Source: a virus
Virus record (IMG/VR): IMGVR_UViG_3300008624_000626
Span: 1 to 61,089 of that record
Reading direction: 5' to 3' (one strand)
Length of the DNA stretch: 61,089 nt
Part shown: positions 1-61,089 of the stretch, in pieces
How the letters are laid out: each line of letters opens with the position of its first letter
How positions within the stretch are numbered: position 1 is the stretch's first letter
Notes under the pieces: model-generated
Seen by the model: the letters and a program-made list of their open reading frames with translations, nothing else
Databases searched by the model: none
What the model was told of the DNA's origin: nothing
Translations under genes and position numbers: made by a program

Positions 1-254
1 ACTGTGGTTATGAAAAAAGATTCAAATACGATATTGATATGCAATCAAATGGCATAATGGGTGAATGTATAGAATGGTGTCAAATTAATTGTAAAAAGAA
101 ATGGGGTTGGTGGTTTGAGGGGCCTGATTTAACTAATCCCTATAATCATAATTGGGAAAATCAAAACAGTTATATGAGTTTTGAAAATAAAAGAGAAGCT
201 ATGGCATTCTTTTTGGCCATCGGAATACAAAATATGGGAGATACAAACAAATAA
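1..254 (+). CDS. Conserved phage hypothetical protein, 5' end cut by window
   Basis: The frame is open from the left edge (first full codon at base 3, residues CGYEKRF) to the TAA at 252-254, so the ATG at 39 is probably internal and the gene begins outside the window. The visible product has a Cys/Trp-rich segment (EWCQINCKKKWGWWFEGP) and a C-terminal part ending in an aromatic/aliphatic patch (MAFFLAIG). I recognise no enzymatic motif. The TAA stop lies within the late promoter octamer of the next gene. Confidence 0.6.
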   Translation, partial: CGYEKRFKYDIDMQSNGIMGECIEWCQINCKKKWGWWFEGPDLTNPYNHNWENQNSYMSFENKREAMAFFLAIGIQNMGDTNK

Positions 255-257
255 ATA
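250..257 (+). promoter_or_regulatory. Late promoter octamer AATAAATA
   Basis: Matches the T4/cyanophage late consensus NATAAATA. Only 5 nt separate it from the ATG at 263, so the mRNA would begin at or next to the start codon. It includes the TAA stop of the upstream gene. Confidence 0.65.
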
Positions 258-262
258 TTAAT

Positions 263-598
263 ATGAAATGGTTTGATATAACAGATTCAGCAAAAGCACA
301 AATGGAAAAATTGCTTTCTAAAAATCCTGGCAAGTATGCTGTAAGTTTGGCAGTATTAGGAGGAGGATGTGCAGGTTTCAAATACGATTGGGGATTTATT
401 GATTCTAAAGATAAAGTAGGCTCCGAAGACATCACTGAAGATTGGGGTACTGGTCGTTTTGTTGTTGATGAAACTTCTATGCTCTATATTGCAGGCACAA
501 AAATTGATTGGATAGAAGAAACATTTGGTTCTCAATTTGAAATTGTCAATCCAAACAGTTCAAGCTCTTGTGGATGTGGAGAAAGTTTTGGTGTCTAA
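263..598 (+). CDS. A-type iron-sulfur carrier (IscA/ErpA/HesB-like)
   Basis: The 111-residue product has the A-type carrier pattern: one Cys in GGGCAGFKY (C36) and a C-terminal CGC pair (C103, C105), which in this family bind and transfer Fe-S clusters. Length matches IscA/ErpA (about 105-115 residues). Such carriers are common cargo in marine T4-like phages. In infection it could supply clusters to the five radical SAM proteins and QueE encoded in this window; that link is an inference. The gene starts 5 nt after a late octamer and overlaps the next ATG through TAATG. Confidence 0.9.
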   Translation: MKWFDITDSAKAQMEKLLSKNPGKYAVSLAVLGGGCAGFKYDWGFIDSKDKVGSEDITEDWGTGRFVVDETSMLYIAGTKIDWIEETFGSQFEIVNPNSSSSCGCGESFGV

Positions 599-1368
599 TG
601 GACACAGCATTCATAATAGGTAATGGCGAGTCAAGAAATATATTTCCAATAAAAGATTTAAAAAATAAAGGCATAATATATGGTTGTAATGCCATATACA
701 GAGACTATCCTGAACTATGTGATCATATTGTAGCAGTTAATCCACCAATGTATGAAGAATTAAAACAATGGTATGATGAAACAAATCCTAATCTAAAAAT
801 ACACGGACTTGATGACATATCCAAATGGAATTATCTATGCGATGGAGACTCACAAGCCAATTTCTCTCCAAATGCAGGTATACCAATAGGTTTAAAACTT
901 TATAGAGTTTGGCGAGGAGGTGACATTAAAAAAGGTAATGAAATTAGAACAATTGATTTTACTGAATCAAAAGGATCTGGTACTTCAGCAATATTACTAG
1001 CCGTAGAATCAGGTATTAAAAATATAGTAATATTGGCGTTTGACATACTAGGTTCAAGACAATGGGAATTTAGCAAAAGAGGAGAACATAGCAGAGAACA
1101 AAATAATATGTACAAAAATACAACAAATTATCCTTCAAGAATCAACATGAAAGCCTATCTCAAATATGAATGGCTATTTCAATTAAGACAAACATTCCGT
1201 AAACATCCAAATACAAATTTTTATTTTATTAATCGTAGAGAATACCTAGATGGTAATCATTTTTTAAGATCTTACTTTGATCAACCTAATATTAAAGTTG
1301 GAATTTATGCAGATTTAAGACGTTGGGTAGACGGAGATCGTGATAAAATTAATTGGCGGAAATTATAA
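598..1368 (+). CDS. Rossmann-type protein resembling DUF115/CST-I sialyltransferase fold
   Basis: The 256-residue product starts at the ATG overlapping the previous stop (TAATG). It opens with FIIGNGESRNIF, followed by YGCNAIYRD and, mid-protein, SGTSAILLAVESGIKNIVILAFD. A GNGxS loop, a C-N-x-x-Y strand end and a G-T-S-A helix before a hydrophobic strand occur in the DUF115/CST-I-like glycosyltransferase fold, where they frame a nucleotide-sugar site. Assignment is by motif resemblance only, so a nucleotide-binding protein of other function is possible. Its 3' end overlaps the convergent minus-strand gene by 6 bases. Confidence 0.4.
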   Translation: MDTAFIIGNGESRNIFPIKDLKNKGIIYGCNAIYRDYPELCDHIVAVNPPMYEELKQWYDETNPNLKIHGLDDISKWNYLCDGDSQANFSPNAGIPIGLKLYRVWRGGDIKKGNEIRTIDFTESKGSGTSAILLAVESGIKNIVILAFDILGSRQWEFSKRGEHSREQNNMYKNTTNYPSRINMKAYLKYEWLFQLRQTFRKHPNTNFYFINRREYLDGNHFLRSYFDQPNIKVGIYADLRRWVDGDRDKINWRKL

Positions 1369-1641
1369 AGTAACTGTACTCGAAGCATCAAGTTTGTAAA
1401 TCTTACGCATTTTAATACCTACTTTTTGAGCAAATTTCTTGCTATCACAATACGAACAAACGTGTTTATAATCATTACTTGCTCTATCTGGATCTACTTG
1501 TGACCTAGGTCTTAAAAATGTTACTCCACACGAATCACATTTAAAATAATATATGGTATTTTTTCTATGAAACGTATGATATACGCCTAATTTACTTTGA
1601 CGTTCATACAATCTCATCGTTTTCAACGTTTCTATGAACAT
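1363..1641 (-). CDS. Small zinc-ribbon-like protein, the only minus-strand gene
   Basis: A 92-residue protein beginning MFIETLKTMRLYERQ. It has two CxxC knuckles (CDSCGVTF and CSYCDSKKF) about 25 residues apart, the layout of a zinc ribbon, and a basic C-terminal tail. I chose the ATG at 1641 rather than the longer frame because a minus-strand late octamer (ATTAAATA, 1654-1647) lies 5 nt upstream of it, the spacing seen at plus-strand genes. The product could bind nucleic acid or act as a regulator; function is unknown. Confidence 0.65.
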   Translation of the reverse strand: MFIETLKTMRLYERQSKLGVYHTFHRKNTIYYFKCDSCGVTFLRPRSQVDPDRASNDYKHVCSYCDSKKFAQKVGIKMRKIYKLDASSTVTL

Positions 1642-1646
1642 ATAAG

Positions 1647-1654
1647 TATTTAAT
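1647..1654 (-). promoter_or_regulatory. Minus-strand late promoter octamer ATTAAATA
   Basis: Read on the minus strand it lies 5 nt before the ATG at 1641. It overlaps the plus-strand octamer at 1652-1659, making a compact divergent late promoter. Confidence 0.5.
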
Positions 1655-1659
1655 AAATA
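1652..1659 (+). promoter_or_regulatory. Late promoter octamer AATAAATA
   Basis: Precedes the ATG at 1674 by 14 nt and shares bases with the minus-strand octamer. It would drive the first of the tail-fibre-like genes. Confidence 0.6.
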
Positions 1660-1673
1660 CGTATTATAATAAT

Positions 1674-3083
1674 ATGGCACGATTAATAATAGACACTGGA
1701 ACAGAAGGAAACACGGCAACAGGCGATACTTTACGTGGCGCTATGGCGAAGATCAACGCGAATTTCGTAGAGGTCTACGATGATTTAGCCGGATCTAGTT
1801 TGGGTGGATTATTCACAAACAACCAAACCAATGGTGATGTAAAAATACAAGCCAATGGAACGGGTATAGTCGAAATAGATCAATTACAAATTACAGATGA
1901 TGCAATAACTTCGCTTGTTACAAACGGTGATGTGACACTAGCAGGTAACGGCACAGGTGTGGTACACGTGAACGATACATTAACAGTTGGTGTTAACAAT
2001 ACCAATGCAACCATAACAACTCTTGGAACTGGTGATTTAACATTAAGCACAAACAGTGGCACAAATTCAGGTACAATAAAAATAGCTGATGGTGCAGGTG
2101 GAAACATCACAGTTGAGCCTAATGGCTCAGGTGACATTTTATTAAAGGCAGGTGGTCAAGTTGGTATAGGAGATGTTAGTTCACCTGACACTTCATTACA
2201 TATTAAACAATCCACTGCAACCATAACACTCCAGAGAACAAGTGATGCAAACACACCAGGTATTGATTTCCAAAGTGCCGGCGGTGACGTCAGAGCCAAG
2301 ATGTACATGGATGGTACTAATGGAACAAACAAAGAAATTATTTTTAAAGTAAGAGATAATTCAAGTACGGTCGAAAGATTTAGAGTTACATGGACCGGGG
2401 CCAGTGTAACAGGAACTTTTAACATTATGAGTGATAGTGATTCTTCTTTAAGTGATGCTACCATCAGCATGACTGAGAACAAAATTACAACATTAAGATC
2501 TAACGATAATCTAGAATTATCTGCGAATGGTACAGGCAAGGTCTATACAGACAGTAATTTACATTTACATTCTGCTACACCGCTTATTCAATTTCAAAGA
2601 ACAGACAACGCAAACGTGCCTGGAATAAGTTTTTTAGGTGATGGTGGAACAGAAGGGGCCAGTATTAAATTTGATGGAACTGATGGTACAACAAACGAAA
2701 TAATTTTAAGTTCTTTTTATTCTAGTGCTGTAACAGAAAGACTTAGAGTTACAACAACAGGAGCCAAAGTTTCAGGCACTTTGGACGTAGACGGTGCCAT
2801 CACGATAACAGATAACAAAATTAGTGCTTCAAGAAGTAATGACGATTTAAATTTAGCGGCGTCAGGAACTGGTAATATTGTTGTTGGTGCAATTACAATA
2901 AACGGTACAACTATAAGTTCAGCAGATTCAACAAAAATATCAATTGCAGAAGCAGTAGATATAAATGGTAATTTAGTTGCAACAGGATCACAAATAGATT
3001 TTACTAATCTTCCAACATCGGATCCAAGTGTTGCAGGAAGACTTTGGAGAAGTGGAACAGATCTAAAAATTAGTATAGGATAA
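1674..3083 (+). CDS. Tail-fibre-like virion protein with beta-repeat stalk (paralogue 1)
   Basis: The 469-residue product opens with a module (GDTLRGAMAKINANFVEVYDD) also found at the start of the genes at 3090 and 4145. It continues with low-complexity Thr/Ser/Gly/Asn repeats such as NGDVxxxxNGTGxV and ASGTGNIVVGAIT, typical of phage fibre beta-structured shafts, and ends in RLWRSGTDLKISIG. No enzyme motif is visible. Probable role: fibre or receptor-binding component of the tail. It is led by a late octamer and followed by a paralogue after 6 bases. Confidence 0.75.
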   Translation: MARLIIDTGTEGNTATGDTLRGAMAKINANFVEVYDDLAGSSLGGLFTNNQTNGDVKIQANGTGIVEIDQLQITDDAITSLVTNGDVTLAGNGTGVVHVNDTLTVGVNNTNATITTLGTGDLTLSTNSGTNSGTIKIADGAGGNITVEPNGSGDILLKAGGQVGIGDVSSPDTSLHIKQSTATITLQRTSDANTPGIDFQSAGGDVRAKMYMDGTNGTNKEIIFKVRDNSSTVERFRVTWTGASVTGTFNIMSDSDSSLSDATISMTENKITTLRSNDNLELSANGTGKVYTDSNLHLHSATPLIQFQRTDNANVPGISFLGDGGTEGASIKFDGTDGTTNEIILSSFYSSAVTERLRVTTTGAKVSGTLDVDGAITITDNKISASRSNDDLNLAASGTGNIVVGAITINGTTISSADSTKISIAEAVDINGNLVATGSQIDFTNLPTSDPSVAGRLWRSGTDLKISIG

Positions 3084-3089
3084 TAAACA

Positions 3090-4088
3090 ATGGCACAGAC
3101 AACAATTAATGTAGGTAGTAACGCAAATGACGGAACAGGTGATGATTTAAGATCAGCATTTATTTCTGTAAATGCTAACTTCACAGAATTATATGCGGCA
3201 TCTCCTGCAACTTCTTCAATATCACTTGCAGGAAATACAATTTCTACAAATGCCTCAAATGCAAATTTAAAATTATTAGCATCTGGTACAGGTGTTATAG
3301 AATTAGAAGGAATTCAAATTAGAGATAACCACATTGAAGGTACAAGATCAAATGAAGATTTAATTGTATCTGCATCAGGTACAGGAAACATTATTGTAGG
3401 TGCAATTAGAATTAATGGTACAACTTTAAGTGCAGATGATTCTAGTTCAATTAAAATTAATGAAACATTACAAGTCAATACAATTTCTTCTGATGATTCT
3501 AGTGCTGTAACAGTCTCAGACAATTTAAATATATCTGGAACTTTAAGTGTAAACACAATTGATACCAATTCAATTTCATCTTCAGACTCAACTGCAATAC
3601 AAATTAATGATGCATTAAACGTTTCTGGAACTTTAAGTGCAAACATACTTGACACAAACGTAATATCGTCTACAGATTCTAGTGCTGTAACAATATCAGA
3701 CAACTTGCAAGTCAATGGAACACTAACAGCAACATCAATTACTGGATTAACCGTATTAAACAATTCTTCACAATCAGATGGCACAGTAACACACGCAGGT
3801 TCATCTGGACAACAACCATTAGACAGTTTTGTTCATGCAACTTACAGAAGTGCAAAATATCAAGTTAGTATTACAGATGCGGCAGAGAGTAGATATGCAC
3901 TTGACGAAATCTACGTAACTCATAACGGTACAACTGCTTTCATATCAACAACAGGTGTAAGTTCAACTGGAGCATCATTAGCAACTTACTCAGCAGATAT
4001 TAGTGGTAACAACTGTAGAATTTTAATAGTTCCTGTATCTAATAATTCAGTTACATATAAGTTTGTTAAAACGTTAATCAAAGTATAA
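3090..4088 (+). CDS. Tail-fibre-like virion protein (paralogue 2)
   Basis: The 332-residue product starts with the shared module (NDGTGDDLRSAFISVNANF), then several near-identical stalk units of the type VSGTLSxNxxDTNxISSxDSxAVxI (residues about 105-215). The C-terminal 90 residues look globular (AESRYALDEIYVTHNGT and later YKFVKTLIKV). That layout, conserved anchor, repetitive stalk and distinct tip, fits a tail fibre whose last domain contacts another fibre or the host. The exact role is an inference. Confidence 0.7.
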   Translation: MAQTTINVGSNANDGTGDDLRSAFISVNANFTELYAASPATSSISLAGNTISTNASNANLKLLASGTGVIELEGIQIRDNHIEGTRSNEDLIVSASGTGNIIVGAIRINGTTLSADDSSSIKINETLQVNTISSDDSSAVTVSDNLNISGTLSVNTIDTNSISSSDSTAIQINDALNVSGTLSANILDTNVISSTDSSAVTISDNLQVNGTLTATSITGLTVLNNSSQSDGTVTHAGSSGQQPLDSFVHATYRSAKYQVSITDAAESRYALDEIYVTHNGTTAFISTTGVSSTGASLATYSADISGNNCRILIVPVSNNSVTYKFVKTLIKV

Positions 4089-4114
4089 AATTACATTCGG
4101 TTTATAAAATTTCT

Positions 4115-4122
4115 AATAAATA
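4115..4122 (+). promoter_or_regulatory. Late promoter octamer AATAAATA
   Basis: Located 22 nt before the ATG at 4145. This late gene has a leader with a Shine-Dalgarno sequence (AGGAG at 4131-4135), unlike most other late starts here. Confidence 0.55.
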
Positions 4123-4144
4123 ATCATATTAGGAGATTTAAAAC

Positions 4145-6007
4145 ATGGCACAACAAACAGTTAGCATAGGTTCATCAGCAAATGACGGTACAGGTGATCC
4201 ATTAAGAACAGCATTTACAAAGATAAATGCAAATTTTACAGAATTATACGGCGATACTGCCGAAGCAAATGATATACTAGATGATACATCACCCCAATTA
4301 GGTGGTAATCTAGATATAAACGGATTTAATATTACATCAGCAAGATCAAACGAAAATATTAGAATTATTCCTAACGGAACAGGTACAGTTGAGCTTGAAG
4401 GAACAACTAATGTTACAGGAAGTTTAACAGCAACAGGAAATATTTTTGCAAATGGAAACATTAACCTTGGTGATGGTGCAGGTGACCAAACAAAAGTAAC
4501 TGGTGTATTTGAAGCAGACCAATTACAAATTGATGGTACAACATTAACAAGCACAGTTACAAACGGTGACGTAACTATAACTGGAAATGCAACAGGTGGT
4601 GTCATTATTGAAAATTTAACTTTTAATGATAACACAATAACCTCACCTTCAAACAGTCATATATCAATTCAACCAGGTGGAACAGGTAATGTTGTAGTAG
4701 GTGCAGTAACAGTTAGTGGTACAACTTTAAGTGCGGCAGATTCATCTCAAATTACAATAGCAGAAGCATTACAAGTTAACGGTGCGGCAACTTTAGGAAC
4801 AAGTGTAACATTGGCAACAGGTGCAACTGTAACAGGTATCTTAGATGAAGATGCTATGGGAACAAATTCAGCAACACAACTTGCTACACAACAATCAATA
4901 AAAGCATATGCAGATACAAAAGCAGTATTAACAGGTTCAACTAATAATACTATTACAACAGTAACAGGTGCTCATGCATTCCAAGGTGAAGCAAACTTAA
5001 CTTTTGATGGTAGTACACTAGCCGTAACAGGAGCAGGAACATTTAGTACTACTTTAGGAATAACTGGAACACTAACAACAGCAGATATTACTACAACTGG
5101 AACACACACAGTTACAGGACAATCAGATATTGACTATGTAAGAATTAAAGATCATGCAATTACAACAAATGCCTCAAATGCTAACTTAGACCTTTCAGCA
5201 AATAGTACAGGTGTTGTTAATGTTGCATCAGCAATGACAACTATTGGACAAACTATTACAGGTGACGTTGTTGTTACAGGTAGAATGGATGTTGACAACG
5301 TTGCAATAAACGGAAACGGTATTATAGCAACAAATTCAAATGGTGCGTTAAACATAAATCCTAATGGTACAGGTATAATCACACTGGGTGGATCTTATGT
5401 TCATGTACCTGAACAAATATTATGTGGAGAACTATGGTGCGATTATGGTATAGAAATGGGCACAGGAGCCACTATTGCACAACGATCAACTAACGAAAAT
5501 TTAGTATTTGAAACTAACGGTACTGGAGTAGTAACTACTGCTTCACAATTAACATTGACTGGATCTTTTAAACCAGCAATACATACTTTCACGGCAACTG
5601 ATGCAATTACAGAAACAGAACACGCAGGTAGAACATTATTACTTGGTGAAGTAGGTGGTAATGCACTAGTTACATTAACACTACCAGACGCAACAGGTTC
5701 AGGTGCAACATACAAATTCATAGTAACAGTTGTGAACACATCAACCTATGTAATCAAAGCACCAGATGCCAATAACACTATTGACGGTATCATGATGTAC
5801 CTAGATGAAGACGCAACGGCAGTTACAGCATTTCCAACAGTAGCGGCTACTGATACTATCACCATTAATGGTGGTACAACAGGTGGTCAAATAGGTGACT
5901 ATCTTGAACTAGTTGATATAGCAACTGACCAATGGCACGTTAGAGGAACTATGAGATGCCTTACAGGTGTTAATCCAGCAACTTGCTTTAGTGCTACTGT
6001 ATCTTAA
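4145..6007 (+). CDS. Tail-fibre-like virion protein (paralogue 3)
   Basis: The 620-residue product has the shared N-terminal module (NDGTGDPLRTAFTKINANF), long NGTGxVxxxGTTxxTG-type repeats, and near the middle TQLATQQSIKAYADTK, a segment typical of phage tail fibres. The C-terminal 150 residues (from HTFTATDAITETEHAG) form a distinct domain rich in LTLPDATGSGATYKF-type beta strands. Probable distal or side tail fibre. It has its own late octamer and Shine-Dalgarno site. Adhesin specificity cannot be inferred. Confidence 0.75.
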   Translation: MAQQTVSIGSSANDGTGDPLRTAFTKINANFTELYGDTAEANDILDDTSPQLGGNLDINGFNITSARSNENIRIIPNGTGTVELEGTTNVTGSLTATGNIFANGNINLGDGAGDQTKVTGVFEADQLQIDGTTLTSTVTNGDVTITGNATGGVIIENLTFNDNTITSPSNSHISIQPGGTGNVVVGAVTVSGTTLSAADSSQITIAEALQVNGAATLGTSVTLATGATVTGILDEDAMGTNSATQLATQQSIKAYADTKAVLTGSTNNTITTVTGAHAFQGEANLTFDGSTLAVTGAGTFSTTLGITGTLTTADITTTGTHTVTGQSDIDYVRIKDHAITTNASNANLDLSANSTGVVNVASAMTTIGQTITGDVVVTGRMDVDNVAINGNGIIATNSNGALNINPNGTGIITLGGSYVHVPEQILCGELWCDYGIEMGTGATIAQRSTNENLVFETNGTGVVTTASQLTLTGSFKPAIHTFTATDAITETEHAGRTLLLGEVGGNALVTLTLPDATGSGATYKFIVTVVNTSTYVIKAPDANNTIDGIMMYLDEDATAVTAFPTVAATDTITINGGTTGGQIGDYLELVDIATDQWHVRGTMRCLTGVNPATCFSATVS

Positions 6008-6022
6008 TAGTATCTAAAACTC

Positions 6023-6030
6023 AATAAATA
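6023..6030 (+). promoter_or_regulatory. Late promoter octamer AATAAATA
   Basis: Lies 21 nt before the ATG at 6052, with AAGGAG at 6037-6042 as ribosome-binding site. Confidence 0.55.
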
Positions 6031-6051
6031 CTGGTGAAGGAGTAAGTTCTA

Positions 6052-8553
6052 ATGTCGACACCAGTGTGGTCAACCACAGCAGGTAAACTTGCATCAATTG
6101 ATGAGCAAGTGTCATATTCGCTACAATTAGAAGCGAATACAGCCGATTCTACGGCTATCACTTACTCCGTAATTGCAGGGAGCCTACCTTCAGGAATGGA
6201 ACTTACTTCAGCAGGCTTACTTACAGGGATTCCAGCTGAGGTTTCGAAAAGAACTAGATACACCTTCGTTGTACGTGCCACAGCTGGAACAACAATTACA
6301 GATAGAAATTTTTATTTAGATATAGAAGGTGCAGACGCACCAACATTTACAACTGCATCAGGACAACTCCAGTTAGATGACTCTTCAAGAGTTGGTTTAT
6401 ATTGGATATTGGATGGATCATCGTTATCATTCCAAATAGCGGCAAGTGATACAGATACAAGAGCAGGACAATCGTTAGTTTATGAAATTGTACAAGGTGC
6501 ATTACCACCAGGTATTACTATGTCAGCAACATGATTTATATCTTGAATAGTACAACTTACAGAAGATGAACGATATGGACCACAAGGTGGATATGCAGAA
6601 GATTATGATGATTATGTTTACGATAGAACAGTATTTTCAAAATCTAGATCAATAAATTATGATTTTATAGTAAGAGTTTCAGATAGTACAAGTTATGTAG
6701 ATCAAAATAATTCAATATTTGTTTATACAGCAGATTATTGGAGAGTATCAAATTCAGAAATTACAGTAGACATGAATGAAATAGGGGGTTCAGCATTAAC
6801 AGTTGATTTTAGTGCTAATAGAAGACCAATTTTCAAAACAGCATCAGCCCTTGGAACATTTAGACATGACAACGCCTGTGTAATTAAAATTGACGTTGAA
6901 GATTTTGATCCATTACAAGCAGATTTAGAATATTCAATCGTATCAGGTGCTATGCCTTCAGGTTTATCAATTAATATTAGCTCTGGAGAAATATATGGAA
7001 CATTGGCAAGACAGACCGCTATTGAAACAAGTTATACATTTACAATAAGAGCGAACAGAGTTGTATCAACTGGAATAAATGTGTTCACTGATCAAATATT
7101 TACAATGAAAGTAATTGGTGAAATTGATATTGGAATTACATTTACAACTCCAGCAACCATTGGTACATTGACGGCAGATATTCCAAGTATATTATCATTT
7201 TCAGCAGTAGCAGAAGAAACAAATAGAGTTTTAACTTATAGTTTAACATCTGGATCGTTGCCAACAGGTATAACATTATCTCCACAAGGAAATTTAATAG
7301 GAACAATTGATCCAAGTGACTTTACTGATTCAACTCGAGCATATACATTTACAGTTACGGTTAGTGACCAATATCAGTCATTAGCAACATCAAAAGAATT
7401 TACATTAAACATTGACATACCATATACTACTATTGAATATGGTAATATGACCGGACATTCAACATCTTTTATTGATCAAAATATATTTTATAATATTGCA
7501 CAAGATCCAAATATTAATTCTCCTGAATATATTTACAGACCAGAGGATAATAATTTTGGAATGAAACTAAATCCTGAAATGTTAATGATGGCAGGATTAC
7601 AAGCACAAACACTTACAGCATTCCAACAACAAATGGAACAAAATCATGCTCCAAAAACTTTATATTTTGGAGAATTAAAAACAGCAGTTGCAAAAGAAAA
7701 CAATATTATAAAATATGAAGTTGTTTATCTTGAAATGACAGACAAACTTGTTAATAATGATGGTACAGCAATTAGTTCATCGGTTTCATTAAGAACAGAT
7801 GTTGCAAAACCTATGTTAGGTCCAAGAGCAGGAACAGTTAATTTAACTACTGATATGGATGACTTCAATATTACAACCTCTGGCGGATTATCATTTAGCA
7901 CGTCTGGCTCTAAAGTTCCATATGCTGGTCAAATTTCAGCAGATTTAGATTATATGGCAACACTTTATCCAAATGCAGTTGCAAATATGAGAAGTAGAAT
8001 GAAAACTTTAGGACATAAAGAATGGGACCATTTGCCTTTATGGATGAAAACAACACAATCAGGTGACCTAGCACCATTGGGGTTTGTATTAGCAGTACCT
8101 ATATGTTATTGCAAGGCAGGTACATCTGCTTTGTTAAAGAAAAGAATAAAAGATAAAGGATTAATTTTTAGAAATATTGACTTTATTGTAGATAGATATC
8201 AAGTTAGTAAAAGCAAAGTTACACCTGCTAAATTCACAGCAGATGGCTCAACTACTACATTCCAATTAGATGAGATTGTACATGAAGAAGATATTTTGGT
8301 TAAAGAAGGTAGTGATATTGTTTATGCTGGAGACGGAGTAACAGCAGACAATAACCAAAAGCCAACAGATTTAACTGCTGATGGTGAATTAAGATCTGCA
8401 GACCATGAATATGGCATTGAACTTACTCATAATACTTCAACTAGTAAAACTACAATTACTTTTACCAAAGAAGTACCGTCAGACGGCACTATTATTACAG
8501 TCGAAAGAGCTAACGATAAATATCTTAAATTTAGAAGCAAAGGAATATTTTAA
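6052..8553 (+). CDS. Virion protein with He_PIG/cadherin-like repeats, interrupted by two in-frame UGA codons
   Basis: One frame runs from the ATG at 6052 to the TAA at 8551-8553, broken only by TGA at 6532-6534 and 6544-6546. Between and after the stops the frame encodes protein that matches the gene's style (IVQLTEDERYGPQGGYAEDYDDY). The N-terminal half contains repeated Ig-like He_PIG motifs, LPxGhxhxxxGxhxG. In the interrupted repeat (LPPGITMSAT-stop-FIS-stop-IVQ) both stops occupy the two conserved glycine positions of that motif. The C-terminal half is a separate domain (about 350 residues). Read through, the product is about 833 residues and probably a fibre or baseplate component. Alternatives are a broken gene, a sequencing or assembly artefact, or UGA recoding. 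The ATG at 6772 is an internal methionine, not a convincing separate start. Confidence 0.65.
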
Positions 8554-9116
8554 TGGCAAGTAACATAGTACCAGGTAACGTAGACGGCACTTATCCTAAA
8601 GCAGGACAGGATAACAGTTCACAAGGATTTAGAGATAATTTTAGTGCAATTAAAAACAATTTTACTGAAGCAGTAACAGAAATAGAAGCATTACAAACAA
8701 ACAAAGCAAACTTAAACGCTTCAAGTGATTTTGCTGATAATGAAGTTATTAGAGCAAAATTTAAAGATACATCAGAAACAGTATACGCACATGGTACAAC
8801 TGGTGGTGCAATTACATTAAATCACCAAAATGGACATTACCAAACTATAACGTCTAATGCATCTATAACATTATCATTTACCAATTGGCCTGCTACAGCA
8901 ACACTGGGTAGAATTGTATTAGATATTACGTTTGCATCTACAGCACACACGATTACAATTCCAACTGCTGTATTAGTATCTGGTTTAGTATTAGGTGGAG
9001 ATGGCTCTTCTAATACAATAACTTGTCCAACATCTGGAAGATATGTTTACGAGTTTACAACTCCAGATGCAGGTACAACAATTTTAATGAACCAATTGGG
9101 TAACAACTACATCTAA
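8553..9116 (+). CDS. Short virion/fibre protein
   Basis: The 187-residue product starts at an ATG overlapping the previous TAA (TAATG). Its N terminus (SSQGFRDNFSAIKNNFTEAV) is a diverged form of the anchor module in the three upstream fibre genes. Residues 25-60 form an alpha-helical coiled-coil-like stretch, and the rest is beta-rich (GHYQTITSNASITLSF). Probably a small structural protein of the tail. Translational coupling to the gene above is likely, which matters because that gene carries two UGA codons. Confidence 0.65.
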   Translation: MASNIVPGNVDGTYPKAGQDNSSQGFRDNFSAIKNNFTEAVTEIEALQTNKANLNASSDFADNEVIRAKFKDTSETVYAHGTTGGAITLNHQNGHYQTITSNASITLSFTNWPATATLGRIVLDITFASTAHTITIPTAVLVSGLVLGGDGSSNTITCPTSGRYVYEFTTPDAGTTILMNQLGNNYI

Positions 9117-9128
9117 TAGGAGGTAGTA

Positions 9129-9380
9129 ATGTATTTTCATCCATTACAAGAAGAAATCGGAAATTTATCTGAAGAAGATATCTCCAAAAGAATAAAAGAG
9201 CTTTCTAGAAAAGTTGCTATTGCTAGACGAGGCAGAAATCCAGACATGTTACAAAAACTACAACATGCACTTGGAACTTATCAAGATGCTATTAGACAAA
9301 GAAGAGTTGAACAATGGCACAAAGACTTTAAAAAAGCAAGAGGCGAACCAGATTTAGGTGATTTAATCAACATTGAATAG
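9129..9380 (+). CDS. Small helical conserved phage protein
   Basis: An 83-residue, charged, mostly alpha-helical protein (LSEEDISKRIKELSRKVAIARRG, then QDAIRQRRVEQW). A strong Shine-Dalgarno site (AGGAGG at about 9119-9124) precedes the ATG. I do not recognise the family beyond resemblance to small helical proteins next to fibre genes in marine T4-like phages. It may be a structural or assembly factor; no motif shows this directly. Confidence 0.6.
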   Translation: MYFHPLQEEIGNLSEEDISKRIKELSRKVAIARRGRNPDMLQKLQHALGTYQDAIRQRRVEQWHKDFKKARGEPDLGDLINIE

Positions 9381-9392
9381 TAAGTATGTTTA

Positions 9393-10025
9393 ATGCCAAA
9401 TTCATTTAGTTGGAAAACAAAATTTAAATCAATTATAATTGTAGACGGTGAATTATTCGCAAACGAATATAGTATTAAACTTTTCATAACACCCTACACT
9501 GCAAATTTAAAAGAACAAACAGAATATTTTGATAGATTAAAAAATCTCTTTGAAATGGTAATGGCGAATACAATTACTACATGGAAAGATGAACCTCTTT
9601 ACCATACTTTACAAAAATCATCTAACAATAGATTTATAGAATTACCAAAGCCACCATATGATCAAATAATGGCGGCGGTATGCTTCTGCAAAGCAAATGC
9701 AATTTTAGATTCTGTAATTGTAGTGAATAAATTAGAACTTTCTAGTTGGCAAGGGGATGGTATTACATATTCGGTTGACAAAGATAGTAAAGAACTTATA
9801 CTATTAGATACACCTGATTGGTTTTCAAAAAAATATGAAGGTTTTGATCCATGGTGGTTAAGGGCAGACACGGCAACATATGATAGAGAACTTGATAAAG
9901 GCATATACACAGGACACTTTAGTTGGAATAATAAAATACCAGTTGACAAGAAGCACGAAACCCATGCTAAAATATTTGAGTTTAATCCAAAGGTTTTAGA
10001 TGGTGGGAAAGATAAAAATAAATGA
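9393..10025 (+). CDS. Conserved phage hypothetical protein (210 aa)
   Basis: The product starts MPNSFSWKTKFKSIIIVDG. It contains a Trp-rich segment (WFSKKYEGFDPWWLRAD) and ends in a lysine-rich tail. I see no catalytic signature. The 3' end overlaps the next gene by 26 bases, which points to translational coupling with the DnaE-like fragment. Confidence 0.55.
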   Translation: MPNSFSWKTKFKSIIIVDGELFANEYSIKLFITPYTANLKEQTEYFDRLKNLFEMVMANTITTWKDEPLYHTLQKSSNNRFIELPKPPYDQIMAAVCFCKANAILDSVIVVNKLELSSWQGDGITYSVDKDSKELILLDTPDWFSKKYEGFDPWWLRADTATYDRELDKGIYTGHFSWNNKIPVDKKHETHAKIFEFNPKVLDGGKDKNK

Positions 10026-10521
10026 AACAGGTGATTGTATCTTTACAGAAGAAGATGCAATAGATTCACTCTATACTAATCCAGACTTCGATATATCAAA
10101 ATTATTCTTTGAAGACACTGAACAATACAATAACAGCATAAAAAATACCGGAATTGATCTACAACAATTACAAACTGTACCAAAACGACCTACTCCAGCA
10201 AAAGTTGATGCAACAAATATTGCTAATTGGCACATGCCACAAAAGTATTATGAATTAAATGTATTGGAATGGTTATTGAATAAGTGTCAAAACGATTTTG
10301 AGAAAAAAAGAGTAGAACAAGAATATTTGTTATTTGAAAAGAAAAACTTTATAAAAGTATTACAATTTTTAATCTACTTTGTAGATACATTACGAAAAAA
10401 CAATATAGTATGGGGTGTGGGTAGAGGTAGTAGTGTGGCAAGTTTTTGTTTATTTTTAATTGGCGTACATAAGATAAATCCATTGCAATATAACTTAAAT
10501 ATCGCCGAATTTTTAAGATGA
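10000..10521 (+). CDS. DNA polymerase III alpha (DnaE)-like fragment
   Basis: The 173-residue product ends with WGVGRGSSVASF, then GVHKINPLQYNLNIAEFLR. This closely resembles the DnaE segment reading GxGRGSGAGSLVAYxLGIT-x-DPLxYxLLFERFL. In bacterial Pol III this is the start of the palm region, ahead of the PDFD catalytic motif. Here the protein stops right after FLR, so the catalytic aspartates are absent and it cannot polymerise alone. The N-terminal 90 residues are acidic and unrelated. It could be a remnant or a decoy that binds a replisome component. Confidence 0.6.
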   Translation: MVGKIKINETGDCIFTEEDAIDSLYTNPDFDISKLFFEDTEQYNNSIKNTGIDLQQLQTVPKRPTPAKVDATNIANWHMPQKYYELNVLEWLLNKCQNDFEKKRVEQEYLLFEKKNFIKVLQFLIYFVDTLRKNNIVWGVGRGSSVASFCLFLIGVHKINPLQYNLNIAEFLR

Positions 10522-10547
10522 TAAGTAAAATATAATAGGAGCATAAA

Positions 10548-10934
10548 ATGGTAGCAAGAGCACCCAGAAAAAGAATGTATAGAACAATGCAAGGTCGTAT
10601 GGTAGATATTGAAAAATTACGAACGGCAAACGAAACAGTTAGAGCCGTTGGTAATATGAATGTTAATGCTAGAGGTGATGTATTAGGACCACATGGACAA
10701 ATTGTAACATCAAAAGCAGAAGTAATGAAAACATATTACGAACAACCAAAAGGTAAGGTTGATGATACACCTGCAAGAGCAAAACCTACACCTCCAAGAA
10801 AAACACCTCCAACACCAGTACAAAAAATGACTCCAGTGGAATCAAAACCAACTGCTAAACCAGTAGAAACATTTAAACCAAAAACTCCCACTGAGAAAAA
10901 AGGTATTGACGCCGCACTTGACGGATTAGAATAA
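10548..10934 (+). CDS. Conserved phage protein with Pro/Lys/Thr-rich tail
   Basis: The 128-residue protein has an ordered-looking basic N terminus (RKRMYRTMQGRMVDIEKLR, then AVGNMNVNARGDVLG). From residue about 75 it becomes low-complexity Pro/Thr/Lys, such as KPTPPRKTPPTPVQK, ending in GIDAALDGLE. An AGGAG site lies just before the ATG. The basic head and disordered tail could suit a nucleic-acid or capsid-associated role; function unknown. Confidence 0.55.
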   Translation: MVARAPRKRMYRTMQGRMVDIEKLRTANETVRAVGNMNVNARGDVLGPHGQIVTSKAEVMKTYYEQPKGKVDDTPARAKPTPPRKTPPTPVQKMTPVESKPTAKPVETFKPKTPTEKKGIDAALDGLE

Positions 10935-10946
10935 ATCTTATATAAT
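10918..10946 (+). promoter_or_regulatory. Sigma70-like promoter (TTGACG-17-TATAAT)
   Basis: The -35 is at 10918-10923 and the -10 at 10941-10946, with only 6 nt to the ATG of the GroES-like gene at 10953. The transcript should start at the A of ATG. The -35 lies inside the end of the upstream gene. Confidence 0.65.
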
Positions 10947-10952
10947 ACTTCT

Positions 10953-11396
10953 ATGTCACAAATAGAGGACTTACAAGCAAAAGGATTTGGATCGCATGGC
11001 GGTAAACAATACACCGTTGATCATGATATCACTCCACTTAAAAAAAGAGTATTAGTATCTGATATGCACTTCGGTGAAACAAGATCTAAAGGCGGTATTA
11101 TACTTGTAGATGACGATGGATCACAATCAGGTATTCATCCTAGATGGGCAAAAGTTTATGCTATTGGAAATCAACAAGAAGATGTAAAAATTGGACAATG
11201 GCTATTAGTTTCACACGGTCGTTGGTCTAGAGCATTCAAAGTTGCTAAAAACGGTATTGAATTAGAAGTAAGAATGATTGACGAAAACGATATCTTGCTT
11301 GTATCAGACGAAGAGCCAGAACAAAATAGAAAACAAGCCGGATATGTCAACACAGGTGGACACCAACAAATGACTAAACTTCCCGGCAATGACTAA
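10953..11396 (+). CDS. GroES-like co-chaperonin
   Basis: The 147-residue product carries the GroES pattern: TPLKKRVLV at the start of the beta barrel, then SKGGIILVDDDGSQSG in the mobile-loop position, KVYAIGNQQEDVKIGQWLLV, and DENDILLV near the end. GroES and T4 gp31 cap the chaperonin GroEL. Phage versions adapt it for folding of the capsid protein. Here the loop region is GETRSKGGIILV, and about 30 C-terminal residues extend past the GroES domain. It lies next to replication genes and forms, with DnaJ, ClpA and deformylase downstream, a proteostasis set. Confidence 0.75.
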   Translation: MSQIEDLQAKGFGSHGGKQYTVDHDITPLKKRVLVSDMHFGETRSKGGIILVDDDGSQSGIHPRWAKVYAIGNQQEDVKIGQWLLVSHGRWSRAFKVAKNGIELEVRMIDENDILLVSDEEPEQNRKQAGYVNTGGHQQMTKLPGND

Positions 11397-11775
11397 AAAA
11401 ATTAAACTTAAAAGAATGTTTGTGCCTATAGACAAACTTGTCACAATGGCCGAACTAGGGTTGGGTGCAAAACGACCACTCAACAAAGAAAAAAGAGGTT
11501 GGATAAACAAACTAAAAAAACAATCAGAGCCGTTGGATCCAATACTTGTAACACCTATAAAAGATTCTGGTTACTTTCTATTAACAGATGGATGGCATAG
11601 AGTACAGGCGGCAAAAGCAATGAAAGAAAAAGAAATCGAAGCACTACCATTACCAGCAGATATAGGATTAAGCATGGCTAAAGCAAATAAAATTTTACGA
11701 GATATCGATCGTCAATATGGATTTAAATTAGAATGCAGTGAAATTATAGGAGAATGGGCATTCTACAAAGATTGA
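11389..11775 (+). CDS. ParB/sulfiredoxin-like domain protein
   Basis: The 128-residue product contains EPLDPILVTP, then FLLTDGWHRVQAAKAM and EIEALPLP, matching the ParB N-terminal fold (I-x-V-x-P, then DGxHRxxAA). In ParB this binds CTP; other members are nucleases or modify nucleic acid. There is no helix-turn-helix, so plasmid-type partitioning is unlikely. The TGA stop lies inside the -35 box of the next promoter. Confidence 0.7.
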   Translation: MTKKIKLKRMFVPIDKLVTMAELGLGAKRPLNKEKRGWINKLKKQSEPLDPILVTPIKDSGYFLLTDGWHRVQAAKAMKEKEIEALPLPADIGLSMAKANKILRDIDRQYGFKLECSEIIGEWAFYKD

Positions 11776-11800
11776 CAATTAACAATAATTTATATATTAT
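11772..11800 (+). promoter_or_regulatory. Sigma70-like promoter (TTGACA-17-TATTAT)
   Basis: The -35 is at 11772-11777 and the -10 at 11795-11800; the clamp-loader ATG follows after 6 nt (11807). There is no Shine-Dalgarno sequence, so the mRNA should be leaderless. Confidence 0.75.
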
Positions 11801-11806
11801 TACTAT

Positions 11807-12733
11807 ATGAAAGAACTTTGGGTAGAGAAGTATAGACCAAAAACATTAAAAGAATATGTTGTTCGTGATGAAGCACAACGACAACAAATACAATCTTGGA
11901 TAAATGATAAAGCAATTCCACATTTATTATTAAGTGGTGCACCTGGTGTTGGTAAAACTACACTTGCAAAAGTATTATTCAACGAACTTGAAGTAAGCAG
12001 TTATGATATATTAGAAATAAATGCTTCTAGAGAAAATTCTGTAGATATTGTAAGAGAAAAAATTAATAACTTTGTACAAATTATGCCATTTGGTGCATAC
12101 AAATATGTATTACTTGATGAAGCAGACTATATGAGTCCAAATGGACAAGCGGCATTACGTGGTGTAATGGAAACATATCATACTTCAGCAAGATTTATAA
12201 TAACTTGCAATTATCCAAATAGAATTATTCCGGCACTTCATAGTAGATGTCAAGGTTTCCATATGGAAGTAATTGACAAAACAGAATTTACAGCAAGGGT
12301 AGCAGAAATATTAATTTCTGAACAAACTGAACAAGACATTGAAACTCTAGACACTTATGTAAAAGCAACATATCCTGATTTAAGAAAATGTATTAATATG
12401 ATACAGCAAAATTGCAGAGATGGCAAACTTATGCCACCAACAAGTGGAGATTCAGGACAACAAGATTATAGATTACAAATGGTTGAGCTGTTTAAAGCAG
12501 GTAAAATAAACGAAGCAAGAAAATTAGTATGTAGTCAAGCAAGGCCCGAAGAATGTGAAGAAATATACAGATGGTTGTATGATAATTTAGAAATAATATC
12601 CAAAGAAGATGAGCTACAAGACAAAGCAGTGCTAATTATTAAGCAGGGATTAGTAGATCATTCATTTGTTGCTGATCCTGAAATAAATTTAGCAAGTGTT
12701 ATGATTAAACTAGCAAGGTTAAACAATGGGTAA
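11807..12733 (+). CDS. 44: Clamp-loader ATPase (T4 gp44/RFC small-subunit type)
   Basis: The 308-residue AAA+ protein has Walker A GAPGVGKT (44-51), Walker B LLDEAD (102-107) and the arginine-finger SRC motif (146-148), close to the usual gp44 length of about 320. In T4, gp44 forms the pentameric loader with gp62 and uses ATP to place the gp45 clamp on primer-template DNA. The matching clamp (42710) and polymerase (39211) are in this window. The gene begins 6 nt after a strong sigma70-type -10 box, consistent with early expression. Confidence 0.9.
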   Translation: MKELWVEKYRPKTLKEYVVRDEAQRQQIQSWINDKAIPHLLLSGAPGVGKTTLAKVLFNELEVSSYDILEINASRENSVDIVREKINNFVQIMPFGAYKYVLLDEADYMSPNGQAALRGVMETYHTSARFIITCNYPNRIIPALHSRCQGFHMEVIDKTEFTARVAEILISEQTEQDIETLDTYVKATYPDLRKCINMIQQNCRDGKLMPPTSGDSGQQDYRLQMVELFKAGKINEARKLVCSQARPEECEEIYRWLYDNLEIISKEDELQDKAVLIIKQGLVDHSFVADPEINLASVMIKLARLNNG

Positions 12734-13004
12734 AAAACATAATAAAAAAAGATTCTTTTGTGTCAAATACATTATAAAACCGGATAAAAAGTTTGACGAA
12801 TTTGTAGAACTATCCAAAAAGAAAATTGGTCCTGGAAAAATGTTAGAATACACTGTGGTGTTAGATCTTGTAAATGAGGAAATTATTAAGAACGATCTGC
12901 CTGGCATACCAGTTGCAGAAAGAGATAATATACCCTATTCACGTATTCTAGACCACTATAAAAAGTGGTATGCCGAAGCAATTAATACCTTTCTTGAGTC
13001 ATAG
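12726..13004 (+). CDS. Conserved phage hypothetical protein downstream of gp44
   Basis: The 92-residue product (MGKKHNKKRFFCVKYIIKP, later LEYTVVLDLVNEEIIKNDL) overlaps the clamp-loader gene by 8 bases. In T4 the gene in this place is gp62, the clamp-loader small subunit. This protein is about half the usual length and I see no gp62 signature, so the synteny argument is weak and I leave it unnamed. Confidence 0.55.
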   Translation: MGKKHNKKRFFCVKYIIKPDKKFDEFVELSKKKIGPGKMLEYTVVLDLVNEEIIKNDLPGIPVAERDNIPYSRILDHYKKWYAEAINTFLES

Positions 13005-13011
13005 TCTAATC

Positions 13012-13019
13012 GCTAAATA
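13012..13019 (+). promoter_or_regulatory. Variant late octamer GCTAAATA
   Basis: Resembles the NATAAATA late element with one mismatch, 8 nt before the ATG at 13028. The same C-variant occurs before 41883 and 48344. Confidence 0.4.
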
Positions 13020-13027
13020 GTAGCATT

Positions 13028-13510
13028 ATGCATGATGTATTAGATATAATCCGTAACGTACAGTCTTTATACGCAGTAGGACCTACTTTAACAATTTTAA
13101 AAGATTTTGAAAGAGTTTTAGACGAGTTAGATGTGTATGTTTTTCAAAATTGGGAAGATGGTGAATTACTATCAGGACCAGTTGATTCAAGACATTTTGT
13201 TACTTGTTCATTTATGTGGCCTGCTGATAAAATGCCTGACCCTTCAGGTGGCAAAAGATTGTTAGACAGAGGTTGTAAAGTTACATATGCAAAAGACGAA
13301 TTACTAAAACCAAGAGAAATAAAGTCTCCGGAAGATTATAGACCAGGTACAACTAAAGGTAAAATTGATGGGCACGATATTTGGGTAGTAGAGATTAAAA
13401 TGCCAAAAGAATTAATTGGTAATTTTAAACATGGCAAAGACGAAATTGATAGCCAAGACGAATCTGATATGGGTGCAGGGGACCTAAATAGTTTAGATGC
13501 AACAATTTAA
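13028..13510 (+). CDS. Conserved phage protein (160 aa), possibly structural
   Basis: The product has an N-terminal helix pair (DVLDIIRNVQSLYAV), then a conserved-looking core (VTCSFMWPADKMPDPSGGKRLL, then GHDIWVVEIKMPKELI) and an acidic Asp/Glu/Ser tail. I recall similar proteins as neighbours in marine T4-like phages but no assigned function. A late-type octamer in front suggests late expression. It overlaps the next gene by 14 bases. Confidence 0.55.
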   Translation: MHDVLDIIRNVQSLYAVGPTLTILKDFERVLDELDVYVFQNWEDGELLSGPVDSRHFVTCSFMWPADKMPDPSGGKRLLDRGCKVTYAKDELLKPREIKSPEDYRPGTTKGKIDGHDIWVVEIKMPKELIGNFKHGKDEIDSQDESDMGAGDLNSLDATI

Positions 13511-14237
13511 TGAAGGATTAAAAGCTGGCGATTTAGAAGGCGTTGTTTCAAAAACGTTTTCAGTAGATCGATACAAATCAAAAATGGGCGATGACAGGAA
13601 CATTATGGTTCTTGCATTTGTTGTTAATGGTTTAGCACCAGCAAAAGATTTAGAACGTTTCGCTGAAACTGGATACAAAGAAGTATTAGATGCAGATGCT
13701 ACGCCAGGCACAATGGCAGATGGCAAACATAGAGTATTTGTTGAGTTTCAAAGAGATGAAAAAGTTGATCGACACATTTATAAATTTTTAGAAGACCTTA
13801 AAAAATTAACTAATATTGAGACGTTCCATTTTACATATCATAAAAGAGATGTACCATTTGAAGCATCAGCAAAGAATCTAGCGGATGTATTACCAAGAAC
13901 ACCAATAGCATACACACAAAAAATTAGTTCATTAAGATTAGGTGAAGTAAAAAATTTCTTTGATAAGTTTAATATGATGGAATTTAAGTTAGATAACAAT
14001 ATTGTTGACATAAAAAAACAAAATGCAGAAGCACTTAAATTTGAATTACACGCATTTGGTGATACACAAATGATAATAAACGAAGTAAAAGCATTTAAAA
14101 TAGATCAAGAAGCAATGAGTGAGTGTATCTACCTCACAAAATATTTTGGACCATATCAAATTACCAAAACTACAGAAGACAGATTCATTTTTTCTAAAGG
14201 CCAAGAGTCGGCTTTGTTAAGTAAAAGTGGATGGTAA
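13497..14237 (+). CDS. Conserved phage protein (246 aa)
   Basis: The product (FNEGLKAGDLEGVVSKTFSVD, later FLEDLKKLTNIETFHFTYH) looks alpha/beta, with two halves that each end in a mixed charged helix. No catalytic motif is recognisable. Overlap with the genes on both sides places it in one operon with the 13028 gene and the endolysin. It could be structural. Confidence 0.5.
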   Translation: MQQFNEGLKAGDLEGVVSKTFSVDRYKSKMGDDRNIMVLAFVVNGLAPAKDLERFAETGYKEVLDADATPGTMADGKHRVFVEFQRDEKVDRHIYKFLEDLKKLTNIETFHFTYHKRDVPFEASAKNLADVLPRTPIAYTQKISSLRLGEVKNFFDKFNMMEFKLDNNIVDIKKQNAEALKFELHAFGDTQMIINEVKAFKIDQEAMSECIYLTKYFGPYQITKTTEDRFIFSKGQESALLSKSGW

Positions 14238-14695
14238 GATTAAGCGAAAATTTCAGTTTACAAGAATTTACTAAAAGTCAAACTGCTGAACGAAGAGGCA
14301 TTGATAATACTCCTGTTGAAGGACATTTAGAAAATGCAAAAGCATTATTTGAAAATGTAGTACAACCTGTTAGAGATAACTTTGGCGTAACAGTAATTAA
14401 TTCAGGATATAGAAGTGGTGATTTAAACTATGCAATTGGTGGTTCAAATACTTCACAACATTGTAAAGGACAAGCAGTAGATATAGAATGTCCAGGCACT
14501 CCAAACTATGACGTTGCCAAGTGGATTGAAGATAACCTTGATTTTGACCAATTAATTTTGGAATTTTACACACCAGGCATACCAGATTCTGGTTGGATTC
14601 ATGTTAGTTATAAAACAGAAGACAATCGCAACGCATCATTAACAGCGATGAAAGAAAATGGAAAAACAGTCTACAAGCCTGGTTTAATTCAATAA
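14231..14695 (+). CDS. Endolysin, peptidase M15A (D,D-/L,D-peptidase fold)
   Basis: The 154-residue product holds the M15 zinc site: SQHCKGQAVDI (H77, D84) and GWIHVSY (H124), with an NSGYRS strand ahead of it (57-62). These enzymes cut peptide bonds in the stems or cross-links of peptidoglycan. There is no signal peptide, so release needs a holin; the two-TM protein at 16799 is the candidate. It heads the lysis cassette. Confidence 0.85.
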   Translation: MVRLSENFSLQEFTKSQTAERRGIDNTPVEGHLENAKALFENVVQPVRDNFGVTVINSGYRSGDLNYAIGGSNTSQHCKGQAVDIECPGTPNYDVAKWIEDNLDFDQLILEFYTPGIPDSGWIHVSYKTEDNRNASLTAMKENGKTVYKPGLIQ

Positions 14696-14698
14696 ATA
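14691..14698 (+). promoter_or_regulatory. Late promoter octamer AATAAATA
   Basis: Contains the TAA stop of the endolysin gene and lies 8 nt before the i-spanin ATG at 14707. Confidence 0.6.
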
Positions 14699-14706
14699 CG
14701 TACATT

Positions 14707-15180
14707 ATGTTCGGACAAATTAGAATGATTTTTACCCTAATTATCATTATGGGTATAGCAGGTGCAGGTATGTATGTTTTCAAATTGAGAGCAGACAATG
14801 CCACACTTAAAGCAAACCAAATACAATTAGAAACTGCTATTACAGAACAGAACAAAGTTCTAGAACAACAAAAAGCAGATTTTGAAGCAATCATGGAAAG
14901 TAATAAAAAATTAAATGTCTTAATACAAACATTTAAAAAAGATTTAGACGATTTAGATAAAAGATTTAATAAGAAAAAAAGAGATGTTGGCAAACTAGCA
15001 ATAGCAAAAACAAAATCAGTTGAAAGAATTATAAACAAAGGTGCTGAGAATGCCCAAAGATGTGTTGAGTTGGCATCAGGTGCTGAACACACAGAAGAAG
15101 AATTAAAAGCAACAAAACGATCGGAGATTAATACGGAATGCCCAAGTTTAGCAAACCCGAGTTACGTACATTATGAGTAA
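14707..15180 (+). CDS. i-spanin (Rz-like inner-membrane lysis protein)
   Basis: The 157-residue product has one N-terminal membrane helix (residues about 6-26, FTLIIIMGIAGAGMYVF) followed by a long charged coiled coil (about 27-120). That is the architecture of Rz-type i-spanins, which span the periplasm and fuse inner and outer membranes with an o-spanin. Its 3' end overlaps a small lipoprotein gene by 8 bases, the usual Rz/Rz1 arrangement. Confidence 0.75.
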   Translation: MFGQIRMIFTLIIIMGIAGAGMYVFKLRADNATLKANQIQLETAITEQNKVLEQQKADFEAIMESNKKLNVLIQTFKKDLDDLDKRFNKKKRDVGKLAIAKTKSVERIINKGAENAQRCVELASGAEHTEEELKATKRSEINTECPSLANPSYVHYE

Positions 15181-15523
15181 AATTATTGCATTAGTATTAA
15201 TAGTGTTTTTAACTGGTTGTTCAATCGGTGGTGAGAAAAAAATAAAAATATTTTCAGTCGAAGAGCCAAGACAAAAATTAGATTATCCAATGCCTACTGC
15301 ATTACAACTTGAACAACTTAAATGGATAGTCATTACAAGTGCAAACGCAGAAGAAGTATTTAAAAAATTAGAAGAAGCAGGAATTGATCCTGTATTATTT
15401 GGATTAACAGATAAAGATTTTGAAATGCTGGCAAAAAACTTTGCACAAATAAGACAAAAATTACAAGAAACTAACAATTTATTAGAAGAATACAAAAAAT
15501 ATTACGAAACGGAAAGTGAATAA
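15173..15523 (+). CDS. o-spanin-like lipoprotein
   Basis: The 116-residue product begins with a lipoprotein signal peptide ending in the lipobox LTGC (C16 after SKIIALVLIVF). The mature part is acidic and helical (EEVFKKLEEAGI, later LRQKLQETNNLLEEYKK type residues). The start overlaps the i-spanin gene, so it is the expected outer-membrane partner. It is longer than lambda Rz1 but within the range of separate o-spanins. The lipobox is clear; the spanin role is from context. Confidence 0.7.
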   Translation: MSKIIALVLIVFLTGCSIGGEKKIKIFSVEEPRQKLDYPMPTALQLEQLKWIVITSANAEEVFKKLEEAGIDPVLFGLTDKDFEMLAKNFAQIRQKLQETNNLLEEYKKYYETESE

Positions 15524-15750
15524 TGTTTATCTTTCATTGGATTAAAGAATTTTTTTTAACAATATGGTTTTGGATCGTAGGACATCCTTTGGAACTAACT
15601 TATTGGTTTGAAGGAACTGAATTTAAAGTACAAGTACGTAAATTTAAAGAAGTAAAACCAAATCATATTGTTTTTAAAAATATGGATACTGATAAACACG
15701 TTGTTGTTAAATCAGATGTACCAATCAAATATATAGTAAGGGAAAAATAA
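15523..15750 (+). CDS. Small protein with N-terminal hydrophobic helix
   Basis: A 75-residue product with an aromatic hydrophobic N terminus (FHWIKEFFLTIWFWIVG) and a soluble beta-like tail (VQVRKFKEVKPNHIVFKNM). It starts at TAATG of the previous gene. Possibly a membrane-anchored lysis accessory; no family recognised. Confidence 0.5.
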   Translation: MFIFHWIKEFFLTIWFWIVGHPLELTYWFEGTEFKVQVRKFKEVKPNHIVFKNMDTDKHVVVKSDVPIKYIVREK

Positions 15751-16187
15751 TGTACGAATATAGATGTAAAGTGTTAAAAGTAATTGACGGTGATACTGTT
15801 GATGTTGATATTGACTTAGGTTTTGGTACGTGGATACACAATGAACGTGTTAGAGTTATGGGAATAGACACACCTGAATCAAGAACAAGCAATGACATAG
15901 AAAAGAAATTTGGATTAGCGGCTAAAAATAGATTACAAGAGTTATTAGGTGAGAATGCTATTTTAAAAACACAAGTAAGCAAAAAAGGTGAAGATATGAA
16001 GGGTAAATTTGGACGTATCCTAGGTAATTTTAAAACTGAAGATGGGCGTATATGTGCAACTATACTTTGTGAAGAAGGTCATGCTGTGGCTTATTTTGGT
16101 GGTGCTAAAGAAGATATACACGAACAACACATTAAAAATAGAAAAAAACTTGTTAAAGAGGGTCTAGTTGAAGGCCCAATTCAATAA
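15750..16187 (+). CDS. Thermonuclease (staphylococcal nuclease homologue)
   Basis: The 145-residue SNase-fold protein shows DGDT (13-16), RVRVMGIDTPE (33-43) and KGKFGRIL (85-91). These hold the calcium-binding aspartates and catalytic arginines of the family (R35, D40, E43, R89 here). It hydrolyses DNA or RNA phosphodiesters. There is no signal peptide, so it would act in the cytoplasm or virion; host DNA breakdown or nucleotide salvage are possible roles. Its TAA stop sits inside a late octamer. Confidence 0.85.
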   Translation: MYEYRCKVLKVIDGDTVDVDIDLGFGTWIHNERVRVMGIDTPESRTSNDIEKKFGLAAKNRLQELLGENAILKTQVSKKGEDMKGKFGRILGNFKTEDGRICATILCEEGHAVAYFGGAKEDIHEQHIKNRKKLVKEGLVEGPIQ

Positions 16188-16190
16188 ATA
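16183..16190 (+). promoter_or_regulatory. Late promoter octamer AATAAATA
   Basis: Overlaps the nuclease stop codon; the ATG at 16209 follows after 18 nt with an AAGGA-type ribosome site. Confidence 0.6.
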
Positions 16191-16208
16191 CGTATAAAAA
16201 GGAAAAAC

Positions 16209-16799
16209 ATGGAATTTATAATAACACTTGCAATGAAATTTTGGCAATGGACTTTAGTGATTGTTTTTATTCTAATAGGTTGGCTTATAAACGTATTAGA
16301 TAAAAGAAAACCACCTAAAGTAGAATTTACATATAAAGAATTTCCACATATGCAACCATTAAAAATATCTACAAAAGGTATAGGATTTTTTAAAGGTATA
16401 TTAATGTGGATACTATCAACAAGAAACTGGACTGTCACAAAAGATTGGTACTACAACATAAACGGAACTGATTACGTAATACCTGCAGGATTTACATTTG
16501 ATGGTGCAAGTATTCCAAAATTCCTAAGAACTTTTTTCTCTCCAGTTGGAGTATTATTAATGGGTGGACTTGTACACGACTACGGTTACAAGTATCAAAC
16601 ACTACTTCTTAAAAACAAAAAAGAAACTATTGGCATTAAAGATCAAAAATGGATGGATAAAACATTCAGAGATATTAACATCTTTGTTAACGGGTTTTAT
16701 ACTATGAACTACCTATCATATTGGTCATTGAGACTTGGCGGTTTTATGGCATGGAACGGACACAGAAAAAGAAATGCTAAAATTGAAGGTATAAAATAA
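16209..16799 (+). CDS. DUF1353 protein with N-terminal membrane helix
   Basis: The 196-residue product has a membrane segment at about 8-30 (FWQWTLVIVFILIGWLIN). It then has the DUF1353 signature IPAGFTFDGASIPKFL followed by LMGGLVHDYGYKYQ. DUF1353 proteins are common near phage lysis and tail genes, with unknown function; the conserved HDYGY suggests a metal or catalytic site. Position between lysis genes points to an envelope role. Confidence 0.7.
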   Translation: MEFIITLAMKFWQWTLVIVFILIGWLINVLDKRKPPKVEFTYKEFPHMQPLKISTKGIGFFKGILMWILSTRNWTVTKDWYYNINGTDYVIPAGFTFDGASIPKFLRTFFSPVGVLLMGGLVHDYGYKYQTLLLKNKKETIGIKDQKWMDKTFRDINIFVNGFYTMNYLSYWSLRLGGFMAWNGHRKRNAKIEGIK

Positions 16800-17122
16800 T
16801 GGCTGACGATTTAGTTAAAGTTAAAAAAACTACAGAAGAATACGAATTAAAAAAAAGCGATCTTGTTCCAGAAACTGGTGATGACGCTCCTACGGTAACA
16901 AATAAAATTGCAGGATTATTAGATAAATTTAGAGTTATTCCTCGACTAGTAATGTTGGCCTACATCTTTGCTTTTTATACATCAGTTAAATGGTTTATGG
17001 GTTTAGAAGATCCAACAAATGCTCAAGCTATGTTTATATCAACAATAGTTGGTGCCGGTGCGGCATTCTTTGGATTGTATGTTGGTAAGCCAGGAGCAAC
17101 ACTTCCAAAAAACAAAAAATAA
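16799..17122 (+). CDS. Probable holin (two membrane helices)
   Basis: The 107-residue product has a charged N terminus, a membrane helix at about 50-68 (VIPRLVMLAYIFAFYTSV), and a second at about 79-97 (MFISTIVGAGAAFFGLYVG), then a lysine-rich tail. Size, topology and place in the lysis cassette fit a class II holin, which opens the inner membrane for the endolysin. Another small membrane protein could be the real holin, as no holin family motif is specific. Confidence 0.6.
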   Translation: MADDLVKVKKTTEEYELKKSDLVPETGDDAPTVTNKIAGLLDKFRVIPRLVMLAYIFAFYTSVKWFMGLEDPTNAQAMFISTIVGAGAAFFGLYVGKPGATLPKNKK

Positions 17123-17132
17123 TTACCAAACA

Positions 17133-17160
17133 TTGACAATTCACAGATCTGTAATATAAT
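17133..17160 (+). promoter_or_regulatory. Sigma70-like promoter (TTGACA-16-TATAAT) for dnaJ
   Basis: The -35 is at 17133-17138 and the -10 at 17155-17160; ATG is 11 nt downstream at 17172. The spacer holds a perfect 10-bp palindrome. Confidence 0.75.
17143..17152. promoter_or_regulatory. Palindrome ACAGATCTGT in promoter spacer
   Basis: A perfect 10-bp palindrome between the -35 and -10 boxes, well placed for a repressor to block RNA polymerase. No second copy was noticed, so operator function is a guess. Confidence 0.3.
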
Positions 17161-17171
17161 AATTACTGTAA

Positions 17172-18014
17172 ATGAAGAATTATTATGATATGCTAGGTGT
17201 GGCTGAAAACGCATCTAATGACCAAATAAAAAAGGCTTTTAAAAGTATTGCTAAAAAAGAACACCCAGATCGTGGTGGCGATGAAGTAAAATTTAAAGAA
17301 GCCAACGAAGCATACGACACATTAAAAGATACAAAGAAAAGACACGAGTATGATACTGTAAGAAAGTATGGTCAAAGTATGGGTGGACAAGGTGGAAACT
17401 TCCATTTTACTTCAGAAGACTTTTTTGGCGATGATATATTTGAAAATTTCTTTTCTGGATTTGGCGGACCTAATGTGCGAACAAGATTCCGTCAAAGACA
17501 ACGTGCAAACAAATCAGTAAATGTACGTATGGCAATATCAATTAAAGAAGCAATGAATAGTATGGAAAAAACTATTAACTATAGATTGCCATCAGGCAAA
17601 GAAGAATTTGCCACAGTTAAAATACCTGCTGGTATACAACATGGAGTAACTTTCAAATATAAAGGTATGGGAGATAATTCACTTAAAAGTATACCACGTG
17701 GAGATTTATTAGTACAAATGAGTGTATTAGATTCTGATGGTTATACAAGAGACGGAAACGACTTACATACTAATAAAACTATTGATTGTTTTCAAGCTAT
17801 AAGAGGATGTGTAATAGAATTAAAAACATTAACTGATTCTACTATAAAAGTGCAAGTACCTGCAGGCACACAACCAGATACATTAATTGCTTGTAAGGGA
17901 CAAGGTATGCCTATACACAAAACGTTAAATATTAGAGGAAATCTGTATGTGAAAATTATAGTTTTAATTCCACAACTATCAGCTGGTGACTTAAAGAAAA
18001 TAAAAGATTTATGA
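17172..18014 (+). CDS. DnaJ/CbpA-type Hsp40 co-chaperone
   Basis: The 280-residue product has a J domain (1-65) with the HPD triplet at 31-33, needed to stimulate DnaK ATPase. A Gly/Phe-rich linker follows (MGGQGGNFHF), then the C-terminal substrate-binding domain (IPAGIQHGVTFKYKGMG, later GDLLVQMSV). The CxxCxGxG zinc repeats are absent, so it is of the CbpA type. It probably directs the host DnaK to phage proteins. The TGA stop overlaps the deformylase ATG (ATGA). Confidence 0.9.
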   Translation: MKNYYDMLGVAENASNDQIKKAFKSIAKKEHPDRGGDEVKFKEANEAYDTLKDTKKRHEYDTVRKYGQSMGGQGGNFHFTSEDFFGDDIFENFFSGFGGPNVRTRFRQRQRANKSVNVRMAISIKEAMNSMEKTINYRLPSGKEEFATVKIPAGIQHGVTFKYKGMGDNSLKSIPRGDLLVQMSVLDSDGYTRDGNDLHTNKTIDCFQAIRGCVIELKTLTDSTIKVQVPAGTQPDTLIACKGQGMPIHKTLNIRGNLYVKIIVLIPQLSAGDLKKIKDL

Positions 18015-18514
18015 TACAATTATTCTCATGGCCACATCAAGTATTAAATGAAGTAAGTTCTGTTTGGACTAAAGAAGATTCTATTAAAGGTTACAATGAC
18101 ATAGAACAATTTGAAAATGATATGATAAAATTTATGTTAGAAAATAAAGGAATGGGTCTTGCGGCAAACCAAATAGGGATTACCAAGCGATTCTTTGCAA
18201 TTGGTAGTGATACGTTTGACAAATTTAAAAAACCTGTTATAATATGGAATCCACGGGTGATAACAGAAAGTGAAGAAAAAGTTATACACGAGGAAGGGTG
18301 TTTAAGTTTTAAAGGCATCTTTATAAAAGTAGAAAGACCAAAAGTAATAGAAGTAGAATATGAAACAACGCAAGAAACAAAAGAAACAGCAAGACTGGAC
18401 AACATGGAATCCAAGTGTTTCCAACATGAACTTGATCACCTTGAAGGTATTACGTTTAATAAAAGAATTAGTAAATTACGATGGGACATGGCAAAGAAAA
18501 AAATAACAGGATAA
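18011..18514 (+). CDS. def: Peptide deformylase
   Basis: The 167-residue product has all three family motifs: GMGLAANQIG (47-56), EGCLS (95-99) and QHELDH (138-143). These supply Cys and two His as metal ligands and the catalytic Glu. It removes the formyl group from nascent N-terminal Met. Marine T4-like phages often encode one, thought to sustain turnover of host or phage proteins. Length is near the bacterial enzyme, and it is coupled to dnaJ by ATGA. Confidence 0.92.
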   Translation: MIQLFSWPHQVLNEVSSVWTKEDSIKGYNDIEQFENDMIKFMLENKGMGLAANQIGITKRFFAIGSDTFDKFKKPVIIWNPRVITESEEKVIHEEGCLSFKGIFIKVERPKVIEVEYETTQETKETARLDNMESKCFQHELDHLEGITFNKRISKLRWDMAKKKITG

Positions 18515-18729
18515 AAAAGAAAAAGGTATGGAAAATTTTAGATGGAACTTACAAGAAACCAATAGGCAAAGAGGATGTAGAGAGACTAATAGCGGCAGTA
18601 CAACAGGAATGCTATTGGGACGACAGAGATGTGGAAACTTGGGACGAAATAAACTCGGGCAAAATAGATTGGAGTGGAGATGTTAGAAGCAAACGAAAGC
18701 CTAGAAAACATATTCGAAAACGCAGTTAA
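18481..18729 (+). CDS. Small basic protein overlapping both neighbours
   Basis: An 82-residue frame (KKKVWKILDGTYKKPIGKED, then CYWDDRDVETWDEI) that overlaps the deformylase end by 34 bases and the Clp start by 50 bases in other frames. The middle part looks like real protein; the ends are Lys/Arg-rich. Without it a 165-base gap would separate two tightly packed genes, so I think it is real, with an uncertain start. Confidence 0.45.
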   Translation: MGHGKEKNNRIKKKKVWKILDGTYKKPIGKEDVERLIAAVQQECYWDDRDVETWDEINSGKIDWSGDVRSKRKPRKHIRKRS

Positions 18730-21022
18730 AGAAGCAGAGAATAGAAAACACGAATACGTTACTATTGAACACGTACTTCTTGCACTTATAAAAGACGAAC
18801 ATATTAGCACAACACTAACTGAATTTAAAATAAATGTTGCAGGACTAATAAAAGATATTGCAGAATACCTTGATACTAAATGTAATGATATTATTTCAAA
18901 AGCTACAACTAAGGTAGTTCCAAGAAAAACTGCTTCATTAGAAAGATTAATGAATAGAGCGTTTACTCAAGCACTATTCCAAGGTAGACAAGATGTATCA
19001 TCAATTGATATTTTAATATCTATATTTTCTGAAAAGAAAAGTTATGGTGCATTTTTCTTAAAGAAACATCAAGTAAACAAACAAGATTTACTTGATTTAG
19101 TATCAACTGAAACTATACTCGATGAAGGTATGGCAACTTTAGGTGGAGGTTTAAGTGGAGGTCAACCACAATCAGAACAAAAACTAAGACCTAACCAAGC
19201 AGATAGAGTATTAAAGAGTTATTGTGAAAATTTAAACCAAAAATATTTTGATAAGAAAATTGATCCTGTTATAGGCAGAGAAGACGAAACAAATCAATTA
19301 AAACAGATATTAGCAAGAAGAAATAAAAATAATGTATTAATAGTAGGTGATCCTGGTGTTGGTAAGACAGCAGTGGTAGAAGGACTAGCAAGACGTATTG
19401 CAAAAAACAAAGATGATGTACCTGAATACATTAAGGATCACATAGTTTGGAATTTAGATGTAAACTCTTTAATAGCAGGATCTAAATTTAGAGGAGATTT
19501 TGAAGAAAGATTAAAACTAATTGTAAATGCATTAGACCAAAAAGGCAAATCGATATTGTTTATTGATGAAGCACATATGATGGTTGGTGCTGGTGCTACT
19601 GGAAGTGGTAATAGCATGGATATGGCTAATATGATTAAACCTGCATTACTAAAAGGTAACATAAAAGTAATTGCATCTACTACATGGGAAGAATATAGAA
19701 AATATTTTGAAAAAGATAGAGCATTAATGAGAAGGTTCCAAAGATTACAAATAGGTGAGCCTAAAAATGAAACTGCGATTAAAATATTAAAAGGTGTAAA
19801 ACAATATTATGAAAAGTTTCATAAATGCACAATTACTGATGAGGCTTGTGAAGACGCAGTAGAATATTCATCAAAATTTATAGCAGATAAAAAATTACCT
19901 GACAAAGCAATTGATATTATCGACGTTGCCTGTGCAAGATTAAGATTAAATGGAACTAAAGATGGTAAAATAGATCACGAAGAAATTATACACGAGATTG
20001 CGGCAATAACTGGTATTAGTATTGAACAATTATCTCAAAAACAAGCAAGTAATTTAAAAACATTAGAAGAAAAAATGAAATTACAAGTGTTTGGGCAAGA
20101 TAAAGCAATTAACACTATTGTAGACAAAATATTAGTTGCAAGAGCAGGATTAAAAACTTTAAACAAACCAATTGGTTCATTTTTATTTTTAGGACCAACA
20201 GGTTGTGGTAAAACTGAAACTGCAAGACAATTAGCAAAAACTTTAGGTGTTGAACTATTAAGATTTGACATGTCAGAATATCAAGAGAAACATTCTATTG
20301 CAAAACTAATTGGATCACCTCCAGGTTACGTTGGATTTGAAGATACTACAATGGGTGGTGGTATGTTTATAAACGAAGTAGAAAAAAATCCACACGCAGT
20401 TGTATTATTTGATGAAGTAGAAAAAGCACATCGTGATGTATCTAATATGTTGTTACAAGTTATGGACTATGGTACAGTGACTGGTTCTAATGGTAAAAAA
20501 GCAGATTGTAGGAATATTACACTTATTATGACTTCTAACCTAGGTGCAGAAGAAATGGAAAGAAACAGTATTGGCTTTGGTCCTAGTGAAAGAACAGGCG
20601 AAGATGATGCCGCATTAAAACGATTCTTCCCACCAGAATTTAGAAACAGATTAGATGCAACAATTAAATTTGATAAACTAGCAAAAGACACAATGAAATT
20701 AATTGTTAAAAAATTCTTAGCAGAACTTAATGCAATGACCATTGAGAAAAATGTAGAAGTTAATGCTACCAACGAAGCTATTGAATTTTTAATTAAAAAA
20801 GGATTTAATTCTAAAATGGGAGCAAGACCTTTACAAAGAGTTATTGATGATGAAATTAAAAAACCATTATCTCGAATGATCTTGTTTGGTGAACTTACAG
20901 AAGGCGGAATGGTAGAAGTAAATTTATCTAACGACGTTATACCAAAACTTACAGTTGCATTTAAAACAACTAAAATTATAGATAATTTTAAACCTAAAAT
21001 TAAAAATGAGAATCCATCATAA
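18680..21022 (+). CDS. ClpA-like AAA+ unfoldase with IGF loop
   Basis: The 780-residue product has a Clp_N repeat domain (1-150), then AAA D1 with GDPGVGKT (223-230) and FIDEAHMMVGAG, then D2 with GPTGCGKT (505-512) and LFDEVEKAH, and a Clp C-terminal domain. There is no ClpB-type middle domain. SIGFG at about 630-634 sits where ClpA/ClpX carry the IGF/IGL loop that docks on ClpP, so it probably feeds proteins to host ClpP. I chose ATG 18680 over the GTG at 18674 because GGAG at 18671-18674 is spaced properly. Confidence 0.88.
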   Translation: MLEANESLENIFENAVKEAENRKHEYVTIEHVLLALIKDEHISTTLTEFKINVAGLIKDIAEYLDTKCNDIISKATTKVVPRKTASLERLMNRAFTQALFQGRQDVSSIDILISIFSEKKSYGAFFLKKHQVNKQDLLDLVSTETILDEGMATLGGGLSGGQPQSEQKLRPNQADRVLKSYCENLNQKYFDKKIDPVIGREDETNQLKQILARRNKNNVLIVGDPGVGKTAVVEGLARRIAKNKDDVPEYIKDHIVWNLDVNSLIAGSKFRGDFEERLKLIVNALDQKGKSILFIDEAHMMVGAGATGSGNSMDMANMIKPALLKGNIKVIASTTWEEYRKYFEKDRALMRRFQRLQIGEPKNETAIKILKGVKQYYEKFHKCTITDEACEDAVEYSSKFIADKKLPDKAIDIIDVACARLRLNGTKDGKIDHEEIIHEIAAITGISIEQLSQKQASNLKTLEEKMKLQVFGQDKAINTIVDKILVARAGLKTLNKPIGSFLFLGPTGCGKTETARQLAKTLGVELLRFDMSEYQEKHSIAKLIGSPPGYVGFEDTTMGGGMFINEVEKNPHAVVLFDEVEKAHRDVSNMLLQVMDYGTVTGSNGKKADCRNITLIMTSNLGAEEMERNSIGFGPSERTGEDDAALKRFFPPEFRNRLDATIKFDKLAKDTMKLIVKKFLAELNAMTIEKNVEVNATNEAIEFLIKKGFNSKMGARPLQRVIDDEIKKPLSRMILFGELTEGGMVEVNLSNDVIPKLTVAFKTTKIIDNFKPKIKNENPS

Positions 21023-21686
21023 TAAATTATATTACGGTAAGTACCAATTTAAAAATATCTTTAAAATGCCATGGGCAGGTATTTTATATCCCACAACAGA
21101 TCAAAAACTTTTAGAGATGATTCAAGGTAAAGATAAAAGTGTAAGGTATCTTAATACAAAATGGTATAAAACATCACCAGATGTAATTAAATTAGCACAA
21201 TTTATTTTAGATCATAGAACAAAAATGAAATTTAGGCTACAACAAAAGTATGCAATTTTTTATTCTAATAAAAGTCTGGCACAATTATTAATTGAAACAT
21301 TTTGGGATTCTTGGTATGGAGCAAAAAGCATTGATCCAAAATATAATAAATTAGGTAAAAATACAATTGGGTGTCGAAGATTACCACACGACAAATATCA
21401 ATATCAAATACATTTAAAGAAAGACGTACATCAACATATTACAAAACAAGAAAGACAAAACCTATGGCACTTCTTAGAACGAAATGTGGATAACTGTTTA
21501 GTTACTAACAAATATGTATTAGACTATCTTGAAGGAAAATATCCACATTGTTATCACGGGTATTTTTATGTAAGTGAGCAAAAAATGTTAACTCCAATCT
21601 ATATGTTAGCACAAAAAGCAATAGATAAAGTTATAAAATATGTAAAAATAAAAAATGAAAGCAATAAAAAAATTAAAAGAAAATAA
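21006..21686 (+). CDS. Conserved phage hypothetical protein (226 aa)
   Basis: The basic, Tyr/His/Lys-rich product (YYGKYQFKNIFKMPWAGILY, then KYQYQIHLKKDVHQHI) overlaps the Clp gene by 17 bases. It shows no family motif. The high basic content would suit nucleic-acid binding, which is speculative. Confidence 0.5.
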   Translation: MRIHHNKLYYGKYQFKNIFKMPWAGILYPTTDQKLLEMIQGKDKSVRYLNTKWYKTSPDVIKLAQFILDHRTKMKFRLQQKYAIFYSNKSLAQLLIETFWDSWYGAKSIDPKYNKLGKNTIGCRRLPHDKYQYQIHLKKDVHQHITKQERQNLWHFLERNVDNCLVTNKYVLDYLEGKYPHCYHGYFYVSEQKMLTPIYMLAQKAIDKVIKYVKIKNESNKKIKRK

Positions 21687-21951
21687 TATATTTGGGGAAG
21701 ATTCTATTGTAGAGTCCTTTATTGAAAAACAATTATGGGGAACACCGTTTTTTAAGAAAGCATATTTACGAGTAAAAATTGCAAAAAATAATTATTGTAT
21801 TTGTGAAGAACGTGGTGAGGCTGACGGTAAAGCACACAAAATAAAATACATTAATATACTGACTGTTGATGGGCAAGAACCAAACGAATTGGCCGCAGTA
21901 TATGGATTAGGTCCAAAAACCGAAAGATTCAAGAAGCATAGAAACAAATAA
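21655..21951 (+). CDS. Conserved phage hypothetical protein (98 aa)
   Basis: A 98-residue product (NIFGEDSIVESFIEKQLWG, then YINILTVDGQEPNELAAVYG) overlapping the upstream gene by 32 bases. Its TAA stop lies inside a late octamer. No recognised family. Confidence 0.5.
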   Translation: MKAIKKLKENNIFGEDSIVESFIEKQLWGTPFFKKAYLRVKIAKNNYCICEERGEADGKAHKIKYINILTVDGQEPNELAAVYGLGPKTERFKKHRNK

Positions 21952-21954
21952 ATA
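21947..21954 (+). promoter_or_regulatory. Late promoter octamer AATAAATA
   Basis: Contains the stop codon of the upstream gene; ATG at 21962 follows after 7 nt. Confidence 0.6.
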
Positions 21955-21961
21955 ACAACAA

Positions 21962-22537
21962 ATGGCACAGACAAGCACAACAGTATTAGCATCAAAGTCA
22001 CATAAAGCAAACGTAACAGGTACGGATATCAGTTTTACTGCTACAGGTAGTGAATATAAAATTTCAGCAACAAGCACTACATTAAACAATTTTGCGGTAC
22101 GTGATTTAATTACAGTATCAGGAACTACAAACAACAATTCAACGTTTACTGTAAAAACTGTATCATCTAGCACAGAACTTATTGTCGAAGAAATTGTTAC
22201 AACAGAAACATCAGATGGTTCTACTACAACTACTTTAGATCATACTGGATTTGTTTCTAATAAAATTAAAGGTGATGGATATTATTCACAACCAGACGGT
22301 GTACATACTGTGGCACACAAAGTTTCTGCAACATTAACTGGTGCAATTAAAATGCAGGGTTCACTTGCAACAACACCATCTGAAGATGACTGGTTTGATA
22401 TTTCAGGCACTACATTTACAACAGATCAAAGCACTACAATATCTAGTTCCAATTTTACTGGCAATTTTGTTTGGGTTAGAGCAAAAGCAACATCAGTTAC
22501 AGCCGGTACAATAACTTCTACACAATTAAATCACTAA
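21962..22537 (+). CDS. Thr/Ser-rich virion protein
   Basis: The 191-residue, Thr/Ser/Gly/Val-rich product (FTATGSEYKISATSTTLNNF, later GAIKMQGSLATTPSEDDWF) resembles beta-structured phage structural or decoration proteins. It is driven by a late octamer, which supports a virion role. No specific family. Confidence 0.6.
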   Translation: MAQTSTTVLASKSHKANVTGTDISFTATGSEYKISATSTTLNNFAVRDLITVSGTTNNNSTFTVKTVSSSTELIVEEIVTTETSDGSTTTTLDHTGFVSNKIKGDGYYSQPDGVHTVAHKVSATLTGAIKMQGSLATTPSEDDWFDISGTTFTTDQSTTISSSNFTGNFVWVRAKATSVTAGTITSTQLNH

Positions 22538-22588
22538 CTTATCCACAATTACCAAAAATAAACCGTTGATTTACTAGGTCTATATAAG

Positions 22589-22600
22589 ACCAACTTTGGT
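22589..22600. promoter_or_regulatory. Inverted repeat ACCAA-CT-TTGGT at the -35 box
   Basis: A 5-bp inverted repeat whose last base is the first base of the -35 hexamer; a small stem (GGTCT/AGACC) lies just upstream at 22577-22591. It could be an operator. I see no U-run that would make a terminator. Confidence 0.3.
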
Positions 22601-22627
22601 TGACATTTACCATTAATATGCTATACT
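22600..22627 (+). promoter_or_regulatory. Sigma70-like promoter (TTGACA-16-TATACT)
   Basis: The -35 is at 22600-22605 and the -10 at 22622-22627, preceded by TGC (extended -10). ATG at 22635 follows after 7 nt, so the mRNA is probably leaderless. The sequence ATATGCTATA is shared with the promoter at 46255. Confidence 0.75.
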
Positions 22628-22634
22628 AGTATTA

Positions 22635-22820
22635 ATGGACGATAAAGAAATTGAAAAAATACAAACAATAGATATTACAGTTACAGCTGAATCATTAGAT
22701 GCTCATGTAATTTGTCTAAGACAAAATGGGTATTCCGTACAAAAAGCATATTATAGATTAACACAATTAGCAATAGCATTTTTATTAGGTGCATTTATAA
22801 TGGGTACTATATTAAAATGA
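22635..22820 (+). CDS. Small C-terminal-anchored membrane protein
   Basis: A 61-residue product with a polar N terminus and one membrane helix near the C terminus (LAIAFLLGAFIMGTILK). It begins 7 nt after a strong promoter and its TGA overlaps the start of the subtilase gene (ATGA), so the two are probably made together. It might anchor or regulate the protease; no family recognised. Confidence 0.55.
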   Translation: MDDKEIEKIQTIDITVTAESLDAHVICLRQNGYSVQKAYYRLTQLAIAFLLGAFIMGTILK

Positions 22821-25800
22821 CATCTAAATTTAAAAATACAATATTAGCTGGATTGGCAGGATTATCATTAACCGCTTGTGGTGGAGGAGGTGGTGGTGCT
22901 CCGGGTGCCGTTAACGATTTTATTAATGATGATTTATCCAATTTATCAGGTTCTGAATCTATTGTAAGTTCATATTCAAGTTTATTATCAAGTTTTCAAT
23001 CAACTATATCAGGTGGTGATTATTCTGCCATACAGGCAGTATTAACAGGACCTAATGCAGAAGATATTGCAACCGCAAATACATTATTAGGACAACTTAA
23101 TCAAGCAGAAGCACTTTGGTCAGCAACAGAAGATTTAATCGCACAACAAAGCGATGGTGACAAATACACAATTTATAACTCTAACTCATACAAAGAAGCA
23201 TATGCGGCCATTCTCTATATGAAAAATTATGTTAAACCTATTATACAAAAAGTATCAAATGGTAATGCAGTTTCTATTACAGAATATAATTTAGTTGTAA
23301 AAGAAGCTAAAGCACAAGAAATTATTAATATAGAAAAAGATACAACTGCAACAAGTTATGCTGAAACTAAAAAAATTAAAAGTACGGCAACAATTGCTGG
23401 CACACCTACAATTTCTACTGTTGATTCACAAGGTGAAGTACAATCATCTACTAGTTCATGGGTAACTGTATATCAAGGGGGTGGACAAGAAACAAGAACA
23501 ATTACAACTACTACACCTAATTATCGAACTACTACAACAACACCTTGTACGATAGTTAGAACGACTTTATTAAATGGTTCAACTGTTGATAGTGCCTGCA
23601 CATATGGAACACCGACTGTTTCTACAACAACTTTAGACCCAACAATTACAGAAGTTACTGAAACTAGAGAAGGAGACAATCCAGTTACAGGTACAACAAC
23701 ATTAGAAGCAACAGTAACTACGGTTACTGAAACAAGCGACAACTATGTTGTAACAAATTATGCAGATGGTGACGAACAAACATCTACTACAAATGGCACG
23801 ACAACAACTACAACTGCTAATAGAGATGTAGTAACTGACGTTAACAATGGAAACAATACTACAACAAGAACGACAGTTAGATATGTTGATACTACCGTGA
23901 CAACTCCTGTAACAACAAGAGTATATTTTGTTAGAACATACACAGATATTACAAAGAAAAATACAAGAACAATTACAACTACTACACCTAAAATACAAAA
24001 CACATACAAAGATGGTACAACTGAAATTATAAATGGTACTGCAACAGTAGTGACTGGCGACTGGGTGGCTTCTACTATTGATACTTCTACAAGAACCGAA
24101 GAAAGAGAAGTAAGTTCAACAACTGCAAACACAGTTAGTACAACTGCTGATTCAGGTACACAGATTGCACAGGTTGTTATATCAAATGCATACACAGATA
24201 CAGATAACACACTTGGAACAAAAACAGAAAATATGTCTACAGTTGTATCAGATCATAAAACTACTGAATTTAATAGAAACCACGGATTGAATACAATAAA
24301 TGCCGCGGAGGCTTATGCTAAAGGGTGGACAGGTAAAGGTGCAGTATTAGGAGTAATTGATACATACCAACAAACTAATCACCCAGAATTAAATGGCAAA
24401 TATAAATTTTACAATGATTATACAAGATATGACAACACGGTATCTACTTCAGGTAATACACAGGTTCACGGTACACACGTTGCAGGTATTATAGCAGGTA
24501 AAAAAGATGGCACAGGAAATCACGGTGTGGCTTTTGATGCAGATCTAGTTGGTGCTAATGTTGACTATTATGGATTTGGTGGTATCTCAAAAAGTTATGC
24601 TCAACAGGCATTACACGATTTTGCAAAATTAAAAGATCCAAATGGTGAAAACTTAAACATTGTTGCAGTTAATATGAGTTTTAACTCTCCAACAGTATTT
24701 ACTAGTGGTTCAAATGATTGGACATGGAATAATGGTTCAACAGTAATTCAATTATCAGATGGCACATACAACGCAACAGAAATTACTGCGGCAGTCAACG
24801 TTGGTGACGGTCAAGGAAAATATTGGAAAATTGCAACAGACAATGATATTATTTTAGTAAACTCGGCAGGTAACACCGGACATAATCACGCAGGTGATCC
24901 TGGTATATGGGCAGTTGAAACCGATGCAAGTGGAAATCTTGTGTTAGGTGGCAAAATGGTTATAGTAGGTAACTGGGATGGCTCAAATGTTCAAGGTAAC
25001 AAAGCAGGCCATGTATGTTTAGATATTAATACATCTAACAATACTTGTAATGATACAAACAAAATTTCAGACTTTTATATATTAGCACCGGGTGATATGA
25101 TTTATAGTTCAACACCTACACATTTATCGGGTAATGGATATATGAATATGTCTGGTACTAGTATGGCGGCACCCCACGTTACTGGTGCATTTGGTGTAAT
25201 AAATCAAATGTGGCCACACATGAAAGGTGAAAATTTAGTTAAACTTGTATTATCGACAGCAGATAAAAATTTAACAGGTTATGATGTTAATGTACATGGA
25301 CAAGGATTATTAGATTTAGACGAAGCAACAAAACCTCAAGGTGCAGTAGGTATTCCTACAACAGGTAGAACAAATGGACCATTAGTAGGAACATATGGAA
25401 CATATTTCTCAACTGGTACTGCGTTGCCAAGTAATTTAGCAAATTTAAAAGTAATGATACTAGACGAATATGAAAGGGATTATTATATTAATTTAGGATC
25501 TGGTTTTACAGTTAAAGATACGAGAAAAATTTCTGACGTTGATGCAACAATGCAAGGGAACACATATCTTCCAATACAATCTATGTACGGTAATTTTACA
25601 CAAGGTGGAAATTACGATCTAGGATTTATGAACTTTGGCTTATACACAGGTGATGGTGGTAATGGAGACTATTCTTTAAATGTAGGTAAAAACTTTATGT
25701 TAAGTGATAAATTTAAATTAAAAACATCAATAGGACAAATGAACGAACAAGACAACTGGTTAGGTAACTCTTCAGATGGTGTTCTTGCAGTTGGTGATAA

Positions 25801-26440
25801 TAACATTACAAACTTTGGACAAATAGGTGTTGAATATCAATTAGGTAACAATGTATTAAGTTTTGATTATTCAAAAGGTTACACAGATGTTAATACAATT
25901 GACAATAGTTTAATAACAGGATTTGATAATATTGAAACAGAATCAATGAAACTAGCATATAAAATACACAAAGATCAAAATAACACTTGGGGATTTACAT
26001 TATCAACACCAAGTCATATTACAAATGGTACAATGAATTTATCAGTCCCTGAATCTAGAACATTAGATGGAACAGTAAATTATACAGATATTAATTCTGA
26101 GATGAGTTCAAGCACAATAGAGAAAGACATTGGATTCTTTTATAAACACACTCCAAAAAATGACATGGATTTTTCTTTTAATTTTAAAACAGAATACAGA
26201 AAAGATATATCAGGTGTTGCTGGACAGGACGGTGTTAACCTAGCATTCAACTTTGTTAAAAAGTTAAACACAAATTGTAATTTTTTATGGAAGAAAAATC
26301 CAAAATGTTATGAAAAAAATGAAAATGGTGAAGAAGTATTAAAAGCAAATCTATATTCCAATAACAACGAAAACAACGCAACAAAACACGGATTAGTTTA
26401 CGATTTAGAAACTGACAAATTTATACCAATAGAAAAGTAA
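22817..26440 (+). CDS. Subtilisin-like (S8) serine protease lipoprotein with autotransporter-like C terminus
   Basis: The 1207-residue product begins with a lipoprotein signal (AGLSLTACGGGGGG, Cys about 21). Residues about 190-480 are Thr-rich low complexity. The S8 catalytic set follows: D515 (VIDTYQ), H551 (HGTHVAG), N686 (SAGN) and S782 (GTSMAAP), so it should be active. The last 300 residues alternate polar and hydrophobic residues in strand-like segments (LGFMNFGLYTG, YSLNVGKNFML), as in outer-membrane beta barrels. This layout is known for bacterial autotransporter subtilases, so the gene probably came from a host. Role could be surface protein cleavage or competitor exclusion; both are speculation. 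Confidence 0.8.
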   Translation: MTSKFKNTILAGLAGLSLTACGGGGGGAPGAVNDFINDDLSNLSGSESIVSSYSSLLSSFQSTISGGDYSAIQAVLTGPNAEDIATANTLLGQLNQAEALWSATEDLIAQQSDGDKYTIYNSNSYKEAYAAILYMKNYVKPIIQKVSNGNAVSITEYNLVVKEAKAQEIINIEKDTTATSYAETKKIKSTATIAGTPTISTVDSQGEVQSSTSSWVTVYQGGGQETRTITTTTPNYRTTTTTPCTIVRTTLLNGSTVDSACTYGTPTVSTTTLDPTITEVTETREGDNPVTGTTTLEATVTTVTETSDNYVVTNYADGDEQTSTTNGTTTTTTANRDVVTDVNNGNNTTTRTTVRYVDTTVTTPVTTRVYFVRTYTDITKKNTRTITTTTPKIQNTYKDGTTEIINGTATVVTGDWVASTIDTSTRTEEREVSSTTANTVSTTADSGTQIAQVVISNAYTDTDNTLGTKTENMSTVVSDHKTTEFNRNHGLNTINAAEAYAKGWTGKGAVLGVIDTYQQTNHPELNGKYKFYNDYTRYDNTVSTSGNTQVHGTHVAGIIAGKKDGTGNHGVAFDADLVGANVDYYGFGGISKSYAQQALHDFAKLKDPNGENLNIVAVNMSFNSPTVFTSGSNDWTWNNGSTVIQLSDGTYNATEITAAVNVGDGQGKYWKIATDNDIILVNSAGNTGHNHAGDPGIWAVETDASGNLVLGGKMVIVGNWDGSNVQGNKAGHVCLDINTSNNTCNDTNKISDFYILAPGDMIYSSTPTHLSGNGYMNMSGTSMAAPHVTGAFGVINQMWPHMKGENLVKLVLSTADKNLTGYDVNVHGQGLLDLDEATKPQGAVGIPTTGRTNGPLVGTYGTYFSTGTALPSNLANLKVMILDEYERDYYINLGSGFTVKDTRKISDVDATMQGNTYLPIQSMYGNFTQGGNYDLGFMNFGLYTGDGGNGDYSLNVGKNFMLSDKFKLKTSIGQMNEQDNWLGNSSDGVLAVGDNNITNFGQIGVEYQLGNNVLSFDYSKGYTDVNTIDNSLITGFDNIETESMKLAYKIHKDQNNTWGFTLSTPSHITNGTMNLSVPESRTLDGTVNYTDINSEMSSSTIEKDIGFFYKHTPKNDMDFSFNFKTEYRKDISGVAGQDGVNLAFNFVKKLNTNCNFLWKKNPKCYEKNENGEEVLKANLYSNNNENNATKHGLVYDLETDKFIPIEK

Positions 26441-26441
26441 T

Positions 26442-26630
26442 ATGGACAAAATTGAAATTACTTGTACAAATAATGGCAAAACTAAAACTGCAGACATACT
26501 ATTTCGTAGTGATAAACATCTAAAAGTAGCCATTGAGGGTACTCAAATAACAATTGAGATGCATCGACTAGACGTAAATAAACCGTATATAGGGCATACA
26601 GCAGGATTAGAGTTTACATATGGCAACTGA
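26442..26630 (+). CDS. Small conserved protein (62 aa)
   Basis: The 62-residue product (ADILFRSDKHLKVAIEGTQI) is beta-rich and starts 1 base after the protease stop. It overlaps the next gene by 11 bases. Unknown function. Confidence 0.5.
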   Translation: MDKIEITCTNNGKTKTADILFRSDKHLKVAIEGTQITIEMHRLDVNKPYIGHTAGLEFTYGN

Positions 26631-27099
26631 AAAATTAAAATTTAAATTAGAACTATACGCAACAATGTGGGATAAGCCACCAATTGCTGATATAAAAATT
26701 AATGAGAAGAGTCATTTCAAAGAAGAAATCACAGGTACTAACGATAAACCAACTATTATAGAATTTGAGCACGAATTTGAAGAAAATAAATCATATAATT
26801 TTATCATAGACAGATTAGGTAAAGATAAAAAACAAACAATAGTTGAAGATGGAAAAATTGTTAAAGATCAACTATTACATATAAAATCTATAGAAATTGA
26901 CGAAATTGAGCTTGGTTCATTAATATACGAAGGTGTATATAAACCTAACTATCCAGAACCATGGGCATCACAACAAGCAGAAGCAGGCAACAAACTACCA
27001 GAAACTCTTAAAAATGTTACCCAAATGGGTCATAACGGTACCTGGACATTCTCATTTACTTCACCCTTTTATATGTGGCTATTAGAAAACCTTTACTAA
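26620..27099 (+). CDS. Conserved phage protein (159 aa)
   Basis: The beta-rich product (KLKFKLELYATMWDKPP, later VTQMGHNGTWTFSFTSPF) ends in WLLENLY. I recall similar proteins in marine T4-like phages without a known function. No catalytic motif. It lies just before a late octamer. Confidence 0.5.
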   Translation: MATEKLKFKLELYATMWDKPPIADIKINEKSHFKEEITGTNDKPTIIEFEHEFEENKSYNFIIDRLGKDKKQTIVEDGKIVKDQLLHIKSIEIDEIELGSLIYEGVYKPNYPEPWASQQAEAGNKLPETLKNVTQMGHNGTWTFSFTSPFYMWLLENLY

Positions 27100-27105
27100 T
27101 AAATA
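27098..27105 (+). promoter_or_regulatory. Late promoter octamer AATAAATA
   Basis: Overlaps the upstream TAA stop; ATG at 27113 follows after 7 nt. Confidence 0.65.
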
Positions 27106-27112
27106 TGCTTAT

Positions 27113-27469
27113 ATGAGAGCAAATCAATTCATAACAGAAGCACAAGATTCAGACGCAATAAACGAGTTAGACTTGTTTATTATGAACGATGAAGATTTAT
27201 ATCGTAGACGTTTTATGCCTATTATAACAAATATTAAAAGAAAAATGAAAAGAGGCATATACGATCACGAAAAAGTAATTAAATTATGGATGTATCTTGT
27301 TGATGATGCCGCAAGACAATACGTACAAGAATTTGGCACACCTGACCAAGATGTTAAAGATATGTTTCCTAAAGAAACTAGACTGCAAGTTGCTCAAATA
27401 ATTGCAAATAGAGAAAAAGAAAATATAGAACAAGGCGAATACGATGCACCTAAGGGAATTGTTTCTTAA
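27113..27469 (+). CDS. Putative head-packaged protein with capsid-targeting-like N terminus
   Basis: The 118-residue product begins MRANQFITEAQ, which resembles the T4 internal-protein targeting peptide (MKTYQEFIAEA) and its gp21 cleavage rule (I/L)-x-E, here ITE. The remainder is helical and charged (RRRFMPIITNIKRKMKRGIY). It is late-promoter driven. If cleaved after E9, the mature protein would be packaged in the head. Packaging is inferred from the peptide only. Confidence 0.55.
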   Translation: MRANQFITEAQDSDAINELDLFIMNDEDLYRRRFMPIITNIKRKMKRGIYDHEKVIKLWMYLVDDAARQYVQEFGTPDQDVKDMFPKETRLQVAQIIANREKENIEQGEYDAPKGIVS

Positions 27470-28616
27470 GGAGGATGACAGGTCCACAGCCGTCTTTGCA
27501 TTTGGCCGATTCAATCCTCCCACAATAGGACACCAAAAATTAATAGAAAAAGTACAGTCAATGGCTAGACAAGTCAATGGCAAAGGATATCTATTTTTAA
27601 CACATACACAAAACAATAAAAAAGATCCATTAACGTTTCAAGAGAAACAAGCATACATTACAAGTCAAGTAAATGATCCTAATTTGCAAATTGGAAGTGC
27701 AGATGTAAAAACAATTATTCAAGCATTACAAAAAATAGAAGCACAAGGTAGAACAAGAGTAATAATGGTTGCTGGTGATGATCGTGTAATGGAATTCCAA
27801 AAATTTTTAAATCAATATAACGGCAATCCAGATAAGCAAGGTAACATTCCTTATAAATTTGATGACGTCCAAGTAGTCAGTGCTGGACAAAGAGATCCAG
27901 ACGCAGATGACATAGCAGGTGTTTCAGCATCTAAGGCAAGAGAGTTGGCACTAAAAGGTCAGGAACATGAATTTTCTAAAATAGTAATGGGCGGTGATGC
28001 TGGTAAAGTACTATACGATAAAATACAAGACGCACTTGGAGTCCAGGTTGCTGAAAACAACAAAAAGTTGTATAATGAAGATATGGACGGTAAACCAATA
28101 GTATATATTGACATGGATGGCGTTTTGGCTGACTTCTTTGGTGGTGTTGAAAAAATGTATGGCGTACAACACTGGAAAGAATTAAGTTCAGACAAAACTA
28201 AAGATTTAAAACAAGAAGTTATTAATAGAATATCAGGCACAGATTTTTTTGCAACACTTCCTAAATTTGATAGTGCTGGTGAATTAATATCAATGGTTAA
28301 AGAGTTTACTGGTGGAAACTTTTCAATTAACACATCTCCTTTAAGAGGTGACAATGAAAACTCTACCAAATACAAAAAATTATGGATACAAAATAACATT
28401 GAACAACCAGATGAAATTGTAATAACAGGACGTAAAGAAAGTTATGCAAAAGACAAAGCATCTGGTACACCAAATATTTTAATAGACGACAGGCCAGTTA
28501 ATATTGAACGTTGGCAGGGAGCGGGAGGTTATGGAATTTTATATCAAGCAAATAGAGATTCACTAACTAAAGTAAAACAAGCACTTGACCAATATGGTAA
28601 ATCAGATCAATCATAG
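27444..28616 (+). CDS. Nucleotidyltransferase-HAD fusion (cytidylyltransferase-like plus 5'-nucleotidase-like)
   Basis: The 390-residue product has two domains. Residues 15-205 form an adenylyl/cytidylyltransferase fold with FGRFNPPTIGH (20-30) and GVSASKAR, similar to NMNAT/CTP-transfer enzymes although the first His of HxGH is Thr. Residues from about 218 form a HAD phosphatase fold with YIDMDGVLADFF, like deoxyribonucleotidases, and ILIDDRPVN near the end. The N terminus (MHLRELFLKE) again resembles a capsid-targeting peptide with LKE as cleavage site. NAD or nucleotide metabolism is probable; substrates are unknown. It overlaps the previous gene by 26 bases. Confidence 0.7.
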   Translation: MHLRELFLKEDDRSTAVFAFGRFNPPTIGHQKLIEKVQSMARQVNGKGYLFLTHTQNNKKDPLTFQEKQAYITSQVNDPNLQIGSADVKTIIQALQKIEAQGRTRVIMVAGDDRVMEFQKFLNQYNGNPDKQGNIPYKFDDVQVVSAGQRDPDADDIAGVSASKARELALKGQEHEFSKIVMGGDAGKVLYDKIQDALGVQVAENNKKLYNEDMDGKPIVYIDMDGVLADFFGGVEKMYGVQHWKELSSDKTKDLKQEVINRISGTDFFATLPKFDSAGELISMVKEFTGGNFSINTSPLRGDNENSTKYKKLWIQNNIEQPDEIVITGRKESYAKDKASGTPNILIDDRPVNIERWQGAGGYGILYQANRDSLTKVKQALDQYGKSDQS

Positions 28617-29259
28617 ATATCTTCACTTTGGACCAGTAATAGGTGGCACAAAATGTAATACTGATCTCTGTAAAGAACTATTAAATCGTGGTCATAAAAC
28701 AACTAGATCACACGTTAAAAATCTTGCAGGTCATATGAAAAAGGAAAATATCTTCGAAGACCTAGATAAGAAATGGTTTGTTGATAATTTTCAAAACTAT
28801 TTTATTCCTTATTTTAAAAAATTACAAGACAAATCAGATCCCAATTACTATTATGGTATGGATCCTTTTAAAGAAATATGGCTCGCAACATTATGGATTA
28901 ATTTTATGAAAAAGGGAGAATATAATCCTCCACATAATCATACTGGAGACTTTTCATTTGTTTTATACTTGCAAGTTCCAGAAGAATTAAAAAAAGAAGA
29001 TCAAGCATTTGAAGGACGAGGTAGTGGACCTGGAACAATAAGTTTTATATATGGAGAAGAACAAAAAGGTATTAGCACTGGTCATGGAATACTCCCTACT
29101 ATAAATGATTTATGGATATTTCATTCATCATTAAAACATACTGTACCACCATTTAGATCAGATGTAGAACGTATTTCTGTTTCAGGAAATTGGTATATTA
29201 CAGATCATATAAAAGATAAAAGCAAAGAACTAGAATTTGGAAAAATTTTAATTAAATAA
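28594..29259 (+). CDS. 2OG-Fe(II) oxygenase-like protein
   Basis: The 221-residue product has the double-stranded beta-helix signature: PPHNHTGDFSFVLYL (Fe-binding H-x-x-x-D type site), GTISFIYGE, and HSSLKHTVPPFRSDVERISVSG (distal His and 2OG-binding Arg). Such oxygenases are abundant in marine T4-like phages; targets are unknown. I prefer the ATG at 28594 over the TTG at 28585. It overlaps the upstream gene by 23 bases. Confidence 0.75.
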   Translation: MVNQINHRYLHFGPVIGGTKCNTDLCKELLNRGHKTTRSHVKNLAGHMKKENIFEDLDKKWFVDNFQNYFIPYFKKLQDKSDPNYYYGMDPFKEIWLATLWINFMKKGEYNPPHNHTGDFSFVLYLQVPEELKKEDQAFEGRGSGPGTISFIYGEEQKGISTGHGILPTINDLWIFHSSLKHTVPPFRSDVERISVSGNWYITDHIKDKSKELEFGKILIK

Positions 29260-29271
29260 CAAAAAGGAAAT

Positions 29272-29451
29272 ATGGCAAAATTCAGCGGGATCAATAGAGC
29301 ATACACAACAGGTGAAATACCAAAAACACCACAAGAAAAACAAAGAGAGTTAGATAAAAAAATGCAAGAGTTTTTAGCCAAAGGCGGCAAAGTAGAAAAA
29401 TTAAAAGATCATAAGCCTACCAAAGAACAATTAAGATCATGGAAGATTTAG
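29272..29451 (+). CDS. Small basic protein (59 aa)
   Basis: A short frame with a good ribosome site (AAAAAGGAAAT just before ATG). The product (MAKFSGINRAYTTGEIPKTP, then MQEFLAKGGKVEKL) is lysine-rich and helical. FLAKGGKVEK recurs as YLAKGGKVEKV in the large protein at 35156, so the two share a short motif. The TAG stop overlaps the next gene by 13 bases. Confidence 0.55.
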   Translation: MAKFSGINRAYTTGEIPKTPQEKQRELDKKMQEFLAKGGKVEKLKDHKPTKEQLRSWKI

Positions 29452-29645
29452 AACGTTTAAAAAAATTAGCAGGCATTGAGAATTTACCTGTAGAAGATTC
29501 AATGGGAGAAAACCTTTCTCTTCATGGAACAAAAAAAGCAGAATATCAAAGAAAACATAATGTCCGTCCTGGAACAGAAGAATGGTTTAAACTGTGGTTT
29601 GCTAGACCCAAACTAACAGGTGAGAACCCAATGCCAAAAAAATAA
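29439..29645 (+). CDS. Small protein with LAGI motif (68 aa)
   Basis: Begins MEDLERLKKLAGIENLPVED, with an L-x-x-LAG(I/L) motif also found in the genes at 37308 and 38151. The C-terminal half (HNVRPGTEEWFKLWFARPKL) is aromatic and basic. It lies in the late head-protein-like region; function unknown. Confidence 0.5.
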   Translation: MEDLERLKKLAGIENLPVEDSMGENLSLHGTKKAEYQRKHNVRPGTEEWFKLWFARPKLTGENPMPKK

Positions 29646-29661
29646 TACCTAAATTTTACAA

Positions 29662-29669
29662 ATTAAATA
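29662..29669 (+). promoter_or_regulatory. Late octamer variant ATTAAATA
   Basis: ATG at 29676 follows after 6 nt. It would drive the first radical SAM gene. Confidence 0.5.
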
Positions 29670-29675
29670 CTGGCA

Positions 29676-30767
29676 ATGTTTGATGTTAAACAAAACAAAG
29701 CAATATGTATTTTACCATGGGTCCATGAGTTTAAAAATATAACTGGACAATCTGCTCCTTGTTGCCATGCACAAAAATACAAAAATAACCAAACCATAGA
29801 TTATGTAAGAGACTCTATGTTGAAGGGCATACAACCTGATGTATGTAGTAATTGTTACAAAAGTGAAAAAGAATCAAATTGGAGTCATAGAATAAGAGAA
29901 ACCAACGATTGGATTAAAAAATTTGGTACTCCAGACATAGATAATCCAAAAATACAATTTGCAGATATTAGATACAATCCAACTTGTAATTTAAAATGTA
30001 AAACTTGTAATGCAGAAGAAAGCACTTTATGGGCAAAAGAAAAAGGCATAAAAATTTCTATAAATGAAGAAAATCAAAATTATATCCATACATTAGATAA
30101 AAAAATACTTAAAAAAGTTTACCTTGCAGGAGGAGAACCCACTTTTATAAAAGACTATTTAGAATTTTTAAATGCTTTACATCTTGTTAATCCTTTTTGT
30201 GAAGTAATTATTAACACAAATCTAAAAAGACTGCCTGCTCCATGGAAAGAAATAATTAAAAAATTTGAAAATTTAACAATAATTTGTTCTTGTGATGCTG
30301 TTGGTATACTTGGTACATATGTACGTTATCCTTTAGGTTGGGATGAATTTGAACAAAACGTTAAATTTGTAAGTGAGAATGCAAACTTTCTACAATTTAA
30401 TTTAGTTGCAAGTAATTTAACTTCTCACAAATTATACGAAACTTGCTCATGGATGAAGCAATATTCAAATCATATTAATATATCTATTTTAAATGAACCC
30501 GAAATTTTTTTAGAATGTAGTGTACCATTGGAATACAGAGAAACATACATTAATAATATTAAAAAACTATTAAAATTTCCTGTATCTGTTTATTATGCTT
30601 CACAATTCAGAAGTGAAATAAACTATCTAATCAAAAAATACTCGACAGCGAAATATGTAAAATCATCACATAATGCGTTAAAAGACGAAATTACTGAACA
30701 AGATTCGCATAGACACTTAAAACTAATAGACGTTGATCCATTTTTACACTCTTGGATATTTCAATAA
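29676..30767 (+). CDS. Radical SAM protein with N-terminal SPASM-like module (rSAM-1)
   Basis: The 363-residue product has a Cys module first: ICILPWVH, then APCCHA and CSNCYKSE (residues 1-75), which reads like a SPASM/twitch auxiliary cluster site. The radical SAM site follows, CNLKCKTC (C-x3-C-x2-C, about residue 106-113), then the SAM-binding LAGGEPT. SPASM domains normally follow the core; here the order is reversed. Substrate unknown. It stands among late genes, away from the four related proteins at 44.9-56.9 kb. Confidence 0.8.
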   Translation: MFDVKQNKAICILPWVHEFKNITGQSAPCCHAQKYKNNQTIDYVRDSMLKGIQPDVCSNCYKSEKESNWSHRIRETNDWIKKFGTPDIDNPKIQFADIRYNPTCNLKCKTCNAEESTLWAKEKGIKISINEENQNYIHTLDKKILKKVYLAGGEPTFIKDYLEFLNALHLVNPFCEVIINTNLKRLPAPWKEIIKKFENLTIICSCDAVGILGTYVRYPLGWDEFEQNVKFVSENANFLQFNLVASNLTSHKLYETCSWMKQYSNHINISILNEPEIFLECSVPLEYRETYINNIKKLLKFPVSVYYASQFRSEINYLIKKYSTAKYVKSSHNALKDEITEQDSHRHLKLIDVDPFLHSWIFQ

Positions 30768-30770
30768 ATA
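30763..30770 (+). promoter_or_regulatory. Late promoter octamer AATAAATA
   Basis: Holds the TAA stop of rSAM-1; the ATG at 30778 follows after 7 nt, which supports that start over the upstream ATG at 30733. Confidence 0.65.
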
Positions 30771-30777
30771 TTCATAT

Positions 30778-31386
30778 ATGCGAATAAATGAAATCCTAGA
30801 AGGTCCACACGATCCTTTTAGACATAAAGCAATATTTTTTGCTGGCTCTCCTGGTGCAGGTAAAACATATGTTGCTAGAAAATTAGCAGGTGTATTCCAA
30901 GGATTAAAACAAGTAAACATGGACACTTGGTTTAAACGTCTCATGACAAAGAAAAACTTATCATGGAAAATGCCTCCTGAAGAGGAACCTGAACGAGAAA
31001 AACAAAGACAAAGATCAAAAGAATTAGTTGCTAAACAACAACAATTACACACCGAAAGTGGATTAGGTTTGCTAATAGATTCTACAGGTAGAGTATATGA
31101 AACTATTGAAAGAATAAAAAGTGGATTAGAAGATAAAGGATATGAAACAACAATGGTTTTTGTCAACACTGATTTACAAACTGCTTTACGTAGAAACAAA
31201 CAAAGAGAACGTCAATTACCTGACGATCTTATACATAAAAATTTTGAAGTTATAGAACAAAATTTAGGAAGATTTCAACGTTTGTTTAATGACGTACATA
31301 TTATTAATAATTCTGATGATGAACAAGACACAATGCCTGAACAAATAGTACAAGTTGAAAAAGACATTAGAAAATTTTTGCAATGA
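30778..31386 (+). CDS. P-loop kinase (AAA_33/zeta-toxin-like), capsid-targeting-like N terminus
   Basis: The 202-residue product has Walker A GSPGAGKT (about 26-33), GLLIDSTG as second strand and RRNKQRERQLPDDL as a lid-like region. This resembles zeta-toxin or polynucleotide/sugar kinases that phosphorylate a small molecule or nucleic acid end. The N terminus MRINEILEG has ILE in the (I/L)-x-E position, as in the putative packaged proteins nearby. If packaged, it would enter the cell with the DNA. Kinase fold is fairly sure; substrate and packaging are not. Confidence 0.7.
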   Translation: MRINEILEGPHDPFRHKAIFFAGSPGAGKTYVARKLAGVFQGLKQVNMDTWFKRLMTKKNLSWKMPPEEEPEREKQRQRSKELVAKQQQLHTESGLGLLIDSTGRVYETIERIKSGLEDKGYETTMVFVNTDLQTALRRNKQRERQLPDDLIHKNFEVIEQNLGRFQRLFNDVHIINNSDDEQDTMPEQIVQVEKDIRKFLQ

Positions 31387-31640
31387 AAATACTTAGAATT
31401 ATATTATGGCCTTTTAAGATGTTGTCAAACATATTATCTGCAAATTACTGGGCAAACAAAATAGCCGATAAAACCAATATGCATGAAAAGGTACAAGGTA
31501 GTAGATTTAATAGATGGCAGAATAGTCTACCTCAACCATATAGATTTATATTCAAAACATCTATGTTGATAATATGTATCTACCTTATTGAGATGTATTT
31601 TAATCTAGTAGGTATGTCAATGTTGCCATGGAGATGGTAG
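31383..31640 (+). CDS. Small membrane protein (85 aa)
   Basis: The 85-residue product has an amphipathic N terminus (ILRIILWPFKMLSNIL) and a membrane helix at about 57-75 (SMLIICIYLIEMYFNLVG). It starts at ATGA of the kinase gene and ends where the next gene starts. No family recognised. Confidence 0.5.
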   Translation: MKILRIILWPFKMLSNILSANYWANKIADKTNMHEKVQGSRFNRWQNSLPQPYRFIFKTSMLIICIYLIEMYFNLVGMSMLPWRW

Positions 31641-32021
31641 ATGAAAAAACTATTATTAACTTTATTTTTTATATTATTTACTTTTCCAATATATGCAAAA
31701 GAACACTTACAATTGTTAATGGCACACAATCCAGGTTGTAATATTTGTCAAAATTTTATTAACGAAGTAGCAGTAGACTATAACGATACTGAACAATCAA
31801 GGTATCTTCCATTAGTCATAATTAATGTATATAAACAACCTGAATGGTTTAAAGAAGCATATGCTGAAAACAGAATTAAACATATTAGAGGAACACCAAC
31901 ATTTATTATATGGAATGGTAAAAAAGAGTTATCAAGACTTACTGGTTATAGAGACAAAGGCGATTTTATGATAAGAATTAACATTTTTATTGAGGAACAC
32001 AAATTAGATTATGAGAATTAA
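31641..32021 (+). CDS. Periplasmic thioredoxin-like protein
   Basis: The 126-residue product has a cleavable signal peptide (KKLLLTLFFILFTFPIYA, about 1-19). The mature part has a CxxC active site in PGCNICQNF (C33, C36) and GTPTFIIW with the cis-Pro of the thioredoxin fold. It probably acts as a thiol oxidoreductase in the periplasm, an unusual location for a phage redox protein. It overlaps the next gene by 11 bases. Confidence 0.75.
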   Translation: MKKLLLTLFFILFTFPIYAKEHLQLLMAHNPGCNICQNFINEVAVDYNDTEQSRYLPLVIINVYKQPEWFKEAYAENRIKHIRGTPTFIIWNGKKELSRLTGYRDKGDFMIRINIFIEEHKLDYEN

Positions 32022-32658
32022 TGAAATTATAGGTGAATGGCTGATAATGCCCCAATCAATTAAACCTATGGGTTTAATTAGAAAACCTGGTGGGGGTTTT
32101 GACTTTAAAAATAAAGGCAACAACAGAGCCAACGAAAAAGCACCTCCTGGCAGAGAAAAACAAGTTAAAGCATTAAAAGGCAAGGTTGATAATCCATATG
32201 CAGTTGCTTGGGCTTCTTATAACAAAAGCAAAAATAAAACTAATGAAGCACCGATAGAACAAGATCATAACAATCCTATAGCAAAACCATATGTTGATAT
32301 GCCAGAATGGAAAGCATTACACGATATGGATGACAAAATTATTGACGCATACATTAAACACAAACAAGTAAAAGAAGAGGTAGATCAATTTGCACCAGCA
32401 AGAGCATTAGGTGAAGCTCAATCTTCTTTAATGCATGGATTACAAATGGCTCAAAATATAATTAAAAAAGATTATAAATTGGCAGAAGTTCAAGCCAAAG
32501 TCATTGCAGAAAATTGGCCACCTTTGATTGATAAAATTCAAAACATATACAAAAAAGAAGATGCCGCCGGTGTTGGTATTATTACCAAACAAAACACCAC
32601 TAAAGACGTCAAACCTGGCGACGAATATAAGAACGTAAAAAAATTACACCTTAGATAA
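32011..32658 (+). CDS. Putative head-packaged protein (MRINEIIGE N terminus)
   Basis: The 215-residue product starts MRINEIIGEW, with IGE as possible gp21-type cleavage site. It contains GREKQVKALKGKVDNPYAVA and WASYNKSK, a motif I recall in marine T4-like phage proteins of unknown role, and a helical C terminus. Late region and targeting-like start suggest a virion component. Confidence 0.55.
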   Translation: MRINEIIGEWLIMPQSIKPMGLIRKPGGGFDFKNKGNNRANEKAPPGREKQVKALKGKVDNPYAVAWASYNKSKNKTNEAPIEQDHNNPIAKPYVDMPEWKALHDMDDKIIDAYIKHKQVKEEVDQFAPARALGEAQSSLMHGLQMAQNIIKKDYKLAEVQAKVIAENWPPLIDKIQNIYKKEDAAGVGIITKQNTTKDVKPGDEYKNVKKLHLR

Positions 32659-32680
32659 TACAAATAATTACTTTATACGT

Positions 32681-33424
32681 ATGATACACCTTAGAAGTTT
32701 TGGTAATAATGACGATCCTGTTATGGGAGCAGGAAACTCAACTTGGGACGCTAATTCAGGTTTACGGAAAAAAATAATGTTTGAAAATATATCTAAGTTG
32801 CCTTACGACTTTAATAATAAAAAAATTTTAACAATAGCAGGAGGAGTAGGCAGAAATGCCGATACTCTTAGAAACTTAGGTGCAAAAGTAACAAATTCTG
32901 ATTTAGGTCAACTTTGCGTTAATATTGGAAAAAGATATTACCCTAAAATTAATCATATTGTTTATGACCTGCGTAATGATCCTTTGGAAGGATTTGACTA
33001 TGTTGTATGGGAACAAATATGGACTAGAGCATATGATTTTAAAACATGGGAACATATGTATAAGTGGAAAAATTTTGCAAGAATTATTCCAAATCCGATA
33101 CGATTAAAAATTTTTAAATTTAATAGTGATTACATAGATAAGACTTATTATCAACCTGAAAAAATTGGTAATGATTATATTAAAAGACAATTTGGTGATG
33201 GAATTTGTAATGTTAAAATGGAAACTGATATAATTGAAGATTTAATTGAAGAAGATATTGAAATTGATCTATTCAATCTGAACATTAATATACCAAAGGT
33301 GTCAAGTCATAGGTATCAAATTTTAGGTTTTAAGACAGAGCTTATTTCTAACAGAATAAATGGAATTTTTATATCCAATGGTATAAGATTAAAATTTGAA
33401 AACGGAAAAATCAAAAAAATATGA
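32681..33424 (+). CDS. Putative SAM-dependent methyltransferase
   Basis: The 247-residue product has a Rossmann-like start: KKILTIAGGVGRNADTLRNL (GxGxxxD type SAM loop) followed by AKVTNSDLGQLC, an acidic strand end. Further motifs are weak. It overlaps the next gene by 4 bases (ATGA). Fold assignment is moderate; a non-catalytic relative is possible. Confidence 0.5.
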   Translation: MIHLRSFGNNDDPVMGAGNSTWDANSGLRKKIMFENISKLPYDFNNKKILTIAGGVGRNADTLRNLGAKVTNSDLGQLCVNIGKRYYPKINHIVYDLRNDPLEGFDYVVWEQIWTRAYDFKTWEHMYKWKNFARIIPNPIRLKIFKFNSDYIDKTYYQPEKIGNDYIKRQFGDGICNVKMETDIIEDLIEEDIEIDLFNLNINIPKVSSHRYQILGFKTELISNRINGIFISNGIRLKFENGKIKKI

Positions 33425-34293
33425 GTTATATATTAGGTATTGGTTTACTATATAAAAAGTATAAAAAAAATGCAACAATTAGAATTTATATAAACAATAA
33501 TTTAATTGAAACATATCAATTAACACAAGACATCAATCATATAGAAATACCCACAAGTATAATAAAAAGTTTTATGAAAAAACTCAAACGGTTTAACCAT
33601 AATTCTCTCTCCATTCCTGATCTAATTCAAATTAAATGTAAAATTCCAAAATTTTTAAAATTAATTGAAATTGAAGAAGAAAAACTTACTGGAGAAGTTA
33701 GAATTGAAGTTGACAATGATGATAGTAATTATACTAATGGATTTATGTCAAAGTCATCACTAATAGAACCAAATTTTTTTATACTTTGTCCAAAAGAACT
33801 TTTAAAAAACAATGGGCAGTTTTTTTTCGAATTCCAAGAAAACCTATACAAAAAATTAGTATCTAAGATTGAAAAAGATAAGGATTTTTCGATCCGGAGC
33901 GAAAAACCCAGACTGGAGTGGCCAATACCTCAATTTTTTGATATTGTTTTAGATAGAAACAATAAAATTAATAAAATTAAAAAAGATTGTGAAAAACAAG
34001 AACTTTGGTATCAACGTAATGGGGCATATAAGGATAATCAGAAAAATTATAACTTTCCAAGAACAAAATGGATAGATCTTTTTAAAAAACGTGGTACTTT
34101 AGCTGACCCTTATGTTTTACCATATTTTACACAATATCCACAATATATTGGAGGATCATTTCATATAACATTTAACATTAACAAAAAGAATAAAATATAT
34201 TTTCTAGACGCATATAATGTAACTAGTGGAAACCCTACAGTTTCTATGCAAACCTTTTCGTTTGCCCACTACTTTTCCCATAAATATAAGTAA
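33421..34293 (+). CDS. Unrecognised protein (290 aa)
   Basis: A lysine/asparagine-rich product. The first 110 residues are beta-like (ATIRIYINNNLIETYQL); the C-terminal part (DPYVLPYFTQYPQYIGGSF) is aromatic. No motif was recognised. It pairs with the methyltransferase-like gene by ATGA and with the next gene by TAATG, so the three are co-translated. Confidence 0.5.
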   Translation: MSYILGIGLLYKKYKKNATIRIYINNNLIETYQLTQDINHIEIPTSIIKSFMKKLKRFNHNSLSIPDLIQIKCKIPKFLKLIEIEEEKLTGEVRIEVDNDDSNYTNGFMSKSSLIEPNFFILCPKELLKNNGQFFFEFQENLYKKLVSKIEKDKDFSIRSEKPRLEWPIPQFFDIVLDRNNKINKIKKDCEKQELWYQRNGAYKDNQKNYNFPRTKWIDLFKKRGTLADPYVLPYFTQYPQYIGGSFHITFNINKKNKIYFLDAYNVTSGNPTVSMQTFSFAHYFSHKYK

Positions 34294-34580
34294 TGAAAAT
34301 TACAGAAATTATAATACATAAACGAATAGGTGAACAAGCAACTGCAGGTGCTACATCAAGCGGCAATATAGCAACAGTTACATCACCACACGTTGCAATA
34401 GGCAAGGATAGAGGTAATAAATCCTATATAGGATCACCAGGACGTTCAGGCACAAAAGCACCAAAACTACCTAAAATAGTACAAAAGAAAAATAAAGACG
34501 GTACAGCTAAACCATGGCATGAATTAGGAAAAGGTACTAGTATGTTTGGTGGGCCTGTACAACGGAGACCATATCCATAA
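34293..34580 (+). CDS. Basic Gly/Ser-rich protein with targeting-like N terminus
   Basis: The 95-residue product begins MKITEIIIHKRIGEQA; IGE matches the (I/L)-x-E rule. The rest is basic and low complexity (GNKSYIGSPGRSGTKAPK, later GKGTSMFGG), like a DNA-associated head protein. Function inferred only from these features. Confidence 0.5.
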   Translation: MKITEIIIHKRIGEQATAGATSSGNIATVTSPHVAIGKDRGNKSYIGSPGRSGTKAPKLPKIVQKKNKDGTAKPWHELGKGTSMFGGPVQRRPYP

Positions 34581-34726
34581 TGGAACTAAAAAAATGCAAG
34601 AACTGTGGTGGTGATTCACACTGCGAAACTAGAGCTACAAGAACGGAACATAGGTATCCATCTGAAGGCGGCGAAGAATATGAAATAGAAGTATGCCGTG
34701 AATGTAGATGCGACACTTGTAAATAA
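34580..34726 (+). CDS. Cys-rich mini-protein (48 aa), zinc-finger-like
   Basis: A short frame starting at TAATG of the previous gene: MELKKCKNCGGDSHCET, then EVCRECRCDTCK. Seven cysteines in CxxC pairs near both ends suggest one or two zinc sites. It ends inside the late octamer of the next gene. Confidence 0.55.
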   Translation: MELKKCKNCGGDSHCETRATRTEHRYPSEGGEEYEIEVCRECRCDTCK

Positions 34727-34729
34727 ATA
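34722..34729 (+). promoter_or_regulatory. Late promoter octamer AATAAATA
   Basis: Contains the TAA of the Cys-rich gene; ATG at 34735 follows after 5 nt. Confidence 0.65.
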
Positions 34730-34734
34730 CTACT

Positions 34735-35154
34735 ATGAAAGCACAAGAATTTATTCAAGAAGGCGCATCAATGTTACCTTACTTTAAAAAAGATGAAAAA
34801 ACTTGGTCTTTTCCAGATGCTTGGGCAAAAGACGAAGCATTAGACACACCTTATATGAGTAATATGAGTATGCGTCAGTTTTTAGACACACTAGGATATG
34901 ACAGTGATTTTGAAAGTGCAAGTCCAGTAGATGCAAAAGAATTTATAGGACGTACTACACAATGGTTACAAAAAAATATTGATAAACCATCACAAGAAAT
35001 TCCAACAACAGTTGATAGATCCGGAGGCGGTGCTACAATGATAGGTGGCGGAAAACCAGAAGGTTGGGATAATAGACAAGTAAAACATCATAACGAATTA
35101 GCAAGAAAAATTTTAGCAAAATATCCAGAAGTAACACATTTTGGATTTAATTAA
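34735..35154 (+). CDS. Putative head-packaged protein (MKAQEFIQE N terminus)
   Basis: The 139-residue product starts MKAQEFIQEGA, the closest match here to the T4 capsid-targeting peptide MKTYQEFIAEA, with IQE as cleavage site. The mature part (MRQFLDTLGYDSDFESASP, later STVDRSGGGATMIGG-like Gly stretch) is unrecognised. It is led by a late octamer. Confidence 0.6.
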   Translation: MKAQEFIQEGASMLPYFKKDEKTWSFPDAWAKDEALDTPYMSNMSMRQFLDTLGYDSDFESASPVDAKEFIGRTTQWLQKNIDKPSQEIPTTVDRSGGGATMIGGGKPEGWDNRQVKHHNELARKILAKYPEVTHFGFN

Positions 35155-35155
35155 T

Positions 35156-37282
35156 ATGAAATATAACGAATTTAATAACCCTAGAGAAAAACCACAAGTT
35201 AGACCAGTAACAACCATGACGTCAAAAGAGCTTGGTGATAGAATAGAAAAAGCAAGAGCAAAAAATTATAAAAAACCTGAACCATTGGACTTTACAAAAT
35301 TATGGAGTAAAGAAAAACCAGCAGTAGAAGCAGGTGTAACACCAGGCGGAACAAAAGTTGATTATGCCAATATAATGTTTCGTGGTAAAGAAATAGATCA
35401 TAATAGTATAGAATATGAAATGCAGGATTTTAGTGATATGATTTATGAGCTACATGGAGCAAAATATATAGATGGTACACCTTTAACTGATGAAGAATTA
35501 CAAGAACTTGAAAGGACAGACGAATTTACTGACTGGGTTAGTATGGATTATGCATCATCTGGACCAGATGCGCCAGACGATTATCCATTTGAAGAAGACG
35601 GTATGACATCTGCTGATGTTGATCGAATAAGAAACCAAAAGTTTACTACCAACCAAATTAAACAGGCTTATCGTGTTTTAAATCATCCAAGAGTTAAAGG
35701 TGGCAATTATACAGCCGCTTATAATATTATTAATAGAATTGCTCCTGGTCTAGCAGATCACCCAGATGTTGCAAACGCATTAAGAAGAGCAAATGAAATG
35801 AAAGAAGATATAACAACAATGGCATCAAGAGTAATCAGAAATTATGCTAGAGAGATTGGTCCGGATTCCATGGACTATGGTATGTTTATGACATCAGCAG
35901 AACTATTAGACAAAGGTATGCTGAAATCATTAGCACAACTTATAGATAAGTCAGATACCGCTCCAAGAGAATACGTAATGAAAAAAATAGCGGATCATGA
36001 TCCAGAGACATTTAAAAAAATGTATGGTGACCAAGAGGGTTATCTTTCTGTAATGAAACCAGCACAAGATTTAAAAGATGCTGACTACAATAACTCTTTA
36101 CAAAATAAATTAGATAAAGCTATGCAAGAATACGACTCACCAGAAAAGAAAGCAGAACGTGATGCATTAATGAAAAAGTATCTTGCTAAAGGTGGAAAAG
36201 TTGAAAAAGTACCAACAGGAAAAACTGCATACAAAGGAAAAGAATTAAAACCACAATATAAAAAAGATAATGGAACACCAATTACAAGTCCAATGAGCGA
36301 CGAATCAGTGCAAGAAGACATTTCAGAAAAAGGCAGAATTGCTTTAGAAAAAGCAGGATTTGATCCAAATGCAATTCATGAGTATATGGCAGTGTTCAAT
36401 GACCACGGTGATACTTCAGAGTTAGAAGACATGAACGAAGTTAAAATTGGAGTAGCAGATGCTATGGCCATGGTGTTAGCATCTCACGATGCTGGAGATA
36501 TGTATCCAAAAAGTCCATATAGTAGTGATCCAAAATATAGAAGTAAAGAATCAGTTGAAGAATCATCTATCAAACCTTATGTGTCAATGTATAAAGGTGA
36601 TGATGGAAAAACTGTATATGACGTACTAGACAAAGACGGTAAATCAGCATACAAAACAAAAGATGAAAGATTAGCACAGCATTACTTCAAAAAAAATTAT
36701 CAAAAATTAAAAGAAGACGGCGCTCCATTTGGTTCAGGCATGGAACTTTTAAGAATGGCAATTATGAGAAAGTTTATTACTGTTCAAGAATGGGATTTAT
36801 TAAAACACAAATGGAAAGAAGCGGCCGCTGAAGTTGAACAACAATATAGTGATTGGCCAGAAGGCGAAGGTTTTGGATCATCAGATCACAACTTTGCAAT
36901 TAGAGATTTAATGACTGCTGTTGGATATGAATTTGATGACCAAGATACAAGTGGTAGATTTGTTGTTACAAAACAACCAGAAGAAATAGAAAAAGCAGGT
37001 ATTAAAAATGTTAGAATGCAAGGTGAACCTGTTGCAACAGAAGGTGGTATGCCTGCTTCAATTATTAAACATAAACAAAAACTTGCACATATGTCTGATG
37101 AAGAATTAGCAGATAGATTTAAAGATTTTGATGAACAAAGATTAAGACAAATGGCTTGGAGACACGGATATGGTAAAATGAGTTCTCATTACTTGGACAG
37201 AGTTAGAAACCATATGACTAGCAAAAGAACTGGAACATACGAATCAAAACTTGCTAATATGTTAAATCAACGTCTTAAATAA
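35156..37282 (+). CDS. Large charged late protein (708 aa), possibly internal head protein
   Basis: The product starts at ATG 35156 (MKYNEFNNPREK); the longer TTG start at 35141 is less likely. It is highly charged, with helical stretches (TADVDRIRNQKF type), repeated patches of mixed charge and several (I/L)-x-E sites. It contains a domain (SMYKGDDGKTVYDVLDKDGK, about residues 480-520) and a C-terminal helical part (LAHMSDEELADRFKDFDEQR). No enzyme motif was found. Position among targeting-like genes suggests a scaffold or packaged protein. Confidence 0.5.
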   Translation: MKYNEFNNPREKPQVRPVTTMTSKELGDRIEKARAKNYKKPEPLDFTKLWSKEKPAVEAGVTPGGTKVDYANIMFRGKEIDHNSIEYEMQDFSDMIYELHGAKYIDGTPLTDEELQELERTDEFTDWVSMDYASSGPDAPDDYPFEEDGMTSADVDRIRNQKFTTNQIKQAYRVLNHPRVKGGNYTAAYNIINRIAPGLADHPDVANALRRANEMKEDITTMASRVIRNYAREIGPDSMDYGMFMTSAELLDKGMLKSLAQLIDKSDTAPREYVMKKIADHDPETFKKMYGDQEGYLSVMKPAQDLKDADYNNSLQNKLDKAMQEYDSPEKKAERDALMKKYLAKGGKVEKVPTGKTAYKGKELKPQYKKDNGTPITSPMSDESVQEDISEKGRIALEKAGFDPNAIHEYMAVFNDHGDTSELEDMNEVKIGVADAMAMVLASHDAGDMYPKSPYSSDPKYRSKESVEESSIKPYVSMYKGDDGKTVYDVLDKDGKSAYKTKDERLAQHYFKKNYQKLKEDGAPFGSGMELLRMAIMRKFITVQEWDLLKHKWKEAAAEVEQQYSDWPEGEGFGSSDHNFAIRDLMTAVGYEFDDQDTSGRFVVTKQPEEIEKAGIKNVRMQGEPVATEGGMPASIIKHKQKLAHMSDEELADRFKDFDEQRLRQMAWRHGYGKMSSHYLDRVRNHMTSKRTGTYESKLANMLNQRLK

Positions 37283-37294
37283 AACTACAACAAA

Positions 37295-37302
37295 TATAAA
37301 TA
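37295..37302 (+). promoter_or_regulatory. Late promoter octamer TATAAATA (T4 consensus)
   Basis: An exact match to the T4 late consensus; ATG at 37308 follows after 5 nt. Confidence 0.7.
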
Positions 37303-37307
37303 CTTAG

Positions 37308-38141
37308 ATGGCACATAATAAATCCGAAGATAATAGTTTTAGAGACCTGGTTGCTCGTTTAAACGCAATGAGTAACATGACTCCTGAGCAAGAACGTGCA
37401 TCTCTAATGGAATCAGTTGGCAAGGCACCAAAAGTACTAGACGACAAAGACATTTCATTAGCAGATATTGCCAAATTAGCAGGTATTAAAGAATATGTTG
37501 AACCTGTAAAAGTTTCTAAAAAAGCACAAAAACTAGTTGAGGAAATTACTAAAGAACCAAAAGTAGAATCAAGCATAGCTAAAGCAATAGCAGAGTCTGA
37601 CGCTGATGATTCAATATCAACAAACATTAAAAAAGCAGTAACAGAAGAAAGCAATAGATTAGATAAAATTACTGAACTTGAAGCACAACTAGCAGAATTA
37701 AAAGCAGAACAAAAAGAAGAACAAACATATGATAGTAAAGCATTTAGAGACGTTATCTCAACAGATATCGCAGAATATATTAAAAACGCAGAAGAATCTC
37801 AACTTGTTGAATTATACAACACTTTCTCAGACAATGAAGCAATTTACAATGAAGAACAAAAAAGCATTCTTGTCAAAACTCCAGAAACTACAGAAATAAT
37901 TGCAGACGCAGAAAAAGCAGAAGCACCTGAAGAAGATGAAGTTGTTCAAGAAAAAGAACCAGAAGAAAGATCAGTAGACTTAGATAAAGAAGTTTTACCA
38001 GATCCTGGAACACCATCAGTAGAAACACCTGCTGTAGAAGATGGTGGCGAAGAAGTTGAACTAGATGCTGTTGAACCAGCAATTGAAGTCCCTCAACAAG
38101 ATAAATTTACCAACGATTTAGACCCAGTAGAAAAAAAATAA
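37308..38141 (+). CDS. Acidic scaffold-like late protein
   Basis: The 277-residue product is acidic, with a coiled coil at about 120-145 (LDKITELEAQLAELKAEQK) and a Glu/Pro/Val-rich tail. It has LADIAKLAGIKEYVE near residue 50, sharing the LAG(I/L) motif with two other small genes here. Acidic, helical proteins of this type can serve as scaffold or core. Driven by a consensus late promoter. Confidence 0.5.
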   Translation: MAHNKSEDNSFRDLVARLNAMSNMTPEQERASLMESVGKAPKVLDDKDISLADIAKLAGIKEYVEPVKVSKKAQKLVEEITKEPKVESSIAKAIAESDADDSISTNIKKAVTEESNRLDKITELEAQLAELKAEQKEEQTYDSKAFRDVISTDIAEYIKNAEESQLVELYNTFSDNEAIYNEEQKSILVKTPETTEIIADAEKAEAPEEDEVVQEKEPEERSVDLDKEVLPDPGTPSVETPAVEDGGEEVELDAVEPAIEVPQQDKFTNDLDPVEKK

Positions 38142-38144
38142 ATA
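38137..38144 (+). promoter_or_regulatory. Late promoter octamer AATAAATA
   Basis: Contains the stop of the acidic protein; ATG at 38151 follows after 6 nt. Confidence 0.65.
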
Positions 38145-38150
38145 CCCTAT

Positions 38151-38387
38151 ATGACGGGTATTCCTTACAACTATAAAGATTATATTAATGACGTTACTAA
38201 AATGCGTCAAAGAGGAGCCATTAGTGCAGGTGAACAAGTAAAATCTCCTAACAGTGCTGGTAGTAGAGGACTTGCAAAAGTTGAAGCATTTGCTGATAGT
38301 CCAAATCAAATAATGAAAAATAACGATGTAGTTGAAGAACACGATCAAGAATTACAACGTATCATGAAATTAGCGGGTCTACTCTAA
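38151..38387 (+). CDS. Small late protein ending in LAGLL (78 aa)
   Basis: The product (MTGIPYNYKDYINDVTKM, ending ELQRIMKLAGLL) carries the shared L-x-x-(I/L)xxLAG(I/L) motif at its very C terminus. It is the last gene before the replication block. Unknown function. Confidence 0.5.
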   Translation: MTGIPYNYKDYINDVTKMRQRGAISAGEQVKSPNSAGSRGLAKVEAFADSPNQIMKNNDVVEEHDQELQRIMKLAGLL

Positions 38388-38394
38388 AAACCAT

Positions 38395-38423
38395 TTGCAT
38401 ATCATCTAAAACTGTTATATACT
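38395..38423 (+). promoter_or_regulatory. Sigma70-like promoter (TTGCAT-17-TATACT) for dsbA
   Basis: The -35 is at 38395-38400 and the -10 at 38418-38423. It is followed by a leader with AGGAG at 38436-38440, unlike the leaderless promoters elsewhere. Confidence 0.6.
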
Positions 38424-38434
38424 TGTTATAACAA
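38413..38434. promoter_or_regulatory. Palindromic operator candidate over the dsbA start site
   Basis: TGTTATA (38413-38419) and TATAACA (38427-38433) form a 7-bp inverted repeat across the -10 box, and TTGTTATAACAA (38423-38434) is a perfect 12-bp palindrome at the expected transcription start. Confidence 0.4.
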
Positions 38435-38445
38435 CAGGAGAAACT

Positions 38446-38703
38446 ATGGCAGTAAGAAACTTTAACGAAGAAGAAAAACAAAAATTAATCCAAATTATAT
38501 CACAAGGTTCACAAGTGTTAGGTGAAGTTGATGATTTACGATCTGGATTAAGAGATACCGTTAAGTCAATTGCAGAGGAATTAGAATTAAAACCTGCATT
38601 AATCAACAAAGCAATTTCCGTTGCACATAAAGGCAATTACCAAAATATTGCTGATGACATGGACGCATTAGAAAGCATACTAAACTCAGTCGGTAAACTT
38701 TAG
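38446..38703 (+). CDS. dsbA: DsbA-like dsDNA-binding late-transcription protein
   Basis: The 85-residue product (FNEEEKQKLIQIISQG, then LRSGLRDTVKSIAEELELKP) matches my recollection of the T4/cyanophage DsbA family in length and helical pattern. In T4, DsbA binds double-stranded DNA and supports late transcription. It is the first gene of the block that leads into the DNA polymerase. Not to be confused with the bacterial disulfide enzyme of the same symbol. Confidence 0.7.
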   Translation: MAVRNFNEEEKQKLIQIISQGSQVLGEVDDLRSGLRDTVKSIAEELELKPALINKAISVAHKGNYQNIADDMDALESILNSVGKL

Positions 38704-38981
38704 TGTATCGTTTACTCAAAGAATTTTGGGTAACAAGTTACAAACAAGATAAAATTGCTTTTTACCTAGAAGTATTTTCAGTCTCAGTTACGGTAGCAGG
38801 ATCATATCTATTAACTTTTACCTCCCCAGGACCAGATATGCGTTTGATTTTTCCATTGTATCTTTTAGGTTCATCTACTCTTGCATATGCATCATGGCGT
38901 AGAAGGATAATTTGGACTTGCGTTTTGGCATCATGGTTTACTATAATGAATGTAATAGGAAATTTTAGAGTATTTTTATGA
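38703..38981 (+). CDS. Small membrane protein with three helices (92 aa)
   Basis: Starts at GTG overlapping the dsbA TAG stop. Hydrophobic helices at about 19-40 (FYLEVFSVSVTVAGSYLL), 47-64 (LIFPLYLLGSSTLAYASW) and 70-88. Similar small membrane proteins sit beside dsbA in other marine T4-like phages as I recall; the fold could be a transporter fragment. Function unknown. Confidence 0.55.
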   Translation: MYRLLKEFWVTSYKQDKIAFYLEVFSVSVTVAGSYLLTFTSPGPDMRLIFPLYLLGSSTLAYASWRRRIIWTCVLASWFTIMNVIGNFRVFL

Positions 38982-39214
38982 GAACAAAAACAAAATATAT
39001 TCACGTTAATCAACACAAAATTCGTTCAAATAAAAAACATGGCTTAAATGATCCAGTTATCACAATTAAACAAGGTTCTAAAAATACTTACTGTCACGAG
39101 GTTGCAATATTAGGACCAAGCCAAGTATTATATGGAGGTAATAATAAACCTTTACTTCCTTGTGGTGCTAGAGTTGTTATTAAAACAGAAAGTGATGTTG
39201 AAATTATTAAATGA
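38978..39214 (+). CDS. Conserved phage hypothetical protein (78 aa)
   Basis: The product (NDPVITIKQGSKNTYCHEVA, then LPCGARVVIKTESDVEIIK) looks like a small beta protein. It is coupled by ATGA overlaps to both the membrane protein and the DNA polymerase, so probably expressed with the replication genes. Confidence 0.55.
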   Translation: MRTKTKYIHVNQHKIRSNKKHGLNDPVITIKQGSKNTYCHEVAILGPSQVLYGGNNKPLLPCGARVVIKTESDVEIIK

Positions 39215-41874
39215 GTTACATAGACGCTCTATATAAAAAAGACGAAGACAAAATTTACGTAGTAGAACGTGATTCTAAAAAAGGTCGTGTATTTGTAGAT
39301 TATGATGCTAGGTATGTATTCTATTATCCAGACACAAGAGGCAAACATAAATCCATGACTGGTGAAACATTACAAAAAGTACAATGTCGTACATCAAAAG
39401 AATTCATTAAAGAGCAACGAATAAGGTCTAATAAAACTCTTTATGAACAAGATATCAATCCAGTGTTTAGATGCCTTGAGGAAAATTATTTAGGTAAAGA
39501 AACACCCAAGTTAAACGTACTGTTCTTTGATATCGAAGTGGACTTTGATCCTGAAAAGGGTTATGCCACAACTGATGATCCGTTCATGCCCATAACTGCC
39601 ATAAGTTGTTATATGGAATGGACGGATCAATTAGTTACCCTTGCAATTCCACCAAAAACAATTACAATGCAAGAAGCAAAAGTACTCACAGAGAGATTTC
39701 CTAATACAATGTTATTCGAAAAAGAAAAAGATATGCTTGATGCATTTTTACAATTAGTTGAAGATGCAGATATTTTATCAGGTTGGAACTCAGAAGGATA
39801 TGACATTCCATACACAGTAGGACGAATACAAAAAGTTTTAAGCAGTGATGATACAAGACGTTTATGTTTTTGGGGAGAAAAACCTAAAAAAAGAGTATTT
39901 GAAAAATACGGTAGAGAACATTTAAGTTATGATTTAATTGGCAGAGTACATTTAGATTTATTAGAGTTATATAGAAAATACACATATGAAGAACGTCATA
40001 GTTTTAGATTAGATGCAATAGGTGAACATGAATTAGGAGAAAAGAAAACTATATATGAAGGATCGTTAGATTCACTTTATAAAAATGACTTTGGTTTGTT
40101 TATAGAATATAACAGACAAGACACACACTTACTTGCAAAATTAGAAAAGAAATTAAAATTTATAGATTTGGCAAACGAAATAGCACACCAAAATACTGTA
40201 TTGCTACAAACTACAATGGGTGCAGTTGCAGTTACAGAACAAGCAATCGTTAACGAAGCACATAGACGTGGCATGATTGTACCAGGTAGAAAATACAGAG
40301 AAAAAGACGCTGAACCAATTACGGCGGCAGGTGCTTATGTGGCAACTCCAAAAAAAGGTATACATGACTGGATAGGATCTATTGATATTAACTCACTATA
40401 TCCATCTGTTATTAGAGCATTGAACATGGGTCCAGAAACTATTGTAGGACAAATAAGACCAGTAATAACATCAGCAGAAATAAACAGAGCAAAATTACAA
40501 AAAAAATCATTTGCGGCGGCTTGGGATAATCAATTTGGCAGTTGGGAATATCAAGCAGTAATGAACAAAGATAAAGGTACAGAAATAGTTATAGATTGGG
40601 CTGACGGTACTAGTATTAGAATGTCAGCGGCACAACTGTATGATTTAGTATTTGAAAGTAACAACAAATGGATGTTAAGTGCCAATGGCACAATATTCAC
40701 ATATGAATTTGAAGCAATTATTCCAGGACTACTTAAACGTTGGTATGCTGAACGAAAAGAAATGCAACGTAAAATGCAACAGTCTGGAAGTAACGAAATT
40801 GAAAGAGCATATTGGGATAAAAGACAATTAGTTAAAAAAATTAATTTAAATAGTTTATATGGAGCACTTTTAAATCCTGGTTGTAGATTTTTTGATATAC
40901 GTATAGGACAATCAGTAACATTAACAGGCAGATGCATTACAAAACACATGGCGGCAAAAGTAAATGATATTATTGCAGGCAAATATAATCATACTGGCGA
41001 ATCTATAATTTATGGAGATACAGATTCAGTTTATTTTACAGCACATAAAACTTTACAAAATGATATTAACGCAGGTAAAATTGCTTGGAATAAAGAATCA
41101 GTAATTGCATTATATGATAAAATTGCAGAGGAAATGAATACATCTTTTACAGGATTCATGACTAACGCATTTCATTGTCCACATACACGTGGTTCTGTTA
41201 TTAGAGCAGGTAGAGAACTTGTAGCAATTAAAGGATTATTCATTACAAAGAAAAGATATGCAGTATTATATTACGACATTGAAGGTGAACGTACAGATAA
41301 CGCAGGTAAAGAAGGCAAAATGAAAGCTATGGGATTAGATTTAAAAAGATCTGATACTCCAATATTTGTACAAGATTTTTTAAGTGATATATTATATATG
41401 GTATTAACAGGTAAAACAGAAAAACAAGTATTAAACAGGATTGGCGAATTTAGATCAGAATTTAAAGCAAGACCTGGTTGGGAAAAAGGATCTCCAAAAA
41501 GAGCAAATAATGTTACAAAATATACCGACGAAGAAAAGAAAAAAGGCAAAGCAAATATGCCAGGACACGTAAGAGCAAGTATGAACTGGAACAACTGTAA
41601 ACAAATGTATGGTGACAAGTATTCTTTACCTATATTAGATGGTGCAAAAGTTATTGTATGTAAACTTAAAAACAATCCATTAAACTATACAAGTATTGCA
41701 TATCCTACAGATGAATTACGTATTCCAGAATGGTTTAAAGAACTACCTTTTGATTCTGAAGCTATGGAACAAACAATATTAAATCAAAAGATAGACAACC
41801 TAATAGGTGTATTAAATTGGGACGTACAAAGTACTGAAACCAGTAATACATTCAACAAACTGTTTGAATTCTAA
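39211..41874 (+). CDS. 43: DNA polymerase, family B (gp43)
   Basis: The 887-residue product has the 3'-5' exonuclease ExoI motif FFDIE (D107, E109), then polymerase motif A DINSLYPS (392-399), motif B KKINLNSLYG (542-551) and motif C YGDTDS (601-606), so both activities should work. Length is near T4 gp43 (898). It replicates the phage genome with the gp45 clamp and gp44 loader also encoded here. It starts at ATGA of the previous gene. Identification is secure. Confidence 0.97.
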   Translation: MSYIDALYKKDEDKIYVVERDSKKGRVFVDYDARYVFYYPDTRGKHKSMTGETLQKVQCRTSKEFIKEQRIRSNKTLYEQDINPVFRCLEENYLGKETPKLNVLFFDIEVDFDPEKGYATTDDPFMPITAISCYMEWTDQLVTLAIPPKTITMQEAKVLTERFPNTMLFEKEKDMLDAFLQLVEDADILSGWNSEGYDIPYTVGRIQKVLSSDDTRRLCFWGEKPKKRVFEKYGREHLSYDLIGRVHLDLLELYRKYTYEERHSFRLDAIGEHELGEKKTIYEGSLDSLYKNDFGLFIEYNRQDTHLLAKLEKKLKFIDLANEIAHQNTVLLQTTMGAVAVTEQAIVNEAHRRGMIVPGRKYREKDAEPITAAGAYVATPKKGIHDWIGSIDINSLYPSVIRALNMGPETIVGQIRPVITSAEINRAKLQKKSFAAAWDNQFGSWEYQAVMNKDKGTEIVIDWADGTSIRMSAAQLYDLVFESNNKWMLSANGTIFTYEFEAIIPGLLKRWYAERKEMQRKMQQSGSNEIERAYWDKRQLVKKINLNSLYGALLNPGCRFFDIRIGQSVTLTGRCITKHMAAKVNDIIAGKYNHTGESIIYGDTDSVYFTAHKTLQNDINAGKIAWNKESVIALYDKIAEEMNTSFTGFMTNAFHCPHTRGSVIRAGRELVAIKGLFITKKRYAVLYYDIEGERTDNAGKEGKMKAMGLDLKRSDTPIFVQDFLSDILYMVLTGKTEKQVLNRIGEFRSEFKARPGWEKGSPKRANNVTKYTDEEKKKGKANMPGHVRASMNWNNCKQMYGDKYSLPILDGAKVIVCKLKNNPLNYTSIAYPTDELRIPEWFKELPFDSEAMEQTILNQKIDNLIGVLNWDVQSTETSNTFNKLFEF

Positions 41875-41877
41875 ATA
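41870..41877 (+). promoter_or_regulatory. Variant late octamer TCTAAATA
   Basis: Overlaps the polymerase stop codon region; ATG at 41883 follows after 5 nt. Confidence 0.45.
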
Positions 41878-41882
41878 GTATT

Positions 41883-42680
41883 ATGCTGAGTATAGAAGAA
41901 ATAAAACTGTTAATTGAAAAACTTGAAAAAGTAAAAAAAGAAGATTTACAAAAATTAATTGATTCTAATTTAAAAATTCTAAAAAATTTAGCAATAGCTA
42001 TAGATGCTAATAATAACGAAGAAATTAACAGATTAGATAAGACTGTAGAATGGTATAGACTTGATCTGGAACAGAAAATAAAAAAGCCTGTTGTTGACCT
42101 GATGTTATATAGAACAATACAAACAAAAATATTTCAATTTGCTAAAACCAATATTTACAATAGTTTAGAAATAGGCCCAGGTACAGGAATGTTTTCCAAA
42201 GAATTTAGATCATGGAGGAACAATTTCTTTTTAGAAACAATACCAGAACTAGAACTAAAAATTAGAAGAAGATTTAAACCTCCACATCAAAAATATTTAA
42301 AATTTTATACAACACGCAGAACAGAATGTTCAAATATTCCACAAGGTTCATGCAACTTTGTGTTTAGTTGGGATACCTTTGTATTTTTTACACAAAATCA
42401 TATACAACAATATCTACATGACATTAAAAGAGTGTTAATACCGGGTGGTTATGTGTTTATACAATATGCTGATTGCCATTATGATTATGACTTACATCTA
42501 GCAAAACGTGGTTATTGGAATTATAATACCAAAACTGCAATGGAAAAAATTATTAAAGAAGAAGGTTATGAAATTATAGAAATGTTACAATTTAAACCAG
42601 GTGCCAATTATGCCATATTTAAAAAACCTGGTAAACAAAATCCTGCTATATATAAAATTTCTGAAATGACACTTGATTAA
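41883..42680 (+). CDS. SAM-dependent methyltransferase (class I)
   Basis: The 265-residue product has a helical N terminus (1-60), then motif I LEIGPGTGMFSKEF (about 96-109), a later acidic/aromatic strand FSWDTFVFF, and HDIKRVLIPGGYVFIQYAD, the typical post-motif of small-molecule or sugar methyltransferases. The substrate is unknown. Its place between polymerase and clamp genes is unusual for T4-like phages, which suggests insertion of cargo. Confidence 0.7.
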   Translation: MLSIEEIKLLIEKLEKVKKEDLQKLIDSNLKILKNLAIAIDANNNEEINRLDKTVEWYRLDLEQKIKKPVVDLMLYRTIQTKIFQFAKTNIYNSLEIGPGTGMFSKEFRSWRNNFFLETIPELELKIRRRFKPPHQKYLKFYTTRRTECSNIPQGSCNFVFSWDTFVFFTQNHIQQYLHDIKRVLIPGGYVFIQYADCHYDYDLHLAKRGYWNYNTKTAMEKIIKEEGYEIIEMLQFKPGANYAIFKKPGKQNPAIYKISEMTLD

Positions 42681-42701
42681 TATATGAATAACCTATATAA
42701 T
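42673..42701 (+). promoter_or_regulatory. Sigma70-like promoter (TTGATT-17-TATAAT) for the clamp
   Basis: The -35 is at 42673-42678 and the -10 at 42696-42701; the clamp ATG at 42710 follows after 8 nt. Confidence 0.6.
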
Positions 42702-42709
42702 AAAGCACT

Positions 42710-43447
42710 ATGATAGATATCTTGAAAGACATTGTCAAGCATACGCATGGCTTGGGATTTTTAGATCTTGTTAAAATTACTGGAGACAGTAACGAGACTG
42801 TCATTGATTCAATGGCAGAAGACAGATCAGTTATCTTGCAAGGATCTTTTCACAAACCACAATCAGAAATGGTTGGTACTTTTGGTATGCCACAGTTAGG
42901 CAAACTAGATATTCACTTGAAGTGCCCAGAATATAAAGAAAAAGCAAAAATAACTGTACTCAAAGGAACTAGGAATGGCGCTGAAGTGCCAACAGGTATT
43001 CATTTTGAAAATGAAAAAGGTGACTTTAAGAACGATTACAGATTTATGAATGCTGAAATTATCAACGAGAAACTTAAAACAGTTAAATTTAAAGGTGTTA
43101 AGTGGGACGTTGAAATTGAACCAAGTGTGGCAAGTGTACAAAGATTTAACTTTCAGTCAGTAGCAAATACAGAACACAATTCTTTTGTTGTTAGAACAGA
43201 GAATGGTAACCTGGTATTCACATTTGGTGATCAAGCATCACACGGTGGAGAATTTGTTTTTGCAAACGGAATGAATGGAACTCTAAACAAAGGATGGAGT
43301 TGGCCTGTAGCACAGGTATTGCAAATACTGAAACTCTCTGATTCGGCAAAAGTTATGTTGCATTTTTCTAACGAAGGTGCAATGATGATTTCTGTTGATT
43401 CAGGACTTGGCAAGTATCAATATATTATTCCAGCTCAGGCGCAATAA
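42710..43447 (+). CDS. 45: Sliding clamp (gp45)
   Basis: The 245-residue product follows the gp45 pattern from the N terminus (ILKDIVKHTHGLGFLD) to the C-terminal GKYQYIIPAQAQ strand. gp45 forms a trimeric ring that tethers the polymerase and, in T4, also activates late transcription at octamer promoters. Length is close to T4 (228). The stop overlaps the dpdA ATG (TAATG), linking replication and DNA-modification genes in one operon. Confidence 0.85.
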   Translation: MIDILKDIVKHTHGLGFLDLVKITGDSNETVIDSMAEDRSVILQGSFHKPQSEMVGTFGMPQLGKLDIHLKCPEYKEKAKITVLKGTRNGAEVPTGIHFENEKGDFKNDYRFMNAEIINEKLKTVKFKGVKWDVEIEPSVASVQRFNFQSVANTEHNSFVVRTENGNLVFTFGDQASHGGEFVFANGMNGTLNKGWSWPVAQVLQILKLSDSAKVMLHFSNEGAMMISVDSGLGKYQYIIPAQAQ

Positions 43448-44898
43448 TGACAGAAAATAAAAGGCAAGAACATTTAGGAGATTTTAATCGAAATTTTGCA
43501 GTGTTCTTGCCTGCTATTTCCAATTTTTTTAATACATTTATATCCAGACAAAGAGTTACTAAAGGTACTCATATTCCAACAGAAAGAATTCCAAAAGGTT
43601 TAGACAGAGGAGTTGAAGGTTTAAACTTTATTAATCCAGACGAAGGTTACTTTACATATCCAACTGCATTATATTCAGCAGGACACGCTTGTTTAGATAT
43701 GGATAAAGTTACAGACAGAGATTCTATGTGTGTTAATAGAGATCGAAAATTTAGTACAATAGTAGGCGACTCTGGTGGATATCAGATAGCAAAAGGTGTT
43801 ATACAATTTGATTGGAAAGATTTTGAAGGTAACAAAGCAAATAAAGTTAGATCTAACATATTAAATTGGTTAGAACTTATTGCAGACTGGTCAATGACAT
43901 TAGATGTACCTACATGGGCGGCAGATGATTTAAACAGAGGCAAATCAGGATTAAACAGTTTCCAAGATTGTTTAGATGCTACAAAATTTAATAATGATTA
44001 TTTCCAAAAAAATAGATTAGGACAAACAAAATTTTTAAATGTACTACAAGGTGATGATTGGGAGACTGGAACAATTTGGTATGATCAAATGAAAAAATAC
44101 GAGTTTGAAGGTTGGGCATTTGGTGGTATTAATATGTGTGATATGGAAATACTACTTAAAAGACTAATTGTAATGAGAGATGAAAAGCAATTAGATGGCA
44201 AAGATTGGATTCACGTATTAGGAACATCACAATTAGATTGGGCTTGTTTCTTAACTGCAATACAAAGACAACTAAGAAAACATATCAATCCAAACGTTAC
44301 AATAAGTTTTGATTCAGCATCTGCATTTTTATCAACTGCAAACGGTTTAGTTTATACACAAAATACATTTACTCCAAGTAGATTCTCATTTATTATGGAT
44401 AAAGCACCAGATGACAAAAAAATGAAAGGTTCAGATATACCTTTTCCATTCCACAGTCAAATTGGAGATAGATTAACAATGGGAGATGTTTGTTGGTATG
44501 GTGAAGGCGACCTAAATAAAAACAACAAAGAAAGTACAACTTCCTGGGATAGTTTCAGTTATTGTTTAATGATGGCTCATAATGTATACAATCAAATCAA
44601 AGCAGTACAAGTAGCAAATGATTTAAACGATATTGAAAGCATAAAATATAAACCACAAGTAGGACATTGGAGGAAAACAAAAGGATCAGATACAACCGAT
44701 GAAATGAGTAATTTTGTTCCAAGAAATATATTATATTTCAATACACTTGTAGAAGAAGTATTCACATCAGAGAATCCCATGGAAGTTATCAATAATGCTA
44801 GACCATTTTTAGCAGATATAAGAGGAACACGTTGGGCAAGACATACAGGTGGTGGTAAAGGTAAAAACAACTTTAGTTCATTATTTGAAGGAGGATAA
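43447..44898 (+). CDS. dpdA: DpdA-like DNA 7-deazaguanine transglycosylase
   Basis: The 483-residue product is a TGT-fold protein: GDSGGYQ (107-113, D108), TLDVPTW (D153), VLQGDDWE (about 199-206), WAFGGINM (223-230) and TISFDSASAF (D289), in the order of the tRNA-guanine transglycosylase active site. The TGT zinc-binding Cys cluster is not visible, as in phage DpdA proteins. DpdA exchanges guanine in DNA for a 7-deazaguanine. FolE, QueD-like and QueE genes in the same window would supply the precursor. It starts at TAATG of the clamp gene. Confidence 0.85.
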   Translation: MTENKRQEHLGDFNRNFAVFLPAISNFFNTFISRQRVTKGTHIPTERIPKGLDRGVEGLNFINPDEGYFTYPTALYSAGHACLDMDKVTDRDSMCVNRDRKFSTIVGDSGGYQIAKGVIQFDWKDFEGNKANKVRSNILNWLELIADWSMTLDVPTWAADDLNRGKSGLNSFQDCLDATKFNNDYFQKNRLGQTKFLNVLQGDDWETGTIWYDQMKKYEFEGWAFGGINMCDMEILLKRLIVMRDEKQLDGKDWIHVLGTSQLDWACFLTAIQRQLRKHINPNVTISFDSASAFLSTANGLVYTQNTFTPSRFSFIMDKAPDDKKMKGSDIPFPFHSQIGDRLTMGDVCWYGEGDLNKNNKESTTSWDSFSYCLMMAHNVYNQIKAVQVANDLNDIESIKYKPQVGHWRKTKGSDTTDEMSNFVPRNILYFNTLVEEVFTSENPMEVINNARPFLADIRGTRWARHTGGGKGKNNFSSLFEGG

Positions 44899-46070
44899 TG
44901 CAAGATAATTTTTGCGTAATGCCGTTTGTACACGCATTTGTTACATCTAACATCATAAGTCCTTGTTGTGCCTATACTACACCACTCAAATTTAATTCAA
45001 AAAAACAATATTGGGCTTCTGAACAACTCAAAACAATTCAACAAAATATGTTGAGCAACACACGTGACGCAGGTTGCAGAGTTTGTTGGAAAAAAGAAGA
45101 CAGAGGGTATAGCAGTTTAAGACAACATAGTAATCAAATTTACAAAGAACACATAGACTCAATTAAAAGCAACAGTATTGATAAGCAACCATACTATCTT
45201 GATTTACGTTTAGGAAACTTATGTAACCTTAAATGTAGAATGTGTGTAAGTGAATGGAGCAGTCAAATTGCAGGAGAGATATTAGATAATCCTAATGAAG
45301 ACTGGATAGACACACCTAAACAAAAAATAATTGAATTGGACGACGACTCATGGAAACTATTAGATAATTGGATTCCGTTTGTAAGACGTGTGTTCATGAC
45401 TGGCGGAGAACCAACAATTATAAAACGTAACTTAGATTATATTGATAAAATTGTAGAATCAGGATATAGTAAAAATGTTGAACTTATTTTTACAACAAAC
45501 GCCACAAATATAAATCAAAAATTTATAGAAATTAGTAAGAAATTTAAGAGTGTTAGTTTTAATGTATCAATAGATGCAGTTGGTAATTTAGCAAATTATA
45601 TTAGACATCCTAGTAATTGGAAAACTATTAAAAATAATTTACAAAACATTAATAAAAACGGTGTTGGAGTATCTTTTAACACAACTATACAATGGTTAAA
45701 CATGACAAGATTAAATGAGATATTTGATTACATTGAAAATTGCAATATTGATTTTGGTGGTATTTGGTTTCAATTGGTTACTGATCCATATTATCTTGAT
45801 TCAATATATGCTCCAAATTTTATGAAAAAAAAATGTATTAACGATATAGAAGAATTTTTACATAGACCTTTTTTAAATAATCCAAAATTTAATAACATTC
45901 TTTTTGGTGAATTAAAGCAAAGTCTAATACAAACAAAGAACTTTTTGAGTAAAAACTTTAACAATGTAAAATATACAGATGAGTTTTTAAAAAGGATGGA
46001 AATACTTGATAGATTAAGAAACCAAAATCTATTTGAGGTATTACCAGAATTAAAACAGATAGGAGAATAA
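44898..46070 (+). CDS. Radical SAM protein with N-terminal SPASM-like module (rSAM-2)
   Basis: The 390-residue product has NFCVMPFVHAF, then SPCCAY and CRVCWKKED in the first 75 residues, then CNLKCRMC as radical SAM site and MTGGEPT. It follows dpdA directly (TAATG), which makes a role in base modification worth considering. The order cluster-module then core is the same as in the other four copies. Substrate unknown. Confidence 0.8.
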   Translation: MQDNFCVMPFVHAFVTSNIISPCCAYTTPLKFNSKKQYWASEQLKTIQQNMLSNTRDAGCRVCWKKEDRGYSSLRQHSNQIYKEHIDSIKSNSIDKQPYYLDLRLGNLCNLKCRMCVSEWSSQIAGEILDNPNEDWIDTPKQKIIELDDDSWKLLDNWIPFVRRVFMTGGEPTIIKRNLDYIDKIVESGYSKNVELIFTTNATNINQKFIEISKKFKSVSFNVSIDAVGNLANYIRHPSNWKTIKNNLQNINKNGVGVSFNTTIQWLNMTRLNEIFDYIENCNIDFGGIWFQLVTDPYYLDSIYAPNFMKKKCINDIEEFLHRPFLNNPKFNNILFGELKQSLIQTKNFLSKNFNNVKYTDEFLKRMEILDRLRNQNLFEVLPELKQIGE

Positions 46071-46071
46071 A

Positions 46072-46269
46072 ATGGCTGGTAAAAACAAAAAATTAAAAAA
46101 ATTACAAGATCATCATGATTACCTAAATCGAAAGGTAGATGACCTTACCAAAGACAGAAAAAAAGATAGAAGTGATGAAAGCAAACAACTTTTAATGCGT
46201 TTGAAAAAAACCAAACTTGCGATAAAAGATGCAATCGCTAAAACCAAACAAACATTGACAAAATCTTAG
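46072..46269 (+). CDS. Small coiled-coil protein, DUF465/YdcH-like
   Basis: A 65-residue, highly charged helical protein (KKLKKLQDHHDYLNRKVDDL, then MRLKKTKLAIKDAI). The pattern HHxxLNxxVxxL and LKKxKLxxKDxI resembles the YdcH/DUF465 family. Its end holds the -35 box of the next promoter. Confidence 0.55.
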   Translation: MAGKNKKLKKLQDHHDYLNRKVDDLTKDRKKDRSDESKQLLMRLKKTKLAIKDAIAKTKQTLTKS

Positions 46270-46282
46270 GATATGCTATAAT
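46255..46282 (+). promoter_or_regulatory. Sigma70-like promoter (TTGACA-16-TATAAT)
   Basis: Both hexamers are perfect consensus, with an extended TGC before the -10. The -10 overlaps the ATG at 46281, so translation should begin at ATG 46290, 7 nt after the -10: a leaderless transcript. Confidence 0.8.
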
Positions 46283-46289
46283 GTTAACA

Positions 46290-46826
46290 ATGAAAAGAAC
46301 TTATGCAACAGGTATAAAAAAAGATGTTACTGTGTTTTCTGGATTGGAAATTGAGCATACGCCTGCATATGGCTTACAAACACTATTCATTGCTCGTAAT
46401 GATTTAACATTTGATCAAATACAAGAAATGGCTGTAATAACCAATGCTGAAGCAATTTATTATGGTGCAAATAGAAGTTATATGCACAATCAGTATATGC
46501 AAGTAGCACAAATTATGAAATTTTTAGAACACGGTTATTATGTAACTGTGGAATATCCTTTTGAATTACACCAAATGGTTGGACAAAAATTTGCATTAGT
46601 TTGGAAACATCCAAAATTTATTCCGTTCTGTTCAATTATAATGCCAGATTCAGAAGAAGACTCATCGCTATGTTTTAAAATTGACGATATTGATTTTAAC
46701 AAAACTAATCCCGGTGTATGGACAATGAGTATGAAAGATTTTAAAGATAAAGCAGGATTTACTAAATGGGATCAATATATAAAAGATGAACCAATAGAAG
46801 AGAACAAAATATGGTCAATGAAGTAG
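46290..46826 (+). CDS. Conserved phage protein in the deazaguanine region (178 aa)
   Basis: The product (MKRTYATGIKKDVTVFSG, then PAYGLQTLFIARNDLTFDQI) has an alpha/beta look, with IYYGANRSYMHNQYMQ and YVTVEYPFELHQM mid-protein. The family is not recognised. I set the start at ATG 46290 because the upstream ATG at 46281 overlaps the -10 box. It overlaps the QueD-like gene by 16 bases, so a shared function is plausible. Confidence 0.55.
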   Translation: MKRTYATGIKKDVTVFSGLEIEHTPAYGLQTLFIARNDLTFDQIQEMAVITNAEAIYYGANRSYMHNQYMQVAQIMKFLEHGYYVTVEYPFELHQMVGQKFALVWKHPKFIPFCSIIMPDSEEDSSLCFKIDDIDFNKTNPGVWTMSMKDFKDKAGFTKWDQYIKDEPIEENKIWSMK

Positions 46827-47248
46827 AAGAAAGAAGAGATCAAGCATTAACGGAAAACTTGAGTAAAGCAAGTAAAATGATATGGGTTACTTTCCGTAAG
46901 GAAGGTATGCACAAATACCCAGCGGCATTAGAAGATCCAAAATTAAAAACAGGTGATGAATATGATGTATCGTTTTTAGGATACCCACATAGACATACGT
47001 TCCATTTTAAAGTTGCAATAGAAGTATTCCACGACGATAGAGATATTGAATTTATACAATTTCAAAGATGGATTTTAAGTTTATATAGTCAAGGTACATT
47101 ACAAAACGACTTTAAAAGTTGTGAAATGATGTCAGATGATTTATACATTCAAATAACAAAAAAATATCCTGGCAGAAAAATTGAAATAGATGTTTCTGAA
47201 GATGGAGAAAACGGATCACACGCAGTATATGAAAGAAATAACGTTTAA
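46811..47248 (+). CDS. QueD-like (6-carboxytetrahydropterin synthase) T-fold protein lacking catalytic Cys
   Basis: The 145-residue product aligns by eye with QueD: MHKYP at the place of AHRLP, then PHRHTFHFKV at the place of LHGHSFMVRL, EFIQFQRWI for DFAELK, and IEIDVSEDG for the terminal substrate-binding Glu. The three zinc His appear present. The catalytic Cys normally 4 residues before HxH is absent (FLGYPHRH), and the DH pair of the dyad is not visible. It may be a variant enzyme or a non-catalytic partner. Position near DpdA supports 7-deazaguanine synthesis. Confidence 0.6.
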   Translation: MVNEVEERRDQALTENLSKASKMIWVTFRKEGMHKYPAALEDPKLKTGDEYDVSFLGYPHRHTFHFKVAIEVFHDDRDIEFIQFQRWILSLYSQGTLQNDFKSCEMMSDDLYIQITKKYPGRKIEIDVSEDGENGSHAVYERNNV

Positions 47249-47549
47249 AGAAAAAAGAGCAACAACAAGAATGGGTTACCTACCAATTGGTGGAGGTGGA
47301 CTTAATGCTTCATATACTTTTGTTGATGCAGTAGCAAATATATGCACTACCGCAGGTAATTTAGGTATGAAATATGGCAAAGATTTCATTTGGGCATATC
47401 ACGGATATGACAATGAAGACGATGACTGTGTTACATTAATGGTGAAAGAAGACAAGTATGAAACTTTTTTACATTTAGCACTACAAAACTCACACAGAAT
47501 TAAACACACCGTTAACGGCACAATCAAACTAACAAAGGAGAGAGCATGA
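47229..47549 (+). CDS. Conserved phage protein (106 aa)
   Basis: The product begins MKEITFKEKRATTRMGYLP, with a glycine-rich loop IGGGGLNASYTF; ATG 47229 is preferred over 47190 for less overlap. It is alpha/beta (FIWAYHGYDNEDDDCVTL). Overlap with the QueD-like gene suggests coupled translation. Unrecognised. Confidence 0.5.
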   Translation: MKEITFKEKRATTRMGYLPIGGGGLNASYTFVDAVANICTTAGNLGMKYGKDFIWAYHGYDNEDDDCVTLMVKEDKYETFLHLALQNSHRIKHTVNGTIKLTKERA

Positions 47550-47785
47550 CTAAACTATACGAAGTGAAGATAGAACTTACTGAAAAAATTAAGACACACA
47601 AAACCGAGTACATAAAAGCAGAATCAAAACATGAAGCGATGGAGAAGGTCGAAGGATTCGTTACAGACCAATATGTCAAAGATAACGACTTCAACTACAC
47701 TGACGCCAATGCCATCAGCGCCAAACCAATCAGTGAGAGGGACTTCTCAAATGACAGGATCGGACTGCCATCAGACAACACATAA
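47546..47785 (+). CDS. Small protein with GC-richer codons (79 aa)
   Basis: The product (LYEVKIELTEKIKTHKTEYI, then SKHEAMEKVEGFVTDQYV) follows an AAAGGAGAG ribosome site. The second half uses many C-ending codons (GAC, AAC, GCC, ATC), unlike its neighbours, so it may be a recent import or under translation-efficiency selection. Unrecognised family. Confidence 0.55.
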   Translation: MTKLYEVKIELTEKIKTHKTEYIKAESKHEAMEKVEGFVTDQYVKDNDFNYTDANAISAKPISERDFSNDRIGLPSDNT

Positions 47786-47794
47786 GGAGGCAAG

Positions 47795-48325
47795 ATGAGA
47801 GTACCATATGTAAATTTTAAAACAAGAATAGGCGATAACGACGCAGTAGGTGGTTGTACATTTATTGGAGGTGAATGGAAAGAAGTAGATACTACAGAAA
47901 TATTTGACAATAAAAAAGTCGTTGTATTTGCACTTCCAGGAGCATTTACACCAACTTGTTCATCACAACAAGTACCAGGATATGAAAAAATGTATGATGA
48001 AATTAAAGCACAAGGTATAGATGAAGTTTATTGCTTATCAGTAAATGATGCATTTGTAATGAATGCTTGGTTTAAAGATGAAAAAATTACAAAAGTTAAA
48101 CCAATCGGCGATGGTGAAGGTGCATTTACACAAGGTATGGGTATGCTTGTGAATAAACCTGGACAAGGTTTTGGCATGAGGTCTTGGAGATACTCAATGC
48201 TTGTTGATAACGGAGAAGTTGTTAAACAATTTATTGAACCGGGTAAAAACGACGCTAGTGATGACAACGATCCGTTTGAGGTTTCTGACGCTAAAACAAT
48301 GTTAAATTATTTGAAGGGTGCATAA
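47795..48325 (+). CDS. Peroxiredoxin (Prx5-like)
   Basis: The 176-residue product has PGAFTPTCS with the peroxidatic C55, then VYCLSVNDAFVM and a GMRSWRYSM segment, as in Prx5/AhpE-type enzymes that reduce H2O2 and organic peroxides. There is a good ribosome site (AAGGAGG). Marine phages carry this enzyme to limit oxidative stress. Identification is firm. Confidence 0.88.
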   Translation: MRVPYVNFKTRIGDNDAVGGCTFIGGEWKEVDTTEIFDNKKVVVFALPGAFTPTCSSQQVPGYEKMYDEIKAQGIDEVYCLSVNDAFVMNAWFKDEKITKVKPIGDGEGAFTQGMGMLVNKPGQGFGMRSWRYSMLVDNGEVVKQFIEPGKNDASDDNDPFEVSDAKTMLNYLKGA

Positions 48326-48329
48326 GTCA

Positions 48330-48337
48330 TCTAAATA
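48330..48337 (+). promoter_or_regulatory. Variant late octamer TCTAAATA
   Basis: ATG at 48344 follows after 6 nt; it would start rSAM-3. Confidence 0.45.
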
Positions 48338-48343
48338 ACATGA

Positions 48344-49498
48344 ATGTCACGAAAAATACTAGAAAAAAATTTCTGTGTATTACCTTGGACAGGTTTTGAA
48401 CTAGAACCTGACGGTGTAGTAAAAAACTGCATTATCTCAAAAGAAACTATTGGCAACATACATCAAAATAGCATAGAAGATATTCTTCAATCAGAAAAGA
48501 ATCTTGAGATTAAAGCTCAAATGCTAAACAAAGAATTCCCAAATAATTGTGCAGGTTGTTATTTTCAAGAAAAAGATCGTGCAACAAATTTTGAAAGTAT
48601 TAGTAGTAGACTATATTATGCAAAAGAATTAGGCCCACACATTGACAATAAATTACTAGACAAAAAAGATAACTTTGATTTAAGTCATGTTGATCTCAGA
48701 TGGAATAATAAATGCAATCAGGCCTGTGTTTATTGTTACCCAGAATACAGTAGTAAATGGGCACAAGAATTAAACATTAAACAAGAGTTTGAAAAAGGAA
48801 ATGTTGAAAAAGTAAAACAATATGTCTTTAAAAATATTAAAAAATTAAAAAACATCTATCTTGCTGGTGGTGAACCTTTACTTATAAACGAAAATCGTGA
48901 ATTTTTAAAATTATTATTAGAACAAAATCCAGATGTACATATAAGAGTAAACACAAATTTAAGTTCAACAAAAACTGGAGTATTTGAATTATTGTGTAAA
49001 TTTAAAAATGTCCATTGGACGGTAAGTGTTGAATCCATGGATAAGGAATATGAATATATTAGATACCATAGTTCATGGAAAGACTTTATAAAAAATCTAA
49101 AATACATACAAACACTTAATCATAAAATTAGTTTTAATATGTTGTATTTCATTTTAAACTACAAAAGCATATTTGATTGCATTGATTACTTTAAATCGAT
49201 AGGATTTCACAATAATAGTTTTATAATAGGACCATTATATACACCATTGTTTTTAAATGTTAGACATTTACCAAAAAATATAAAAGAAGAAGTTATTACT
49301 ATGTTTGAAAACAAAATTGCTGAACAACCAGGATTTTACCTACAAAATAGTTTGGAAAATTGCTTAAAGTATTTGACTGAAAATGGTTTTAATGCTAATA
49401 TAGAACTAACAAGACAAAACATTAAAAAAATGGATTTAAGAAGAAAATTAGATAGCGAAAAAGTATTTCCAGAATTATACAAAGAGGTACTAAATTGA
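48344..49498 (+). CDS. Radical SAM protein with N-terminal SPASM-like module (rSAM-3)
   Basis: The 384-residue product opens with a textbook SPASM-like pattern: NFCVLPWTGFELEPDG, then NCIIS, GNI, and NCAGCYFQEKD (to about residue 77). The radical SAM site is CNQACVYC (C-x3-C-x2-C), then LAGGEPL. Here the auxiliary module includes the PDG loop and the GN(I) turn seen in SPASM domains. It overlaps the glycosyltransferase start (TTGA), so co-production is likely. Confidence 0.82.
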   Translation: MSRKILEKNFCVLPWTGFELEPDGVVKNCIISKETIGNIHQNSIEDILQSEKNLEIKAQMLNKEFPNNCAGCYFQEKDRATNFESISSRLYYAKELGPHIDNKLLDKKDNFDLSHVDLRWNNKCNQACVYCYPEYSSKWAQELNIKQEFEKGNVEKVKQYVFKNIKKLKNIYLAGGEPLLINENREFLKLLLEQNPDVHIRVNTNLSSTKTGVFELLCKFKNVHWTVSVESMDKEYEYIRYHSSWKDFIKNLKYIQTLNHKISFNMLYFILNYKSIFDCIDYFKSIGFHNNSFIIGPLYTPLFLNVRHLPKNIKEEVITMFENKIAEQPGFYLQNSLENCLKYLTENGFNANIELTRQNIKKMDLRRKLDSEKVFPELYKEVLN

Positions 49499-50670
49499 AA
49501 ATATTTTACATGGGTTTAGAACCCTATGAAGGACGATATACATTACAATTAACAGAATGGACTAAACGTGTTTATAAAAAACGTGATATTGACTATGTGA
49601 TTGTTCCAGGTACTACTATTGACGATTCAAAAGCAATAGTAACAGGACAAGTTTTAGATGCACATGGCAGAAGTTATTTTGGTATGAGCCAAATGATGAA
49701 TCTTGTACAAATGATGAAAGCTGGCGAAGTTACTTCCGAGGATATAATATTTTTTGAGGATATGTTCCAACCAGGAATGGAATCTCTTCCATATATTTTA
49801 CACCAAGTTGACAAAGAGCATATGCCAACAATATATTTGAGATGTTTAGCACAGGCAATTGATCCTGATGACTTTGTACACGTTTGGGGAATGAGCAAAT
49901 GGATGAGTTTATATGAACAGATGTGTAATGAAATTCCAAATGTCAATATACTTGCAACAAACGAAGAAATGGTTGCACATATGCGTATAGCAAACTGGAA
50001 AGCACCTATATACAATATATCTGGTTTAAGTTTTGGCAAAGAAGAAGTACAAGAAAGAGTTCCTAATAGAAAAGCATTTAATGATAGAAAAATGAGAGTA
50101 ATATTTGGAGCAAGATGGGATCAAGAAAAACAACCAGGATTTTTTATGGATATGATTGATCACTGGAAAGCAAATCCAAAATTACCAGAAGTAGAATTTG
50201 CAATATGTTGTGGCGGTCCTTTAAGAAGTAATAACACTTCTTATGTAAACAGAGCAAGAATAATGGAACAAGACGGTACATTAAAAATATATGAAAATTT
50301 AAAAAAGAATGAATACTACAACATACTTGCAGATTCAAGAGTATTGTTTAATTGTGCATTACAAGATTGGACATCCAATACAGTATCAGAAGCAGACTCA
50401 TTAGGCACAAACGTATTGTTTCCAGCATACAGAACATTTCCAGAAGTATTTGCTAACGATGAAACAAGAATGTATATTCCATGGAGCGGTAGAGACGCAA
50501 TGGAAAAATTAAAAGTATTATTAATGAAACCATCCCCTAGTATAGGTCAAATATCTGATTGGACAGACGGTACAATAGATAGAATGATTGACATTATGAC
50601 AGGCACGGGAGAACAATGGAGAAGAGATGGAAAACACTACAGAACACCAGTTTCCGAGTCCAAGTATTAA
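49495..50670 (+). CDS. GT-B glycosyltransferase
   Basis: The 391-residue product starts at TTG overlapping the previous TGA (alternative ATG 49510). It has a Rossmann-like N half (IIFFEDMFQPGM) and a C half with RVIFGARWDQEKQPGFF (donor-binding strand), then YYNILADSRVLFNCALQD and SNTVSEADSLGTNVLFPAY, the E-x-x-x-x-G pattern of GT4-like enzymes. It probably transfers a sugar from a nucleotide sugar, to DNA, protein or a glycan. GalE downstream could supply the donor. Confidence 0.7.
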   Translation: MKIFYMGLEPYEGRYTLQLTEWTKRVYKKRDIDYVIVPGTTIDDSKAIVTGQVLDAHGRSYFGMSQMMNLVQMMKAGEVTSEDIIFFEDMFQPGMESLPYILHQVDKEHMPTIYLRCLAQAIDPDDFVHVWGMSKWMSLYEQMCNEIPNVNILATNEEMVAHMRIANWKAPIYNISGLSFGKEEVQERVPNRKAFNDRKMRVIFGARWDQEKQPGFFMDMIDHWKANPKLPEVEFAICCGGPLRSNNTSYVNRARIMEQDGTLKIYENLKKNEYYNILADSRVLFNCALQDWTSNTVSEADSLGTNVLFPAYRTFPEVFANDETRMYIPWSGRDAMEKLKVLLMKPSPSIGQISDWTDGTIDRMIDIMTGTGEQWRRDGKHYRTPVSESKY

Positions 50671-51658
50671 CACACTTACAAGATCTGTATTAGTTACAGG
50701 TGGAGGTGGCTATGTGGGTTCTCACACTTGCAAATTATTATCTAAAAATGGATACGTTCCTGTAACTGTTGATAGACATTACAGAGAAGGACTAGTATCG
50801 TTTGGGCCAAATTATAATTTACATCTACCACAAGAAATTAATAGATTAGATGAAATTATTAAAAGACATAACATTACAAGTTGTATACATTTTCTGGCCA
50901 GCACATCAGTATCTGAATCTGTTACAAATCCCTCATTATATTATAAAAACAATCTTATAAACACAATTACATTACTAGACAAATTAGTTTCTTTAGATAT
51001 TAAATCATTTGTATATTCTTCTAGTGCGGCAGTTTATGGCAATCCAGGAATGAAACTATGCAAAGAAACAGATCAATGCAATCCAATTAGTTCTTATGGT
51101 GGAAGTAAATTAATGATAGAACAAGTTTTAAAAGATTATCATAGAGCATATGGTATATCATCAGTAGGATTAAGGTATTTTAATGCCGCTGGAGCAGACC
51201 CAGAAGGAGACGTTGGAGAATTAAGAGAAAAAGAAACACATATAATACCATTAGCCATTAAAGCATCTAGGCAACTAAAAACATTTAAATTATTTGGTGC
51301 AAAATTTCCAACAGAAGATGGCACGTGTGTTAGAGATTATGTTCATGTTATGGACCTTGCAGATGCACACATTAAGGCTTTAAACTATGCTCATGAAAAT
51401 AATTGTGCCGATGTTTTTAATTTAGGTTCTGGAGCACCTGTTTCTAATAGAGAATTATTAGATGTTATACAAAAGCATACAGGTAAAATGGATATTAAAT
51501 TTGAGCCAAGCAGAGCAGGGGATCCTGCATATCTTGTAGCAGATATAACAAAGGTAAAAGAAATATTAAATTGGGAACCAACACAAAGTTCAATTGATAA
51601 TATAGTAGCAACTGCATTAAGATGGTATAATAAGATGCACAAGAAAGATATCCATTAA
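50627..51658 (+). CDS. galE: UDP-glucose 4-epimerase-like NAD-dependent sugar epimerase
   Basis: The 343-residue extended SDR has TGGGGYVG (NAD loop, 24-31), VYSSSAAVYG, the Y-x3-K pair in SSYGGSK and LRYFNAAGADPEGDVGE, all as in GalE. It probably interconverts UDP-Glc and UDP-Gal or a related pair. The start overlaps the glycosyltransferase by 44 bases; no closer in-frame start is visible. Confidence 0.85.
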   Translation: MENTTEHQFPSPSINTLTRSVLVTGGGGYVGSHTCKLLSKNGYVPVTVDRHYREGLVSFGPNYNLHLPQEINRLDEIIKRHNITSCIHFLASTSVSESVTNPSLYYKNNLINTITLLDKLVSLDIKSFVYSSSAAVYGNPGMKLCKETDQCNPISSYGGSKLMIEQVLKDYHRAYGISSVGLRYFNAAGADPEGDVGELREKETHIIPLAIKASRQLKTFKLFGAKFPTEDGTCVRDYVHVMDLADAHIKALNYAHENNCADVFNLGSGAPVSNRELLDVIQKHTGKMDIKFEPSRAGDPAYLVADITKVKEILNWEPTQSSIDNIVATALRWYNKMHKKDIH

Positions 51659-52794
51659 TGGATCCAAAGAAAAAATACCATTTATTCAAAACAAATAAAA
51701 ATTTTTGTGTTGTTCCGTGGACTAATTTTGAAATATACACAAATGGAGATGTTAGAACCTGTTCAATGGGTGGCGAAACTTTAGGCAATATTAACAATCA
51801 AGATATTGAAGATATTTTACAAAGTGATACTATTAAACGAATTAAATCAAATATGCTAGAAAATAAACCAGATAAAAACTGTGTATCATGCTATCACAGA
51901 TCTATTGAAGATAAAAATTTTTCATATCTACGAGATCATTACAACAAATTACTGGTCAAAGCAGATGTTGATTATGAAAACATTGAAACTTTTGATATGC
52001 ACTGTATTGATTTGCATTGGTCTAATATATGTAATTTACGTTGTATAATGTGTAATCCACAACAAAGCAGTTTGATTGCAAAAGATGAAAAGGAAATTAT
52101 TACTCCAGTTAATAAAAAAAGTGTAGAAAAAATAATACAAATGACTGTTAAAAATCAAGCAAAAATAAAAGAAATATACTTGAGTGGTGGAGAACCATTT
52201 TATATTCCTTACAATGTACAACTTTTAAAACAACTGGAAAATAAAGATGTACCATTAAGAATTAATACTAATATGCAATGGAAAAAAACAAATCCTTTAT
52301 TACAAGCATTGAAAAATTTTAATAATGTTCAACTCACAATGAGTGCTGATGCTGTAGGTGATAAATTTAATTATATAAGAAACGGAGCGGATTGGGACTT
52401 GTTTTGTAATAATTTAGAATATATTAAAAACAATACAAATTTTTCAATCAGAGTAAACACAATTTTTAGTATAATCAATGCTGATTGTATAGATAATTTA
52501 ATTAATTATTTTTATAACCAAATGAATATAACTGACATGACTATTAATTTAGTATATGTTCCTAATGCAATGGATCCAAGAAACTACCCTGCAGGAAAAA
52601 AAACAAATATCATATCTAAATTGCAAAAAATTAAAAAAACTATATCTAACGAACACACAAATTTACTTAATAATTTAGAAAATTGTATCATGCAAATAAG
52701 TTTGGAAAATATAAAAGATTATGTTCCTACGTTAGATCATGTTACAAAAAAACATAAAACAAATTGGAGACAAGTATTTGTAGATTTAGTATGA
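51658..52794 (+). CDS. Radical SAM protein with N-terminal SPASM-like module (rSAM-4)
   Basis: The 378-residue product has NFCVVPWTNFEIYTNGDV, RTCSMG, LGNI and NCVSCYHRS (to about residue 85), then CNLRCIMC and LSGGEPF. It begins at TAATG of the epimerase and its TGA overlaps the SDR-like start, which binds it to the sugar genes. The C terminus is helical and lacks further Cys motifs. Confidence 0.82.
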   Translation: MDPKKKYHLFKTNKNFCVVPWTNFEIYTNGDVRTCSMGGETLGNINNQDIEDILQSDTIKRIKSNMLENKPDKNCVSCYHRSIEDKNFSYLRDHYNKLLVKADVDYENIETFDMHCIDLHWSNICNLRCIMCNPQQSSLIAKDEKEIITPVNKKSVEKIIQMTVKNQAKIKEIYLSGGEPFYIPYNVQLLKQLENKDVPLRINTNMQWKKTNPLLQALKNFNNVQLTMSADAVGDKFNYIRNGADWDLFCNNLEYIKNNTNFSIRVNTIFSIINADCIDNLINYFYNQMNITDMTINLVYVPNAMDPRNYPAGKKTNIISKLQKIKKTISNEHTNLLNNLENCIMQISLENIKDYVPTLDHVTKKHKTNWRQVFVDLV

Positions 52795-53402
52795 AGACAG
52801 CATTATTAATTGGTTGTGGCGGAAAAAGAGGAGAAGATTTAATAAAAGGTTGCCAACAGGCTGACTTTGACGTAATTAATATAGGTTCTAGTGAATCTAA
52901 ATTAAAAAATGTAGAAAACATTAAGATTGATTGGAGAACCTTTGATATAATACAAATGCATAAAATTTATAAACAACTGTCTTACAATTTTGACTTTATA
53001 TTTTTTAATCAAAATTCATCGGCGTTGGCAAAAGAAAATTTTATTAATACAATTAAAACTGTAGATTTATGGAGTTTAACTAAGAGCTGGAGTAAAAGTT
53101 ATTGGTTAAGTTGTCAATTTCCTTTTATAATAATCAAAACACTAGAAGAACAAAATAAGTTAGATAAAAATGCTACTATAGGTTGGATGCTGTCTAGTTA
53201 CATTGATAAAAATGTTAAAGGTGTTGACGACTATGCTGATTACAGTGGTTATAAATTTACAAACTATTTAATAATGAAAAACTTTAATACAAAATACCAA
53301 TGTTTTGGTATTAATCCCAAATTTGGTTCTTCTGACTATACAGATTTAATTTATAAAATTTGTAGCAACCAAATTAAATGCAATGGACAAATAATTGAAT
53401 AA
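52791..53402 (+). CDS. Short-chain dehydrogenase-like Rossmann protein
   Basis: The 203-residue product begins ALLIGCGGKRGE (a diverged nucleotide-binding turn). It has FFNQNSSALA at the NNAG position and DYSGYKFTNY with an apparent Tyr-x3-Lys pair. That matches the SDR order, but the first loop is unusual. ATG 52791 (ATGA overlap) is preferred. A sugar-nucleotide reductase is plausible given GalE. Confidence 0.6.
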   Translation: MKTALLIGCGGKRGEDLIKGCQQADFDVINIGSSESKLKNVENIKIDWRTFDIIQMHKIYKQLSYNFDFIFFNQNSSALAKENFINTIKTVDLWSLTKSWSKSYWLSCQFPFIIIKTLEEQNKLDKNATIGWMLSSYIDKNVKGVDDYADYSGYKFTNYLIMKNFNTKYQCFGINPKFGSSDYTDLIYKICSNQIKCNGQIIE

Positions 53403-53406
53403 TTGT

Positions 53407-53435
53407 TTGACAAAATGGTGCAACTACTGTAAAAT
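53407..53435 (+). promoter_or_regulatory. Sigma70-like promoter (TTGACA-17-TAAAAT)
   Basis: The -35 is at 53407-53412 and the -10 at 53430-53435; AAGGAG at 53443-53448 then ATG 53454. Drives a small protein, folE and probably guaC. Confidence 0.7.
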
Positions 53436-53453
53436 AGTATATAAGGAGATACA

Positions 53454-53654
53454 ATGACAAATGAAGAAGACAAAAGCTATGAAAATGAATCGGCCAGTCC
53501 ATCACCAATGGTACAAATCTCAATTAAAGAGTATGACAAACTCAAAGAACATCAAAAATATATTACAGATAAAAGTTTAATTGCTGTAATTGATAAAATT
53601 GAAGAGTTAGTTAGAGCATTAAGAAAACACATAGTTAGAACAGATATAGAATAA
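53454..53654 (+). CDS. Small helical protein (66 aa)
   Basis: The product (MVQISIKEYDKLKEHQKYI, then IEELVRALRKHIVR) looks like a coiled-coil adaptor. It sits directly in front of folE, behind a promoter with ribosome site. Function unknown. Confidence 0.55.
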   Translation: MTNEEDKSYENESASPSPMVQISIKEYDKLKEHQKYITDKSLIAVIDKIEELVRALRKHIVRTDIE

Positions 53655-53657
53655 TAT

Positions 53658-54368
53658 ATGGATGACACTTTAAAAGACAGTTGGATTGTTAAAGGTCCAA
53701 TATCAAAAACAATTAAAGACAGAATTAAAAAAGCAGGAAAAAGATTTCACTGTAATGATAATATTTCTGAATATATTGAGGATGGTGACTTAGAAAAATT
53801 ACAAGTAGAGGTACAAGAAAAATTACAAGGAGTTTTGGAAAGTCTTGTAATTGATACAGAAAACGATCACAACACACAAGAAACTGCAAAACGTGTCGCA
53901 AAAATGTACATCAAAGAAACATTTGGTGGCAGATATAATCCAATGCCAAGAATTACACACTTTCCTAATATGGGATATAAGAGTATGTACACTAGTGGTC
54001 CAATCAGTATTAAATCAACGTGTGCTCACCATTTACAAAACATTGTAGGTAATGCTTGGGTAGGTATTATTCCAAATGGCAAAGTTATCGGATTAAGTAA
54101 GTTTAATAGAATTATTCACCATATTGTAGAAAGACCACAAATACAAGAAGAGATGACAACACAAATTGCTGATGCATTAAAAGAATATGCACATACAAGT
54201 CATATTGCAGTAGTAGTTAAAGCAGAACATCATTGCATGACACACAGAGGCGTAAGAGAACACGAATCTGATATGACAACTGCAATTATGTTAGGTGCAT
54301 TTAAAGAAGATCCAGCAACTAGAGATGAATTTTATAAAATTTGTATGAACATGAAGGGTCATGAATAA
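53658..54368 (+). CDS. folE: GTP cyclohydrolase I (FolE)
   Basis: The 236-residue product has SIKSTCAHHL (C122, H125) and HHCMTHRGVREHESDM (C193), the zinc ligands, and KVIGLSKFNRI, as in GCH I. The usual CEHH reads CAHH, replacing a conserved Glu. It converts GTP to dihydroneopterin triphosphate, first step to 7-deazaguanine (and folate). With DpdA, QueD-like and QueE genes the deazaguanine role is favoured. Confidence 0.9.
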   Translation: MDDTLKDSWIVKGPISKTIKDRIKKAGKRFHCNDNISEYIEDGDLEKLQVEVQEKLQGVLESLVIDTENDHNTQETAKRVAKMYIKETFGGRYNPMPRITHFPNMGYKSMYTSGPISIKSTCAHHLQNIVGNAWVGIIPNGKVIGLSKFNRIIHHIVERPQIQEEMTTQIADALKEYAHTSHIAVVVKAEHHCMTHRGVREHESDMTTAIMLGAFKEDPATRDEFYKICMNMKGHE

Positions 54369-54636
54369 AAAACAATACCAAAAAGAAAAAGAAAGACAAG
54401 CTAACTTACAATCAGATAATGTAGAAATGGAAAATTGGGTTCCAAGTGAAGGTTCAATAGGCACCGTCGATACTATGAATATAGATTTTGACGTAGGTTA
54501 TGATTCAGATCAAATGAATTTTGATTTTGAAAGAGATTTAAGAAAAAAATATCCTGCACTAAAAGATGCTTGGGAGCATTATCAAAATATAAAACAAATG
54601 TGTGAAGCAAGAGAAAAAGAAGAAGATGCGAATTAA
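54361..54636 (+). CDS. Acidic hypothetical protein (91 aa)
   Basis: The product (MENWVPSEGSIGTVDTMN, then YDSDQMNFDFERDLRKKYP) overlaps folE by 8 bases and guaC by 11. It is helical at the C terminus and acidic in the middle. No family recognised. Confidence 0.5.
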   Translation: MNKKQYQKEKERQANLQSDNVEMENWVPSEGSIGTVDTMNIDFDVGYDSDQMNFDFERDLRKKYPALKDAWEHYQNIKQMCEAREKEEDAN

Positions 54637-55669
54637 CCAAGATCCAAAACTAAATTACGAAGACGTTTTATTACAACCAAAACGTTCCACGTTATCATCA
54701 AGAAAAGATGTAGACATGACTCGTAAGTTTACATTTCGGAACTCAGACAAAGTAATGAACTTTACACCAATCTTTGCAAGTAATATGGATGGTGTTGGTA
54801 CATTTAGTATGGCAAAAATATTACAAGAATATAAAATGATGACTGTTATTACAAAATCCACTACTCCAGATCAATGGAAAGAGGCAGTAGGCAATGGTGT
54901 AAGATTACAAAGTGTTTCTGTATGTACAGGCACAAATAAAATGTTTGATGATGAAGCTGAAGATTATACTAATATGCAAGAAATATTAAAAAGTTTTCCT
55001 GATATTAAAATGATTACAATAGATGTTGCTAATGCATATCATCAAAATATGGTTGGCTTTGTTCAAAAAGTTAGAGAAGAATATCCAGACAAAGTTATTG
55101 TAGCAGGTAACGTAGTAACACCTGAGATGACCGAAGAATTAATTATTAACGGTGCTGACGTAGTTAAAATAGGAATAGGACCAGGTAGTGTTTGCACTAC
55201 ACGAACAATGACTGGTGTTGGTGTTCCACAATTTTCAGCAATATTAGAATGTGCTGATGCGGCTAATGGTGTTGATGGACACATAATGGCGGATGGTGGT
55301 TGCACACAACCAGGAGATATTGCAAAAGCATTAGGTGGTGGTGCACATATGGTTATGATTGGCGGTATGTTAGCAGGACATAACGAATCAGAAGTAGAAG
55401 TAAAAGACGGATTTAGAGAATTTTATGGCATGAGTTCTGATCGTGCAAGAGAAGTACACGGCAAAAGAAAAGACGGATATAGAGGCAACGAAGGTAGAGT
55501 AGTACATTTACCTGATAGAGGACCTGTTAAAGAAACTATAGAAAATATACTTGGCGGTGTAAGAAGTGCTTGTACATATATTGGTGCAAGACGATTAAAA
55601 GATATGCCTAAATGTGCAACTTTTGTAACAACATACAACGTAATTAATAAAGTTTACGAGCAATTTTAA
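54626..55669 (+). CDS. guaC: GMP reductase
   Basis: The 347-residue product matches bacterial GuaC in length and sequence: DVLLQPKRSTLSSR, NMDGVGTFSM, GNVVTPEM and KIGIGPGSVCTTR (catalytic C190), LRGAxxYxGA-type end (VRSACTYIGARR). It converts GMP to IMP and ammonia with NADPH. It starts at ATG 54626. A phage GMP reductase next to FolE is unusual and points to reshaped guanine pools. Confidence 0.92.
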   Translation: MRINQDPKLNYEDVLLQPKRSTLSSRKDVDMTRKFTFRNSDKVMNFTPIFASNMDGVGTFSMAKILQEYKMMTVITKSTTPDQWKEAVGNGVRLQSVSVCTGTNKMFDDEAEDYTNMQEILKSFPDIKMITIDVANAYHQNMVGFVQKVREEYPDKVIVAGNVVTPEMTEELIINGADVVKIGIGPGSVCTTRTMTGVGVPQFSAILECADAANGVDGHIMADGGCTQPGDIAKALGGGAHMVMIGGMLAGHNESEVEVKDGFREFYGMSSDRAREVHGKRKDGYRGNEGRVVHLPDRGPVKETIENILGGVRSACTYIGARRLKDMPKCATFVTTYNVINKVYEQF

Positions 55670-55672
55670 ATA

Positions 55673-55680
55673 TTTAAATA
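55673..55680 (+). promoter_or_regulatory. Late octamer variant TTTAAATA
   Basis: ATG at 55687 follows after 6 nt, leading rSAM-5. Confidence 0.4.
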
Positions 55681-55686
55681 CATTAT

Positions 55687-56865
55687 ATGATTCCTAATAA
55701 GAATACATTTTGTATTGCTCCATGGTTTAGTGTTTTTATTGATTCAAGAAAAAAATTATCACCATGTTGCAAAAGTAATAAGACAAACAAATACAATTAT
55801 TCTCAATTAAACGATTATTTTTTTTCTAACGAATTAGAACAATTACGCAAAGACTTAATTAATGGAATAAAAAACAAGACTTGTTCAGCATGTTGGGAAA
55901 CAGAAGAACAAAACGGAGATTCATTACGAAAACAATACAATAGGACTTTAGCCATGAGATTTGATAAAGGTTCTATTCTCAATCAAATCAATAATCCATC
56001 AGTAAAAAATATAAAAAGTTTTGATCTAGTTCTAGGAAATTTATGCAATTTAAAGTGTATAATGTGTAATCCAGGACAAAGTAGTCAATTACTAGCAGAA
56101 GCAAATTTAAATCCTGAATTGAAAAAATGGTATACAAAAAATACTACATATAATCAAAAATTATTTAATTGGCCAGAAGACAATGATTTTGTCAACTGGT
56201 GTGAGAAAAATCTACCACAAAGTATTCATATAAAATTTACTGGTGGAGAACCTTTTATAATTCCGGGGCTTCATAAAATTATAGAACAAATCCCAGACTC
56301 ACAAAAGAAGAATTGTATTTTGCATTTTACTACAAATTTAACGAATATTAATAAAGATATATTAAATTATTTTACAAAATTTAAAGAAGTTTGGCTGAGT
56401 GTTTCTTGCGAAGGTATAGAAGAAACACTAGAATATGTAAGATTTGGTCATAAATGGAAAACACTAGATGAAAATTTTAAAATTATTCAAAATATGAATT
56501 CAAAAAACATTATTTTAGCAGTAAATTATGTTGTTCAAGCACTCAGTTATCATTCAATCATAGCTATGGTTAAATATTTTGATTCACTTAAAATTAAAAT
56601 AGATCCTATTATGTTATCAGATCCAAAACACTTCCATATTTCATCATTAACCAAATATGCTAAAAACAAATTTATATCCGATACTAAGGATTATAATGGT
56701 TTTAATAAAAGTTTTGTCAATTTTATAAGAAACATGTCTAAAAAATACATTGATCACGATAAAAGTCTTTCTAAAAAATGTATTAAACATTTAGAATTAC
56801 TAGATAAAAGTAGAAAAACAAATTATAAAAAAATAATACCGTTTGAAAATTTACATCAAATATAG
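55687..56865 (+). CDS. Radical SAM protein with N-terminal SPASM-like module (rSAM-5)
   Basis: The 392-residue product has TFCIAPWFSVFIDS, SPCCKSN and CSACWETEE in its first 77 residues, then LCNLKCIMCNPGQSS as the radical SAM site and FTGGEPF. Overall similarity to rSAM-2 is greatest (CC and CxxCW variants). The downstream phosphoribosyltransferase promoter lies in its 3' end. Substrate unknown. Confidence 0.82.
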   Translation: MIPNKNTFCIAPWFSVFIDSRKKLSPCCKSNKTNKYNYSQLNDYFFSNELEQLRKDLINGIKNKTCSACWETEEQNGDSLRKQYNRTLAMRFDKGSILNQINNPSVKNIKSFDLVLGNLCNLKCIMCNPGQSSQLLAEANLNPELKKWYTKNTTYNQKLFNWPEDNDFVNWCEKNLPQSIHIKFTGGEPFIIPGLHKIIEQIPDSQKKNCILHFTTNLTNINKDILNYFTKFKEVWLSVSCEGIEETLEYVRFGHKWKTLDENFKIIQNMNSKNIILAVNYVVQALSYHSIIAMVKYFDSLKIKIDPIMLSDPKHFHISSLTKYAKNKFISDTKDYNGFNKSFVNFIRNMSKKYIDHDKSLSKKCIKHLELLDKSRKTNYKKIIPFENLHQI

Positions 56866-56871
56866 TAAAAT
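56843..56871 (+). promoter_or_regulatory. Sigma70-like promoter (TTGAAA-17-TAAAAT)
   Basis: The -35 is at 56843-56848 and the -10 at 56866-56871, with the ATG of the phosphoribosyltransferase 5 nt later (56877). Transcript expected to be leaderless. Confidence 0.55.
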
Positions 56872-56876
56872 AAAAT

Positions 56877-57335
56877 ATGGATACAAAGAAAAACTATTTT
56901 ACAACAGGTCAAATGCGTAATGCATTAATACAAATAGAAGATCAAATGGTCCACTCCAATTGGATGCCAACTATTATATTAGGTATTAATAGAGGTGGTT
57001 GTATTCCTGGCGTTTACCTTTCACACAGACTTAATATAGCACACGAAGTACTTGATATACGATTAAGAGATCATACAACAAAGCCAAATCTATCTGTATT
57101 AGAAAAAGCGTTTGCATTTCAAAAGAAAATTTTAATCATTGATGATATTAATGATACAGGAGCAACGTTCAATTATATTGTTGAAAATTTTAGTAAGGGT
57201 GATGGTAGAATTAAATTTGCCGCACTTATACATAATAAACCAAGCAAAGCAAAAGTAGATTACCAAGGATACAAAATAGACAAGTCAAAAGATCCTGCAT
57301 GGATTGTTTTCCCATGGGAAGAATGGGACAAATAA
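56877..57335 (+). CDS. Purine-type phosphoribosyltransferase
   Basis: The 152-residue product has ILGINRGGCIPGVYLS (pyrophosphate-binding loop) and ILIIDDINDTGATF, the PRPP-binding motif, as in Gpt/Hpt enzymes. It joins a base to PRPP. Xanthine/guanine or a deazaguanine base are candidates; the substrate cannot be read. Near GuaC and FolE it fits purine handling. It follows a sigma70-type promoter. Confidence 0.75.
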   Translation: MDTKKNYFTTGQMRNALIQIEDQMVHSNWMPTIILGINRGGCIPGVYLSHRLNIAHEVLDIRLRDHTTKPNLSVLEKAFAFQKKILIIDDINDTGATFNYIVENFSKGDGRIKFAALIHNKPSKAKVDYQGYKIDKSKDPAWIVFPWEEWDK

Positions 57336-57346
57336 TTTACACTCTG

Positions 57347-57375
57347 TTGACAAATCATCTAAATAATAGTAAAAT
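57347..57375 (+). promoter_or_regulatory. Sigma70-like promoter (TTGACA-17-TAAAAT)
   Basis: The -35 is at 57347-57352 and the -10 at 57370-57375; the cupin ATG at 57382 follows after 6 nt, so the mRNA is leaderless. A TCTAAATA octamer-like sequence lies in the spacer (57358-57365). Confidence 0.7.
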
Positions 57376-57381
57376 AATATT

Positions 57382-57771
57382 ATGTCAAATATAGCAGGAA
57401 AAATTTGGGGATCTACAGAACTTATTCTCGCAAACAGTTCATTAGAATTTCATAGAATAGATTATAAAAAAGGTGGTGTTTGCTCTAAACACAAACACGA
57501 ATACAAATGGAATGGCTTCTATTGTATGACAGGAAAACTAAAAATTAAAGTATGGCAAAAAGATTACAATTTAGTAGACGAAACTATTTTAAACCCTGGC
57601 GATTTTACTGCTGTCAAACCACAATTATTCCATTCATTTGAAGGCTTAGAAGACGGTGTTGCATTTGAATTATATTGGGCAGAATTCAGACACAACGATA
57701 TACAAAGAGAATCTGTAGGACACTTAACAGAAGGCAACGTAGTTAGACTGGATAAGAAAAAAGGAAAGTAA
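57382..57771 (+). CDS. Cupin-domain protein
   Basis: The 129-residue product shows CSKHKHEYKWNGFYCMTGKL (metal-site His pair) and LNPGDFTAVKPQLFHSFEGL (the second cupin motif). It could be a sugar isomerase/epimerase-like or dioxygenase-like enzyme. It heads a unit with an amidinotransferase-like gene, 1 base apart. Substrate unknown. Confidence 0.7.
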   Translation: MSNIAGKIWGSTELILANSSLEFHRIDYKKGGVCSKHKHEYKWNGFYCMTGKLKIKVWQKDYNLVDETILNPGDFTAVKPQLFHSFEGLEDGVAFELYWAEFRHNDIQRESVGHLTEGNVVRLDKKKGK

Positions 57772-57772
57772 C

Positions 57773-58774
57773 ATGATTCCTATAAAAGGATATGCAACTT
57801 TTCACCCATTAAAACATTGTTGGATAGGATCCGGATTTAAAGCAGAATGGTTTCAAGATTTACCTATATATAAAAATAACAAAATTATGGATCCTTTGAA
57901 ACGTATTGCAGAGGAAACCGAAGAAGATTCTCAAACACTAGAAAAAATATTAAAAGATGCTGGTGTAAAAACACATCGCAGTTGGTTGGATATAGATAAG
58001 GTAGGTTCTCTTAAAAATATATTTCGTCCACCAGTTAACCCAAGAGACCATTTTGCAGTAATTGGTGAAAAACTATATGCCTGCCATGGATCGGGTACTC
58101 CTGGATATGTAGATATTTTAAAACAAATAGACAAAAAAAATCTATACATAAACATACAAGACAGTACAATTACTTCTGCTTGTATTTGTAGAGTAGGAAA
58201 AGATTTGTATTGGGATCACGGTGTTACTGACACAACCGAAGCAACTATAAAAAAATTTACAGACATTTGGACTAAGGAAGGATTTAGAGTACATAAATCA
58301 AACAGAGGTTATCATTCAGATGGTGTGTTTTGTGTTGTGAAACCTGGTTGTATTGTTTCATTAAACGATATACAAGATTATAAAACAGAATTCCCAGGCT
58401 GGGACGTACTATATCTACCAGATCAATCGTGGGATAAAGTAAGTCCTTTTTTAGAAATGAAAAAAAAAGTAGGAGGACGTTGGTGGTTAAAAGGAGAAGA
58501 GCATAACGATCAATTAATTGAATTTGTTGACACATGGTTAAATGATTGGGTTGGTTATGTGGAAGAAACTGTATTTGATGTTAATATGTTGTCAGTTGAC
58601 GAAAACAGAATAATATGCAACAATTACAACAAAGACGTATTTGAACATTTTAAAAAACATAAAGTTGAACCAATTATATTCAACTTTAGACATAGATACT
58701 TTTGGGATGGTGGAATACATTGTATAACACAAGATTTATATAGAGAAGGAAAAATGGAGGATTACTTTGGCTGA
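57773..58774 (+). CDS. Amidinotransferase-fold enzyme (glycine amidinotransferase-like)
   Basis: The 333-residue product has PLKHCWIGSGF near the start, PPVNPRDHFAVIG, YHSDGVFCVV with the active-site His and DGGIHCITQDLYREG with catalytic Cys (C317). Glycine amidinotransferase ends in a similar GG-hydrophobic-HC motif. Such enzymes transfer or hydrolyse an amidino group from arginine-like donors. In this region it could install a guanidino or amidino group on a metabolite or base; that is a guess. Confidence 0.7.
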   Translation: MIPIKGYATFHPLKHCWIGSGFKAEWFQDLPIYKNNKIMDPLKRIAEETEEDSQTLEKILKDAGVKTHRSWLDIDKVGSLKNIFRPPVNPRDHFAVIGEKLYACHGSGTPGYVDILKQIDKKNLYINIQDSTITSACICRVGKDLYWDHGVTDTTEATIKKFTDIWTKEGFRVHKSNRGYHSDGVFCVVKPGCIVSLNDIQDYKTEFPGWDVLYLPDQSWDKVSPFLEMKKKVGGRWWLKGEEHNDQLIEFVDTWLNDWVGYVEETVFDVNMLSVDENRIICNNYNKDVFEHFKKHKVEPIIFNFRHRYFWDGGIHCITQDLYREGKMEDYFG

Positions 58775-59105
58775 CATATATCACATTTGGGCAGATCATC
58801 ATAAAGACGTAGACGCATATGACTTTGCAAAAAAAATGCGAAAGTTTTTAGATGGTTTAGTTGAAATGGGTAAAATGAAAAGTTACAGACTTACAAGATC
58901 AAAATTAGGTTTTAGATCAATGGATATGCCTGAATTTCATGTTATGATGGAATTTACCAATATGCAACAACTAGATGATGCTATGACAAGCATAATCCGT
59001 AATGAAGAAAAAATAGATGAATCACACGTTTCGTTTAATCAATTAGTAAACAAAGAAACAATACAACACTTTTTATACAGAGATTTTCCAGATGAACTCA
59101 AATAA
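58767..59105 (+). CDS. Conserved protein (112 aa), ferredoxin-like fold possible
   Basis: Starts at TTG (58767), with GGAGG at 58756-58760, overlapping the amidinotransferase stop. The product (YHIWADHHKDVDAYDFAKKM, then MPEFHVMMEFTNMQQLDD) alternates strands and helices. Unrecognised function. It overlaps the next gene by 14 bases. Confidence 0.55.
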   Translation: MADIYHIWADHHKDVDAYDFAKKMRKFLDGLVEMGKMKSYRLTRSKLGFRSMDMPEFHVMMEFTNMQQLDDAMTSIIRNEEKIDESHVSFNQLVNKETIQHFLYRDFPDELK

Positions 59106-60003
59106 AAAAATAGTAATTGCTTACCATCCTGGAATGTATGGCGGATTACTAAGATGGTTATTGGACAGATTTTCTCCTGATTGTAAATTTAAACACATTA
59201 ACAATCCATGGGATGAACATGATAGAGTACATGGAGTATTTGAATACAATAACAAATTTAATCGGGCAGATTTAAATTTTAAAGTACCATCAGATAATTC
59301 AACAAATAAGATAGTGATATATTTTAATTTATCTGATTTATTATTTGCAGAAAGATGTACTTTTTATAGAGGTGAGGGATTTGAAGATGATACAGGTAGA
59401 TATAAGATACTTATATCTGACTCTGACATTAAATTGTTAAATTTATTTAAAATTGATAAAACAAAAAACTCTAAAGCAGTTACTAAAGAACTTTACAAAA
59501 TACAACTACATGACGGTGAAAATGGAATTTGGTCTGACCGTATTATTAAATTTATGTCAAACCCAACTTACTATCAATTTCCTGTTTATGCACTCTGGAA
59601 CAAAGATCTGTTCATACAACAACTTCGAACTATTAGCAATAAATTTATACTTGATTTAGAAATTGACGAAACTATTATTGAAAACGTAACAAAAAAAATA
59701 AGTGAAACATTTGTTATAAAAACAAGAAACAGAGCAAAGACTGTATTAGAAGCAATACAAAATAAACAACAAATGAATTGCAGTGAATTAGATATATTAG
59801 AACAGGCCTGGATAGAAGTTTTATTAGAAAAACAACACGATTCTATAATTTTTCCATATGGTACTAATTGGTTTAAAAATACCAATCAAATTAATGAATT
59901 TTTAGAAACATATCCTTCGTATCTAAAACATATGAATCCACGATTACCATGGTATAATAATGCAAAAAATCCCTTTTATTGGAGTACGTTGACAGAAAAG
60001 TAA
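59092..60003 (+). CDS. Unrecognised protein, tandem paralogue A (303 aa)
   Basis: The product starts MNSNKKIVIAYHPGMYGGLL. Its core segments LLRWLLDRFSPDCKF and INNPWDEHDRVHG, and C-terminal FPYGTNWF and SYLKHMNPRLPWYNN, are shared with the next gene. The early pattern YHxGxYGxLLRWL could bind a nucleotide or phosphate loop, but no family is recognised. A sulfotransferase-like role is possible only by vague similarity. Confidence 0.55.
   Translation: MNSNKKIVIAYHPGMYGGLLRWLLDRFSPDCKFKHINNPWDEHDRVHGVFEYNNKFNRADLNFKVPSDNSTNKIVIYFNLSDLLFAERCTFYRGEGFEDDTGRYKILISDSDIKLLNLFKIDKTKNSKAVTKELYKIQLHDGENGIWSDRIIKFMSNPTYYQFPVYALWNKDLFIQQLRTISNKFILDLEIDETIIENVTKKISETFVIKTRNRAKTVLEAIQNKQQMNCSELDILEQAWIEVLLEKQHDSIIFPYGTNWFKNTNQINEFLETYPSYLKHMNPRLPWYNNAKNPFYWSTLTEK
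59155..59250 (+). repeat. 96-bp direct repeat, 5' part (copy 1)
   Basis: Identical base for base to 60072-60167, in the N-terminal coding part of both paralogues, while the sequence on each side differs. Confidence 0.85.
59825..59961 (+). repeat. 137-bp direct repeat, 3' part (copy 1)
   Basis: Matches 60754-60890 with only three differing bases, in the C-terminal coding part of both paralogues. Confidence 0.85.
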
Positions 60004-60006
60004 ATA
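59999..60006 (+). promoter_or_regulatory. Late-octamer-like AGTAAATA
   Basis: Overlaps the stop of paralogue A, 11 nt before ATG 60018. A weak match to the octamer. Confidence 0.3.
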
Positions 60007-60017
60007 GCTTAAACCAG

Positions 60018-60938
60018 ATGAGTAAAATACAAATTGTTTATCATTCAGGCACATATGGAAGATTATTACGTTGGTTATTGGACAGATTTTCTCCTGATTG
60101 TAAATTTAAACACATTAACAATCCATGGGATGAACATGATAGAGTACATGGAGTATTTGAATACAATCAAAGATTTAGGAGGGCACATCAAATAAAAAAA
60201 AACAGAGGTGAAAGTTCGATTGACCCGGAGGCAAGTAAAATAATTATAAATTTTAATCTAGACGATTTATTGTTTGTTGAACGTTGTGGATTCTACAGGA
60301 ACCCAAAAAATTATACAGAACAAGCAAGATACAAATCTATTATTAATGACACAGATATTAAAATTTTAAAATTGTTTAACATCAATAAAGACAAAATACA
60401 CAAATCTGTTGCCAAAGAAATTTACAAAATACAATTACACGATCATGAAAACCATAGACATTGGAAAGAAATGACAAAATATATGAAAAACAATAATCAT
60501 TATCAATTCTCTATATATGCATTATGGAACAAAGAGAATTTTATTAAAGAGCTTAAAGCAATATCTAACAAGTTCTCACTTGACCTAAATATCAATGAAG
60601 CTATTATAAGCAACATTACAGAAAAAATTAGTAAGATGTATCCAATTTCTACGAAATATAGAGCAAAAAATATTTTAAAAGCAATTAAAGAAAATACCAA
60701 TATAGAGTGTAACGAATTAGATATACTTGAACAAGCATGGATAGAAGTAATACTAGAAAAACAACACGATTCTATAATTTTTCCATATGGTACTAATTGG
60801 TTTGGAAATACCAATCAAATAAATGAATTTTTAGAAACATATCCTTCGTATCTAAAACATATGAATCCACGATTACCATGGTATAATAATATAAAAAATC
60901 CATTTTATTACAATGAATTGACATACCCGCAAAAGTAG
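60018..60938 (+). CDS. Unrecognised protein, tandem paralogue B (306 aa)
   Basis: ATG 60018 (MSKIQIVYHSGTYGRLLRWL) is chosen over the track-like upstream start because it aligns with paralogue A. The ends of the two proteins are nearly identical while the middle (about residues 60-240) has diverged. Such a mosaic fits tandem duplication with later gene conversion. Its 3' end holds the promoter of queE. Confidence 0.55.
   Translation: MSKIQIVYHSGTYGRLLRWLLDRFSPDCKFKHINNPWDEHDRVHGVFEYNQRFRRAHQIKKNRGESSIDPEASKIIINFNLDDLLFVERCGFYRNPKNYTEQARYKSIINDTDIKILKLFNINKDKIHKSVAKEIYKIQLHDHENHRHWKEMTKYMKNNNHYQFSIYALWNKENFIKELKAISNKFSLDLNINEAIISNITEKISKMYPISTKYRAKNILKAIKENTNIECNELDILEQAWIEVILEKQHDSIIFPYGTNWFGNTNQINEFLETYPSYLKHMNPRLPWYNNIKNPFYYNELTYPQK
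60072..60167 (+). repeat. 96-bp direct repeat, 5' part (copy 2)
   Basis: Identical to 59155-59250. Confidence 0.85.
60754..60890 (+). repeat. 137-bp direct repeat, 3' part (copy 2)
   Basis: Pairs with 59825-59961, three mismatches. Confidence 0.85.
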
Positions 60939-60946
60939 TATACAAT
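60918..60946 (+). promoter_or_regulatory. Sigma70-like promoter (TTGACA-17-TACAAT) for queE
   Basis: The -35 is at 60918-60923 and the -10 at 60941-60946, inside the end of paralogue B. The leader to ATG 60988 would be about 35 nt. Confidence 0.6.
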
Positions 60947-60987
60947 TAAAGAATAGTAGAAACAACAAAAAATATAGATCCAAAAAT

Positions 60988-61089
60988 ATGGAAAAAATAA
61001 GATATTCAGAAATATTTCATTCAGTACAAGGTGAAGGGCGATTTGTAGGCGTACCTAGTGTATTCTTTAGAGTATTTGGTTGCAATTTC
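60988..61089 (+). CDS. queE: QueE (7-carboxy-7-deazaguanine synthase), N-terminal part, cut by window edge
   Basis: The 34 visible residues read IRYSEIFHSVQGEGRFVG, then FFRVFGCNF. This is the QueE N terminus (E-x-F-x-x-x-Q-G-E-G-x-x-x-G, FxRxxGCN), whose last Cys is the first of the radical SAM cluster. QueE makes 7-carboxy-7-deazaguanine from 6-carboxytetrahydropterin. It completes a FolE, QueD-like, QueE, DpdA series. The rest lies beyond the window. Confidence 0.85.
   Translation, partial: MEKIRYSEIFHSVQGEGRFVGVPSVFFRVFGCNF

Follow-up and report, generated by a model that had tools for sequence, protein, structure and literature searches.

UGA has been described as a glycine codon in BD1-5/SN-2, SR1 and Gracilibacteria (PMC4032931). 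A second body of work concerns sequencing error: in an old Illumina chemistry, late cycles turn G into a false T call, followed by A and C (PMC2745764). Both bear on a gene in a stretch of viral DNA of 61,089 nucleotides (the window, to which all positions refer) taken from IMG/VR record IMGVR_UViG_3300008624_000626, where two in-frame TGA codons stand in place of glycine codons. We compared this locus with its near-identical records, with more distant relatives and with the use of TGA elsewhere in the window.

Results

An Ig-like repeat gene interrupted by two TGA codons

The frame at 6052–8553 comprises 834 codons, including the final TAA, and its internal stops are exactly two, both TGA. 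The original prediction, that this frame is open save for TGA at 6532 and 6544, is thus confirmed in the letters. The interrupted Ig-like repeat translates as LPPGITMSAT-stop-FIS-stop-IVQ, and the ORF listing splits the frame into pieces of 160 aa (6052–6534) and 593 aa (6772–8553). The features are as follows:

6052–8553, + strand: gene for a He_PIG (putative Ig) repeat protein, 833 aa in the near-identical records; the window copy is interrupted after 160 aa
6532–6534, + strand: in-frame TGA, codon 161; GGA in 5/5 near-identical records and GGN in 80/80 relatives (best 80 of 127)
6537, + strand: third window-private change, between both stops; the window codon is TTT, against TTA in the five near-identical records
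6544–6546, + strand: in-frame TGA, codon 165; GGA in 5/5 near-identical records and GGN in 80/80 relatives (best 80 of 127)

The copy in one near-identical record, L011, is uninterrupted (833 aa) and contains four He_PIG (PF05345) stretches (E 8.4e-30). Its profile score of 103.5 bits, against a curated cut-off of 24, places it in the family, and the two window pieces score 58 and 57.5 bits. With its four stretches the intact L011 gene resembles other He_PIG repeat proteins, and the sole oddity that we saw is the interruption private to the window. A tail or virion role for the product is plausible, because the three upstream neighbours (1674, 3090 and 4145) match the PHROG ‘baseplate wedge tail fiber protein connector’. 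In the phages collection, neither blastn with the gene nor tblastn with the protein encoded by 6772–8550 gave a match. Elsewhere in the window, 18674–21022 has a strong match to PHROG 4871, an ATP-dependent protease (E 3.1e-250).

Three private changes within 13 bases

Five IMG/VR records (L002, L003, L004, L008 and L011) are near-identical to the window; they come from five differently numbered data sets, although they may stem from related samples. Across the 2,502-base gene, the differences between the window and each of them are confined to 6532, 6537 and 6544; at these sites all five have G, A and G, against T, T and T in the window. A stretch of 13 bases contains all three changes, and no other position of the gene differs in any of the five records. 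Both stop codons are GGA in every one of them, and the change at 6537 gives Phe in the window versus Leu in the five. This third change was not part of the original prediction, nor was the finding that the records compared show all three to be window-private. In collections from which the record of the window itself and its very close neighbours may be missing, so that another triple-T record could be hidden, a viral_contigs pattern scan found 0 occurrences of the triple-T patch, and a degenerate form of the patch matched only the same five contigs. The degenerate pattern was not found in genome_contigs.

Compared over the whole window, the records behind these contigs cover it and differ from it to the following extent:

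G001 (behind L002): 61,089 bases covered (all), 8 differences, no gaps
G005 (L011): 61,089 bases covered (all), 24 differences
G004 (L008): 36,060 bases covered, 5 differences
G003 (L004): 12,303 bases covered, 4 differences
G002 (L003): 12,773 bases covered, 24 differences including one gap position, mostly near the contig end

A site was called window-private when it is spanned by two or more records, all of which have the same letter, different from that of the window. Five sites qualify (2371, 6532, 6537, 6544 and 24930), and under uniform scatter three of five fell inside 13 bases in 3 of 2,000,000 trials. Uniform scatter is a weak null, and one generous to an artefact, because other records also differ from the window in clusters. 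All five private sites alter the protein, two of them by nonsense. The synonymous share is accordingly 0/5, compared with 15/21 for the other sites at which G001 or G005 differs from the window (hypergeometric 0.007) and 6/9 once a 12-site tract at 44502–44673 is removed (hypergeometric 0.028); these counts were made by hand, on sites that are not independent, and with G002-only sites left out. The contrast gives weak support to unselected errors. The two private differences away from the gene, at 2371 and 24930, are both amino-acid-changing (Val versus Asp and Ser versus Asn).

Clusters of differences are also present in the other records. At 13559–13574, G005 differs at three sites within 16 bases; only one relative could be aligned there, and it carries G005's letters at all three, so this cluster points to real variation. 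The window patch is unlike it in that neither TGA occurs in any of the 80 relatives (best 80 of 127). At 44502–44673, G005 has 12 differing sites in 172 bases, mostly synonymous, in a record that is for the most part nearly identical to the window; this may reflect a local change of strain or a recombined tract. Near the contig end of G002, at 2358–2445, there are 18 substitutions and a gap pair relative to the window, with 11 of the 18 substitutions to T on that record's strand. We dropped this contig end as a precedent for erroneous runs of T because several of its variant bases are common to other relatives, and its variants are therefore at least partly real variation.

Glycine codons in the wider relatives

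A viral_contigs scan with the 593-aa piece confirmed 127 relatives, the best 80 of which were compared codon by codon over loci with 813 to 833 of the 833 columns aligned. Among these best 80 of 127, codon 161 is GGA in 53, GGT in 17, GGG in 6 and GGC in 4, and codon 165 is GGT in 28, GGA in 27, GGC in 17 and GGG in 8. Both stop columns are therefore glycine in 80/80, in agreement with the earlier claim that the stops fall on conserved glycines. Of the same 80, one shares the window codon, TTT, at the intervening position 162. None of the best 80 of 127 has a stop in the aligned gene, which was the outcome of the comparison of relatives that the original prediction had proposed. A programmed readthrough codon would be kept as a stop in relatives, and at codons 161 and 165 the count of stops is 0/80 (best 80 of 127). 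Nucleotide column counts at 6532 (G 57, T 3 and C 10) were skewed by blastn gap placement and are superseded by the codon-level result.

TGA as a terminator in the window

In a genome with the UGA-to-glycine code of SR1, Gracilibacteria and BD1-5 (NCBI table 25), UGA would not serve as a terminator. Among the 107 ORFs listed in the window, 72 forward ORFs were taken as genes, and these end in TAA (53), TGA (11) or TAG (8). Beyond the 11 TGA ends, the next in-frame TAA or TAG comes at a median of 9 codons (maximum 25), and beyond the TAA-ended ORFs at a median of 10. Because the frame closes so soon past them, the 11 TGAs are true gene ends; the original prediction, too, had judged whole-genome recoding unlikely. 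For three of the 11 TGA-ended ORFs the relatives were examined as well. Two share the position of their TGA with 55/75 and 59/66 of them; for the third the count is 14/43, while another 22 of the 43 have TAG or TAA 3–4 codons further on and 7 have an unaligned C-terminus. Such a code would also place in-frame UGA at glycine positions of many genes; across the 72 ORFs the only internal TGA codons are the two at 6532 and 6544, the other 71 ORFs being stop-free by the listing method, so that the distance to the next stop is the better test. A genome recoded in this way would further be expected to have a tRNA-Gly with the anticodon UCA; ARAGORN detected no tRNA genes, either in the window or in the two longest records (103 kb and 137 kb, searched whole), which may be incomplete.

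Discussion

Judged from these sequence comparisons, the triple-T patch is very probably an artefact of one assembled record rather than a new reading of the genetic code. The most likely explanation is an error in base calling or assembly, because the five near-identical records and the other relatives carry ordinary glycine codons at both positions. A sequence artefact had been offered last in the original prediction; it is now the best supported of the possibilities named there, the absence of the patch from the five near-identical records being indirect evidence for it. The 13-base patch, comprising both TGA codons and the T between them, would then consist of wrong letters in a single assembled record. 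These may go back to miscalled bases, each turned into T, in a single read or a handful of reads, or else to a mistake in consensus building or assembly where coverage was thin. The phage itself would then make a normal Ig-repeat protein without interruption, both columns being glycine, and would not recode UGA. For the all-to-T character of the patch, the late-cycle T miscalling of an old Illumina chemistry serves as an analogy. Like error clusters in metagenome contigs, it is private to one record, clustered and made up of one letter, and it breaks a gene that is intact in 80 relatives (best 80 of 127); the likeness is judged here by comparison of records. It counts against an artefact that a consensus normally outvotes single-read errors.

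The patch could instead be a genuine private nonsense allele, in which one multi-base mutation event produced both nonsense codons, the protein ends at 160 aa and the phage is either defective or tolerant of the loss. Multi-nucleotide mutations give clustered changes, and the three changes here do sit together; the window letters are also those of its IMG/VR record. We nevertheless consider such an allele unlikely. It is absent from every other record compared, namely the best 80 of 127 relatives, the five near-identical records among them, and those reached by the contig scans, and the 0/80 count of stops in the aligned gene also argues against it. Nor was a copying template found: the window contains the 13-base core a single time, and the G005 pieces compared lack it, on either strand. 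The idea of a recent double mutation thus survives in part, as the less likely private multi-base mutation, but the changes number three, not two. Two specific routes to such an allele were considered and rejected. For a template switch from another copy, neither the 21-base form, allowing up to 3 mismatches, has a second copy in the window nor does the 13-base core have one there or in the G005 pieces. Diversity-generating retroelements alter A positions, and this source was dropped because the base altered is G at two of the three sites.

Decoding of UGA as glycine, or readthrough, in the late gene 6052–8553 had been the more striking proposal. It would account for both stops lying on glycine columns and for the open frame beyond them, and such decoding exists in BD1-5/SN-2, SR1 and Gracilibacteria (PMC4032931). 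The likeness to the code of these groups extends to UGA at glycine positions of one gene. The window differs from them in that its UGA acts as a stop, the relatives have GGN at the two sites and ARAGORN detected no tRNA gene in the sequences searched, and on these grounds we reject recoding or readthrough as very improbable. All five near-identical records have GGA at both positions and the 75 other relatives have GGN (together the best 80 of 127), and the frames that end in TGA close within 25 codons, two such neighbours sharing that TGA with most of the relatives compared. The third change, at 6537, falls outside the glycine codons, and recoding therefore leaves it unexplained. Slightly more improbable still is a combination of the two alternatives, in which the triple-T allele is real and some host factor lets glycine or a different amino acid be inserted at UGA, giving a full-length protein, while the nearest relatives retain GGA.

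A local sequence error is thus our preferred reading, and it carries a caution for the interpretation of viral contigs. A local cluster of changes private to one record can mimic recoding when the stops that it creates hit conserved residues, and here an apparent reassignment at conserved glycines vanishes once near-identical contigs are compared.
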